DNA from: Rosellinia necatrix
Taxonomy: Eukaryota > Ascomycota > Sordariomycetes > Xylariales > Xylariaceae
NCBI GenBank assembly: GCA_021209875.1
Contig: JAGYVD010000001.1
Location: 372,001 to 436,000 of the forward strand
DNA: 64,000 nucleotides
Direction of reading: 5' to 3'
A program made the translations under genes and the position numbers. A model generated the notes under the pieces. The model was not told the DNA's origin, ran no database searches, and was given only the letters and a program-made list of their open reading frames with translations. Positions 1 to 64,000 of this stretch are shown in pieces (the stretch's first letter is position 1; each line of letters starts with the position of its first letter).

Positions 1-30
1 CGTACCCGTGTCATGTGTGGGCGTAGTCAC

Positions 31-104
31 ACATACACACATACACACACACACACACATATACATACACATATACATACACATATACATACATACATAC
101 ATGC
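31..104. repeat. CA/CATA microsatellite
   Basis: Alternating CA and ACAT/ATATAC units run almost uninterrupted. The open frames across it are simple-repeat translations and not genes. Confidence 0.9.
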
Positions 105-1263
105 CAAATGCATCTGGCGTTCACGATGCATCCTCCGATCTACCTGCCTGCTGCTTTTGTGGATTTGTGTGCTCACTTTCCCCAAAGGATGGCCTGGCCT
201 GGGCGAAACTAGCTCGAACTATTTGGTCGCCCGCATCGTGTGGCGTTCGATAAGCTCTTGGCTTTTTTTTTTTTGCTGGCTGGCACACACGACTATTCCA
301 TCTACACTAAAAGCCTACCTGGGCTGAAGTAGCGTAGCGTAAGCGTAGTGTAGTGTACGGGCAGACAGACAGACAGACTAGACACCTGACGCCTGAGAGC
401 TGGCCCGGCTCCATGAGACGGAAATAAATACCGTTTTGCCTTTTCTGGCAAGAGATCATCTTTGATGGCAATGACACGCGGGGGAAGAGGTCAAGAAGAA
501 GTATGCATGTATGTATGTATGTATGTATGTACACTGCACTACACTACACACTTGATTGACCTTGGAAAGTAGAGGGAGAGAATTGACCCGATGTCGGGAT
601 ACAACCTCACATCATATGTACGCATACGAGCATGTGTGTAAGTGTATGTGTGTATATGTGTGTATGTATGTGTGCGCTCTGGTAATTTTTTATTTTTATT
701 TTTATTTTTTTTTAACATTTTCATCTCCCTTTCCTTATTAGTTCATCTAGACTGACTAAGGGACTAAGTCGGCGGCAATGATGGAGAATACAACATGCCC
801 CGCATAGCGCTCACGGCGCGGGCCAAGAATAGCTTAAGCGCATGCCATGTTGATGTGTGCTTCTTCTGCTAGTTGCTGCCAAGTGTAGTTGCTGCCAAGT
901 GCAGTGCACGGGCGGAAGCGCGGCGATAGGGATGAGCTGGGGGTGAGGTTGCACTGCTGAAGCGAGGGCGAACCGGCGGCTCTTGGAGACCGCTGGATGG
1001 TCGGTATTTTCGGATAGACGCTCGTTCGTTTAGTCAGTCTGTCAGTCAGTCAGTCGAACGAGGGAGTCAAATATGCAGGCACTTATTTGGACTTGCATAA
1101 CACCCAACCTCCTCCCTAATGCATAACATGGAATAACTAAATAAGTTTGTTTGCTCCGTCGTCGATCATCACAATACCTAGTTATCCCCGGACCGCCGGG
1201 TTGGCAATTTTACGAGCGTTTGTCCTGCCGTGATGTTCGTAAAAGGTGGTGGGTAAAATGAAG

Positions 1264-1326
1264 GTACATACATACATACATACATACATACATACATACA
1301 TACATACATACACACATACATACAAC
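1264..1326. repeat. (ACAT)n microsatellite
   Basis: About fifteen tandem ACAT units, the longest tetranucleotide run in this part of the window. Confidence 0.95.
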
Positions 1327-2491
1327 TACATGACGGGAACCCCTATCTTGACAAGGGGGTCATTGCCGCCGCCGGTAAGGCTAGGAATAGACGTTCGTCC
1401 TGATTCAGCCACCAAAAAGATGGCGTGCCGCTGCTCGCAACGGTAGAGACATGACTCGAAAATGTGACAGGTCGTCTCTTAAACGTCCGGCGAGCGGGAA
1501 GCATAGATTCGGTCGTTGGCTTTTTGGCTTTTGACTTTTTGGCGTTTTTACAATCTCGGTGCCTTGCATTTGAGGCGCATCATCTGACCCGAGGTCTGAG
1601 ATGACCCCTAGTTGTCTCCGGATGGGTGAGATAGATAATGACGCGAGCTTACGGGTAAGACAGGAACATAACCATAGCTTGCCGCATTCGGATCAAATGC
1701 TTCCTCACAGTTCGGTACAGAGGTAATTTAAGTGTGTTGGCGCAATTTGAGTTTTGTTGGCTTTGCGCCCTGAATAACTACAAGGTAGGTAAACCTAGGT
1801 TACCTTAGTTATCCATAAGTAACTATGTAACTACTGTGTAGGTCTTCCGACACACCATGTTAACCCGGATCCCGACGGGAAGAGATAAAAAAAAAAAAAA
1901 CATCGATGATGATGAGGATAAGGATGCGGATGAGGATTAGGATGATAAATGAAGCCACCGCAACAACACACCTGATCTAGAGCTAAGACGGAAAGAGGAA
2001 GGAGGAAGAATAAACTAAAAACTGATGATGCGGGTTTTGGGGGTACTCTCCTTGCCCGCTCGTGACAGGGAAAACAAGACGATACGATATGATAAGTGAT
2101 GCGATTTGGCAATCGAATATTTGCTCCTCGTCCATTTTCCAATTCCACGGAAGCGGGCGGGCGGGCGGAGAGGACATTTGTCGGTCTCAAAAAGAGGCCA
2201 GGGGGGTTTAAGTCCACCCCCGACTTACCGACTTGGGAGCTCCCGTCAGCGCCTAGCCAGGGGTACGTTCGACAAACCCCAGGCCCTTTTAGCCCCCCGC
2301 CTAGGGTGTAGTGTACATACATACACTACATACTTCATAGTAAATGCTTGTAGGCTGTCCCTGAGGCGCGAACCAGTAAGATGAGGGGGGAGGGGAGGGG
2401 GGGCAAGCCGTCGCGGGAAAAGCTCCGAAACATTTACACAGCGGTGTTTCTGTTTCAAGAATTCCTGCTAGTTAAGTAATAAAACTAAACC

Positions 2492-2529
<38 letters not shown>
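2492..2529. repeat. (CAG)n/(TAG)n trinucleotide repeat
   Basis: Nine CAG units pass into TAG units. The reverse complement reads as a poly-leucine run, but there is no supporting gene around it. Confidence 0.9.
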
Positions 2530-3529
2530 ACAGTAGCAGAAGTAGCAACACCACCCCTCCGGTAACAGAAATGATCCCCTCTTCTCGTGACGGGAAATTG
2601 GGGGAGGAAGAGGGGAGAGGAGAGGGAGGGAAAGGGAAGCCGCAAGAATATCCGCATTTCCACCACAAAAGGCAAAAGGCGAGAGAGAGAGAGAGTGTGA
2701 ACCCGACGCGACCACTTCCGTCTCCTCCTTTGCAGCATGTCGCGACGGCTTCACCCGGGCGTCTATGTGCACTATGTGTGCGCGTCCAAAGTTTGGTGAG
2801 TTACATCGTTACATAGTGTACATACGCCCGGACGGAACGAAGAGGCTAAGAAGATAGGGGGGCAATACACTACACTACACTTTTGATGGGTGAAGCGCGC
2901 CCACGTGCGCAAAGTCGATGGGAGGGTTTCCCGGGGCGGGGGGGAGAGGGGGGCTGCTTAAAAGGAGATTGGAAACTTGACCCGTTTTGGGGGTTGTTCG
3001 ACCGTGACAAGCGTTTACCTGGTGCTGGCTAGTTGGCTACCTAGTTTGCGGTTTGGCTGCACACTACGGTCTATGTACTTTGTGTATATGATAATGTAGC
3101 AGCGCATGCTGTACGGATGGATGTATAGCTAGTGTAGTGGGCAAGGTAACTAAGGTGGTTTATAGCTACATATTACCTGCAGTAGTAGTGGTGGTGGTGG
3201 TGGCGACGGTGGTGGTGCTTGCTGTGTGCTGTGTAGGTTTTGGGCAATTTAATATTGTTGGGGGCGTCACATCGCCTCCATTTCGTATCTCGGCTACATT
3301 ACGGTACGGAAGACACACCGCCACCGGGGGCATCAAGATGGGAGATGGGACAAGAAAAAAAAAAAAAAAAAAAAAAGGGTAGAAAAGGGCACCGGATCGA
3401 TTATAGTGTAGTGTAGTATTACCCCCCCAAAGCCATGCCACCATGACAAGGCAGCCGACAATGATGGAACGGAGCGACTGGGTGCGGGCTGATGGAACAC
3501 CGACTTACATGCTTGCTCTGTATGTTGTG

Positions 3530-3573
3530 TATGTATGTTATGTATGTATGTATGTATGTATGTATGTATGTAT
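3530..3573. repeat. (TATG)n microsatellite
   Basis: Tandem TATG units in the orientation opposite to the ACAT run near 1264. Confidence 0.95.
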
Positions 3574-5068
3574 CTAGGTTAGGTAACTAGTTAATTAGCA
3601 ACGACATACAGAACCCAGTAGGTAACCCGTATGTGTCCCTTGGCGGCTTCGGTGCGGACCGTGGCGAGCTGTGTTGTGCTGTTGTGCTGTTGTGTTGTTG
3701 TTCACTCAATTGACCGCTCTACTCCGTATAACCTAGATAACTTACAAGTAGGATTCATCCGCCGAGATGCAGAGGAGTGCCGTAGCGTACCGTACAGTGC
3801 TTTGTAACTATGTGCTGTGAAGGCCTGTGTTTTTGTTCGTTGTTCTAGAAAACCCAAGAGGGGCGCGCGGCCAAAGCTGGGCCAATCGAGATTGTACACG
3901 ACCACCCTGCCGCATGTTTCATGGCCTTGCGGGAGAAGTGGCCTGTCAGCCTCTTGTTCTAGTCGCCAGGTGCTGGGCTCCGTTCCCGAACTGGGGTGTT
4001 ATTGTCATCCTGAGTGTGAGGAGGTGACCAATAGGGAAATAAGATCGTGGGGGGGACATGAAGGCAGGCTTATGTATGTGTGTGTATGTATGTGTGTATG
4101 TGGTGTTAGTAGGACTGCCGTCTTCGCTCCGCTCCGAATCCTGCTTGTTACAGAAACCTCGGCTTACGCCATCTGACTGGCTCGATCACAGCGAGCTACC
4201 AGGTAGCGGCTCGAGTTTGTTGCTGATGATGTCCACTTACATCTAGTTACAGCATGTATGCGACGCTGTTATTCGCCCCGATAACTGCGAGGCACAAGCG
4301 ACGAAGAAAAAAAAAAATTAAAAAAAAAAAAAAAAATTAAAAACTTAGGAACCGGACTCCGTAGCCGTCGCATATACGGGGTTCTCATATCGGGATTCTT
4401 TTCAGCCCAGACGCGTCTGCTCAAATATGGTAGTTATTATACCAAACGGACCAAAAGCCGGCCGCCCTCAATTGCCGTAGCACATGTGATACAGCATGTA
4501 CTACGTACTATGTAACGAGACGAGGCGAGACGAGAGCACGACGAGAGGCATTTACCGCATTTACATAGTAATAGTGTCGAGTCCTACCACTTTACGCATC
4601 CCTGTCCGCCATCCACCTCACAGGGCACATCTGCAGGCATCGAGGAGCGAGGAGAGACCAAAAGTCGATTGACGATGCTGATTCGCTTGTGCCTGGATTG
4701 CGGGCTCGACCAGGCCAGGCTAGGGATCCCTTCGCCAAAGCACACTATTAAACACCGAGAGCGTCAACTATGCTTACAAGTACACTAAAGTAGTGTAGTG
4801 TAGTGTAGTTAGTGTGCGTAGACCCGGCACAGAATGCCTATAGAACCCGATGCTAAGCAGGGGAGTGCTGGCGAATTAGGGGGGCCCCTATCCCCAAACG
4901 GTCGTTAGATCTGGAATGTTTCTCGCGCGCGCAGATCACGGTCGCGATGTGCGGTCGTGAACCACGCCGAACACATGGCACCTCTCGGGCCTGGTCCCTG
5001 GCCACCTGGCTGTCACACACACGCACACACACGCGCATACACACCTTGGCGGCCTTATCGAGCACTCT

Positions 5069-5081
5069 TTTATTATTATTG

Positions 5082-5113
<32 letters not shown>

Positions 5114-5114
5114 T
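5069..5114. repeat. (TTA)n microsatellite
   Basis: Tandem TTA units interrupted by two TTG units. They produce artificial poly-Leu, poly-Tyr and poly-Ile frames on both strands. Confidence 0.95.
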
Positions 5115-6356
5115 TCAAGCTTCGGGAAAAGGATATCCAGTAGTCAGCGGTCGAGTAGTGTAAAACATGGCGGTGCCACATACCACATATAGAGAGATGA
5201 AAGGGCGGATGGGGAGCGGGCGGTGTGCTTCAACCGTTTCGATTACGACGAACCAACGCTTCGCAATTCATTCTTCTGCCGTTTCGTTTTTATCCCCTAT
5301 ATCCCGGCATGACACAAGAGCGAGACCTCCGAGTAGGTTATCCAGAGGCAAAGAGAGGGCGAGGGAAACGAGGAAAGAGAAAGATAGGCAGATGAGTTCC
5401 GCAGCTCTTCAATTCATGGATTACGACGCCCAGAAGAAACAGCGGTCGAATGTTATGGTATGGTACACCATGTGGGCTTTAATTTACTCGATGCCGGGCT
5501 CCAAACCAGCGTCATGGCTCGGTGGATGGATGGGGAAAAAAAAAAAAAAACAGGACAAGGCTTCTATTTCCGTCACACAATCAAGTTACACCCATCATTC
5601 TATCATCATTACCATCATCGAAGTCCTACGCCGGCTTGTGTTGTGCATACACTTCCACACTTTATATACTACGTATACCATGTATACCATGTATACCATG
5701 TGTGCACAGCCAACCAACTCAGATTAATTACAATATCACTCGGTAGGCGTGCGGCAGCGCCTTCGAGCCCCAGTCCGCAAGTCGACCCTTGTCTTGTTTG
5801 TGGGCTAGTTTTCTCTTTCGGTCCCCACGCCCGATGACACTACAGCGATCGCCCGCGCCTGTGCCCGTCGTGGGTGTGGCACCGCAAACGATGATTTGTG
5901 TCTCCATAAGTTTATGTACGACTTGCTGCCAACCCATGCTGTATCAGAACATGGGTGAACTTGTGGGTACCGACTTGTTGTGTGTGTATGTGTGTGTGTG
6001 TGTGTGTTGCTAGATGGCTGTCGTATGAAGGGGGGTTAGATCCTGCTTATACTTGTATATACAATACCAAGGTATAACTAGTCAGGGCCCATGAGACACT
6101 CGGTCGATACATAGGCAACTTGGTTATAGTAGCGTAACGTGGGAAAGGAACGGCGAAGGCGAAGGGATTCCTGCAAAGCACTAACTACCTATGTAAGTTA
6201 AACACATGTGCAGTATCAGCAAGGGCAAAGGCAAAGGCACAGGCACAGGCACAGGGAATGTCGGCTTCCTGGTAATTATTCTTTGGGGGCTAATTATGTG
6301 CACTTTGTAAAGCCGTTACAGGTCTAACACATGCCTACCGGCCTACCAGCCTACGT

Positions 6357-6359
6357 TCA

Positions 6360-6390
<31 letters not shown>

Positions 6391-6391
6391 G
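6357..6391. repeat. (ACAT)n microsatellite
   Basis: About eight ACAT units in non-coding DNA. Confidence 0.95.
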
Positions 6392-8145
6392 TACATTCAT
6401 AGGTGACTTCGTACTGTAGTGTAGTTAGTTCTCTTCTGACCGCTTCTCCTCTCCGTCACCCTTTTGCTCGGATGATGGTTTATTGCCTAGAGAATTGCTC
6501 TCCGGCCGAAGCTCTCTCGTTTCTCGTCTCTCATTTCCTCTCTTGACCGTTTCTTCCCACCGGGCGAGCAAGCTGTGTGTTTACACCTGTCGCTAGCTGC
6601 AGTTTCCTGGCCAAACAGAACGTGTGGCGTCGGATCAGCGGCGGCTTGCGCTTGTCTCTTAAACATAGCGTACCACACAAATATCGGGTGCAGATAGCCT
6701 GCATCTCCCATCTGCACGCCCAGCCCAAGCAAAGACCCCAACGAAGACCCCCAAGGCCCACTACACACACCGAACAGCTCGCACCACCCTATCACCCATC
6801 CGGCTACCCGTCCTGCCACTCGCTGCAGCTGGGCTGGCAGGCAGGCAGAGGGGAGGAGCTGCGGAGGAGGAGGTGGTAGCTCGACTAGGCTCCGTCTGGG
6901 AGCAGTAGTGGTGGCGGGTTCGATCGCTTCTTTCCCTCATAAAACTAGCTCACGGCCAGCTAGCTGGCCCTGCGGAGTTCCCTTGTCTTGATACAGCAGG
7001 CCGGGAGCTCTTCCTCCAAGCGTATTACCGTAGCATCCTCACCTTGGGGGGCCCCTCTTTCTTAGTATTCACTTATCTATAACCTAACCTGCCCGCCCTC
7101 GCCTGGCCTACCTTGCCCCCCCTCCCCCCTCCCTCTCCCATCTAGCTCGTTCGAGCTTCCCCTTCTCTCGTATCCTCTCTCTCACCAGCTGAGCCGAGGG
7201 GAAACTCCAATCTCGCATAATTGCCGAGCGGGTCCCACCGTGTGTGCGTGTGCGTGTGCGTGCTTGGTCTCTCTCTCTCCCTCACCTTGAGTTGTAGAGA
7301 GCATAAGCTCTTATACCGATGAGCGGGCTCTCATAGCAGGCACCCCATCTTCAAGCTTCCTGTCGCTCGTTATACCCTCCTTCTCTGCACCAACTCGTTT
7401 GGTTTCGGAAGCCCATTGTTAGGGTCTGTTCGATTACTTCGGATCCTTGAAAGTGTTAGTTCACCCCAATGCGTTTCTTGGTTTTCTCCCAGCCTGTGAC
7501 AGCACTGCCTAGAGCTACTCCAACGTCCGTGCAAGTGTGAGGAGCGAAGCCGGAACAGCCATGCAATACAGAGGGGCGTCCATGATTTCTGTAGCAAATA
7601 TGGCTATTGGGTCAATTACTGGCTAGACCGTCGAAGGAGGCATTTGGCCAGCTCCCTATGTTGAAATTACTGGATTGGCACCTCTGAATTGCATCAAACT
7701 GACCACTTGTCATTGTAGGGCCTTTCAAAAATACCAGAGCTGCTGTCGAGATATAGGGGGAATCGGGCATCACAGTGATTTGAGCTTCAGTTGGGTTTCG
7801 GTTGGCGATCGACTATCAATCAATCTGGAGGGACGGGGCCGTGGACCTTGGCTTGTCTGTTACCTCCGCAAGGCTCATGGCTATTCCAGTTAGGACAGTA
7901 CCACAACCCCCTTGGAACATCATCAGATTCTCGTAACGCTGGCTCGACGACATCCCCGAACCTTTTTCGACGACTCTTTTCACGAACATCTCGCCTTCAA
8001 CGTTTTACCGCTCACGATATTACCCAGTCCATCTAACACTCGGGATTCGCCTCTGAGAGTTTTGCTCGCTAGAACGAGGCGAGCACTCGCTGACTTACCT
8101 ATACTTCGCCGTACAGTCGATCGATCCGCCACCACACGTCCCACG

Positions 8146-8976
8146 ATGGAGAAGCGGGACAGCGGCGCCCTGAACCACGACACGCTGGTCACCGTGCTGA
8201 GCACCGTGTTCGCCATCGTCGGCGTGGTGCTGATAGCGGTGGTGGGGATATGGTTCCTGCAGAGCCGGCGGCGGCGTAGGATATTCAACCGGGGCTTGAC
8301 GCCGATCGGGGACGAGGAGATCGCGACGTGGAAGGTCGGGCGGTCGGACGACAAGGAGACGGAGGCGTACGGGGGGGCGGCGCGGCCGAGCCACGCGTCC
8401 AAGGAATCGACGAGCTCGGCGCGGATCCAGTACCAGAGGAGCGGCGGGGGGAGCGGCGGGGCCCGGCCGTCCACGGACACGGCGACGGCGCCGAGGTCGT
8501 TCATCAACGGCGGGGGGTTCAGCATGGACCTGCCGCGCGCGCCCGAGGCGGCCGCGTTCGCGCGGGCCCCCAACGCCCGCACCGGCCTCACGGACGAGGC
8601 CATCCCCGGCGACGACCCCTTCGTGCCCCCGCTGAAGCGCCAGCCCTCGCGCCTCACGAAGCTGCCCCCCGGCCTGTCGCGGAACCCGAGCCGGTCCAAC
8701 AGCCGCACCCGCATCGCCCGCAGCCAGAGCCACTCGGAGCACTGGCACCGGAGCGCCGAGTCGTCGCCGTCCGGGTCGAGGGCCACGAGCTCGTACGGCG
8801 TTGGCGTCGGCGTCGGCGTCGGCGGCAGCGGCGTGGGCGGGCACTCGCGCATCTACTCCTCCTCGTCGATCCCGCCGCAGCTCCCCGGCGGCGACAGGGA
8901 CGCCTACGTAGGGTTATCGCCACCGCCGTCGAGACGGCAGCAGCAGCAGGAGATCATCGGGCAGGCCCTGGGCTAG
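8146..8976 (+). CDS. Single-pass membrane protein with basic juxtamembrane motif and disordered Ser/Gly/Pro tail
   Basis: A single-exon frame of 276 residues. The frame is open further upstream, but the ATG at 8146 (MEKRDSG) is preferred because it puts one strong hydrophobic segment (about residues 14-38) directly after a short N-terminus. A stop-transfer cluster of five arginines (41-45) follows, predicting an N-out, C-in single-pass protein. After it comes a compact patch (RIFNRGLTPIGDEEIATWK, residues 45-63) that looks like the only folded or conserved cytoplasmic element. The rest is low-complexity Gly/Ser/Pro/Arg with a second charged patch (DEAIPGDDPFVPPLKRQPSR), a Gly-Val run and a QQQQ run near the end. 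It resembles fungal hypothetical single-TM proteins. I do not know its function. The very high GC coding bias contrasts with the surrounding DNA and supports a real gene. Confidence 0.75.
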   Translation: MEKRDSGALNHDTLVTVLSTVFAIVGVVLIAVVGIWFLQSRRRRRIFNRGLTPIGDEEIATWKVGRSDDKETEAYGGAARPSHASKESTSSARIQYQRSGGGSGGARPSTDTATAPRSFINGGGFSMDLPRAPEAAAFARAPNARTGLTDEAIPGDDPFVPPLKRQPSRLTKLPPGLSRNPSRSNSRTRIARSQSHSEHWHRSAESSPSGSRATSSYGVGVGVGVGGSGVGGHSRIYSSSSIPPQLPGGDRDAYVGLSPPPSRRQQQQEIIGQALG

Positions 8977-10721
8977 GCTAGGCCGCGCAAGAATTTTTGG
9001 TCGTTCTCCCCCTTCCTCCCCCTTCCCTCGCCGCTTCCGGCCCTGGCTGGACTGGGTTCCCTGACGAAATACAACAACACATATATATAACACACAGGTA
9101 GACCGGGTCCGTCTGTTACACTTTTATAGCGATTTCGGCGAAATCCCAAGGGATCGGCACGGCACGACTCCCCCCTTCCCAAATCCCCGGTCCACACGCG
9201 TTTCCATGATTCGCTTGCGAGAGGAAAAAAAAAAACGTGGGGAGCAATTTTTTTTTCTCTCCAGGAAACCTGTACGCGCTCCGGTTTTGGATTCTTTGGT
9301 CCTCCCTGTTTTTTTTTTTATCGCAGATGATGATGATGCCCTGCGATCTTCTTGCGAATGGCGTGCAAGTGAGAAAAAAACAACAACAGCAGTCTATAGA
9401 GCCCAAAAAAATACAACACAACGCGTCTTCGGCGCTACGTTCTACCAAATACGGCCCCCTTTGGCTTTCTCCTTTTTTTTTTGATTCCTCCTGACAATTC
9501 TCTAACGCGCACGCACAAAAACCCCACACCCACTCTGCCTCCCCCTTCACTAATTAGAATCGCATTAGTTTTTTTTAAGCACTACTATCATTGTTCCCCT
9601 CAATGTTTTATGGAGTTTCCGGGACTTTAGACGCCCGTCGAGATGCGAAGGATATACCCCAACCGCCAGAATGGCCTCTTTCAGTTTCAGCTTCACTTGA
9701 GGAGCGGCCTTTTTCTTGTCTCGAACTAGCGAAAACTGCTTCTTCTGCTTCTTCTCTTGCTTCCTTGGATTTTCTCCTTTTGGTGGATTTGATGTAGGAA
9801 CTGGTGGTTACGTAAGTGGCACGGGAGGCAACTTACCACACAACGAGCGGGAGAAATTGCGAGAAACGAACCGTCTCTCGTTTCTTTCCTCCCGCGCGGG
9901 ATGGTTCACGGAGAGATGATGGGCGGGTTTTGATGAGATGTATTGCGCGGAGAAATAGGATATGTGAGATGGTTTGGATGTAGTGAATGATGCGCTTGCG
10001 CTGTGTTTCAACCAGCACCGCTGGCTGGACGAACGGGAGTGATTTGCGCCATGATCATATACATGTACGATCAATTTACTCAATTGATCGCGAAAACGAA
10101 ACAAATCTTTGAGAACAAACTCCGCCGGCCATCGTAGTGTCGAGAATGTTCAATTGTAGCAGTCATTAGATTACGTTTGTCCCCCATCATATCGTGGCCA
10201 ATGTCCCCAGTATGCTTGTAGTTTACCTTGGTATTCGCTTATATGTACATTTATCTATACACATCTCGGTTCGTTTTTCTTGATAAGCGCAAGCTATAGG
10301 CATTTGCAAGTTGTATACTACGTCCGAGTACTTGGGACGAATCGAGAGATAGAGAGGCAGGCTTAACCTTGACGACCAGGTTGTTGACGAGTTCTCAGTC
10401 TCCCCCCGTCTCCATCGACCCCTTCGCTTGGCGCGGGCGGGTTTTTCTTCTCCACGAGCAGGGCCGGACCAGGAAGGGTGGTGGTATCAGAAACACCCAT
10501 CATGTATGTAACATTAGGTCACTCGGGTTTCCCATCGGCATCGATCGGCGGGCGGGTGATCGGATAAGATGAAACGCGAAACTGATCCCCCCTTCCCCAG
10601 AGTTGGGCTTGGGCGAACTGAGGTAGCGGGCGCGCGCCGCGTTTCCGACCGACCCAGCAAAGCACCAACAGCAGTAGCAACACCTCATGACCGACTAACT
10701 CACTGACTTGACCCCTCCTTG

Positions 10722-10741
10722 TATATATATATATATATATA
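10722..10741. repeat. (AT)n dinucleotide repeat
   Basis: Uninterrupted TA dinucleotides in non-coding DNA. Confidence 0.95.
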
Positions 10742-12864
10742 CTTTTTTATTTATTTTTTATCTAACCCACCCCATTTGAAGCGCCGGCTCCTTCCTCCCC
10801 CACCCCCACACGGGGCCACTTGGATAGGCCGGTTGAGGCCTCGATGACGCGACAGCGACACCCCGGAGTCAGAACGCCTGCGTTGACTCAGAGTTCGGGG
10901 TGGGTGGGCTGATGATGGTGGGAACAGCAGGGTAGGGTGCCTGGCGAGGCGACTATGTTCGGCGTTGGAAATTCTCGGCTCACCTACCGGATCCAAGAGA
11001 CGTAGATAAACACCTCCCTCCCCCCCTCCCCTTATCGGTCCGATGACAGAATGCCAACACCCTCCAGAGACACGCAATGCGCCGGTGTCAGGCCTGACGG
11101 GTTGGAGAAAATAGTCGACGCAGACGGCGGGGTTAGCTGCGGCAATGGTCCGACTGCTGCCTAGCAGCGGCCTTCATTCGCGATTTGTGGGAAAGGGGCC
11201 TGCTCCTCCTTCTTCGTAGCAAAGCCCTGCATAGTAGCTCGAGGTGGTGGGTGAAAGGCGAATTCATCACCAAGGCGGGAAGAGAGGTTGCGCGCCGACC
11301 GGACTGTTTCCGTAGATGTAACTGCACCTGGGTGGGCGGGTAACCTGACCGATAGGCTTCTTGGTAAGTTTCGCGTTCAAATTGTACACTCGTGTGCTTG
11401 GTCCTAGCTTTGGAAAGCATAGGGAGATGGGGAGGGATTGAACTCGCGGGACAGCTTTGGTGAAAAGCCCCAGGACTGCGCCAAGGCCCTGGCTCTATGC
11501 CTGGTTTTTTTTTTTTTTTTTTTTATCAGGCAACCTCTAGGTAAGCGGAGGAGATGCTGGACACCCCTAACCGGGCGCCCCGATGTCCCAAACAAGCGCT
11601 CTCAGATGTTACCAACTATATTTACTACATTATATTAGTTTGTTCCTCCGGCGGAAATCTAAGCTAATGGAACACTCACATCCTTCCGTATAGACTAGCA
11701 TAGGCAACCCTGAAATCGCCAAAATGGTGTTCAACTCTTCTCAAGTATACATGATGACCGCAGATATTTTAGACAGATAAGGTCAGCCTCGATCATCAAC
11801 ACCGGGGAACGGCGGCGTGGAACAGAATGGAAGAGAGATGACATCGATGGCCCGACGAGAAATGGCGAAATCAAATATGCTTGTGTATGTGGGTGCGTGA
11901 TAGAAAATTGAGTCTCTATTAGATCCCCAATCTAAATACATAACTAGTCTAATGCTCAATGACCAAGTTCCAAATGAATATTACTGTCAATAGGCAGGTG
12001 TGAGTTCATAATCTTTCGGAGCATTCGACAACAGTAGTCAAGATCTCCAGAATGAGGCAGGCAGAAATTCTAGGCTCGCCCTAGGCCGGCCATGTGGCAC
12101 GCCACTCAGGTGGACTCGAAAGTGCTGCAGTCGGGATCCTGGATGGACTTGTTTGGGGACAAGACGGGCAGGGTACTGTTTCTGCAATTGTTACCTGGTT
12201 TTGTTAAACTCGTAGAGAGAACGGAGAAGTTTCCGAGTTGGGGTCATCGCCATACCTTAAATACTCCTTTTCGTATGTGATTGTTTGGTGTTTGAAATAT
12301 AGGGCCATGTCGAAATTCCTTGGAAAGAACTGCCTACAGCTCCGCCACGAATCAATGAAGGCGGTATTGACTTGATCCCTAGTTCCATATAGGAAGAGGG
12401 CATGGTAGCTAGAAGGCCTATACTAGAAGGCACTACTTAGACTTACGAAAGAAGGCGCCGACATGAATGCAGATTGAGAATATTTATTTTCTCTCCTTTA
12501 TTTTCAGGGTGATGACACGGCAATGGTCAGTAGGCGAAACTCAAAGGACATAATAATCCGGGCATTCCTATAGCCTCACTATGGTTACGCCGGTAGTGAA
12601 AAGAGCGTTATCTAAGCTCTGACTTGGTTAGTCGACCTTGCGGTCTCAAGGAATGTTGTAAACCGTAGATTTAAGTTTACTATGAACTAGAAATCCATTC
12701 ATCCATTCATCTATCGTTCGACCCTAACCATCGACAGTATACTCATATTATCCGCTACTAGCCGCTAGAAAAGACGGTTTGCCTCGTAGGTGATTTCATA
12801 TTTCAGCAATTTGCCCAATCAACCGTGCCTGATCCCGTGCCATTTTATTGCGTGTAACTAGAAT

Positions 12865-12869
12865 GTGGG
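12865..12869. repeat. Target-site duplication, left copy (GTGGG)
   Basis: GTGGG immediately precedes the 5' LTR and is repeated exactly after the 3' LTR. Five bases is the usual length for Ty3/Gypsy integration. Confidence 0.92.
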
Positions 12870-13115
12870 TGTTAAGATACAGGAGTACAGATTGAGATAC
12901 GGAAGTATATCACCTTACAGACCTACTTAGGGATCTATTAATAACCCACTGGATCTTTTGTGCTTTTATTTACGAACTGCTGTATTACTAGCTTTATTTT
13001 TTTTTTTATTAACTAAAAAATTGAAGTTATATATTAGTTTTAATTTAAAATTTTTGTTGTATTAGCTGTAGTTAGCAATATAATATTATTATTTTATATG
13101 CTGCTGGCTTTTATA
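12870..13115 (+). repeat. 5' LTR (246 bp)
   Basis: Aligns base for base in length with 27576-27821. Its outer half (to about 12960) keeps C and G bases that are T and A in the other copy. Its inner half is heavily mutated. The TG start is intact, and the terminal CA has become TA. Confidence 0.93.
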
Positions 13116-16100
13116 TAGTAGCTAGCAATTATTTTAAGCGTTTTTGCCTGCTAAAACAATTTTTAATAAATAAATTTGATTTATTATTATAAGATTTAAT
13201 TTTAAATTAGTAGTTAATTTTAACCGATCTGTTTAATTAGATTATTTATTAAACTTTTAACAAAAATTTTATTATTAATTTTATTATCGATATATTATAT
13301 AATAAAATTATATTTAATTTTTAAAAGCTTAATATATATAAAACGGTTTATTATTATTATATAAAACAAGCTATAGTTTTATTAAAAAAATTCGATTATT
13401 AGCGTAATATTTAAATATTAAACACGAGACCGTGGGGTTTTTAATTATATTTTATTAAAAACTTTTAAAAGTAATACTTAAGATTTTTTATATATATTAA
13501 TTATTTATAAGCAATAAAAAACAACCGTTTTAAAAACGTTAAAAATAGTTTATTAAAATAAAAATAATTTATTTTTATTTAATATATTAAAATAAAAGTT
13601 AAAATTAATACTTAATTTTGTTAAATTTAATGTTATTACTGCTATAAAAAATTTAATTTTTATTTATTTTAGCTAGAAACTTTTATATTAAACTTAAAAT
13701 AAATAAATTATTTTTAATTAATAAATTATTTAAAACATAATTAATAATTAATTAAAAACGCCGATAAAACTTATTTATAAAATCTATATATAAATTAAAA
13801 AAAACTAATTTTTAAAACTTATATTTTATTAAATATATTAGTTATTTTTTTAGCATTAAAATAAATAGTTAATTTTTTCTGATTAAATTAAAAATAAAAA
13901 TAAAAAATATTTTTATTATTTTTATAAAATATAATATAAATTTTTAATAGTAAACTTAGCTACTTTTATATTAATTTAATTAGCGGAAGATTTAATTAAA
14001 ATTACCTGAAAAGTTAATTAAAAATAAAAAAAAAATAATTAATATTTTTATATTAAAATAATAAAACGTTATTTTTATATCTATTTTTTAAATATTATTT
14101 TATTAAAAAATAGTATTATTTTTAAAAATTTATATTAGTAAGCATAATATTTATATTTATAAAAAGCAGAAAACTAACTATATAAAATCGTAAAACTATA
14201 TTAAGTTTTAATATTTTTAAATTATTTTTTTTAAATAAACTTTAAAAACCTGCTGGTAAAAATTAAAACAGAAAAATAAAATAGCTTAAGCTAAGTATAA
14301 CTTATTAGCAGAAAATAAAGAAAAAAATAAAAAAAAAGATAAAAAATTAGAAAGTTTATAAAAGTTTTTATTTTTTTTTTTACAGCTACTACTTTTATTA
14401 TTTTTTGTTTTTTTTATATTATAATATATTAACTTAAATTATAAATAAAACGTAGCAGTTATTTATAAAATTATTAATAATATAGGCCTGGGTTTATATT
14501 TAAAATTATAACGTTTAATAAACGAAAATGTTTAGCTAAAAGCTTATAACGCGATAAAAAATATAATAAACAACAAAAAAAAGAATTAATTAATACAAGC
14601 TTATAATAAAATTCCAGCTTTTATTTAAAATAAAGCTAACTGTTTTTAAATCTTTATTTATAGATTTAAACAGTTAATTAATCGATTAAATTTAAAACAA
14701 ACATTATTTTATTATAGTTTATATTATAAAATATTATTAAGTATTTATTTTTTAATATTTTTATTTATATTATTAATTTAATCTAGCATAATATTATAAT
14801 TATTTTTATTATTATTTGTTATATTACAACTACTTTTAATCTTATTAATAATGCTATAATTATTTTAAAAGCATTAAATATTATATAAAATATAATTATA
14901 TATTTTTTATTTAAGCTTGCTAAACAATAAGCTAAATAATTTAAGTTTATAAAATAATAAAATATAAAATAAAATATATTATAAAAATATATTTAATTAA
15001 TATATAAACTATTATATTAGCTATTAAACAAATATAAATATTAAAAATTTTAATTATTAATAGCGCTTCAGGCTTAAAATTAAAAACAGGTATATATAAA
15101 AACAAAGTTTATAATAAATTAAAACTTAAAATGTTTAAATATTATGATTTAACCCTGATTATATAATATATTAATAAACTAAACTATTTAAAAATATTTA
15201 AAAATATTAATTATATTTAAAAATTTAATATAAAAATTATAATAAATTTTTATTAGCAGAAGCGTATTAGTTTAAAAGTCTAACTTAGAACTTAAAAACA
15301 TAAATTATTTAAAATCTAGATTTTATTAAAGCAAAGCTTAAAGAACGGTTTTAAAAAATAGATTTAAAGTTATAAAAATAATAAACAGCAAGAAATATAA
15401 TTTTGCTAATAAAGCAAATAAATTAATTAATAAATATATTAATAATAAAATTAAATATTATAACGAAATAAAAAGCGTTAATAAAGACTATATTATTTGT
15501 TACGTATTTAACGATTTAAATAATTATTTAAAAATTTTAGTTAAGCTTTAAAAATTAAAAAACATTATAGCTGATTTATAAAATTAAATAAGTATTTATA
15601 AATATTTTGCTATAAAATAGTAGTGTGTTATTTATATTAAGCAAAAGTATATAATTAAAAGATTTAAAAATTAAAAATTTAGTTAAAAAAAAGCAAAAAA
15701 AAAAATATTAATTTAAATGTTAATTAATTTCGAACAGGATATCAGCAAAAATATAATAATAAAATTAATAATAACAAATTATTTTTATTTTTAAACATAA
15801 TGTTTATATTTAATAATTTTTTAAAAAATGTTAAACTTATTTTAACTTTAAATCTAATTTTAAACTATTTTAAAATAAAATAATAAAAAGCTAAAAAAAA
15901 TTACTAATATAATTAAAAGTTTCCGAAAAACTATAATAATCGCGGACGTAATAATTAAAAAGGTTATAATTAAAAAACTATAATTAGAATAAAAAAATTA
16001 ATTAAATATATTTAAACAACTAGTAAAAGTAGCATAGACGTATATGCTAATAAATAACTTAATATATTATAATTTAAAAATAAAGAACTTTTATATATTT

Positions 16101-17779
16101 AAATACGCTGTTAAACATATAAAAAAGTTTAAACCTAATTATAACCCTGATTTTAATAATATTTCCGAAAATAATAACAGCAATAATAAAAAAAAAGCCG
16201 TTAAATTAAAAAATATTTAAAAAAAACGTTATAAAAGGACGTTTTATTAAGCAGTAACGCTATATTATTTTTTATATATTATTAAATATAAATATAGCAG
16301 ATAATAAATAAATTTTAAATTAAATATTTAATACTATATTAAATAACATGTTTAATAAAAAGGAAAAACATTATTAAACAGTGATTACTTTTTTAAAATT
16401 TTTAAATATTGTTTTAAATTATTATTATATATAATACTAGAAAAACAGCAGAAAATATATATTAATATAACTTAAATATAAACTTTATAAATTATTTAAT
16501 ATTAATAGAACTAATTAATAATTTAATATATTTTAAAACTATAGAAAAAGCGATATAGTAAATCGATATATTAGGAGTAAATTATAATATTAGAGTTTTT
16601 AAGCATCGCAAAAATAAAAAATAATCGAATTATTTATTATAAAAATAAAAATATAATTAAAAAGCTTTTTTATTTTAAAGCAATTATTTATATAAATAAT
16701 AATATATTTCCAGCTTTTATTAATACAGATTTTTTTTTATTTAATATTATAAAAATATTTTATTATATATTATTTAACTGCTATTATAAAAACAATTAAA
16801 TTTTTTAAGCTAAACAGTATTAAAAGTAGTCCGTAGATAATAAAATACGCTGATATTTATATTTAATTAAAAAATATAAATAAATAATTTTAAACTACTA
16901 TATAACGTATATATATTATCGATTAATTTAGTTATAAAATGCTATTAAAAATTAAATTTTTTAAACAGCACTAGCTTTATATAATTTAAAAATAAAAAAA
17001 CTAAAACAATAAACTTTAAATTAATAATTTAAATTAATATATTGCTTTATTAATAATAAAAATAAACAGACCAAAGCTTTATTATAAAATAATTTTTATT
17101 TAAGCAAAAAATACTATTATAATTATATTAGCGTTAAAAACAGCGATTGCAGTAGAACACTTAAAAGTTTTAGTTATAAACTAAGTTTATATAGTAATTT
17201 TAAACTTATTATAGATTTTATAAAAATTTATATAATATTATATAAAATAACGCGATAAATAAATATAACTAAGTTATAAAATTTGCTAATTTTAAAACGT
17301 TATTAATAATTATATATAAAAATTTTTTTAAAATATTTAAAATATATATAAATATATAAAATATAAAATATATATTAGCAATTTTTAAAAGCGGCAACTA
17401 AAGCTATATACAGTATATTAATTAAAAACGTATTAAAAGTATAAAAAAAAAAAAACGTTAATAATAAAAAAAAGAACAAATATAAGTATAGCTACTTTTA
17501 TAATTTTTCTGATTTTATAAATAAAACACTATAATTTTAGTTTAATAAATTAAAAATTAATATATTTTTGGACTAAAGCTTAAAAATATATAAGTAGATT
17601 AAACAGATAATATAAAAATATTTTTATTTATTTTGTTTAAAGCTTAGTAAATTTAATAACAGTATTAAAATATTTATTTATTTTAAAACTAATATAAACA
17701 TAAATAATTTAAGCTAATAATTATATTAGCAGTTTTAAAAAATATATAAGTAATTAAAATAATTTTATAATTATTAAAA

Positions 17780-20660
17780 AATGCTGGAGTAATAAAATTA
17801 GTACTGCTGAGCCAACTTTATTTAATTATATTATTAGTTTTTATTATATAGCGAAAAAATAAACTAAAGCTTGTAATAAATTTTAAAAAATAAATATAAA
17901 AGTTATAAATAACATTTATTTTTTTAAACAAAATAATATATTAAAAGCTATATATAACGTTATAATATTTATAGTTGTAAATATTATAAAAAATACTATT
18001 AATAACTTATAAAAAAAAATAAATATAAAACAGCTTTTATTATTTTATATTATAAATAAAAACAACTTATAATCGCAATAATAAAGCTAAAATTATTTTT
18101 AGATTTTTTAATATAGAATAAAAACTTAATAAAATTTTATTTATAAAAATTTATATTAATATATATTAATAATATTATAATTTTTTTAAAACAATAATAA
18201 ATTATATTTATTATTTAAACATTATTTTTGATATTTTTATAAAATTAGGTTATATTATAGCGTTTAAAAAATGTTTTTTTATATAGCATGGATTTAAAGC
18301 GTTAAAACAATATATGTTTAAATTAAAGCTGTTTATAAATAAAAAAAAAAATAAAGCTATAAAAAACTTAGTAATACTTAAAAATCTTTAAAAACTTAAA
18401 AATAAATTAAAGCTTATAAGTTTTTAATAATATTATATTTATTAATTCGTAAGTATTACTGCATTATTAAATAAACTTAAAACATTAGGATTTAAAAACT
18501 GTTTAAAAAAAACTAATCCTATTAAAACTAAATAAACATATAACTGTTAACTGCTACCCGAGATACTGTTTTTTAAACTAAATTTTAAAATAAATATAAT
18601 ATTAACTTAAGCATAAAAATAATATAATAATATAATAGCTTATAAAAATAAAATATAAAAATAAGCATAAAAAGCATAAGATATTTTTAAAAACTGTATT
18701 TATAAAACTATTAGCTTAATATTTTTTAACTATAATAAACTTTTTATTTTATAAGTTAATTTAAACAGATTAAACAGCATTAGGGTAAAGCTATATTAAA
18801 AACAAGAAAATAATAAATTACGCTTTATATTGTTTTTATTTTACGTATTAATATTTATTAAAAAGTAATACAGTATTTATAAAATTAAAACCTATAATTT
18901 AATATAAATACTAAAAAAACTTATTTAATATTTTAATTATAACAAAATATATGTATATATAGATTATGCTGTAATAATATAAGCTTTTCGATCGATTATT
19001 AAGCGTTTAAAAAATCTAATTATTTAATTAATTAAAAAATGTTTTTAGCTAAATATAATAAAAAGATTTAAATATATTATATATTAAGCAAAATATTTGT
19101 AGATATTAATATATTATTTAAATTATTTTAAATAAACAATGCTATTACTCTGTTTATACAGCTTTTTAAGCTTTTTAAAGCTATATTATTTTTAATAATA
19201 ACTTAACAACAAGCTAAAAAAAAACAGCTTATAATTAAAAAAATTAAAACAAATTAAATTACTGCAGTATAGGAAAATATTAACATGCTAATTAAAACGC
19301 TAAAACTTAAACATTAAAATATATAACCGATATTTATACTGTAACAAATTATAGCAATACCGGCTATGCTAAAAATAAAAATTATGCTGCAAAATATATA
19401 AAATATAACAGTATTAGTAATATATATAGCATCTGAAATATAAAACAATATAATAAAAGCTATATAAATTAACTGTATATTTTATATAATATATAAACGT
19501 TTAATAAAACTATATAAAAATATTAAAACAAATAAAAAAAAGCTTATTATTATTTTATATATATTTTGCTACGATTTAAAATTTAAGCTGATATATTATA
19601 TAAATAATAATAAAAATAAACTGGTTATTTTTGCTACTATTTAAACTAAAGTACTGCGAATAGCATATAATAATCGAGCTTATTTTAGAATATAATAGAC
19701 AGCTAATTATTTATAATTTATATTATTTTTTTTAAATATTAAAAAACATGTTATAGAATATATTAAAGCCTGTTTTATATATGCATTAATAAAAAAAACT
19801 AGGCATTAATTATACAGAGATTTTTAATTAATTAATATTTTATATATACTTTTTTTTATATTATGTTTTGATTTTATTATCGGACTATTAAACTTTATAA
19901 ATAAAAATAACGTAGTATTAGCAGTAGTATATAAATTATTTAAATTTATTAAATATATTATCAGCAAAGATTTATATATTATAAAAAACTAGGCTTGATT
20001 ATATATATTTTATATATATTTTAACTAAAAATTATTAAACGTTTTTATATTAAATGCTAATTTTAAACTAATAAGTGGACTATAGACAGTATTATATAAA
20101 ACAGGCAATATTAATATTAAAATAACAGCATTATATTATTAAGCAGCTAATAAATAAGTTAAATATATTATTTAAATATTATAGACTTTATTAATTATTA
20201 TGCTAAAAAAAAAACTTAAAATTAATAATTAAAAAAACTTTGTTAAACATGCTATATATTGTTTTAATATATTAAAATCTGCTATTATTAAATAAATATT
20301 ATATAAGTTATTATATAAAAGAAAATTTAAAACTTTTTTATTAATTAATTTTAAAATTAAAAATAACTATATATAAACGCAACAGATACTGCGATAAAAA
20401 GCAGCAAATGTTATAATAATTATATAAACAAAAATAAAAATATATTATAATAACAGGCATAATAAACTATTAATTATTAATAAGCATAACTTAGTATATA
20501 TTAAACTAGCAAAGCTTAAACAGCTTAAATATTATTTATAAAATTAAACTAAGCTTATTTTTTTTAAAGTCGGTCCGTTTATAATCGAAAAAAAATTTAG
20601 CAATTTTAAATATTATATTAAGTTATTTAAATAGTTACGTTAATAAAAAAATATTTTGAT
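17780..20660 (+). pseudogene. pol: Decayed Ty3/Gypsy pol (reverse transcriptase, RNase H, integrase)
   Basis: The reverse transcriptase is recognised by an early AGVIK-type block near 17783, a KTAF box at 18027-18038 and an IYINNIII box at 18159-18182. The last reads as the catalytic Y-x-D-D box with both aspartates changed by G-to-A. KTAF and the catalytic box are in the same frame and 45 codons apart, the spacing expected for Ty3/Gypsy RT. Downstream, FDIFIKLGY and AFKKCFF (frame shifted by one base) match the thumb side of the family. RNase H and the integrase core are not cleanly readable. The integrase C-terminal module is: LAKLKQL ... KVGPF at 20566-20580. Many stops and at least two frame changes make it non-functional. 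Confidence 0.85.
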
Positions 20661-20748
20661 TAAATATTTTAAATTAGCAAAAAAAAATATTTATAACTGC
20701 AAAATATTAGAACTAGGCAGTTTAAATATAAATAGTATTAATAAATAA

Positions 20749-20880
20749 ATTATCGAAAATATTATTGATTATATAAAAACACGTCTAATTTTATTTTTAA
20801 CAGCTAAAATATAACTATGCTATAGAGTTAAATGGTTTAAATATATAAAAAAAACATAAAAACTAGCAATAAACTTTAAA
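20749..20880 (+). pseudogene. Chromodomain remnant at the end of Gypsy integrase
   Basis: In one frame this stretch reads IIENIIDYIKTR near its start and YRVKWFKYIKKT-stop-KLAINFK at its end. The order is that of a chromodomain: a V/I-E-x-I-L-D-like opening, then Y-x-V-K-W-x-x-Y, then a T-W-E-P-like block in which the stop sits at the tryptophan position and Leu at the proline position. The stop (TAA from TGG) and KL (from EP) are explained by G-to-A and C-to-T. Chromoviruses carry this domain at the integrase C-terminus, where it directs insertion towards marked chromatin. It directly follows the GPF module. Confidence 0.75.
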
Positions 20881-23800
20881 TAAAATATTTTTAATTTATT
20901 ATAATAATATTATAAACAAACTAAAACTAAAGCATTTATATATTAACCTAGGGATAAAAAAGTTATTAAAATAACTATATATTATAATAAGATGCTTAGA
21001 AAATAAACGTTTAATATTTAATATTTATTACTTCGTTATTATTCTAGCATAATATTAAAAAATATAACAGTTTTAAACATAACGTTAAAAAGTTTATTAT
21101 AATTAAAAATAATAAGTTCTTACAGGCTATATTTAATTAGCTAAAAAGCTAAAATAAAAATAATACCGATATAAATATATTATATTTATATAAACATATA
21201 AAAAGTTTATAAAACTTTTTAATATTTTTTAATAATATAAATTATTTTTTATTATTTTTAGTTTATAGTATATATATACTTAATAATAAAAGTATTTTAG
21301 TACTAAATAAATATTACGTATTTTTTTTATATTTAAAGCAAGCATTATATATAATTTATAATTATGCCTGCTAATTTATATTAATTACGTTTTTTTTTAA
21401 AATAAATTAATAAAAATAACGTATAAAATATAAATTAAAATAACCTTGTTTAAAATAAAAAAACTTTTTATTTCTACTACTTATTTATACAGCTTATTAT
21501 ATAATTTTATTTTATTATAAGTTTTATTTTTTATACGTTATAAATACACAGCCTACTTATAGTTATTAAAAAGCATAGCTTTTTTTTATTAAGTTATTTT
21601 TCTGTTTATTACGTATTAAAAGATTTATTATTAAAATACTAGCATATGTTTTTTTAACGCCGATTAGCGTAAAAATTAATCCTACGTTAGTTATTATTAA
21701 TAAAACTAAAAAACTAAAAAAAAAAATCATTATAATTATTATAAATAAAAAACGTAAAGCTATTTTTATTAATAATCGTTAATACTTTTAAACTAATAAA
21801 GTAGCATATAATACTATATTAATTATATATTAAAGTATATATGCAGCAGAAAAAGTATATATAACTGTTTATATTATTTACGTATTTTTTGCAGATTATA
21901 TTAATTATATTTAATTGTTTGGTATTAATAAAAAAAATATTTATTAATTCTTATTTAATTTTAGTAATATTAACGTTAATATAATTTATTAAAAACTTAT
22001 TTTAAAACAACTTTAGATTATAATATAAATAATATTATATAAATATAACAGAACAAATTTAATAACAAGCCTGCATTAAAAGATTAACAACTAACGTTTG
22101 CTAAGCTTTATTTATAATATTTTTAAAATAATTATTAAATTATATTTAAATATATTAAATAAAGCTTGTAGTAGTGCTATAGTTTCCCTGTTTATTTTGA
22201 TTTTTTTTGTATTAAATGTTTTAGTATTAATTATAATTATATATAATATTAACATTATAAAACAACTAATCTATATTTTTATTATAACGCTTTTAATTAT
22301 TATAAAATTAATTATAGTTTTAAAAGTTAAACATTTATATAATATATAAAAAAAAATTATAAATAAAAAAATACTTTTATTTTATATATCCTAGTAAAAA
22401 CATTTTTAACAAAATTAATGCTTTAAACTTAAGCCAGATTATTTTAAATATTTTATTAAATATTAATATTATTAATAAACGTGTTTATTATTATATTTAA
22501 AACGTTTTATATATTAATAAAGCAGAACAGATTAAAATATTATATATATTAGCAACTATAGCTTGTATTATTAGTTTTACAACTTTATAAAACTTTATTA
22601 TTAGTTTTATTAAAATTAAATAAAATATATTTAAATATATTACACCGTATAAAATTAATTATATACGTTCTATTAGCGTAAATATAATAAACGGCTATTA
22701 TATTACTATTAAAATTAATAACGTTTAATATAGCCGCCGTAAATTTTATATTAAGCATAAATATTAATATTATATTAACGCTATTAACAGTTATATTATA
22801 TTTATAAATATAAAGATTAAATATTCTGCTTTTAAGCAATAGCTAACTATTATTAAGATTAGCAAACAAAAGATTTGTTAATAAGCTAGAAATAAAAGCT
22901 ATAATAATATAGCTAAAGCACTTTTATACTTAATATTACTAATAAAAATGCTAATTAATACAACAGTTAATATTAATAGCATTTATTATATTTATTATAA
23001 TTTAGCAGTAATTAAACTTATTAATTTATATAATAAAAACTTTATAAATGTTTTAAAAAACATTAATATAGCTATAGCTGCGTTAAATCTACCCCGGCTG
23101 TTTTAAATAGCACTACTTGTTTATAATAATAAACTTAAACAGGTTGTAAATATTTTTATTAAAAAATAAAAATTTTATAACGTTAATCTATATAAAACTC
23201 TGCTTTAAAACGTTAAAAATAGTATTTTTAAAATATTAAACAAGCTTATTAATTATTTTAACACGTATTTTAAACAATAAAAAAAAACTAACATATATTT
23301 AAAAGTTATTAAAAAATCCGTTTGTTTATTATATAATATTATTTATAAACTTATATTTTAAAAAAGAATAATAGAACTTATTTTTTGCTGACTTATGCGT
23401 GCAATAGCTATTTTAATACCTGATTTAACTAGGCAAAAATACGTAACTATATAGCTAGTTATACTATTTAATTTTTGCGATCTTTTTATACTTTTCTGAC
23501 TTAATAACGTTTTAAAAATAAAATTTTAAAACGTTAAATATATATTATTATAACTTTTAAAAGCTATTTTTAATAACGTAAAAGCTAAACAGATTTTTAT
23601 TTAAAATATAATAAAAACTATATATATAGGACGTAATATTAATAATAAGTTATAAACCTGTTAGCAAGCTTATATTATATAACACTTAAATATTATTATT
23701 TTTTTTCGGAGAAAGCAAAAAAAATAGAATTTATTAATATTTAAGCAGTATAAATATTATTATATAAAATAAGCAGCAAAAAAAAAAGCTATTTAAATTA

Positions 23801-24901
23801 TAAAACGCGTATTATTAAGCAAATTTATGTTTTATAAAAATTAAATTATTTGCTAGCATTAACTATAGAAATATTAATTTTATTAGCTTATAAAGCCGTT
23901 TATATTTAATTAAATAAAAAGTAAGAATATATTAATACTATAGAGTTTATTGCTTTTGCTTCAGCTTATTTATATTAACGAAAAAAATAAAGAACTTTTA
24001 TATTTATTAAAATTAAAATTTCTGTAATTTAGATTTAAAAAAGACTATAAGCAAATATATTTATAAAAAAGCTTGTATAGCATAAAAATAAACTAAACGT
24101 TATTATTAAACTTATTTAATTAGTATATAAAAATACTGCGCTAGCTGAAATAAAAGCTATAGCTGAAACAATAATATTAAGCGATATTATAAAAAAAAAG
24201 TTAATTTTTTATTAATATTTAACTAATTTTAATAATAAATACGTAAAATATTATAATATTACGGCTTTTTTAGCAATATAATATTTGCTTAATCGTATTA
24301 ACAGCAAAAACGCTGCAAAAAGCGCAAATTTTACTACAGTTATTTAAAAAGTTAGTATAGTTTAAAATAAACAAGTTAATATTATTAAAGAATTATAAAT
24401 AGATAAATAGATTAAAAAATAAAAAAACTTTAATAAAAATATTAATAAAAATATTAATAAAAAAAAATATATAAAATATTAAATAACGCTGTTTAAGTTG
24501 ATATTAATATATAGAAAAATAATAGTAAAAACAAGATTAATATTAATATATTTTAATATATAATAGAATATAATATTAATATTATAAAAATATTAGAATA
24601 ATAAAACATTATAAAAATAAATTTAATTGTTTTTTTATAAAATATTTACGATTAAATAATAAATAAAAAAAGTTTATTATAAACGATTTTTAGGTTATAT
24701 TATATAGCTGTAAACTATTAATAAAATATTTAAAAAGCAGAAAATTAGTATTAAAATATTTTTTTTTTTAAATTGTTACTATAAAACGCGGCAAACTAAT
24801 ATAAACTTAAAATAATATAATTAGTATTAGTTGTTAAATAATAAATAATTTGTTTTTTATATTTTTATAACGTATTAGACGATTAGTTGCTATTTTAATA
24901 T
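20881..24901 (+). other. AT-rich decayed segment between chromodomain and helicase relic
   Basis: No known domain is readable. The first 200 bases could be the end of pol or its trailer. From about 23395 to 23850 one plus-strand frame stays coherent apart from RIP-type stops (for example AIAILIPDLTRQKYVTI), and a second coherent stretch lies near 24180-24500. Both look like former coding sequence. Short open frames at 22098-22349 (+) and 22585-22839 (-) are hydrophobic Ile/Asn/Tyr-rich translations typical of AT-rich DNA and are not called genes. Confidence 0.5.
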
Positions 24902-26355
24902 TAAAGCTGCAATTTTACGGCTAGACTGCTATTTAATTATATACGTATTATAGCTGTTATGTTTAATTAGAATAATAATTAGTTTAATAATATTGCAGCT
25001 TTTTTGCACGTAATATTTATAAAACTATAACTAGCGAAACTATTTTGTATTATATACGTTTTAATTATAATAATAGCAATAGGGAAGATATACGTGGATT
25101 TTACTGATATATATAGCGATAAAGATTTTGTTATTTTGTTTAAGCTAAAAAAACTGCTAGCAGAAGTTATATAACGCGGTTAAACAGCGTTATATAAAAA
25201 AAGTATTATTTAAAGTTTGCTTAAATTAATTAAAGCTGTTATAATAAAATATTTAAAATAACGTTGTATATATTTAATTATATAATATATTTTAATTAAT
25301 TTATAAATCTGTTAATAAAACGTAGCGCTATAAGAAAAAACAAGCAAGAAATTATATAAAAAATTGCTAGGGCAGTTAATTAAAACGTTATATTAACAGG
25401 CCGATATTATAGTTTGTACTTTTTTTGTTGTATTAACTTTAAGTATTATTATTAACCTGATAATAATCTGGATTAATAAAATATTTTGTATTATTAAATT
25501 AAATATATTTATTTTTTTAATTAAATAGTTTAAAGTATTTATGTAGATATTTTTAAATAATTTTAAATAAATGCAACTGTTAATTTTTTTAATATTATTA
25601 TATATAAGAAAAAACGAAAAAACTAAGCTTTTTAATTTATTTGTTTAATAGATAAAGCTTTTATTAGCAGCTAAAATAAAACAAGCTAAAGCAGTGCTAG
25701 TTTATAGTTTAATTGTTAATTATAAAGCTAAAAAAAGAGTTTTTTTATTTGTTTTATAAATATTTTATAACGGGCAAATAAAAAAATTCTATATTAACTA
25801 TAAAGATTTTATAGTGTTATAAGCCCGAGAATTTTTTTATAAACTAGCTGCATTAAATATAAAAAGATTATTAATTTTTTTTAATTTTAAAAATAATTAA
25901 AACAAAGCTTTAAATAGTATTAATATTTATAATATAGTTTATATAAACTATATTTAAAATATTATTGCTTTTATTTTTGCTTTTAATTTAGTATACTTAT
26001 TAAAATAACGATTAAATGTTATAATTATTATTTTTTATAAAATATAAGTTATAGTTCTGCAGCAGAAAATAAATAAATTATTTAAAGCTAAAATATACTA
26101 CGATTTTATTTAAATATATATAGTTTAAAAAGTTTAAAGTAATAAATTTAATATTTTTATTGCTGATTTTATTTAATTTAATAAAGCAGGATTTATTAAA
26201 AATAAATATTTAATAACTGTTATATTAACTTGTAGATTATATATAAATATTTAAGTAAGCAATACTGCTATATAAAATAAAAAAAATCGGAAGAATAGAT
26301 TTATTAAATAGTTAATTAAATTAAAATTATATTATTTTAAGCGGGCTGCAACTTA
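24902..26355 (+). pseudogene. RIP-inactivated superfamily-1 (UPF1-like) helicase inside the LTR element
   Basis: One plus-strand frame runs without any apparent insertion or deletion for about 1.45 kb. It is interrupted only by stops explained by CAA/CAG/CGA-to-TAA/TAG/TGA or TGG changes. SF1 motifs occur in order. A candidate Walker A is at 25067-25090 (AIGKI, compatible with A-T-G-K-T). ADIIVCTFF at 25400-25426 matches motif Ia/Ib. WINKI at 25469-25483 fits W-I-D-E-A after three transitions. NNFK-stop-MQLL at 25556-25582 matches the G-D-x-x-Q-L-P motif III. VNYKA at 25715-25729 matches the Q/N-Y-R motif IV. Near 26123-26168 a V-x-K-V-Q-G-like block leads into FNIFIADF (motif V). ITVILTCRLY at 26213-26242 followed by VSNTAI matches the UPF1-type motif VI ending (ALTRA...VGN). 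This fits the UPF1/NAM7 group better than Pif1. It lies on the same strand as pol and is absent from ordinary Gypsy elements. Confidence 0.72.
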
Positions 26356-27575
26356 AACATTTTTAAAAAGTAAATAAAATAATAAATGTTATTATTATAA
26401 AAAAATATATAAGAAACAACAAAAATATTACGCTAGATTTTAATATATTAATTATTAAGCAGCGTATTATGTTCGAAATTATATAAAAATAATTAAAACT
26501 CCGGTAGGATTATTTATTATATTAAAATAATTTTAAGTTATTTAAAAATAAAGCTAAGAAGTTATTTAGTTAAATATTTATTTATATATTATTAAAGGTT
26601 ATAAAATATTATAAAAACTTTAAAGAAGTTAAAAACAAAAAATTAAATAATAATAGGTTTTATAAAGCTTAATTTTGTAGAGCTGGCTTAAATATAAGTT
26701 TAATTTAAAACCTAATTAATTATAGAATAAAAAAAAATTAAATAAATAAAAACTATTACGCAAAAAACAAAATTAAATATGTTTTAAAAAATATTTAAGT
26801 ATTTTTTAACTTTTATAATAATATGTTATAAGCTTTAGTAATTAAGCTAATTAAAAACTAATCGTAAAATTTTTGATTTAAAAATTAATTAATAATATTT
26901 TATTAAAAATAAAGCAGAAAATAGCTGATTATATTATTAAATAATATTTAGCAGTAAAATATATTATTAAGTTTTTATTATACGATATTTAAATATTAAT
27001 AATTTAATTAGCGTATAAAATATATTATATTTATAATAAAAACAGTATAGCGTTATTATATATTTTTGTAATAAACAGAATATAAAATATAAAAACAACT
27101 GGTTACTAATATAAAATATATTATGCTGCTTATAAAATATAAATTTTAATTTATATATTAAAAAGCAGTAAATTTTTCTGTTATAAATATATATAACTAG
27201 TTTTTAATATAAGTATTAACGTAAAAATAAAATATTATTATAATAATACTTAAAACTATAACTAAATATAATAATTTTATAATTATAATTAATAAAAAGT
27301 AATAATAATTTTTAATATAATTATAAAGAACTTATTTATTAAAATTAAAATTGTTTTTATTATTAATTTCATAATAATTAATATTATTAATTTTACGACA
27401 ATTAAAATTAAAGTAGCTTTTATTATTAATTTTGCTACTATAAATATATAAAGCTTTTTAGCTGAAATTAATATAAAAAAAAAACTAAACGAAAATAATA
27501 AAAAAAGCAATATAAGCAGTAATAAATGTTTTAATAAATAATTATAAAAATATAATTAAATATAAAAGAAAGGGT
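26356..27575 (+). other. AT-rich decayed tail of the element up to the 3' LTR
   Basis: No domain recognised. It could contain the C-terminal part of the helicase-bearing gene or element trailer. The minus-strand open frame at 27289-27510 is an Ile/Leu/Lys-rich artefact of AT bias. The polypurine tract at 27564-27574 closes the segment. Confidence 0.5.
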
Positions 27576-27821
27576 TGTTAAAATATAGAAGTACAGATTA
27601 AAATACAGAAGTATATTATTTTACAGACTTATTTAAAAATTTATTAATAACCTACTAGATTTTTTATGCTTTTATTTACGAACTGCTGTATTACTAGCTT
27701 CACCTTTTTTTTTATTAACTAAGAAATTGAAGTTATATATTGGTCCTAATTTGGAATCCTTGTCGTATTAGCTGTAGCCAGCAATACAATACTATTATTT
27801 TGCGTGCCGCTGGCCCTTACA
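27576..27821 (+). repeat. 3' LTR (246 bp)
   Basis: Direct repeat of 12870-13115. Its first half is RIP-mutated. Its second half, from about 27690, is nearly free of mutation and ends in CCCTTACA. It is followed by the GTGGG duplication. Confidence 0.93.
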
Positions 27822-27826
27822 GTGGG
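27822..27826. repeat. Target-site duplication, right copy (GTGGG)
   Basis: Exact copy of the pentamer that precedes the 5' LTR at 12865-12869. Confidence 0.92.
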
Positions 27827-28802
27827 AGCGTTCCTCAGGTAACTCTTCATCATACTATGTAGGCCGTAAATTAAACTAGTGCAGAAAAAGAGCATGAAAG
27901 TCAATGAGTATCACAAATCTCCCGTTATTTATGAAATAGGGACAAGTAATAAGGCAGAGTTGAGGTTTAGCAATCGGGATGCGGATTCTCTTCCGGCACA
28001 TCTAACATCGGGCTTTTGCCATCTTACACAGCCCGAAAAGGTTTGTAATAAAACGGATGTTGGGTTGTGGCCTAGATATTGGTTTCAATAGTGAGAGGAA
28101 CTTATCTAGTCCTGTATTTCTCTAGGGAAATGTTGTGGTGAAATATTGGCAGAAGTATGTATTTGTTGAACGGATATCGAGGCTGGTGACCTGGAACCAG
28201 AGGCGCCTTTAAAATGCAGGCTCATAGCAGGAAATGTTGCTCAATAGCTGTCTGTAGGTTTCTGGGTGAATTCGCGCGCCCGGGTGGAAGAGCGATACGT
28301 TAGAGGCGCTTTGAAGTGTCTTTGTTTGCCAGAAAAGGGGTAGTATTATTAGGAACCGAGAAGTGCGGAAAACCTAGTCGTTTTTAAAGCATTTCCTTTT
28401 TTTTTTCACCATTCCATTCATATATGACACAGCACACCCTTGAATATAAATAGTCGCACGATTAAATGAGGCACTAGACGGAGGTATATAAGGGATTATT
28501 TGGTCAGAATGCCGCGGAATTTATTAATTGTTCAAAATCAATATGACAACTCAAAAATTAAAGCCTGTATATCTGCGACAAGTGAAGCCTCCTGTGTTGC
28601 GGACTTCTTATGTTGCCAGCTAGGTTATGATACATAATATAAGCTATTGAATATTATAAAAAAAACTATTTATGAAATAAATAATTGCGATTTATAATAT
28701 TTATACGAAAATTTTTCTAAAATAAAAAAATGAATTATTTAGCTAACTAATTATTGCCTGCTAATCAACCCAAGTTCCACGGGACTCCACATTCCTTTTT
28801 GC
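27827..28802. other. Non-coding interval, including a small AT-rich patch
   Basis: No gene supported. An AT-rich patch at about 28625-28755 has the base composition of the RIP-mutated element and may be a short mutated relic of another repeat. Confidence 0.45.
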
Positions 28803-28964
28803 TGTCACAGTTCGTACTGCTGGTAGCTCCAGAAATGACTTATGTTATTGCACAAGGAGGGAAGACTCCTCACTTGGCCAGTCACCAGCTACTCGCTCCT
28901 TTTATATACAGTATTCTGGCCCGTGCCCTAGTGGAGTCCTTAGGTTAGAACTAGTTCCGTGACA
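28803..28964. repeat. Solo LTR with TTTGC target duplication
   Basis: A 162-bp sequence starting TGTCAC and ending GTGACA, flanked on both sides by TTTGC (28798-28802 and 28965-28969). It is similar along its length to 60905-61065, sharing for example AGAAATGACTTATGTTATTG and TAGTTCCGTGACA. No retroelement interior adjoins either copy, so it is best read as a solo LTR left by recombination between two LTRs. Because the ends are also inverted (TGTCAC/GTGACA), a small non-autonomous element is the alternative. It is not RIP-mutated to the degree of the 15-kb element. Confidence 0.78.
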
Positions 28965-28969
28965 TTTGC

Positions 28970-31900
28970 TGCTCGACTGCGATTCTTTTGAGCGGAACAT
29001 CGCAGCCATTGCTTCCTTCTAGACCTCTTTCACTTCAAAAACAACGGTCTTGTTTGCTCGGCAGGCATTTGCCCATCAAATATGGCCCAATCGCCTCTTA
29101 TATTTACTGGCGAGTGGATCTGGGGAGATGACGAAGAAGCAACAGTGTTTGCCAGGGCTATGGCTCGGACCAAGTAGCCATCTTTAGTTTCACTCGAAGC
29201 CCGCTGAAGTCAGAAAAAGCGCTGTCAAATCGCATTTGTGGGACTCCATCCGGGCCGTGTGGCCTGCTTGTCTCATGAATTCTGCCATTTCAAACTCGGC
29301 AACCGTCTTCGACGTCGACAGCAGCGACAGCTTGCTAGAAAACATTGCCTGCCATGATTACCGGCATCATGCATACGATCGATTCTGGCTGGCCCTCACA
29401 GATGAAGCCTGTGGCTTCCCCATCCCTTCCCTACTACTCTTTCTGCCGTGGCCGTGCAGGGGCAAGTGCTAATAGCAGAGCGAGCGTCCAGTGAGAAGAA
29501 CTGGGCCCGACCCAGGACATGCCGGCGTCCTATTCCGATCGCTCATCCGCCACGAACAGCTTGGAGGCTGGGGTTGCGCCACCAGAGTCAAGCTTCCGAA
29601 AGACCCAGATCGCTTTTTCGTATTCAAGGGCATCGATTTTCTGACAAACCTAAGTACTCAAAAGAAGTGAGATCCTATGGAAAGTATATTACCTCCAGCA
29701 AACATTGGTCATTTGATGTCTGTAGTAACACCAGATGGAAGGAAGTAGATGCTAGTCAGGGAAGTAGAACGGAACGGAGTAATTAGAGCAAATCATAAAG
29801 GAATACCTGTAATTGAGAAAAGAAAGAAAGAAAGAAAGTCACGAATAAAGGCAAATCGATCCAAACTGGCATCCACCATACGACCATGATAATTATCTGA
29901 TCAGCTCATACCACCGACATTCCGGATTCGTCTGCCCCCATCGTCTCGGTTAAGTCCGTCAAAGAAAGCAATGACACCTACACACTAACGGCACTATGAT
30001 GTTTGGGGAATATGGGGGAACAACTACTTCTCGATTAAGGTAATAGAAAATACCTACTTATGCCAGTACCAAACTGCCAAATAACATGGACAACCCAATT
30101 TTCTTCTGAGGGTTGATGTCAACATCCACGGTGATGGCCGACCGCCCAGATTCAACTTCAAACATCTAATTAATCTCTTGCCATCTTCATTCTTCATAGA
30201 AGTCGTCTCCGCTTTCACTGTTAGAACTTCTTCCGTTACTCGCTAGCCACCGCGCAAGGTACTCCAGGTCCTCCCTATTCCGCAGCATACGATTTGCGAT
30301 CTCGTCCTCTTCGGCGGTCGCATTCCTCTGAGATAGGCCAAGATGCGCTAGACCAGCAGGTAAAGGGGTTGCAGCAATGGCGATACCGCCTGTAGATGGG
30401 TAGGTGACGAGGCAGCCGCCGCCGCCGCTGTCGGCCGAATATATTTGATCTCATAGATAGTGGCGGGGGCTCGTAGGCCGGGTTAGGGGAGGCGTCCCGG
30501 CAGATCTCTATTTCTAGAGGAGGTGGTGCTATGGGGCTGGCAGAGTGAGTATACAGGAAGGCAGGAAAGATGGCCAGCAGCCTTGCATTTGTACATAAGC
30601 CCATTGAGGCGCAAATGAGAAGATGGAAGCTTAGGATGTTTCGGTGGGTCGAATTGGATTGAGCTGCTTCGCGCGGAAATGATCCCAGAACCGGACGATC
30701 CAATAATAGTTGACATCATGGAGGCATGCTACCTGGGCGCTCGCGTGTACGTTCCACGAGGAAGTGGAGGCGAAGGCAGCGCGAGATTCAGCTTGACGAA
30801 TCAGTTGTGTATGTGCGTTGAACAAGAATGGTAGGTAAGGAGTGCGGGGAGAGGGGGGTCTTGCAACAGCACTGTGTTTACCGCCTGTAACGCTAAAGCC
30901 ACCTGGATATGTTGGTCGTGTGTCATATGTTGGCTGAGGGGCATTATCCGACCTGTAGGAGCAGAGCAAAACGCTGCATGATTTATCATAAGGGGTAAAA
31001 AAAAAAAAAAGAAACACTATAAATCGGTACCGGTTGCAGCACAATGTTACAATAATCATACTGTATTCGAGAGAAAGGCCGGGGTTGATAAGGCTTGATT
31101 AGCACCCTATAGATATACCTGTTCGGATTACCTGATCTAGCGACCTATATATCTGACCTTATCTTTACCTAGTTATAGGTAACTATACCTATGCTTAGCG
31201 CCTAGATGTGCTAGAGATGGACTAAAGGTTCCCTTGGCCGGCCGGGAGGAACACTCAATTATCCCCGGAACGTTTGATAGCATGTCTGACTTAAATTCTC
31301 CTTATTATCATCCTATCGGTCAATGCGCGCTATAGAAGCCCCCAAACTGGTCCGACGAAATGGGTCTATCTATAGCACACTGATCTCATCATTCCTATCC
31401 TGTCATTTCCACTCACTACCCAGATCACATCAGCCCAGAATCCTGGAAAGATCGCATCCATTAATCCTTGCAGTAGCAGGCTCTCTCGATCCTTACACTT
31501 TCTACCTTACACTAGATAGGTTACAGAGCCAACCGGGGCCATTCCCAAGTACCTCGATATCCACCATCGTCTACCTACGCAGATAATAGATTCAATTTAC
31601 CTAAGTACCTTAGGTAGGTAGGTAGGTAAGTACAAGTACCTACTCATAGGTATACTTAGATTGTGCCTGTAAATTGTGCCTGTAAAGTATGAGTATACAA
31701 GTATACTATGCCGGGGCCATCCCTCTCTAGACTAAGAGCCTCATACCGGGCGAAGAGCATTAGACCGGTCAAGCTGGACGGGCCAATCACAGGCCGCTAA
31801 CCTGCCACAAGAGGAAAACCACCAGATCGACCACGTTCCGCAATGGCGCGGCGTGATTGGCCGCTTGACCACTCCGGCCAATGTCAGAGCTGGAAGTGGT

Positions 31901-32277
31901 CGCGTGCTCGAACCCGACGAGTCTGGATTGTGAGACAACTAGCTCGAGATACAATGCCTCTGCCCCTTGGGAAACCACCCAATATGGACCCGGGCCCCTA
32001 CCATGTGCCGGTGCTCCTCGCTCTGCAAAATACGGTTGATTCACATCCCGGCTCGCATCGCTTCTCCGCCAAGCAGACCGTCACAAGACACAACGAGGAC
32101 GAGAAGGAGGCCAAGAAAAAGAAGAAGAAGAAGAGGTAGAAGAAGTGGAGGAAGTAGAAGAGGAAGACGAGAGAAGACGAAGAGAAGACGAAGAAGAACA
32201 GGGACGACGACGACGACGAGCAGAGCGCCCACCGTCCTGCATTTATACATCCTCCGCGGTCTGTTTCACAGCCAACA

Positions 32278-32311
<34 letters not shown>

Positions 32312-32614
32312 CACCTAATTACAATTCCGGTGCCTTGGCTTTCGTGAACGCAACGTTCCGTCGAGCCGCCTTGTTCTTTCGGTTCCCCCATTTGTGGTCC
32401 TCTTGCTGTATTGTTGCAGTCTGATCGCTTCCCCTGTCGCGTGACACCGTAGATCACGTTCAAATTGGCTCAACATTCAATCGACCCTGCGACTACGAGG
32501 AGACCGGTGAACTGCTTCACCAGCACCGTCGAGGGTAAGGCCAGCAGCCTGACGCGACCTATCTACAATCACAATATCCGACGCCTCGTCTCGAACAACA
32601 CGCTGTCTCCGACG
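28970..32614. other. Relic-bearing interval and upstream region of the bHLH gene
   Basis: No intact gene recognised. A plus-strand stretch near 29522-29670 reads coherently (VLFRSLIRHEQLGGWGC ... RFFVFKGIDFL) but is flanked by stops and has no start. It looks like a broken gene of unknown identity. Minus-strand frames at 30275-31059 are open but show no recognisable domain and disagree in frame. The last 600 bases carry GAA/GAC-rich purine tracts and a (CT)n run at 32279-32308, a plausible leader of the bHLH gene. Confidence 0.45.
32279..32308. repeat. (CT)n pyrimidine tract upstream of the bHLH gene
   Basis: About fourteen CT units some 300 bp before the bHLH start codon. Pyrimidine tracts are common just upstream of transcription starts in filamentous fungi, so it may be part of the promoter. 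Confidence 0.8.
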
Positions 32615-34196
32615 ATGCCGCGCGCCAAGATGTTGCCCACGCCGGCGTCCTCGACCGAGATCAAGGGCCAGGACCACTCGAGCAAGCTGTCTTCGCTCCA
32701 GCTGACCTTCGAGCTGCCTCCCTCGGCCATCAACTCCGGCGAGGCTCCCAAGCCCTCACGTTCCAATTCGAAGATGTCTCCCGTGTCGCCGACCTCGAAG
32801 CTACCCTACCTGCAGCCCAGCGAGACCGTGAAGGCGAGGAGGCGTTCCAGCACCGCCCAGCAGCAGCAGCAGCAGCAGCAGCAACAGCAACAGAAGGAGA
32901 CATTCGCCCTCCCGCCGCCGCCGACGAAGTCCCGCAAGATCATCCAGATGAAACCCCGCCCGCAGGCCGAGGCGGCAGCGGCCACGGTGGCCCCTCCCGC
33001 CAAGGGCAGTGTTAACACGGGTGGCCATGCCAAGAACGCTGGCACGGCGATGACGGGATCGAAGTCGACTGGCGCGGCCAAGAAGCAACCTTCGGCAACA
33101 AGCGCCGCGGGGCGGAAGATAGCGAGGAAGACGGCGCACAGCCTGATCGAGCGGCGGCGGAGGTCGAAGATGAACGAAGAGTTCGCCGTCCTGAAGGGCC
33201 TCATACCGGCCTGCACGGGCGAGATGCACAAGCTAGCCATTTTACAGGTCAGTTCCCAGTCCCCCCAGCCAGCCAGCCAGCCAGCCCACCCCAACCCATC
33301 ATATATGTTCCAAATAATCAATCCCTGCCAACCCTCCCTCCATCCCCCACCCCGGACCAAAATCAAGTCCGCCAAATCCCCAAGCTGACCCCCTCCTCCC
33401 CCCCGCCCCCAATCCCCAGGCCTCGATAGAATATGTCCGCTACCTCGAAGACTGCATCGCGAAGCTCAAAGCCCAGCACGACAGCGGCGGTAGCGGCGGC
33501 AGCAGCAGCAGGCCCGACCCGACGACGCCGTCCGAATTCCGGCCGGGGCACCATCGCGACTCGTGCGACGACGAGGACGATGACGACGATGACGACGATA
33601 ACGACGAGGAGAAGGAGTGGGCGGCAGCCACCAACGCCGCCGCCGCCGGCGGTATGGCGATGCAAGAGGACGTCGAGATGACGGATTCCGAGGCGACGCC
33701 GTCCCCGCCGACCTTCGCGACGGCCCCGCCGTCGGCCTCGACGACCTCGACGCCGTCGTCGTGCGTCTCCCCGGCGCTCCTGGCGCAGGACGCCCGCTCG
33801 TCGCGCCACCACTCGCTCTCCTCGCACGCGCCGCTGCCGCCGGACTACCAGCCGTACGCCCCGCGGACCTCGACGACGACGACGATGACGACGATGACGA
33901 CGACGACGACGGGGGGGCCGTCTCCCACGCACAGCAGCAGTGGCGGTGGCGGGGGTTGCTACGGGTATACATCCTCGGCGCTCGCGAGCCCCGCGCTGCG
34001 CCCGCAGCTCGAGATCGACCACGAGGTCTCCGCCGCGCTCCTCATGCTCGGCGGCGGTGGAGCGCCGGCGAATCTCCACCAGCATCACCAACTCCAACAC
34101 CAACACTCCAACGCCGGTAGTAGCAGTAGTAGCATCAATGCCGGCGGCGTCGGCTCCGCGCGGGGCATGAGCGTGCAGGATCTGCTCAGCTCATAA
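32615..34196 (+). CDS. Basic helix-loop-helix transcription factor
   Basis: Two exons, 32615-33247 and 33420-34196, give 469 residues. The 172-nt intron starts GTCAGT, has GCTGAC near its end as branch site, and ends CCCCAG. The bHLH domain spans about residues 167-228 and is split by the intron between helix 1/loop and helix 2. Its basic region has H175, E179 and R183, the H-x3-E-x3-R pattern that reads CACGTG-type E-boxes. Helix 2 contains ASIEYVRYLEDCIAKL. The N-terminal half is Ser/Pro/Lys-rich with a glutamine run (about 12 Q). After the bHLH come an Asp/Glu stretch, Thr/Met and Gly/Ser runs, and a short final SVQDLLSS. The first ATG in the frame is used. An upstream exon cannot be ruled out. 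It is a nuclear DNA-binding dimer by family, and its target pathway is unknown. Confidence 0.85.
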
Positions 34197-34200
34197 CATA

Positions 34201-34203
<3 letters not shown>

Positions 34204-34240
<37 letters not shown>

Positions 34241-34270
34241 CCTCCCTCCCTCCCTCCCTCCCTCTCTCCC
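34204..34270. repeat. (CT)n/(CCCT)n repeat after the bHLH stop
   Basis: A (CT)n run passes into CCCT units starting eight bases past the stop codon, so it lies in the 3' untranslated region. Confidence 0.9.
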
Positions 34271-35080
34271 ATCTCCTCTCCACATTTCCCTCGGACTCGC
34301 ACCATACCACACCGCACCGTACCGCACCGCACCCTACCGTGCCACGCTTCATTTGCCTCTCGCCTCATCTCTCGACGTGGCGTCCCGCGACGGCGGGCCG
34401 TACCTCTCCGGACCGGGGTTGGGAATTCAGTCGAGTCGAGTCTCGATCCGCCCGCCCGTCCGTCAACGTGGATAACCTGCCTGACCGGGCCAAGGGCGGC
34501 TGCGGCATCTATATCGATTTATCCATCCATCTATCTGGTTGGGGGAAGCATACACACACGTTGGGGTCTCTTTCCATATGTACAAATTTATCAATCCCAA
34601 CCATCATAAGGGTCTGGCGGCGGTGGAGGCGCAATTGTATTTTTTTTTCGACGTCTGATTGTTTTTATTTATTTTGATTTTTAAGAACTGAAAAAGACAC
34701 GGGAGGTAGCCGTCTGCGTTCACCGATTTTGTCTCTTGTTGTCTAGTTTAGTTTGGTTTGGTCTGGTTTGGTCTGGTTGGTTGGTTGGTTGGTTGGTTTG
34801 GGACTGGGCCGGCCATGCCCAACCTGGGTAGCCTGCTTGGCTGGATATAACATAACATAACACAGCAGCAGTAAGGTAATCTGAAATGACATTTCTACGC
34901 TTGGTCGCGCGGGCCGAAAGAAAAGAAAAAAAAACCAATTGCTAGCAGTGTTATTTATAAAAAGCGGAATTTAAAGTTACTGTAGATTTCGGGTGTCCCT
35001 CTCGCTAACTATCCCGTTCCTCGTGTCCTCTAGGTTAGATGGACGACTACTTGACTTGGCATGCCGGGGCGAAACGTCTC

Positions 35081-35104
35081 ATATATATATATATATATAT
35101 ATAT
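35081..35104. repeat. (AT)n dinucleotide repeat
   Basis: Twelve AT units in non-coding DNA. Confidence 0.95.
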
Positions 35105-36025
35105 CGTAGTTACCAAGACACGTCGCGGAAAAGAAAAGCCGCCAACCTGGGCGCGGACGTAATGGCCTATACGGGACACGCCGCGACATGAGATTGTTAA
35201 TCCCTTGGCTTTGGTCAATGAGAGGCGGGAAGGGGACGGATGACGTGAACGCGCGCGCACGCAAAAAATGGCGCAGAGGGCTGCGCGCGTTTCGCCGCGG
35301 GACGTCGAGTAAGAGGAGGGGGGGAAGGGGGAAGGGAGAAGGAAAAGTGCCAGATCACTTTATTGACGTAAGTAGATCTAGATACAGACTACGATTGCGA
35401 AATATGACACAGCACTTTTTGCCGAGCAACGGGAGAAGAAATCACGATGATCATGGATATAGCGAGCGCACTTTAAACAGCATGTGCCCATCGTTCCTCG
35501 CGTAGCAGGTTCAACGGTCAGCGGATTTGGCTCGGGGTTATTCAATTCGGGGCTCCGAGATCATACACGAAACCAGACACCGTTCGTTTGGTGTCTTCCC
35601 TAGCTCATGCAATTATATTGACATCGTTTTATGATTAGGCTTCGCATGCTGAGGTCAGGTTCGTGTGTCAGGGGGACTGTTCTCCGGTCCCTGAAGGCCG
35701 GCAGCCTTGTCGGGCTGTGGCATAGGAGAGCTGACCTATTCCAGGTCGTTCCTTGTTGCCATTTAATAGCTCTCATCTGGCGGCGCGTGCTTGGCTTGGG
35801 GGGCAGTTGTTCACCCGAATCCTACGCCTGGGGCGAACTTGCTTCCCCATGTATTACGTCTTGCACAGAACGTGCGAGCTCATGTGCTCATTGCCGTGGG
35901 TGGTTTTCTGCCACCTACGTTCTATTCTGCAGCCATCGACCCTGTCGTCTAGCTCGCGCCGGGTATCTTCGTCCATGTTGATTGGCGGCAAAGTGATCCC
36001 TCGCGAGGCGGTTGACCTGCGTGTT

Positions 36026-37362
36026 CTAATCGCTGTCTCCGTCGTCATCCAGAGCGTCGTCTTGATCGTCCTGATCCTGTCGTTCCTCCAGACGATCGTG
36101 CATTTCATCTTCATTGTCTCCTTCATCATCGTCATCGTCGTCGTCTTCCTCCTCGGCATTCTCTTGATCGTCTTCGTCCTCCTCATCCTCGTCCTGGTCT
36201 TGCTCTGCTTCCGAGTCAACATCGCTAGCGTCGCGTGGCTCTTGGGTCTCGTCATCGTCGATGTCCATGGCCGATTCCTCATGAGCTGCGTTTGTTTTCT
36301 GCTTCTTGGAGCGCGGCGCTGAATCAGGCTCGGTCGCGGCGCTGGCGGTAGAGAGGAGGGAGGTGTCGGGGTTAGTGCCATCTGCGTCAGATTTTCCGGC
36401 CTTCTTCTGCGCGGCTACCTTGCGACGATAGGTATTGCGCTTGGTGGTCTGGGTGTCGTTGAATTCTAGAAAGACACGGGATCATTAGCATCGAATTGCC
36501 CCAGTAGGCAGCATATATGTGTGTGTGATATGGTCGGTGTGGGTAGACAGACTTTTGAACTCAGCTTCCAGGCGTTCGCGGAAGAAGGGAAACTCAATAT
36601 CTTCAAGAGCAGCGAATACATCCGCGGGCATTATTGTTTTCTTGTTATTATTCTGGGTGTGTTCATTCGCTCTGTTTAGCATTAAACATTAGCATGTTGC
36701 CGAACCCATAGGCCAATACCATGACGAAGACGGGGAATTGTCGATGTAGTCGTGGACATGCGACGTATGCATAGGACGTGTGTATAGGAGGACGTATGTA
36801 TAGGAGGACGTATGTATGGGAGGACATGGAGATAAGACGTACGCGCTGGCGAGGTGGCTGATGAAGACCGTGGCGCTCTTGCCCATTGCCAGTATGGCAT
36901 TGGCTTGGATCTGGGTATTGGAAGGGAGGACGCCCTTCGCTAGACGCGTTATGATCGATTTCGGTAACGTGAGGTCCTGGATGTAATGTCATAATGCGCG
37001 TGTCAGTCGACTCGGACCATTAACCGGGCACTTCGTCAAGCAAGCAAACGGGATTGAGATGGCAGAGGTTCACACACCTCAATGGTAACAGCGTCCTTTG
37101 AGCTGTTATCCTTCTCCTTCTCTTTTCGTTCCTTCTCCTTCTCCTTCTCCTTCTCCTTGTCGCCTAGTACGCTCGACTCGGCCGGCTCGTCTGTGTCCAT
37201 TTGTGCCGCAGCTCTGGATGTAGACGGCGTTGTATTCTTGAGCTGCGACGCGGCGGACGCGGCGGACGCGGCGGACTCGTGCTGTTGGGCATCGCCATCA
37301 TAGACAAATTGCGCCATTGTCACGTCGCCTCGCTTTGCGGAATCTGATTTCCTGGGTGGCAT
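36026..37362 (-). CDS. dpb4: Histone-fold subunit of DNA polymerase epsilon (Dpb4/POLE3 type)
   Basis: Four exons on the minus strand: 37078-37362, 36843-36976, 36553-36671 and 36026-36465, giving 325 residues. Introns (101, 171 and 87 nt) have GTGTGT, GTACGT and GTCTGT donors and CAG, CAG and TAG acceptors. All three junctions keep frame. Residues about 96-185 form a histone fold: LPKSIITRLAKGVLP, then SATVFISHLASA, then KKTIMPADVFAALEDIEF and FKKFNDTQTTKRNTYRRK, the signature order of Dpb4/POLE3. The family pairs with Dpb3/POLE4 in the leading-strand polymerase and in ISWI remodellers. The N-terminal 95 residues hold a Lys/Glu run. The C-terminal 90 residues are almost entirely Asp/Glu/Gln, longer than needed for the fold, possibly a histone-binding acidic tail. 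Confidence 0.92.
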
Positions 37363-38325
37363 GTCGACGGCGGAAGACCAACCCGACGCGCATTAAGATC
37401 GGCGAGACGTGGACCAGACCAACATAGGCTACCGTGCCGGGTATACTATGCCCAAGCTATGTTGTGTGCATATATGGCTATTCCCCACGATTGTCGGGGG
37501 GAAAAACGATGTGGATCGTGTTTGTAGAGTAGGTGAGTATATACCATGCCGTCTAGTAGGCTGGGTGAATGAAATGAATATGTTAAGTACGACACCACCA
37601 ATTGATACCTGCGATCTTGCTGATAGCCATGAACTACCTACCTAAGTACCGGGTAGGACACCCTACCTGAGATATTCTAGGTACTTATGTAGGTAGGTAG
37701 CTACATACCCTTATCTTAGGTACCTATGTACCTACACGCCTTTAAGCTCTTGGGTAAGGTACTAATACATTTATAAATTTGATTGGTTGATATTTGGCAC
37801 CTTTTCAAGCTTCCCCGACAAGGCTCTTGGGTATTTAAACCCAGCCTCAGAAGGTTGATGGCTAGGGGTGTGGCGCACGCCACTATCAACAGACATTTGG
37901 CCGTCCACGACCACTTATATGCTGTCACCGCGACAGCTTGGTTGTAGAATTTGATCAGCACTGGCCGTGGTGTCCAATGTTATTGGGGTAGTGGGGTACA
38001 CCTCACTTCTACTTCAATTGATCCGAATTACCTGGCTCTATTTCCAAGTTCGACTAGTTATACCTGTTTTAACTGGCCTTAACTAAGTTTAATATGATAT
38101 TTAAGCGTAGCCAACCATGTTCTTCGAATGAAACAGCCAGTTGTAGGTAAATCCCAACTGGGCTTTACCTAAGGGGGTGTGTCAGATAAAAGAGCAACGG
38201 AAATAACCTGGGAAGCAAGTAAACGAGCTTCTACATGTAGTTAGTTGAGGGACCAGACTCACTCATCATCCAAATTAGGGAGCCTCTTGGATACCTCGGC
38301 AGACTCTACAAGACGATAACACACA
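37363..38325. other. Intergenic region with TACCTA/TAGGTA clusters
   Basis: Upstream region of the Dpb4-type gene. Contains a dense cluster of TACCTA, GGTAGG and GGTACCTA motifs at about 37630-37735. No gene supported. Confidence 0.55.
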
Positions 38326-38409
38326 TCAAAGACAACAACTTATATGACCATCGCTTAAATCTGACACAACCCCTATCCTTCCTAGACTGTGAATTCGATC
38401 CCAGGCATC

Positions 38410-38700
38410 TACGTCGCTGCCGACGCTTGACTCTACCTGGCGCTGAACCTCTTTCCTCTGCATATGTCCCGACGGCACTGGCGCCAGCCGTTTGGTTGAA
38501 CTCTCGCTGTGGACGTATCGCAGCAGGCAGGTCTCGATATCACTGGCGGATCCGGGCGGAACCAGGCCGGCGCCGACGTTCAAAGAGTAGTACATGTTGC
38601 TCGCTTCGGCTTGCCAGAGGATTGCCGTTGCGAGGGCCAGAGTCCAGGCAAAGGTGGCGAATCCATCGTCCCCATCTGCGACATAATAAGAACGCGTGGT
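38410..38700 (-). pseudogene. Possible fragment of a fungal rhodopsin-like (Pth11-type) membrane protein
   Basis: One minus-strand frame reads DGFATFAWTLALATAILWQ, then MYYSLNVG and LVPPGSASDIETCLLRY. The arrangement (D-F-x-x-x-A hydrophobic helix, then an extracellular stretch with Y and V-G, then a P-P and D-x-E-x-x-L-R run) is reminiscent of the second and third helices of fungal rhodopsin-like receptors. There is no matching N-terminus, no remaining helices and no start, so if real it is a remnant. The identification rests on pattern memory only. Confidence 0.28.
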
Positions 38701-38941
38701 AGGACATGCCTGGGCCGGGACCTCCGGGCGTCTCCACCGCGCGCAGAAGCACCTGCGGTGCTGGTAAAACAGGCATGGCGTAGACCCAAAGTCAGGTGCA
38801 CGATGTCCCCGGAAATAAGCGGAACGAACGCGGATCGTCTGAGAGCAGCGTGAGAACCCAGGACGGTTGTCTTCCAGAGCTAGGCACCCAAGTCGAGGGC
38901 TGACGAGTGACGGCGCGCATGGATATACAGCAAGTCAAGTC

Positions 38942-39709
38942 TTAAACATGCGGAACGGTCTCGCCTTCCTTCATGTTCACCATGACCGCCGTCTCCTTCC
39001 AGACCATCTCCCGCTTCTGTGTATCCCGTGACTCGACGCTAGTCTCGCATGGGGTTGTGCCATCAAGGTACAGATCCCGCAGCGGCTCGCCATGTTTTAC
39101 TCCCAAAGCCGCCTCCAGAGTGTCTGCGGCTGGGCGGCTCGTCAAGCGGATGGCAGTGCTATTGGGGAAGAAGTAGAGAATGCGTACTTGTGCGACCAAC
39201 TGCCTACTATGGCGATACGGCTGGCCGTCTTGTCCATGCTCTGAAGGAGCATGAGAGTAAGAAGCCAGTGGCCGAGGTAGTTTGAAGCGAACGTAGTGTC
39301 GAATCCATCACCCGTCCACGTCTGTTTTCCAAAATCATGGTGGCCTGCGGCCAGAACCAGGGCCTTGATAAGTGGGATCTGGCCAGCGGAGACGCGGCCC
39401 TTGTGAGGCTGTTAGTGTGTTGATGGTGGTAATCATCCGGGATAGCGACGGACATTGATGTGATTTGCGACCTGGCGCACATTGTCCAGTTTGGTCAAAT
39501 CAAGAGAGATAGCATCGTGTTCATGCGGGTGCGACGACCCTCCGTGGGCAAGAGCCGATGCGAGGGCTGGCGCCGATGCCGCATCTCGTACCGTGTAGAG
39601 GCCGTGCTAGGTTGAGAGCTCCGGCTTCTTGGCGATGTGTTCAGCGATAGCGCTTCCGAGCCCGCCATTGGCCCCGGTGACGAGGATGCTGCCTTTCGTT
39701 GCGGCCCAT
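38942..39709 (-). pseudogene. Broken short-chain dehydrogenase/reductase
   Basis: The minus strand begins with an ATG at 39709, but the reading frame of the NAD(P)-binding motif (SILVTGANGGLGSAIAEHI) is off by one base, consistent with an inserted G after the ATG. Further on come DLTKLDNVRQVANHI, then LVLAAG, then SNYLGHWLLTLMLLQSM with ASRIAIVGSW, the usual SDR order up to strand 5. Next the sequence jumps to a C-terminal part (RPAADTLEAALG ... VESRDTQKREMVW) ending at 38942. The YxxxK catalytic segment and its surroundings are missing, roughly 90 residues compared with intact relatives. There are at least two in-frame stops and frame changes. It is a pseudogene with an internal deletion. 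Confidence 0.75.
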
Positions 39710-41609
39710 AGTCAGACCTGATGCAGGAGCATCAAGAGGGCGCGTCTCAAACGAGATGGGCCGACGGAATGGTGAAATGTCGGAGGGACAAACGGCGCAA
39801 CGCAACGGACAAACAAGCATGGGGAGAAGGGGGGTGGGAGTTCAGTTCAGCTTTGAGCCTTTTACTTCAAGTATCCAGGTAGGTTCGTGGCCCTTGTCAT
39901 GCCGTGTAACCCAACGCTAAACCCCTATGACCAGTGCTACGTATCTCAGGATGCTTGCCTGTACAGTTGGGTCGTACCTCCCCTTACATATACTGGCATG
40001 GAAGAGTTGTAACTTGCTGAGTAGGTCAGCATCTTTCTGCTGTGCCCCCCCCCCCTTCCCCAAAATAGTGCATGCTTATCAGATTATCCGATCCCCGCCA
40101 ATCTTCCACATGGTCACTCCCCGATGTGCTTACACCTCAGGGCTGGCTATCCAGATTGAGGTCTAGTCACTAGCGGGTTGCAGCTGGGTCACAGGTAGAG
40201 AGTAAGAGCCCAGTAGTATCATCGGTTGCTGATCTTCATGCATTGTTATAATGCAACTGTGATAGACATAAGTGGCTGCACACGGTCAAGCGGTCGATTT
40301 GACAACCCTGTGCTGTTGCCAGAATAGCAATAGCGATCTCGTGGGTAGTGCTGCCATACTATTCTGTGGGCATGTATGCATCAACGATCTATTTAGCACT
40401 TATAAGAAGGTAGTTGATACCACATCTTGATCGCCTTTCCCATTGGCTATAATTATAAATTCCGCATACATAAAGTTTATGCGAATGGTATAGACTCAGG
40501 TTTGAATAGTATTGTTTCCCCCATCTGCTAATCCTCATTCCAGCTAGGTTACAGGTTACGGGAGTATTCTAATCCGGTTCATCCTCAGGGCAAAATAGAG
40601 TAAACAAAAATATAGCAAGCCGGCAAGGTGCAGGTCTCTTTTTAGCTTCGGTGCCCAGGGAATTCCGGGTGCAGTACGCGGGTCCTTATCCGATCTACAA
40701 TGGCCGGGTGCCCAACGAGCCGATCCCGTCTTTATCTCATTTTAAAGATACAAAAGCTAAAAGTACTGGTGTGTTGCTATAAGAGCCTTTCAAGACCTCA
40801 AGTAAATATAGGGACCTCGTTTATCTTTATTACTGATGGTTAAGATCGATAGTGTCTTCTTTTTGCTTTACATCTGGTTATTTATTCTTCATGTTGAATT
40901 AAAGATTGGTAGCTGCGCCTAGAAGAGATTTGCCAATACAAATAATCTCATACAGGATTGCCAGTTAAAATTTGGTTTGATTGATAACAAAGTCTGCGTT
41001 AGTACATATAAAATTATGTGCTCGACTGGTATTCAGCACCAGAACGCTAATAATGAGTATCAAGCGATTGCTACCCTTCAACAATAGTTATCACAAATCT
41101 CACGGTCTAGCTATCTTTTGGTATTGCGTGTGCCACCTTAACTCTGCAATGGGAGTTAGACACTTCAATTCTACGAAACTGAGGGTGCTATTATCGTACG
41201 CCTTTGGTGGGGAATGAATTATATGAAACCCTTCGTTTTAGTACCTCCTCATCCGATACCCATTACGCTCTATCTAGTGCTTGCTGCATAGATGACTGTC
41301 ACGATTTGTGCGACATTCCCATCGCTAATTACTAATTGAGATATTATGCAGTTCCACCCAGGGACAAAATCATTGCGGACTCAGTCCCGGTGCTAACGAG
41401 TTCGCTGCACGCCCAGCAGAAAAGCATAAGGATAAGCGAGTGTCTTGATTGAGCTTCCTATGAACAAGCGAGCGTCCGCGACCATTGCGCTACCCATCAC
41501 AGAAGACCCTCGCCTAACGCTAGCCTTTTAGAATATGTCAACTGCTTTCCGCTTCGCCCCCACCCCCCCTTTTTATCTCCACACGTCTCTGAATCCCCCG
41601 TGTTGTGGT
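39710..41609. other. Intergenic region, no gene seen
   Basis: Moderately AT-rich between 40.2 and 41.5 kb, with a C10 tract near 40047. Open frames are short and unsupported. Confidence 0.5.
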
Positions 41610-42096
41610 CTACTGGAAGAACCAGTTCACCTGGGTCCGGCCGACGTCGAGGGACGCGATGTCGTCGAAGATGGCGGGCGCGACGTCGATGCCGTTCGTG
41701 CCGCAGCCGGGGCACAGGTCGACGACCTGTGCGGCCGTCTGGCGCCCGTTGCCCTGGATGGTGATCCAGCGCCCGCAGTTGGCGCCGTTGGCGTAGTCCG
41801 CCGAGTTGAGGGCGACGACCGGCGAGCCGTCGTTGTCCGTCCGGCCACAGGCGCCGAGACCCTTTTTTTTTGGCGATCGCAAATATGTTAGAGATTATAT
41901 GTCTTTCACAGGGGGGGGGGAAGAGGGGGACAGAGCGTGGAAGGCTATGTAAAAGGAGGGCGTGTAGATCGCATGGCGATCGCTGCTAGGGGAGGGGGGG
42001 ACTTACAGGGTGGAACCAGGTCATGTCGCCGGTCTTAGCAGCCACAGAGGTGGCGAAAGCCGCAACGGCAGCGATGATCATAGCCTTGGAAAACAT
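41610..42096 (-). CDS. Small secreted double-psi beta-barrel (RlpA/expansin-like) protein
   Basis: Two exons on the minus strand, 42007-42096 and 41610-41861, give 113 residues. The 145-nt intron starts GTAAGT and ends AAAG after an A9 tract. The AG is unusual in lacking a pyrimidine stretch but restores the frame exactly. Residues 1-20 are a signal peptide (MFSKAMIIAAVAAFATSVAA). The mature part shows the DPBB pattern: TWFHP, then GACG (C35), VALNS, NCGRW (C59), VVDLCPGCG (C80, C83), IDVAPAIFDDIA and a final VNW. The four cysteines can form two disulphides. The family includes expansin-like and barwin-like wall-binding proteins and small secreted fungal proteins. The conserved aspartate of the barrel (D78) is present. 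No second carbohydrate-binding domain is attached. The likely location is the cell wall or outside the cell. Confidence 0.88.
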
Positions 42097-42156
42097 TTTT
42101 GGAAGAGGTAGATGCTTTTTGGAAGATATGAATGCTTTTAAGTTTCTGTTTGATGT

Positions 42157-42198
42157 TGATGCTGTGCTGTGCTGTGCTGTGCTATACTGTGCTGTGTT
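42157..42198. repeat. (GCTGT)n pentanucleotide repeat in the DPBB gene leader
   Basis: Several GCTGT units with one TATACT interruption lie between the candidate TATA box and the start codon. Confidence 0.75.
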
Positions 42199-42230
42199 GA
42201 GTCTGGTTGAAGTCGTGGGCATATTCTGCT

Positions 42231-42237
42231 TCTTATA
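42231..42237 (-). promoter_or_regulatory. Candidate TATA box of the secreted DPBB gene
   Basis: TATAAGA on the minus strand, about 135 bp before the start codon. Between them lies a TGTGC/GCTGT pentamer repeat that would fall in the 5' leader. Confidence 0.45.
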
Positions 42238-45200
42238 CTGGGCGGAACCACACCACATGCCTCTCAAGGGCCTTCATGATTCCAGAATTGTGCGACCCGA
42301 ACCTGTCATGGCGGACAACAGAGACCACGTGGTGCCATCCTGAGATGTTGACGCCAGCCGTCGTATGTCATCTGCGCCTTCTAGTGTTGAGCGAGCACGG
42401 CGTGGTGGGTAGGTAGGCGTAGTGAGCAGGCGTGCCCAATTACCTTCCCGTTGAAGCCTTGCCCTTGAGCGGCAATTGCCTTACATTCCTTCCACCAAGG
42501 GCAGCTATTCCCCACGTGAAGCGTATTATTACCTCAGATATTCCCGTTGCCGTAAGTCGGAGGGAGGGAGGGCGGAAGAGGACCGCCGGCGGGCGTCCCT
42601 ATCCGGGGGTAAGGCGACGAATAACTAGCCTCTTCCGCACTTCGGCTGCTTTCTCTTAAAATGCCTGCTGCTGACGGATACCTCATGCATTTTCTTTTTA
42701 TTTCCCGATTTAGCTCTGACCTTGGAATTATCTGATTATTCACAAACCGGTGGCTTGATCGCCATTTTAGGAACAAAGGTAAGCCGACTCTGGTTTTCTC
42801 TGCTGGGGATCGTTGTCGAACTAATTTCGGCCATAATATTTCACAATGCCAATAAGTCCTGGAAGTAAGCTCTGGCTACACCGCCCGGAGGCCCTGGGTC
42901 ACCCAGATTCCAGACTGTGGCTATGATGTTCAACTGATTGATCCCTATGATGTAACAGAGAGCGGGTTACCTAAACGGTCGGGATTTAGGCGATTTCCCC
43001 CTGGCTGATCATTGCCCAATTAAAACTACTTTAATCGCAGAGCCTCAGGGGATCCGAACTACCGTTAGCAGTGTAACGCCTCAGCTCGACATCCGGTCCT
43101 GAAGCTTCGAGTGACGGGAGAATGGCGGCGCCCGGAAGCCTGGCAATGAGTCTGACGGCCCGATGACAGTCTACCCTCAGAGCTTTCAAGGCCACCAGGC
43201 GTCAGCAAATCACGCCGCGCATCAGCAGCCCGCAGGAGTTTGCGAAAGGCGTCAGCTCATCCTCCGTTACTAAGTTGGGTCCTATGTCGATATTATGCTT
43301 ACCAACATCTAAGCCGAAGTCCAAATTCGTCCTTCGCTCGCGCCATCTGCCAAACAAAAAGAGGTTTCTCTTACTTTATAGAAACTAGAAACACAGTTCC
43401 GGCCAATGGCAACATTGTGGAAGACCGCAACAGGCGCTTTCTTCAATTCTTCCCTGCATCGCTGGAACTTCTGCCTGCCTAATTGGGCGAAACTAACCGA
43501 ATAAGCGAATATAAGCTAGCAGTCGCAAAGACCCAAGGCTGATAACACCTCATCCCTCACCGTCATAAGCTTTTCTGTACCTGGATGAGCGGGAGGAGGA
43601 GGCGAGCTTTGAGTCATTAACTTGAACCGTCCGTGCCTCTCGGTATAGAAAGGTACCGAAACGCCTACTTCTAAGCGTCCGCATAGACTAAGCCTGGGCG
43701 ATTGTGTTGACTGGACTTGCCTTCGGATCGGAGCGCCACAGTTCCAACTGCCGGAGATTATAGAAATGGCTTCACTGTCGTCGCACAAGGAGGAGTATCC
43801 CGTCTTAGAACGGTCAGTTCTCTTCTGCGACATTAAGTTGCGTGTGGGCGTGAGAACACGGTATGTATGTGTCTGTCACTTGTGTTTTTAGTCTGAAATC
43901 GTATGCTGATGAGTGGCTAAAGCTAGCAAAACTTAATCTAGGTTAAAAACCTGTTACTAACGAACGGGTGGGGATTGGGTATGATCGGCTGAGAATGGTC
44001 TGAGATATTAAGAAACGTGGACCTTCATGCGGGGCGATATTCTATTGTTACTGACACAACACTGGGAAATATATGGAAATAAAAGACGTGGGAAATGTAA
44101 TCGGGATTCGTGTTCACTTATCCTATCGAGGCTCTAGTGGCATTATGATATTGCCACGTTTCTTCATCATTGGTTATTATGTTCGCCGAGCTACGCGCCT
44201 AGCCCGTGACTTACCCAACCCGAGTATTACTCGCGTCCCTTCGTGTAATAATAACCAGGCTCATGATTCTTGACCCGGAAGCTTTGGCGATGATAGCCGT
44301 TAGTTTAGAAGATAACGGGCCAACAATATCGAGTGATATATATCCTTGCCTTTCTTCCTCTTTCTTCTCATCTTATCCATACTGGGCGTATGTCCACTGC
44401 TCATCATATCCGCCTTAGGGGACACCAAGCCTGATTATTCGGTTAAGCGCATCGCCATCTTCAGTGGAATATTTTTCAAGCCGTGTCCGCCTCTTTATTT
44501 GCGGCGCGCGCCATTGTCTCAGGAGTTCTCAGCGTGAGAGCGGCTCGATGTCACCTCCGAGAAGCCGTTAGTGATGGGCGCAACCTTGACATATGGCCCT
44601 TGGGTCGGGGCGTGCTCGGGGCCGCCTCTGGTGTCTTGCGGGTGATCTTCGCATCCATATGATCACAGACGGCGTATGCATGTTGACACACTATTTTGCG
44701 TGTCCTGCCTCATTGGGGGCGTCGTGACTCCTTCGATCCTGCATCGCCGCCACGACTCCAGGCGAGATCAACGGATTTATTATGGGGGAGTCACCGAACG
44801 CCGATTCCTGGAACGTGCGCGGCGCCCTGTGACGCCAATCCAGGCCGGCAGCATTTGGCATGCCGGCCACGTGTCGAGGCTTCCTCCGAGGGTGTGGCCG
44901 GGGGCGTTATTGGGTCCTTTGCCGGTCGAAGGATCGTTGAGCGTGATAAGTGGGCTAGCATAAGGCTGTATGATTGAGAAGTGTGCCTGAGACACTTCGA
45001 CTGCTTAGCCCGCTCTTTGCGGCGACCTATCACCCGCAGTTTCAGAATTTCCCCGGCCTCTTCCGACATACCATTAATAGAAACAGGGGAGCGAGCCGCC
45101 GCCGATCTCTTTTCGGACGTTGGCGATGGATATTGCCCGGGCCAGACTGGGAGCGTTCCGAGCACCTCATCACTCATATAATGCCATGTTGATGACAACT

Positions 45201-46273
45201 CAACCGCGAACCTTCTTTACCCTTTGTCATCGTCATCTCCTACTTCTTCGTTGTGTTTGTATTGTATTGTTAGACATTGGAGTTGCGTTTGGAATGCTCG
45301 GCGTGCTGGGCGAGTCCATAGCACATGCCCGAGTACTTGGCCCGGACGGCGACACGCACGCACGCACGCTCACGTCGTCTACGGAGGAGGAATGATCGGC
45401 CGACGGTGAGCAGCAAGACGATACACCGACCTGGTCCTATCGGCGATAACTCTCGCCACTCTCTACTGCGGTGAGCGGTGCTGATTGTAATGAATGACTA
45501 ATGCTAATTGCAAACAGAGATATCTGAATGGCAAGGAAGATGAATGACGTCGAGCACATCTCGAGCTTCCGCCCAGACCATTATTCTTATCGCCGATCTG
45601 AGAAGAGCAGATAGATATGATGACATAATGAGGGAAGGAGAACGTTTCGGGGAATCAACGTAGATTACTAAATGAATCCGGTTATGCGCCGGACTTGGGG
45701 AGTGCCTGGGATCTCGCCTGGAGAAAAACGGGAAAAAAGCTTGGGGTCGAGCAGATAAGTAAGTAGGACAGCTCCGAAACTCCGGCGACAACGAGGCGAC
45801 TCCACCTCCCGGCACTAACTCATGTCAGTGCGAAGTGCCGAATCGAGCCCTGTCGAGCCCTGTCGAGCCCTATCGAACCCTCAGACCGTTTACCTTACAA
45901 CCTGCATATGTCCAACGGCTTTTAGCCGGCCACTCGACGCGACGCGAGATATGGATGTCAGCTCCTGTTCTCCTGTTCTTCTGTCCTCCTGTTATCCCTT
46001 GGAGCCATAAGTTCGTCCCGCTCTGTAATCAGCCCTGCTGGAGTTGTAGGAGTTTTCATTGACGGCATACCCCCCCTGCCCGTCCGCTCGCTCGCTCGTG
46101 GTGGGACTTCCCGAGGCCCGCGCGATGGGTGGGTTTTGGATCGTGTCAAATCGACCAGCCCGCTAGACTAGAAGCCGAAGCCGCTAGACTAGTATGATGG
46201 GCCATGATGTCGCTCCGATCGAGAGCCTAGTCTGGTCTTGGCTGCAAAGCAGTTGGCCGCTGGGCGAAAATTG
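42238..46273. other. Interval without a convincing gene, with possible relic frames
   Basis: Base composition is ordinary. A plus-strand frame at 44483-44662 (REAVSDGRNLDIWPLGRGVLG) and neighbouring frames to about 45395 (LLDIGVAFGMLGVLGES) read as protein-like but are broken by stops and lack starts. They may be the remains of a membrane-protein gene that I cannot name. A 105-codon minus-strand frame at 43516-43833 has an ATG but no recognisable feature. Confidence 0.4.
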
Positions 46274-46280
46274 TATAAAG
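46274..46280 (+). promoter_or_regulatory. Candidate TATA box of the alcohol dehydrogenase gene
   Basis: TATAAAG about 155 bp upstream of the start codon, a typical distance for a fungal gene with a TATA element. Confidence 0.5.
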
Positions 46281-46431
46281 GTGGTGCGGCCCGTCGACGG
46301 AGAGGGGAAGATGATCAGATGCAAGGCATGAGAGCTTGAACATCATCGAGAGACCTGACTACATCGCCCAGAGCACCCACGACTTTCTTCTCCTGTGCTA
46401 TCCATTGCGAACCTCCGAGATTACAACCACT

Positions 46432-47585
46432 ATGCCGACCTTCACCGTATTCAAGGGCAACGAGTCGGGTGCGCCCAAGAAAGCAACAACCACCAAGCCC
46501 GATGAGCTATCCGGTGATCAAGTATTCGTGAGGATAACGGCCTCCGGCCTCTGCGGGACAGGTGAGGGAGATCTCCAAGACGATGCGCTAGAGCACACAA
46601 ACTAATATCTCGGACAGATCTGCATCACGTAAACAACCCCCCCATACCCCGCAGTTCTTTTCTTATTTTTTTTATTTTATTTTTTTGGCTTGAGTTTTTA
46701 CACTAACCCTTCCCATCGTAGCGAAAGCAAGACATGGCCCTCGGCCACGAGGGCGTGGGCGTCGTCGAGGAGACGGGCCCGCTCTGCAAGGTGCTGAAGA
46801 AGGGCGACCGCGTGGGCTGGGGCTACAACCACAACTTCTGCGGGCACTGCGCCGAGTGCCTGGCGGGGCACGACATCTACTGCCGCCAGCGGGCGCTGTA
46901 CGGGTACGCGGACCTCGACCAGGGCAGCTTCGGCTCGCACGCGGTGTGGCGGGAGGTCGCGCTGTTCCGGATCCCGGACGGCATCTCGGACGAGGACGCG
47001 GCGCCGCTGCAGTGCGCCGGGGCGACCGTGTTCAGCGCCCTGCATGGGTACGGCACGCGCGCCGACGAGACGGTCGGCGTCATGGGCGTCGGCGGGCTCG
47101 GCCACCTGGCCATCCAGTTCGCCGCCAAGATGGGCTGCCGCGTCGTCGTCTTCTCGGGGTCGGACGGCAAGCGCGAGGAGGCGCTGCGGCTCGGCGCGCA
47201 CGAGTTCGTCGTCGCCGCCCGCGGCGGCGCGCCCCTCGCCGTCGACCGCCCCGTCGACCGCCTCCTCGTCACCACCTCGGCCCAGCCCGACTGGGCCCAG
47301 ATCCTGCCCATCCTGGCCCCGCGCGCCACCGTGTACCCGCTCAGCGTCGCCCCCGGCAACTTCGAGATCCCGTACATGGGCATGCTGGCCAAGGGCATCA
47401 CCGTCCAGGGCTCCGTGGTCGCGCCGCGGCTCGCGCACGAGCGCATGCTCGAGTTCGCCGCCCTCCACCGCATCCGCCCCGTGCTCCAGCTGTTCGACAT
47501 GACCGAGGAGGGCATCCTCGACGCCATGGAGAAGCTGGACCGGGGGCAGGTCCACTTCCGCGCCGTGCTGAAGCCGGTTGCTTAG
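46432..47585 (+). CDS. Zinc-dependent alcohol dehydrogenase (cinnamyl-alcohol-dehydrogenase-like MDR)
   Basis: Three exons, 46432-46561, 46618-46628 (an 11-nt microexon) and 46722-47585, give 334 residues. The introns are 56 nt (GTGAGG ... CGGACAG with ACTAAT) and 93 nt (GTAAAC ... CGTAG with ACTAAC). Catalytic-zinc ligands are C41 (GLCGTD), H56-E57 (GHEG) and C145 (PLQCAGAT). Structural-zinc cysteines are C87, C90, C93 and C101. A Rossmann GVGGLG motif lies at 169-174. The SGSDGKREEAL segment after strand 2 suggests NADP(H) rather than NAD. The whole frame follows the CAD/YADH6-7 group, which reduces aliphatic and aromatic aldehydes. Its length is slightly below the usual 350-360 residues, mainly at the N-terminus. 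Codon use is very GC-rich. No pathway partner is adjacent. Confidence 0.92.
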
Positions 47586-48423
47586 ATGGGCCGCCGCCAC
47601 TTTCACGGCGTGTGTGCGTGTGTGCGTGTGTGCATGTGTGTGTTTGTGTGTGTGTATGTATATATATAAGAATTCGGTATATAGAGACGAGGTATATATG
47701 ACGTGATGGCTTCTTACCTGGTTACCATTACTAAATACTCATGCGTGCTATGAACCGATTTTGTGCATCGTAACTCCTCAAATTGCCTTTTGCTTGATTG
47801 GGGCGAGAGACAGGTAAGAAGTCTACTACCTCTAGCGGTTTAGTACCCTTCTGTCAATGAGTTAGTTCCTATCTACCTGGTGCCTGGTGAACCACAAATC
47901 CACACTAAAACAGTGGATGGAAACAACGATTTCCAGGGCAGATGTGACCTGCACCATTGTCCTTGTGCGCCATCCTGATTCTGATCCCAGTGTGGCCACG
48001 CTGAAATGATTGGGTAGCGATGTTGCACCATGCAGGTAGGTTGATGGGATAGAGGATTCTAGTTCATACTGTTCTGGGCACAGCGCGTAAAGTACACAAA
48101 TAAACAATAAACAATAAACAAATCAAGCCAAAATGAATAGGTAACACTAGGGATTCACTAGTTGCTACTGGCGGTCGGGTTCAAGAGCTACACTGTATAG
48201 CACATTGGCATTGCCCAACGCCGAGGCAAGGGATATTCTAATTGCTACACAAGCAGAATTAGTGTTTATTTATATCAATAGGGCAACACCTGATCTGTTA
48301 CTTCTATTTTCCTCCATTCCTTCTCTATTCCTTCTCCATTCCTTCTCCACTTCTTCTCTAATTACTTCCCATACTATAAACCGAGTCCAACCTATTGCTC
48401 AATTGTCCCCTTTCACTATCAAC
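47586..48423. other. Intergenic region between the dehydrogenase and the coiled-coil gene
   Basis: A GT/TGTGTG-rich tract follows the dehydrogenase stop (about 47608-47670). The rest, including repeated AAACAAT units near 48100, shows no gene. The last 120 bases are pyrimidine-rich (CTTCTCC repeats) and fit a promoter and leader. Confidence 0.55.
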
Positions 48424-49622
48424 ATGGATGTGGTACCTTCGCCAGAAGTGCCAAACTTTCATGAAATGGCGGATCACGCAAACGCTCTAGGAAACGATAT
48501 TCAGCTGTCCCAAAACTTGCCCGCGTTCAATGACCCAAATATCACAACAAACAAACGTGACGAACTCGCAAATAACGTCAATAATATCCGGCAAGATATC
48601 CAGCGAGATGTCGCCCAGCCTGTTCTCCGAGAGATGACGGTGGTAATAGAACAGGTCATGACACAAGGTTATAAGACTCTGACGGATGATCTTACGAAAG
48701 AGATCAGGACTCTCGGAAGTGATATTACGACAGAGATCAGGACTCTCGGAAGTGATATTACGACAGAGATCAGGACTCTCGGAAGTGATCTACAAGCCTT
48801 TAAGAGTGATCTCACGACAGAGATCAGGACTCTCGGAAGTGATCTACAAGCCTTCAAGAGTGATCTTACGAAAGAGATCAGGACTCTCGGAAGTGACCTC
48901 ACGAAAGAGATCAGCACTCTTAAGAAGGACCTCACATACGAGATTCACATTGTCAACAGTGACCTCCAATTCATTAAGAGTGATATCCAAGCCGCCAAGA
49001 ACGATCTACGAGTCGTTAACAATCTGCAAGACGTCAAGAACGATCTACAAGTCGTCAAGAGTGACCTCACGGAAGAGATCGATACTGTTAAGAAAGATCT
49101 CCGGGCTGTTAAAAATGGTATCGCAAATAGGCTCGCGAGTGAGATCGACGCCCTTGAGCAAGGACTTAAGGCTAACATATCTGCCCGGTAAGCCGATAGT
49201 TGGTTTAATTTTGGGAAAACAAAGCTGACTTGAAGATCAGTGAAATGAATAGCATCGCACGGGCACAGAACTCGTGGAATCCCCCGAAACGTATTCCTCT
49301 GTATTCCCCTTTAACGAATACAGAAATTGAGCAATTCCCGGAAACCGAGAGAGAGCTCTCGGAGCTCACTGGTGAGATTAATCTTTCCACTACTTTATGT
49401 TGGTATTACTTTAGGCACAGAGCTAATTCTTTTCTTTTCTTTTTTTTTTTTTTTTGCCTTATAGAACCAGACTTAATCCAACTGCTGGGAGAACTTGACG
49501 ACCCGTACCAGGATCCTAGCTACGGTACTCTGGATGAGAAAAAGACAAGGTTACAGATGTTGGCCGGAATCAGAGAAGTCTCCGAGTATTACATGAGTAA
49601 ACCGAGGGCCCTCACGGAGTAG
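48424..49622 (+). CDS. Coiled-coil protein built on 11- and 18-residue repeats
   Basis: Three exons, 48424-49187, 49241-49371 and 49465-49622, give 350 residues. Introns of 53 nt (GTAAGC ... ATCAG) and 93 nt (GTGAGA ... T-rich ... TATAG) keep frame at both junctions. The ATG at 48424 is in an AACATGG context. The frame is open upstream, but there it encodes only leader-like sequence. Residues about 90-170 repeat the unit EIRTLGSDLTT (11 residues) or the same unit plus a DLQAFKS heptad (18 residues). Related SDLQ..K/NDL units continue to about residue 245. All this predicts one long coiled coil. The C-terminal part (after the first intron) is a non-repetitive acidic region ending SEYYMSKPRALTE. 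There is no signal peptide or membrane segment. Its function is unknown to me. Its neighbour downstream is a HET-domain gene on the same strand. Confidence 0.72.
48690..48935 (+). repeat. In-gene 33/54-bp tandem repeats
   Basis: The string AGATCAGGACTCTCGGAAGT or close variants starts at 48701, 48734, 48767, 48821, 48875 and 48908, i.e. spacings of 33, 33, 54, 54 and 33 bp. The 54-bp units are the 33-bp unit plus 21 bp (one heptad). The copies are nearly identical in DNA, so the expansion is recent. Confidence 0.92.
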
Positions 49623-50421
49623 ATAGACAAGCGCGCACAGACTCGTTGCAGAGTTTGTGAATGGGTTGAGGGCGTGAAGAGTCCTTTCAAGGTTAATGAA
49701 TAGATAAATCGTTTATGACAGAGTAACAAGTATGCAAATTGATTGGTTGGAAGATCTCGTGGGTTGAAACAATGGCGAGCTCTAGGCGATTTTGCGGATG
49801 ATCGGATTAAGTACTGGGTATCAGGTATCGCGGGTGGAAAACAGGGAATATTTATGTACAAAGATTCTTTGGATTAAATTTCTTCTGAGTCACGGCCATA
49901 GTGATCACCCCAAGACTGGATATATAGATCATATATACACCAGGGTCTATTCTTTTGTCAGTAATAGGGGGTTTCATGTGCCCCACTCAATACATAGACT
50001 TGGTTTGGCCGGCCGTGGTAAAACGACTAAAGTGGTAGGATACTTTAATGTGTTGAAGCAACATATAAATATAAAGTATCTTTTTCTACATTATTTTCCT
50101 TAGTTCTGGCAATTGTATGGTCTATGCATATTCTCTCTATAACTAGCTGCTAAATTAGCGACAACTGTTGAATCAGACAATCATAGATGGATGGGTGAGG
50201 GGTCGTGAATGAGGGGCAGGTTGGTGGAGCACTACGTAGTAGGTACTTAGTGGCTCGGCATAAACCCAACCCATTTTCACTCCTAATTAAGTACTTTGCC
50301 TTTAGAGTTCCCATGGCTAGGATAGACAGAGTAGGATATCTTCTATGAAGCATTTCGCTCCACTTCGGCATGGATATAGAGCAAAAGGAGCGAAAGAAAA
50401 GATGAAGGGGAAAGGGGGAAA

Positions 50422-50454
<33 letters not shown>

Positions 50455-50677
50455 AAGAGAGAGAAACACTTACAAAAACACTTATCATGATAGGGTGGAG
50501 CACATCGTGGGTAGCTTATAAGGTGTCTCTGCTTACTTTTCCTAGCTAGGTAGCCATCCCTCAGCTTATAGGCAGTAATAACTATTGCGTCCTTCCAGCT
50601 ATAGGTAAGCCACACTTTTTTTTCATTTCGCATTTTCCCAAGCCCACATCTCAAGTGAAGGCAAGCGCGTCGTTCGA
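49623..50677. other. Intergenic region between the coiled-coil and HET genes
   Basis: AT-richer than the genes, with a (GA)n run at 50425-50464. No gene supported. The last 150 bases before 50678 contain the probable promoter of the HET gene. Confidence 0.55.
50425..50464. repeat. (GA)n purine tract
   Basis: GA units with AAAG interruptions in non-coding DNA about 230 bp before the HET gene. Confidence 0.85.
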
Positions 50678-53002
50678 ATGGGCCTCTGTCCGGCATGTAA
50701 AGGCCTCGACGTAGTCGCAGCGGTGCATCGAGCGCAAAAGCCCCCAGAACCCCCGCACGAAGACGAGGACGACGATGGGCACGGCGTGGTTGGTGGATGG
50801 CATGCGCTTGGCCGCGATGTCCTCGCCTCGGCTTCAACCTGCCAGTTATGCGCCTTGGTTTGCCAGGGCTGGAGGAAGTGGCGCGAGAAGGTGATCCGCG
50901 AGGCCGTCGTGGATGACATGTTTGATGAGTCAAACCCGCCCAAGGATCTTCGCGACGACATCAGCAAGATCGGGGCGTATGTAGAAGGGAGGACGGCGTT
51001 CAGCTTTGAGCGACGGGAACGTTATAGTGCCCAAGGCGAGAAGTGGAACTGCGTCCTCGCCATAGCCTGTACCAGTGTCAGCCCCGTTTCGTCCTTCGAT
51101 GTTCATGATCAACTCGTGGCAGAATTGAGAATTACTCATGCCAGCGACGACAGAGACGACTCTGCCGAACTCGCGGGGTTCGAGCTCGGCATCACGGTTG
51201 GGGAAGATCCCATGTCGCCATCAGGCGTTGCAACCGTAAAGGACTGGCTGCATCGCTGCGTATCGGAGCACGAGCCTTGCCGTGCTGGGATCGGAGCAGC
51301 GAGCCTGCCTACGAGGATCATTGACGTGGATGATGGGCTGAACAGCGACACCATCTTCTTACGGGAAAGTACCGCCGGGGTTGATGCCCGCTACGTGGCT
51401 CTTAGCCATTGCTGGGGGACCTCGCGCCCACTGTGTCTCACATCCGCTACTCTCGAGACCCATAAGCAAGGTATCTCTATTCGGGACCTCCCTAGAACTT
51501 TCAAAGACGCCGTGACCATTGTCCAGACCCTCGGGCTCCGCTATATTTGGATCGACAGCTTATGCATCGTCCAAGATGATGCCGAAGATTGGCGCAGGGA
51601 GGCCGGTCGCATGGCAGGGGTATACCGGGATGCGCATCTGGTTCTTTCCGCGGCCCGAGCCGGCTCAGATGAGGAGGGCTTCCTCGGTATCCGACCGAGA
51701 CCAGACCACGTTACGCTTACTACTCGGGGCGCTGACAAACCTCTCACTTTGACCCTTTTACCACCTGGGCCACTATGGAAGCAGGACAGCCTCGCCACCC
51801 ATATCCTCGCCGACGAGTCACTGAGTCACCGGGCATGGTGTTTACAAGAGCGCTACCTCGCGCGTAGGATTCTACATTACGGGACACAGCAGATGATCTG
51901 GGAATGTGGCGAGCTCATCGCCGCCGAAGACGGCGATTTCGCGCCCATCGCCAAGGATCAGCTGGGGCGGATCGCCAGGTCCGCGACCCTGGCCACGACC
52001 GTCTTCAACTCAAGGACGCGAGACGTCGACGGGGAAACAGAGGCGCCGGAGCACAGGCACATGGAGTGGCACGCCATGATCGAGGATTACACCAGCCGGG
52101 CCATAACGAAGGATTCGGACCGCCTCCCAGCGCTACTCGGCCTGCGCGCGGCGCTCGAGTCGGAGCTGGACGACCATTACCTGAGCGGGATCTGGCTTAG
52201 GGGGCTCCTGGAGGGGCTCGCGTGGTGCGCCGCGTCGCGCGACAACCCGCTTGCCCGACCGGAGGGTTTCACGGGCCCGTCGTGGACATGGGCGTCCGTG
52301 AAGGGCCCGGTCCAGTTCCCCATGTACTCGTGGTTCGACAAGCGGGCCCACTGGAAAGTGCAGAGTACCTTCGAGCCCCTAGCCGACTACACAGGCCACG
52401 GCGAGGAGCCAGACGACGATATCGCCGCCGCCGCCGCCGCCGCCCCAGGTCCCCAGCGGCTAGAGTTGCTCGCGCCCGTCGTCCCCGTCCGCGGCGCGCG
52501 GCCGCGAGCCAAGACGCCGCCGGAGAGCGGGGCGGTCCTGGGGAACGCGCCGGACCGGTCGGCCGTGGCGGGCCGGAGCTTCTGTTTCCGGGCGCGCGAC
52601 GGCCACGGCGCGGCCGGCAAGACGCGGGAGTTCTGGATCGACGGCGGGTTCGACGTCGAGGGGGAAGGGGAGGGCGAGGGCGAGGGCGCCGCCGTCGACG
52701 CGAGCGAGCTGCACCTGGTTTTCCTGGCGCGGCTGCCGTTCATCTTCGAGGACTCCGACTTCCTCGAGCACCGCTTCGGGCTCCTGGTCGTGCGCCAGGG
52801 CGAGACGACGGGCGACGGCAGCGACGGCAGCTATAGGAGGGTCGGGTTCGTGGACGGATGCCTGCTTCGCAGGAGCCTGCTGCTTCGGAAGGAGACCGTC
52901 GCCGCGTGGCCGTGGCATGGCGGCGACATGTACGCCCCCGAGGTGAACGGGTTGGCCCCGGATCCTCTTAGGCTCGAACGGGATCGGGTTACGCTCATAT
53001 AG
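50678..53002 (+). CDS. HET-domain (heterokaryon incompatibility) protein
   Basis: An intronless 774-residue frame. The N-terminal 60 residues hold a CPACKGLD motif and a CQLCALV motif, a cysteine pairing often found before HET domains. The HET domain itself is clear: YVALSHCWG from residue 239, the DLPRTFKDA block, YIWIDSLCI from residue 289 with IVQDDAEDW, the GVYRDAHLVLSAARA block, and further down LSHRAWCLQERYLARRILHYG from residue 382. The C-terminal 300 residues are variable and contain an Ala run, a Gly-Glu repeat (GEGEGEGEG) and a late region with no named domain. HET-domain proteins trigger cell death when unlike individuals fuse. No NACHT, WD40 or SesB-like partner domain is present. 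Codon bias rises sharply in the last third, where the reverse strand shows open shadows. Confidence 0.93.
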   Translation: MGLCPACKGLDVVAAVHRAQKPPEPPHEDEDDDGHGVVGGWHALGRDVLASASTCQLCALVCQGWRKWREKVIREAVVDDMFDESNPPKDLRDDISKIGAYVEGRTAFSFERRERYSAQGEKWNCVLAIACTSVSPVSSFDVHDQLVAELRITHASDDRDDSAELAGFELGITVGEDPMSPSGVATVKDWLHRCVSEHEPCRAGIGAASLPTRIIDVDDGLNSDTIFLRESTAGVDARYVALSHCWGTSRPLCLTSATLETHKQGISIRDLPRTFKDAVTIVQTLGLRYIWIDSLCIVQDDAEDWRREAGRMAGVYRDAHLVLSAARAGSDEEGFLGIRPRPDHVTLTTRGADKPLTLTLLPPGPLWKQDSLATHILADESLSHRAWCLQERYLARRILHYGTQQMIWECGELIAAEDGDFAPIAKDQLGRIARSATLATTVFNSRTRDVDGETEAPEHRHMEWHAMIEDYTSRAITKDSDRLPALLGLRAALESELDDHYLSGIWLRGLLEGLAWCAASRDNPLARPEGFTGPSWTWASVKGPVQFPMYSWFDKRAHWKVQSTFEPLADYTGHGEEPDDDIAAAAAAAPGPQRLELLAPVVPVRGARPRAKTPPESGAVLGNAPDRSAVAGRSFCFRARDGHGAAGKTREFWIDGGFDVEGEGEGEGEGAAVDASELHLVFLARLPFIFEDSDFLEHRFGLLVVRQGETTGDGSDGSYRRVGFVDGCLLRRSLLLRKETVAAWPWHGGDMYAPEVNGLAPDPLRLERDRVTLI

Positions 53003-53949
53003 ATGGCATTTTAGGGGCAACATTGAGTCTTCACCAAATTAATTATAAACCGCTTGGCAGCTAGTTATACCCTTTACTAGTACTACAAAACCAGTGCGCC
53101 GCGGTATTGTGCATGAAGATCATGCATGAAAGGGTAACATTACGTCTTCACCAAATTAACTACAAACCGCTTGGCAACTATACCCTTTATTAATGCTAGA
53201 GAAGCAGTGAAATTGTTTATTGGTTAATAGTTTGTTCTGCACTTGCGTAATACGTAATCCTATTTATACTACCTAATTAACTACGGGAAAACCGCTGGGC
53301 AGCTATACCTTTTATTAGTACTAAGAAAGCAGTGAAGGTAAGATAAACCGCTTGGCAGCTATACCCTTTGTTAGTGCTAGAGAAGCAGTGAAGGTAAGAT
53401 AAGCCGCTTGGCAGCTATACCCTTTGTTAGTGCTAGAGAAGCAGTGAAGGTAAGATAAGCCGCTTAGCAGCTATACCCTTTGTTAGTGCTAGAGAAGCAG
53501 CGAAAAAGAGTCACTGGGAGTTATTCATTTAGTTACTGCTTGATTATAGTTTGGAGCGATTGAAAGTAAAACTATAGAAGGTGGGAGATATGGTGATTAA
53601 TATGGAAGTCTACCGTAATAAGCAACCACTCAACACTGTGGGCCATCCGTCCCTAACAATGATGAGATATATTATTTTTGTTTACGGAATCTGTGTCACG
53701 GGGTCAAGTAAAAGAACGTTAAGCAGAATATCTGAATTGGGCATTAGCTACAAGACGCGAGCAGCAGCCGCAATCGTGATGCAACTTGTTTTGAAATACA
53801 ACCAGTGCAAAAACTTCTTAAAACTATCTTGTCCGATCAGAACTGCTGTCCTTCCGGACTACCAAATTGGTGATGCTCTTGCTGAGCTGATCTATGGACC
53901 ATCCACACACCGAATTTTCAACACTTCCTTAAGAGACACAAACAAGCAC
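53003..53949. other. Intergenic region between convergent HET and BTB-like genes, mostly a tandem array
   Basis: The repeated block is listed separately. A 180-codon plus-strand frame at 53581-54123 overlaps the BTB-like gene and is treated as antisense shadow plus intergenic sequence. Confidence 0.5.
53046..53507. repeat. 56-bp tandem array with two older, longer-period copies
   Basis: The core CCGCTTGGCAGCTATACCC recurs with CCGCT at 53050, 53167, 53292, 53348, 53404 and 53460. The last four are exactly 56 bp apart and nearly identical. Each holds TTAGTGCTAGAGAAGCAGTG or a close variant and ends GGTAAGATA. The first two sit in a 117-bp unit that also repeats CTTCACCAAATTAA. The array lies at the 3' ends of two convergent genes. 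Confidence 0.93.
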
Positions 53950-55252
53950 TTAAATACGAGGGCGAGTGAAGAGCTTGGTCTCCTCAAGCGTGAAAGGAGA
54001 CACGTCCTCCCGCTGGCGCATAGCGACGTTGCTGACATGACGAACAAGATCATAATCGATTCTGTCGCTGTACAGGCAGAAGATAGGCGCTGGACAAAAC
54101 TCCCACAGGAGCAAGCCGAATGAGTGGTTGAGGAAAGCGCGAGGGCCGTCGCTGCGGACGTGGTTCTTGTAGGCGCGGTAGGCCTTGTTGACGTCCATGA
54201 TCTGCTTCATGTGGAAGTTCTGCGTCAGGCCGTTGGACGGGACAGCGGGCCAGTTGCGGAAGGCGCTGAAGTAGCCGCGAGTGCAGCTCACGACGGCGTT
54301 GTAGACGGCGGGGCTGCAGCGGAACCGGTTCGCGAGGCACAGCGCCTTTATGTAGTCCGCCCCCACGTACTCCTGGTGGCCGAGGATCGGGCCGCGGGCG
54401 CCGTAGATCACCTGCAAGAGGATCTTGAACTCTGACACGCCGACGCCGGGGAACATCACGCAGCCCATCGTCGCGCCGGGGGATCCGTTGTGGAACGCGT
54501 CGAACAGCAACTGGGACGAGCGCAGGACCCTGGCGTGGATCAGGACACGCGTGCCGTCCACCATGGCGGCAACAATGCGGCTGGATGGGGGAAGTTAGTT
54601 CCGCCAGACCCAAAGGTGCATGGGCAGACTTACCTTCCATCCATGATCATTCGCCTCGGGGCCATGAAGTGGAAGAGATCGTGGTTCAAGGCCTTGAAAT
54701 CGTCTTCGGAGAGGGCGATAGTAATTGGCAAATCTCTATATCCTTGATATCCAGTGGGGGGGCGGGAGGCGCCATTCTGATGGGAAGTGTAGTTAACTCC
54801 GAGATAGTGATAGGTCCTGGGGACATTGGTGGAGTGCAAGTGGCCTTGGTTAGGGGCAGTCGTGACAATGGGTGCCTGCTGGGCCGGTCCAGAGACAAAC
54901 GGGATCAATGCGCGAGACTCGTTGACTTCTTCCTCTATTCGAGTGTTAGGATTTGTTCATAGCTGGTAGAGTAGTGATCCGGGCAGAATACCATCTTGAG
55001 TCACAGGTTCAGAATCTTCGACTTCGGTCAGGGCTCCGGCTGCTTGATCCACATTCTGAACAGCCTCAACTTCAGTAGTGGCGCTTTGACCAGAAACAGC
55101 AGGCTCGACATACTAGGAGATGATTAGATATTTCTCTCGTTGTGGCATTGTAGACTCACATTGGTGCCGTTGGCGATGATGATGGAGCTCGACTGGTTGG
55201 AGACTGCGTCCCCGTTATGCTGTTGCTCCTGCATAACTTGATTGTCCGACAT
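53950..55252 (-). CDS. BTB/POZ-like domain protein
   Basis: Four exons on the minus strand: 55160-55252, 54992-55112, 54634-54934 and 53950-54580, giving 381 residues. Introns are 47, 57 and 53 nt with donors GTGAGT, GTATTC and GTAAGT. Acceptors are CTAG, ATAG and CCAG, and a clean TCCTAAC branch site sits in the second intron. Without splicing the second exon meets a stop, so splicing is needed. The N-terminal 170 residues are Gln/Ser/Thr-rich and look disordered. From MIMDGS (about 169) the pattern resembles a fungal BTB: DGTRVLIHARVLRSSQLLFDAF, then MFPGVGVSEFKILLQVIYG, then YIKALCLANRFRC with RGYFSAF. That is strand-helix, IH..VL, the acidic-loop strand, and the later helices. Such proteins often act as adaptors. 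The partner is unknown. Confidence 0.75.
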
Positions 55253-58200
55253 CTTGTCCAGAGGCTCGGGTTGACAGCAGGGTGTTCGTTTTTCGTAACT
55301 GTGTCAAGGACTATAGCCGTATGTTAGCCTCGATGTTCATTGGATCTGCCGAGTATACATCACCCAAGGCACCAACGTGCATATTACCACGAGGAATACA
55401 AACGCCTGAAATAACAAGGGCAAAAGACTTGTAAGAAGAAGTGATAGGATGGATCATGCGAAAACATATGGTGGGGAGGATATGCCGTGGCTAGCGGCGG
55501 GGGTGGAGGGAGATGGATAGATAACCTTGGAGCTTAACGCAAGGTAACTTAATCATCACCCAGATGGAGGTGCCGTGATAAGGGCGGGGGGAAGAATACA
55601 AGACGGTGCCAGAGAGATAGAAGCATGAATTATAGATGACACGGGTTGCAATTTTGGAGCGAGAGGGTAATTGTAGGGTAGAAGTGGTCGACGCACAAGA
55701 AACTCACTAGTAATTGTTAAACCGCTTTCCAAGTACAGGATAGCACAGAAGGTTAGGAGAATCCGAAGCAGAGGACTGCGAAATGAATTGATGAGAATGA
55801 ATAACTAGAAGCACGCGGTAGAGGGAAATGTAGTGCTTCTGTTATATAACAGGATTGCTTACCGACGCGCGATTGAGAGGTGGGAAAAGCGTGTAGGTAG
55901 GAGGGAGGATGCCCAAAGTGGTGCAAGAAGTAGGGAAGGCAAGCTATAAGGGAGATGATAGATGGATCCAACAACCAGAGATTTTTATTAACAGCCCCAA
56001 GTCCAGTGGCAGGAACCAAAATTAGGAAATGGGAAGGCACAGGAGTGAAGGAGCTTACTTGGGTTTGCTACCGGTGGGCGTTGGTACCTCAGTTATACAG
56101 AGTTATATTTATTGGACTCTCAGGTACGTGTTTCGAAGATGGTAAAAGTATTCCCAAGGATTTTGAAGCCCAAGAAATGGGTAGGAGAAACAGAGCACTA
56201 CCTTGTTTAGTGTATTTATGCTTCATTTTCTTCTAATATGTCTAGGTACTTGGATGTACCTACAATATGGAGCTTGCTACCTCGAGACCCAAAGTAGTGG
56301 TACTTATTGAAGCTATCGTAACGCAAGTCAAACATGTACATGGACTTCTTGCAGAGGGCAGGTGCAGATTGATACATGAAGGCAGGCTGGTTGACCGGGG
56401 TGTCCGGAGTGCGGAGCCGGGATAAGCGGAGCCCTGACCAATAAAGCCGGGCGCGAGGCCGGAGGCAGAACCAGATGGGATCAACCAGATAGTGTTGAAG
56501 CAGTGAGCATAAATTCAAGAAGGTAGTTACTGTCAAATAAGAAAACGCTTGCTTGTGTGATAATTGCTACCGCATTACACATAAACACGCAACCCAAGTC
56601 AGAGTTATTCACTATTCACAGATGCGGAAGAGTCCTCTTTATACCTGAAAGCCAGTGATATTTTATTTGTTAATAATGCCTGTTTTATGTGAAATAATGT
56701 GAGTAATGACTTTTCTGTAATTCTCAGTCGCTTCTATTATAGCCGAGTATTAAGCGTAGAGTTTACAATAACAGAGGAACTATGTACTTGACAAGAGCTG
56801 TAGATTCTGGTAGCATATGTTTTGTAGGCTTAAGGTATTTAGAAGAGTCAAGGATATTCTGGAATTAAGTTTGTAGATAAAAATGAAATAATTCGGTTTT
56901 AATCGTAAGTTTTGTTCTCAAGGATGGGTGGGATAGATAGCCACGACAAATGAGACCCGGAGCATTGAATGACAGTACATAGTGAATGAATTTCCTTATA
57001 TTTAGAGTGAAGGTATCAATGTTCTAGTTTTGATCTCCTATTATTATCATGTTAGATATCATGAGAAACCTGTGGGGCTATGGGGAGGCGTGTCAACTTC
57101 TTATCTATTTCGAAATGCCCTGGCCCTGTTCGGGTCGCCTGTATTACTACACCAATATGAAATCCTCTACGCTAGGTTCATGCTCTGGTCAGAGTTCGCT
57201 GTCCATCACGCCACAAATATATGCCGGCGCGACAACCTGATATCTGTCTTACTTGCTTCCGACCCCCTAAGCAGAAAAGGAGGACCAAATCTAGCCAAGA
57301 GCACTACAGCCGTTCTCCACTGTTGGAATACGCCCTGCCAATGTGGGCAGTATCAAGGAGTAGAAACGCTCAATTGGCCAGCACGCAACAGATCCTCCAG
57401 CAGATCCACGAGGCAAATAGCAGAAGATGGTGATTATCACGGAACAAGTTTTCGGGACAAGGTGCAGTCAAATGAGCATCTAAAGCTCGCTTAATGGTCT
57501 CGAGGCACCTTTGTTCCGCTGTAGCGTCTGAACATCCCTCCGCCCCTACCATTGTCTACAACTATAAGTCGTGACGATATTACGATTAGGATCGTTGAAA
57601 ATATTAAGCCAGATGTAAAATAACCCTTCGATATTCTCCGGACTCGGATGTTCATCTATCCTCTCTTCTGAGGTTGCGGTTTAAAGCACTCTGTGGAATG
57701 CGAAGACGAGTGACAGCGCCCGATGGATGCCGTGCTGGTCTTTACAGGAGGTAAGAAGGCTGGTGTTGTTGTGGTCAATTCCTGATAAACTCCTACGGTA
57801 TGCTTGGATAAAGTTGGAAACTGGTATTTTTATCTAAGACAGATCTGGTAGCCCTACCGCTATAGATGAGGCGACGATGCAAGAGATATTCACTATAATC
57901 CCCCCTATTTGAAGTTCGTGGAAAAGATCTAGCCTAGACATGGTTGCGGTGCTATTCCCGCTGGCCTATTAAGTCATATACATAAAATAACAGTGTTCCA
58001 TAAAGTCAAAATCTTTGCCCTCGGGCATTTTGGGGTTAGCCCGCTCCCTAGTTCGATGTCCATGTAGACAATTTATCGCACCCAAAGGGTCTATTGTGAT
58101 GGTATTGCGTATCTGCGCATTAAGCTTAACGGAAAACGTCAATGAGACGAACCTGAACTATCGTGCTGAAGGCAGTGGTTCGTATAGAAATAGCTGCACC

Positions 58201-60904
58201 GCAGCAATGGTCGTAGCGGGACAGAGCTAGATAGTAAGGTTATTTTACAATTTTGAGTACATCCCTGCGTATTTGCACTATCTCGCTTGGTGTGTACGTC
58301 TCTACCTTTTAATACTACCAAACTTGCAACTATTAAGCTGTACAATGCAAATAATACAAATATTAATATGGCTCTTATGCAATTTGTAAGAGGTCTTATA
58401 AAAACTTACAGTTGTCGAGCTTTCGTTGGGTATTACGGGCTTCCGTTTGAGCAGCTCTGGATCTACTACACAGTTTCTAGGCTACTATTCGCTCTACCTC
58501 GAGGCAATTGATGGAGATAACATAGCTACCACTTGGCATCACTGCCAGGTGGTTTGACGTTTGGTAACGAGTGGCATTGCCAATTTCCAATCCAGGCAAC
58601 TAAAGCTAGGAGAATGTGGGATCGCTAAATTAACCGCCCGTCGACGCGGCACAGTCGCAGCTCGTCGTCGACCGTTCATCTTGTACGTCATGGGAGTCTT
58701 TTCAGCTGTTACATGCTTTCAGCGTCAAACAGAGAACATGCTGTTGGTGTTGATCTTAAGATGGTCGTGAAGCCCCTTTCTCCTCTGCCTAATACATTGA
58801 GTGTTAACTCCCGGACTTGGTTAGTCGCGGCAACGAAACCATCAATCATTGCATAGCGAAAGCTCTTATTCCCCAAGCATTTCCAACTCCTCCATCGCCT
58901 ATGAACCCGAACCACACCGAAATTCCATTCAAGACCAAAGGAAGATGATACAACTAGGTTTCTTCACCACAAGTCGCCATTGAGATAAGCTCCAAGGTAG
59001 CAAGAGAAAAAAAAAAAGGCTAGGCTATAATTAAGGATATATTTAGGCTTCAGTTGTTGCACGTATCACCGTAGTCACTAATTGATATTATTTTCGTACG
59101 TAGACTATGCGGGGGAGCTACCAAAATATGGCAGACGGCTCTCGATCGCCCCAGCCTCAGCACCAGCTTTCTACGAAGGCTGATCTATACAATGCAAGCA
59201 TGCACTCGTTCAAGTGGTAGCGATTGAAGAAGCACGCGGTCAAGTGTGCATAATGTGCATATTTTTAGGCAAATGCTATACAAAGAGACGCAACGGCAAT
59301 CCCGAGTATGTTCCCGTTTCGAATTCAATGCATGGTGAGAGTCCGACCACGGCGCTAATTAATGGTTTGCCATTCTTCTATTAATGGCCGGTTACCCTAT
59401 GGGCGGGCTAGTAGTGAAAGGAGGTATGCTTCCTCAGCGCTCGAGATTGCCTAAACGATCTAATCGGCAAACAGGTATATATATCAAGTCATCAAGACAA
59501 TAACCAACGCTAGTCTGCTGGTCGCATACGCGGCATATTGCTTTTCGTAACCCCTTATAAAGGATCAGAGTACGCTTCGGTTTTAAAGAGGGTTCTTCAA
59601 AACACTTGATGAGGTAAGAATCACATTCTTCCGCAAAAATGTTCCTGAGCTCCCCACAAGGTCTACCTCAGCTTAACTCACCAATGCCGATTCCCAGAGG
59701 TGTGCCTCTAACTTACGCGTCTACTCATTTTAGGGGACATTAGACACGACCTCAGGGGCTTGTATATATCTAATTAAGCGTGAATGCTACCTCATTCGTC
59801 ACATCTCGGATAATTACCTGAGACTGCTTCGCGGAATCCGAGTCGTCCACTGTCACCCTCGACGAAATGTCAGTGCCATCCGACTTCTTTTTCACCAATC
59901 AGCATCGAAGTCAACCGCCCTCCCCCCAGTGTGGTCGCTCTGCCTACTCGCGTGACTGCAGCCTCCGTTAGGCAATCAGTAAGCTTTCACCACGCCAGTA
60001 TGCTTTTTACGGCCCCGCTGTAGCGTTTTCATAACGGATTTCACTTAATGGATAAGCCTGCCGCAGTTCAACAGCCATACAGCGCCGATGCTGTTACCTA
60101 TAACAAACCCGCCAGCCATTTCCATCCCTTAGGACTACCTAGGTAGGTAGTTATTTATGTACTTACACCTAATTATTGCGATAACAACTCGAAACTGCCC
60201 CTTCAACTATTTAAGTCGAACATTAAGAGAACACTCACTCCTGCTCAAAGGGTCTAAATCGATAAGTTATGGATTAATTAATTGATTGACCCTTTCTTTG
60301 ATAGCTATAACTAGTAGAGAGACCACACCTGTCTACTATATTACATTACCTGCTGGTCTATTTTTATTCTCCCCCTTTCAAACTCCGCCATCAATCCATA
60401 ATGCCACACTCCTGCCCCTGAATTGCGTCATTCGTGTCTTGGCCCAAGAAGAAGCCAAATACTCGAAATGGAACAGTCGTTCGAGCCCATTGCCCCCCGG
60501 GCTAAATTGGCCGTGTTCTGATTAGGCGGGCTAGGGGGGGAGAGGGGAGGGGGGTCCTATTTGATGATCTAGCAAGGGAACTTGTGCACCTACTTGCTGT
60601 TCCGGTCCAGCGGCAGCATGATTCGCCTCAAAATCACCCGGCCAAACCAGCCAGCACTACTATCTATAAGGAGAGGCGAAGAGCAAAGCGTAGCAGGTAC
60701 GACAACAACGCACATGCCGAACCCCCACGATGCTGCAAGCAGGTCAAGGCCCACCCACGGCTGGAATGAGAAAACAGTTTCAAACGCCGTCATTGACTTC
60801 TCCAATCTTCCTCCGCACTAAACGACTACCCTCCTGACCTGTTTTCGTTCGTGGAACTCGAGGTTCTGCGCCAGACAACGGTCAACATACCGGGCGCTAT
60901 AAAC
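55253..60904. other. Long interval without a convincing gene
   Basis: Upstream of the BTB-like gene the sequence is purine-rich to about 56 kb. Beyond that it alternates between ordinary and AT-rich. Frames at 56216-56536 (-), 57030-57494 (+) and elsewhere have no recognisable domain, no consistent start and no splice support. A TACCTAGGTAGGTAG cluster lies at about 60136-60155. Confidence 0.45.
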
Positions 60905-61065
60905 TGTCACAATTCCTCCTGCTGGTAGTTTCAGAAATGACTTATGTTATTGCACGCAGGAGGAAGTTCCTCCTGTTGGTCTGTCGCCGGCTATTCTAGC
61001 TTATATACATGATCTTCTGGTCCGTGCCCGGTGGAGGCCTGGAGGCTGGGCTTAGTTCCGTGACA
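60905..61065. repeat. Second solo-LTR-like copy, without target duplication
   Basis: A 161-bp sequence with TGTCAC and GTGACA ends, homologous to 28803-28964 over its whole length with scattered differences. The flanks are TAAAC and GGGAC, which do not match. Either the duplication has mutated, or the copy arose by recombination between elements at different sites. Confidence 0.7.
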
Positions 61066-62016
61066 GGGACTATGACGAGGTAGCTTTTCCGAACGAACCG
61101 TTCATTCTTGAAAGGTTCGTCTATCCAAGCGTGTCTATGATGGATGAACGTAATAGTCAACCCGCAGAATATCATGTCGCTTAAGGGGTAGCTGGGCCCT
61201 GCAAGGCATATCTAAGAGCCTTGCATATTTCCATATAAAGCCACAGTTGGATATCATCAATGAGACCTATTTTCCCACGGATCAGCAGCGTATTTCCCGA
61301 AAATTTACCACGAAACAGACAGTGCATTCAGACGCCATTTTCCTGTCACCCAGTTATAGCAGTGGACCCAATATCCAAGGCTTTGGGTTTGGGGAAGTGG
61401 TTATGGGGCGTATTTACTGGTCAACATGCTCATCTGTGAATACGAAAGATTCAACTAACATCTCACTGCGCTTTTAAGACATAATCTTGAGACCCACAGG
61501 GAGGAGTAGAGATATGTGAGTGAAGAGGTAGTAAAAGAGATCGCTACCATCTGGGAGGGCGAATACGGCGCTAATTGGCGTGAAATCATTTACGAACTTA
61601 AGCCTCGTTGAGAACCATATATCGCACACAGCCTACGTGGTGTGAAATTGGTGGCTCATCTGTAAGAATTCATTACTTCCGACTCTATGATATTGTTTCG
61701 ATAGTCCGCCCCTAGGCCAGCCCGTACAGAGTAGGGTGCCATCCTAACCGAAAAAAAAAAAAAAAAAAAAGAATGTCGTCAAGGACTGTATTATCTACTA
61801 TAGGTATTACCATCTGCATTTTAATTGATCTTTAAATATCTATTTTCAAGGTCGCTTAGTTCTTGTCGCACTTATGGTTCTACGCGTCATACTTATCCAT
61901 TACCACAGATATATCATAGAAATCTCATATGTTTAATATTTAATAGGTCCTCGTAGCCAGGAAGTACCTAGAATCGACCATGGACAATGTTTGGCAATAA
62001 TCACATGGCCTTACAA

Positions 62017-62616
62017 TTATTTCCGGGGGGTTTTAATGTCCAATACGAGTTGGTATCCTGAGGAAGCAGCTCCTCGCCCCCTATAAACTCTCGATATATT
62101 AACTCGTCTCAGGAGAGCGAAGCCTCCTCTAGAGTTAAAGGTTTGTAGTGGTATGCGATTAACCTGGGACTGTATGCCATCGATCTGGGAGCCAGTGTCT
62201 TCAATCTGTGATTGTGATGCAGAAGGACTTTTGAAGCTGTTGGCCCGGGAGCGATACATTTCAGTGGAGAGCCCTGTGCGGATAACGGGGATGATGGAAA
62301 CTGACGGAGACTGACTGTGTGCTAGCCTTCCCTCTATACAGCTCCCGCAACGTACTTCTCGCTAGGGGGGTCTTGGGCAGGTTGTCCACATCACAGCAAG
62401 AGAGCTTCTCTCATAAAATAAGGCCAGAAACTCCAAAATCTCGAGACCAGAGGCAAATGAGCACATAGAATTTCCATGCCTCCGGTTACTTATTAGTCTA
62501 TCGATGCAGTCCCTGTAATATGGAGCCTCCATCATCCCAGCGAGAAGCAAATCCAGTGTAGTTTGAGACCTTGATGGGATTAGATAGCCGGGCCCACGTC
62601 TATTAGCCTTGAGATG
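62017..62616 (-). pseudogene. Minus-strand frame interrupted by one stop
   Basis: After a TAA at 62619 the frame stays open for 200 codons apart from one TAG, which differs from the Gln codon CAG by a C-to-T change. It includes APYYRDCIDRLISNRRHG, LEILEFLALFYERSSLAVMW and, after the stop, MYRSRANSFKSPSASQSQ. I recognise no family. It could be a RIP-nicked gene, an exon of a spliced gene whose earlier exon lies at 62764-63030, or chance. Confidence 0.3.
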
Positions 62617-63679
62617 TTAGAACGAGTCTGTTTGTGTATAAGACCTAAGGTTAAATTTCTTCGGGTGTTAATGGGAACTCTAGAAATGTTAGTTATCTTA
62701 TATTCAACCCGAACCTGAACGTTAGTTGCTGTTGGTAGTTTACAATGATTCCTGTGTGTGACTTTACGAGCAGTGGTCTGGTACCGTCATACACTCGGGA
62801 GTCCCCGAGACTGATGTGGTATCCCAATCCTTTGCCTGCGCGCCCGATGACCGCACATTCCCTACTGTGGATATTTCTCGACCGCGTCGGAAAGCAAAAG
62901 CTACAAGCGCCCTCCGTCTAACCCGGCCTCGTTCGGTAGGGGCTTCAATGATTTGAATTGCCAACTGCCTCTTGCGGTAGTCATGAAACCCAGTATTACC
63001 ATGCATCGGCATCTTCGTAGTTGCTTCCATGACTCCGCGTCAGTCCTCCCTTAACCTTGGCGCAAACAAAGTCACTCCGGTCGTGAAGCCAATCTCAAAG
63101 GATCAGCTGTGGGAGGCACGCATGCATTAGATCCGCTGAGCTGCAGTGGAAATTCCCGAAGGTAGCACTCGGCTCCGTATTCTGATAGGCGTAATGCCAG
63201 CCCGCAGCCTCAACAACCCAGATTTATAGCTACTTGCTTGGGCCGGGTGACATACACCATACCTAGCTCCCACCCCCCGCCTAGAGCTAATGGCTTTTCT
63301 CCTAGATGATGCTCTTGTTCTAAGTAATAGCTCTCAGATGATGACCGCGTGCTCAATTTAGCTTCTGTTGGTTTGCGGCATGAAGGCATTTGTTCAGGCG
63401 TTGCCTCCCCGAAGGTAATAGTCGTGACATGATCTAGGGTTCAGGGTGCAAAATTAGAATTGCTTCATCGCCAACGCGACTTTCCGGTCCATGGTTTCGC
63501 ATTTAATTGTGCACGATTATCTGAGAACTGACGTAAGCAGGCAGGTGCCTCTTCGAGTTTGCCCTTCACCTGAGGTAGCTTTTTTGCAAGCAGCAATAGT
63601 TATATGGGGCGCTGGGTATGTTTGGAACCTCCAAAGAGGTACCTACATGCCATTGCATAAAGTTCTCTGCACCTTGGCA

Positions 63680-63990
63680 CAAGTAGGTAGGTACCTACCT
63701 AGATACCTTAGTTACGAGATATTCTGTGGCTGAGGTACCTTAGGTAGCTAGGTACATACCTAGGTACCTCGCGTTGAACATATGGGCAAAGTTATGTAGT
63801 TATGGGCAGCTTATCGAGCAAGACCCGCTGCACCTTCCTCCCTACTAGTGCGTACAAGATTATCTAGGTACCTACCTATAGGTGGGTAGGTACCTGGAAG
63901 TAGCATGTATCTATTGGAATGAGTACGTACTATCGATGTAGTACGTAGTACACAGCTGGATTAGGTACCACTTACCAGGTAACCTACAGA
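63680..63990. repeat. TACCTA/TAGGTA palindromic low-complexity cluster
   Basis: More than a dozen GGTACCT, TACCTA and TAGGTA units, many overlapping into short palindromes. The same motif clusters near 31600-31650, 37630-37735 and 60136-60155, always outside genes. Confidence 0.7.
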
Positions 63991-64000
63991 ACCGTACATG

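What the first reader, a model, noticed from the sequence alone, without database searches (positions are those of the whole stretch)
24902..26355. A superfamily-1 UPF1-like helicase carried inside an LTR retrotransposon
Seen directly: within exact LTR and target-duplication boundaries, 4 kb downstream of the chromodomain, one plus-strand frame contains SF1 motifs in order: an ADIIVCT block, a W-I-D-E-A-like Walker B, a G-D-F-x-Q-like motif III, N-Y-R, a V-Q-G ... F-x-I-F-I-A-D-F motif V and a final L-T-x-x-x ... V-x-N. Established knowledge: Gypsy elements encode gag, protease, RT, RNase H, integrase and sometimes chromodomain or envelope, not UPF1-type helicases. Inference: the element either captured a host helicase gene or belongs to a large lineage that carries its own helicase. 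This is the strongest candidate here for an undescribed system.
Basis: partly seen in the sequence, partly recalled or inferred. Interest (0 to 1): 0.9.

Follow-up and report, generated by a model that had tools for sequence, protein, structure and literature searches.

The report
Helicase-carrying fungal LTR retrotransposon family
A large, now mutated family of virus-like jumping genes in what looks like a fungus carries, as part of the copied unit, the remains of a gene for a UPF1/Sen1-type nucleic-acid-unwinding enzyme, an unusual passenger for such an element.

Summary
Real, not chance. The window holds one 14,952-bp LTR retrotransposon (LTRs 12870-13115 and 27576-27821; target duplication GTGGG), mutated by RIP to about 14% GC. 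One plus-strand frame holds motifs II-VI of a UPF1-like superfamily-1 helicase (25463-26233; an Ib-like motif at 25400 by eye). Pfam AAA_12 is sub-threshold but recurrent (window E 0.008; best piece 3.4e-5). A RIP-tolerant comparison with an SF1-helicase profile gives z 10 (0 of 100 shuffles); of 90 frame-windows only the two holding this frame exceed z 3.6. The block belongs to the element: of 14 same-strand LTR pairs enclosing pol, 13 enclose it on the same strand and one in inverted orientation. Ten other copies differ from the window mainly by transitions (138-200, against 1-15 transversions). No nested-element ends were found. Not shown: motif I, the content of 21.2-25.4 kb, origin, expression, function, any unmutated relative; the Gypsy/chromodomain assignment rests on weak matches. 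Precedent: insect LINEs and Copia-related ORFs with virus-type SF1 helicases (PMC6338049, PMC5563155). A UPF1-type helicase in a probable fungal Gypsy element is best called a new variant of a known kind.

The parts
12865..12869 (.). 5' target-site duplication GTGGG
   Evidence: read directly; equals 27822-27826
12870..13115 (+). 5' LTR, 246 bp
   Evidence: LTR pair aligned: 241 columns counted, 41 transitions, 0 transversions, 0 gaps; repeat first reported
18737..18988 (+). pol: RT-associated RNase H (RT_RNaseH)
   Evidence: Pfam PF17917 E 0.057 (PF17919 E 0.09), sub-threshold, in 1 of 3 plus frames read with X at stops
19651..19791 (+). pol: integrase zinc-binding domain (approximate: found in another copy and projected)
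   Evidence: Pfam PF17921 E 0.04, sub-threshold, in copy L064, residues 726-772; projected through the collinear match
20770..20918 (+). chromodomain (weak; start approximate)
   Evidence: RIP-tolerant profile of 6 chromodomains of this genome: local z 3.5, 0 of 40 shuffles, ends 20918; not above shuffles when the whole element is scanned
21105..21218 (+). stretch shared with another AT-rich repeat family ('TE2')
   Evidence: purine/pyrimidine pattern identical over 21144-21218, extended to about 21105 with a one-base gap; 81-87% identity at four places outside this family
21219..25369 (.). content unresolved; present in the copies together with the rest of the element
   Evidence: no Pfam hit in six frames of 20900-24400 or of a better-preserved copy; genome search
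25370..26357 (+). SF1 (UPF1/Sen1-type) helicase block: Ib-like motif by eye, motifs II-VI by alignment, one frame with stops
   Evidence: AAA_12; profile alignment 25463-26233, z 10.0-10.1
27564..27574 (+). polypurine tract AAAAGAAAGGG just before the 3' LTR
   Evidence: read directly
27576..27821 (+). 3' LTR, 246 bp
27822..27826 (.). 3' target-site duplication GTGGG

Best explanation
A 15 kb LTR retrotransposon family, most likely of Ty3/Gypsy chromodomain type, carries in sense orientation between pol and the 3' LTR a UPF1/Sen1-type superfamily-1 helicase gene that was copied with the element; RIP later destroyed the copies. Shown: helicase motifs II-VI, their place inside the LTRs, presence in 13 of 14 same-strand LTR pairs that enclose pol (inverted inside the 14th), near-identity of copies apart from transitions. 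Inferred: the protein was made and active, and acted on the element's own RNA or RNA-DNA intermediates, by opening structure during reverse transcription or packaging, or by interfering with host RNA surveillance or silencing. I hold an action on the element's own nucleic acid more likely than a host-serving role, but only weakly (about 0.4 for that step). The confidence given is for the anatomy together with 'functional cargo'.
For: AAA_12: window E 0.0083; 2 of 10 other copies, E 1.1e-4 and 4.7e-4; 5 of 15 in-frame pieces, best 3.4e-5; 0 of 10 other frames of three copies. RIP-tolerant SF1 profile: z 10.0; of 90 frame-windows over the element and other AT-rich repeats only the two holding this frame exceed z 3.6. 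Three other copies stand out in the frame expected from the copy alignment (L005, L011, L002). 13 of 14 same-strand LTR pairs enclosing pol enclose the block on the same strand, one inverted. Over 24902-26355 ten other copies differ from the window by 138-200 transitions, 1-15 transversions and 1-18 gap columns; LTR pair 41 transitions, 0 transversions. No nested-element-like repeats in purine/pyrimidine space over 20901-27580. In the window the alignment to helicases stays in one frame over 25463-26233; stops over 25586-26353 are 13 TAA and 2 TAG, no TGA, the kinds that RIP makes.
Against: Motif I (Walker A) not found: no GPPGTGK[ST]-compatible string on the plus strand even allowing RIP, no profile support upstream of motif II, no AAA_11 match. 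8 of 10 other copies gave no AAA_12 match on full-length reads; I blame single-base homopolymer differences, but these could also mean that the gene was broken before it spread. From the block printed, 7 of 11 copies (window included) stay in frame across 25570-25640, 4 of 11 do not. All Pfam scores are under the cut-off. Single host helicases: only L021 has z above 3.5, and the L027 alignment is out of register. Two profile searches and one single-copy search of the PDB, ncbifam and two searches of 5.8 billion proteins found nothing. No transcript or protein evidence.
Confidence: 0.65

Rival explanations
1. Passenger capture: a fragment of a host or other SF1 helicase gene was picked up (for example by template switching), lacks motif I, and rode along as inert cargo through one burst.
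For: No Walker A found; frames differ between copies at homopolymers; a stretch at 21105-21218 is shared with another repeat family, as a capture scar might be; the copies look like one recent burst.
Against: The segment between chromodomain and 3' LTR is long (about 6.6 kb) and its helicase part is retained in 13 of 14 same-strand LTR pairs enclosing pol, inverted in one (in the C11 copy only 995 of 1454 bp matched); helicase similarity keeps to one frame over motifs II-VI in the window; no close donor gene found in this genome (RIP limits these).
Confidence: 0.25
2. Nested insertion: a separate transposon carrying the helicase landed in an ancestor of the family between chromodomain and 3' LTR.
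For: The distance from chromodomain to 3' LTR is long; a short stretch near its left edge is shared with another repeat. One search lists 7 direct and 31 inverted short repeat pairs in 20900-27580, but at 70-81% identity, which I take as chance in such AT-rich DNA.
Against: In purine/pyrimidine space, where RIP is invisible, only a 63-bp-spaced tandem repeat and two local inverted matches appear; the protein search found 29 matches, all in copies or fragments of this element. The copies that lack the block (C4:2317877, C1:5837835) are truncated or rearranged and have no 3' LTR partner.
Confidence: 0.07
3. Chance: AT-rich, RIP-mutated sequence that resembles a helicase by accident.
For: Pfam scores are below the cut-off of 27 bits (16.1, 22.3 and 20.2 bits); single unrelated families match single pieces, SNAPC3 at E 0.015; one other frame-window of the element reaches z 3.6 with 0 of 20 shuffles.
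Against: z 10 in one frame, motifs II-VI in register and order; AAA_12 in several separately mutated copies at the same place; other repeats and frames give nothing comparable.
Confidence: 0.03

Closest known systems
Insect retrotransposons with SF1 helicases (TRAS/R1 and Jockey LINEs; Ty1/Copia-related fusions in Aedes aegypti and Leptopilina boulardi)
   Same: A retroelement that carries an SF1 helicase domain besides its usual enzymes (PMC6338049: part 1 of 4 and passages; PMC5563155: passages).
   Different: Those helicases are described as virus-like and sit in LINE ORFs or Copia fusions in insects; here AAA_12 (UPF1/Sen1-type) in a probable Gypsy element of a probable fungus. No PF01443 match was reported.
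Ty3/Gypsy chromoviruses of fungi
   Same: LTRs, 5-bp duplication, polypurine tract; weak RNase H, integrase zinc finger and chromodomain matches in that order.
   Different: 14.95 kb with an extra ~6.6 kb after the chromodomain, helicase included. The usual coding content is recalled, not from a call.
Telomere-linked helicase repeats of fungi (Colletotrichum higginsianum; Mycosphaerella graminicola)
   Same: Fungal repeats with helicase domains; one Colletotrichum family also has retrotransposon domains (PMC5576322, PMC4522978: passages).
   Different: Those are described as RecQ-type and (sub)telomeric; here AAA_12 type, with copies on 7 contigs.
UPF1/Sen1-family helicases of the host
   Same: Motifs II-VI align in register with a profile led by a Sen1-like host gene.
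   Different: Motif I not found; no host gene was found to be a close copy.

Membership tests
UPF1-like SF1 helicase | C-terminal core (motifs IV-VI), Pfam AAA_12 | tested here: met
   all Pfam scores sub-threshold
UPF1-like SF1 helicase | Motifs II (DEAx) and III (GDxxQ) in register | tested here: met
   program alignment to L021 and to the profile, up to RIP-type transitions: observed letters are W-I-N-K and F-L-N-N-F-K-x-M-Q; L024 in register too, L027 not
UPF1-like SF1 helicase | Motif I, Walker A | tested here: inconclusive
   no GPPGTGK[ST]-compatible string on the plus strand; no profile support upstream; 13 generic G....GK[ST]-compatible places in 23600-25370 say nothing
UPF1-like SF1 helicase | Pfam AAA_11 | tested here: not met
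   not reported; weak evidence, since RIP lowers all scores
LTR retrotransposon | LTR pair, target duplication, polypurine tract | tested here: met
Ty3/Gypsy | Order RT-RNase H-integrase | tested here: inconclusive
   RT_RNaseH E 0.057 upstream of Integrase_H2C2 E 0.04 in another copy, both sub-threshold; no RVT_1 match; comparison with another pol ORF of this genome gave no signal in the right order
Chromovirus | Chromodomain after integrase | tested here: inconclusive
   z 3.5 locally, not above shuffles over the whole element
Insect-type viral SF1H retrotransposon | Virus-like helicase (PF01443) in a LINE ORF or Copia fusion | tested here: not met
   no PF01443 match; the element has LTRs, so is no LINE
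Nested transposon | Own terminal repeats, separate copies | tested here: not met

The most novel reading that the evidence does not exclude
A lineage of giant fungal chromodomain Gypsy elements keeps its own UPF1/Sen1-type helicase as a working extra gene, used on its RNA or RNA-DNA hybrids or against host RNA surveillance: an LTR retroelement with its own helicase, as many RNA viruses have.
Probability: 0.3. Interest if true: 0.85.

Novelty: new variant of a known kind. Interest (0 to 1): 0.6.

Why it matters
LTR retrotransposons are thought to rely on host helicases (recalled). A family with a UPF1/Sen1-type helicase of its own would show that such elements can take over a step of RNA quality control or RNA-DNA hybrid removal, and would extend the insect observations to fungi, to Gypsy-type elements and to a cellular-type helicase. 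It would make the role of UPF1-family helicases in retrotransposition testable through a natural gain of the gene.

Tried and rejected
blastp of in-silico RIP-degraded host helicases against the element: composition noise. First single-sequence RIP-tolerant scan: best hit in the right frame but close to its null; followed by shuffles (L021 z 5.3 over 40 shuffles; five others 1.3-3.4, two of them from one gene) and by a profile. Purine/pyrimidine codon periodicity: symmetric between strands, no use. Searches were scripts that failed (import error, missing file) and were rerun. Alignment A3 misplaced the motif Ib-III pieces and was dropped; A4 holds 14 of the 22 in-frame copy pieces of at least 40 codons reaching past 25584 (L005's trimmed to start at 25586) plus the window; A5 holds the 7 copy pieces of 25370-25583 plus the window. 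First copy alignment had two minus-strand loci unturned; redone. Of the ten frames, three (L002 and L010 from 1501, L011 from 1503) are the frames of those copies' Ib-III part, so they are not pure controls; they gave nothing either. Unmutated relatives: 7991 candidates scored, none E <= 10; 137 candidates, none. That database does hold fungal proteins: the host Sen1-like ORF found relatives, one named Xylaria curta at 83% identity, which hints at a xylarialean host. Comparison of pol with another pol ORF of this genome: no signal (one minus frame had z 5.2 over 8 shuffles, which I take as noise). TE2: no Pfam hit, no helicase signal. PADLOC, PHROGs, Rfam, structure prediction and fold search were not used. 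L035-L040 and L042 were fetched but not used.

Full report
What is there. The window is G000:C1:372001-436000 of an unnamed 49.1 Mb, 12-contig genome. GC falls from about 50% to 12-17% in 1-kb steps between 13.0 and 27.0 kb. The AT-rich block is an LTR element: 246-bp LTRs at 12870-13115 and 27576-27821, beginning TGTTAA and ending TTATA/TTACA, flanked by GTGGG on both sides, with AAAAGAAAGGG before the 3' LTR. The LTRs differ at 41 of 241 columns counted, all transitions, so apart from RIP the insertion looks young.

RIP. In the helicase region (24302 onward, 11 copies) GC is 11-17%. Over 24902-26355 ten other copies (L002-L011) differ from the window by 138-200 transitions, 1-15 transversions and 1-18 gap columns each. 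Before RIP these copies were therefore nearly identical, helicase block included. Most indels are short and lie in A/T runs. RIP as the cause is established knowledge of filamentous ascomycetes (recalled) fitting the transition excess.

The helicase by Pfam. Read with X at stops, the plus-strand frame gives AAA_12 at E 0.0083 in the window (0.0011 when the 257-aa piece is given alone), 1.1e-4 in copy L002 and 4.7e-4 in L005; 8 of 10 other copies gave none on full reads. Of 15 in-frame pieces (the window plus 14 of 22 copy pieces available) 5 matched AAA_12, best 3.4e-5; three other families had one member each, the best SNAPC3 at E 0.015. The 8 members of the motif Ib-III alignment gave nothing. 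Ten other frames of three copies, six plus and four minus, gave nothing. For scale, the pol region of the window gave only RT_RNaseH at 0.057 and RT_RNaseH_2 at 0.09, that of a better copy only Integrase_H2C2 at 0.04. All these scores are under the curated cut-offs.

The helicase by a RIP-tolerant score. Because RIP turns C to T and G to A only, I scored observed codons against proteins with an emission model that allows these changes, one copy at a time and without rebuilding a sequence. The profile came from ten open frames at AAA_12 loci of this genome (chosen by length; one or two may not be helicase exons) and two Sen1-like database proteins from unnamed sources. The window frame scores 32.8 (25 shuffled-column profiles: mean 16.6, max 21.4; z 10.0); the other five frames have z -0.9 to 2.4. 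Over 90 frame-windows covering the element, repeat TE2 and two other AT-rich stretches, the two windows holding this frame have z 13.0 (0 of 20 shuffles) and 10.1 (0 of 100); the next have 3.6 and 2.6 (0 of 20 each), both in the element in other frames. Among the ten other copies (4 shuffles each) L005, L011 and L002 stand out in the frame expected for them (27.1, 28.0, 23.0 against null maxima 15.3, 12.2, 12.7); the others less or not. The alignment runs from 25463 to 26233 and sets motifs II, III, IV, V and VI in register. With single host helicases, L021 has z 5.3 and aligns motifs II-IV in register; L024 aligns II and III in register; L027 (z 3.3) aligns out of register. This is too little to name a subfamily. 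The names Sen1 and UPF1 and the motif numbers are recalled; relatives of L021 are called 'senataxin' by a source.

What is missing. No string compatible with GPPGTGK[ST] under RIP exists on the plus strand of the element, and the N-terminal half of the profile finds nothing in 22000-25480. Motif I may be a variant, lie across a frame break or intron, or be absent. The content of 21.2-25.4 kb is unknown.

Part of the element or guest? LTR search found 36 places; the pol, middle and helicase searches found the rest of the copies (counts are lower bounds). Pairing neighbouring same-strand LTR hits gives 15 pairs. One (C7:5598866-5620642) joins two neighbouring copies and encloses neither pol nor helicase. 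Of the other 14, all of which enclose pol, 13 enclose the helicase on the same strand (995-1454 bp matched; eight span 14.4-16.8 kb, five 23-107 kb, enlarged I presume by later insertions); in the 14th (C4:3198351-3280386) the helicase pieces lie on the opposite strand. Eight LTR hits stayed unpaired. Two of these belong to copies without the block, C4:2317877 and C1:5837835, whose matches stop at about 24.5 and 21.8 kb, the second rearranged. A C10:183 kb fragment holds short pieces of pol and helicase. A protein search of the genome with the L002 piece found 29 matches, all in these places. In purine/pyrimidine space (60-bp windows, at most 9 mismatches) 20901-27580 shows only a tandem repeat at 27338/27401 and two local inverted matches at 21.65-21.71 and 25.91-25.97 kb; one search lists further short pairs at 70-81% identity, which I take as chance. 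I conclude that the helicase was copied as part of the element.

A possible scar. 21144-21218, just after the chromodomain, is identical in purine/pyrimidine pattern to a stretch inside the end of another AT-rich family, TE2; with a one-base gap the match reaches back to about 21105. It occurs on C3, C4, C9 and C10 outside this family at 81-87% identity. On C10, TE2 seems to have 116-bp direct end repeats about 7.5 kb apart, so it may be an LTR element too. This may mark a recombination or template switch that brought in the extra segment; it is no proof.

Mechanism. Shown: anatomy, common transposition, later RIP-type mutation. Inferred: the gene was expressed and useful. UPF1-family helicases act on RNA structure, RNA-DNA hybrids and RNA-bound proteins (recalled). 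A retroelement could use this for reverse transcription or packaging, or to protect its RNA from surveillance or silencing; both kinds of idea are put forward for insect elements in PMC6338049. I rank action on the element's own nucleic acid first, at about 0.4, and inert cargo as the main rival.

Known or not. PMC6338049 (part 1 of 4 of the text, and passages) and PMC5563155 (passages) describe insect LINEs and Copia-related ORFs with virus-like SF1 helicases. PMC3248453 (passages) mentions 'complex transposons' with additional domains in fungi, from multiple insertions; the word helicase does not occur in its main text. PMC10799480 (passages) deals with helicases of DNA transposons and host fusions. 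PMC5576322 and PMC4522978 (passages) describe RecQ-type telomeric repeats. In nine searches I saw no fungal Gypsy element with an SF1/UPF1-type helicase; the library lacks most subscription papers, and most listed papers I saw only in the listing.

Noticed in passing
window 21105-21218; L045:7955-8294, L046:4532-4808, L047:6518-6711 (minus): A stretch shared, apart from transitions, between this element and another AT-rich repeat family; possible recombination scar or shared leader.
   Followed up: partly
L046 from 3917, L047, L045 from 7724: Another AT-rich repeat family (TE2), with what seem to be 116-bp direct end repeats about 7.5 kb apart on C10; no Pfam domain in four frames read.
   Followed up: partly
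window 21219-25369: About 4 kb of element sequence without any recognised domain, perhaps the N-terminal part of the helicase ORF or another gene.
   Followed up: partly
window 25584 and 25607-25616: Homopolymer length differences between copies; 4 of 11 copies are out of frame across 25570-25640. Real or sequencing error unknown.
   Followed up: partly
L045:452-766 and 4755-5276: Inverted repeat arms, 74-78% complementary, about 4-4.6 kb apart, outside TE2: possibly a separate inverted-repeat element.
   Followed up: no
G000 contig C12: RVT_1 matches with TGA inside the frame, two with identical scores at C12:36012 and C12:150725: C12 may be mitochondrial, with a repeated segment.
   Followed up: no
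window 50609-53002 and 32453-34196: Host ORFs outside the element: a 797-codon ORF that reads like a HET-domain protein, and ORFs that read like a bHLH transcription factor (translations; names from recall).
   Followed up: no
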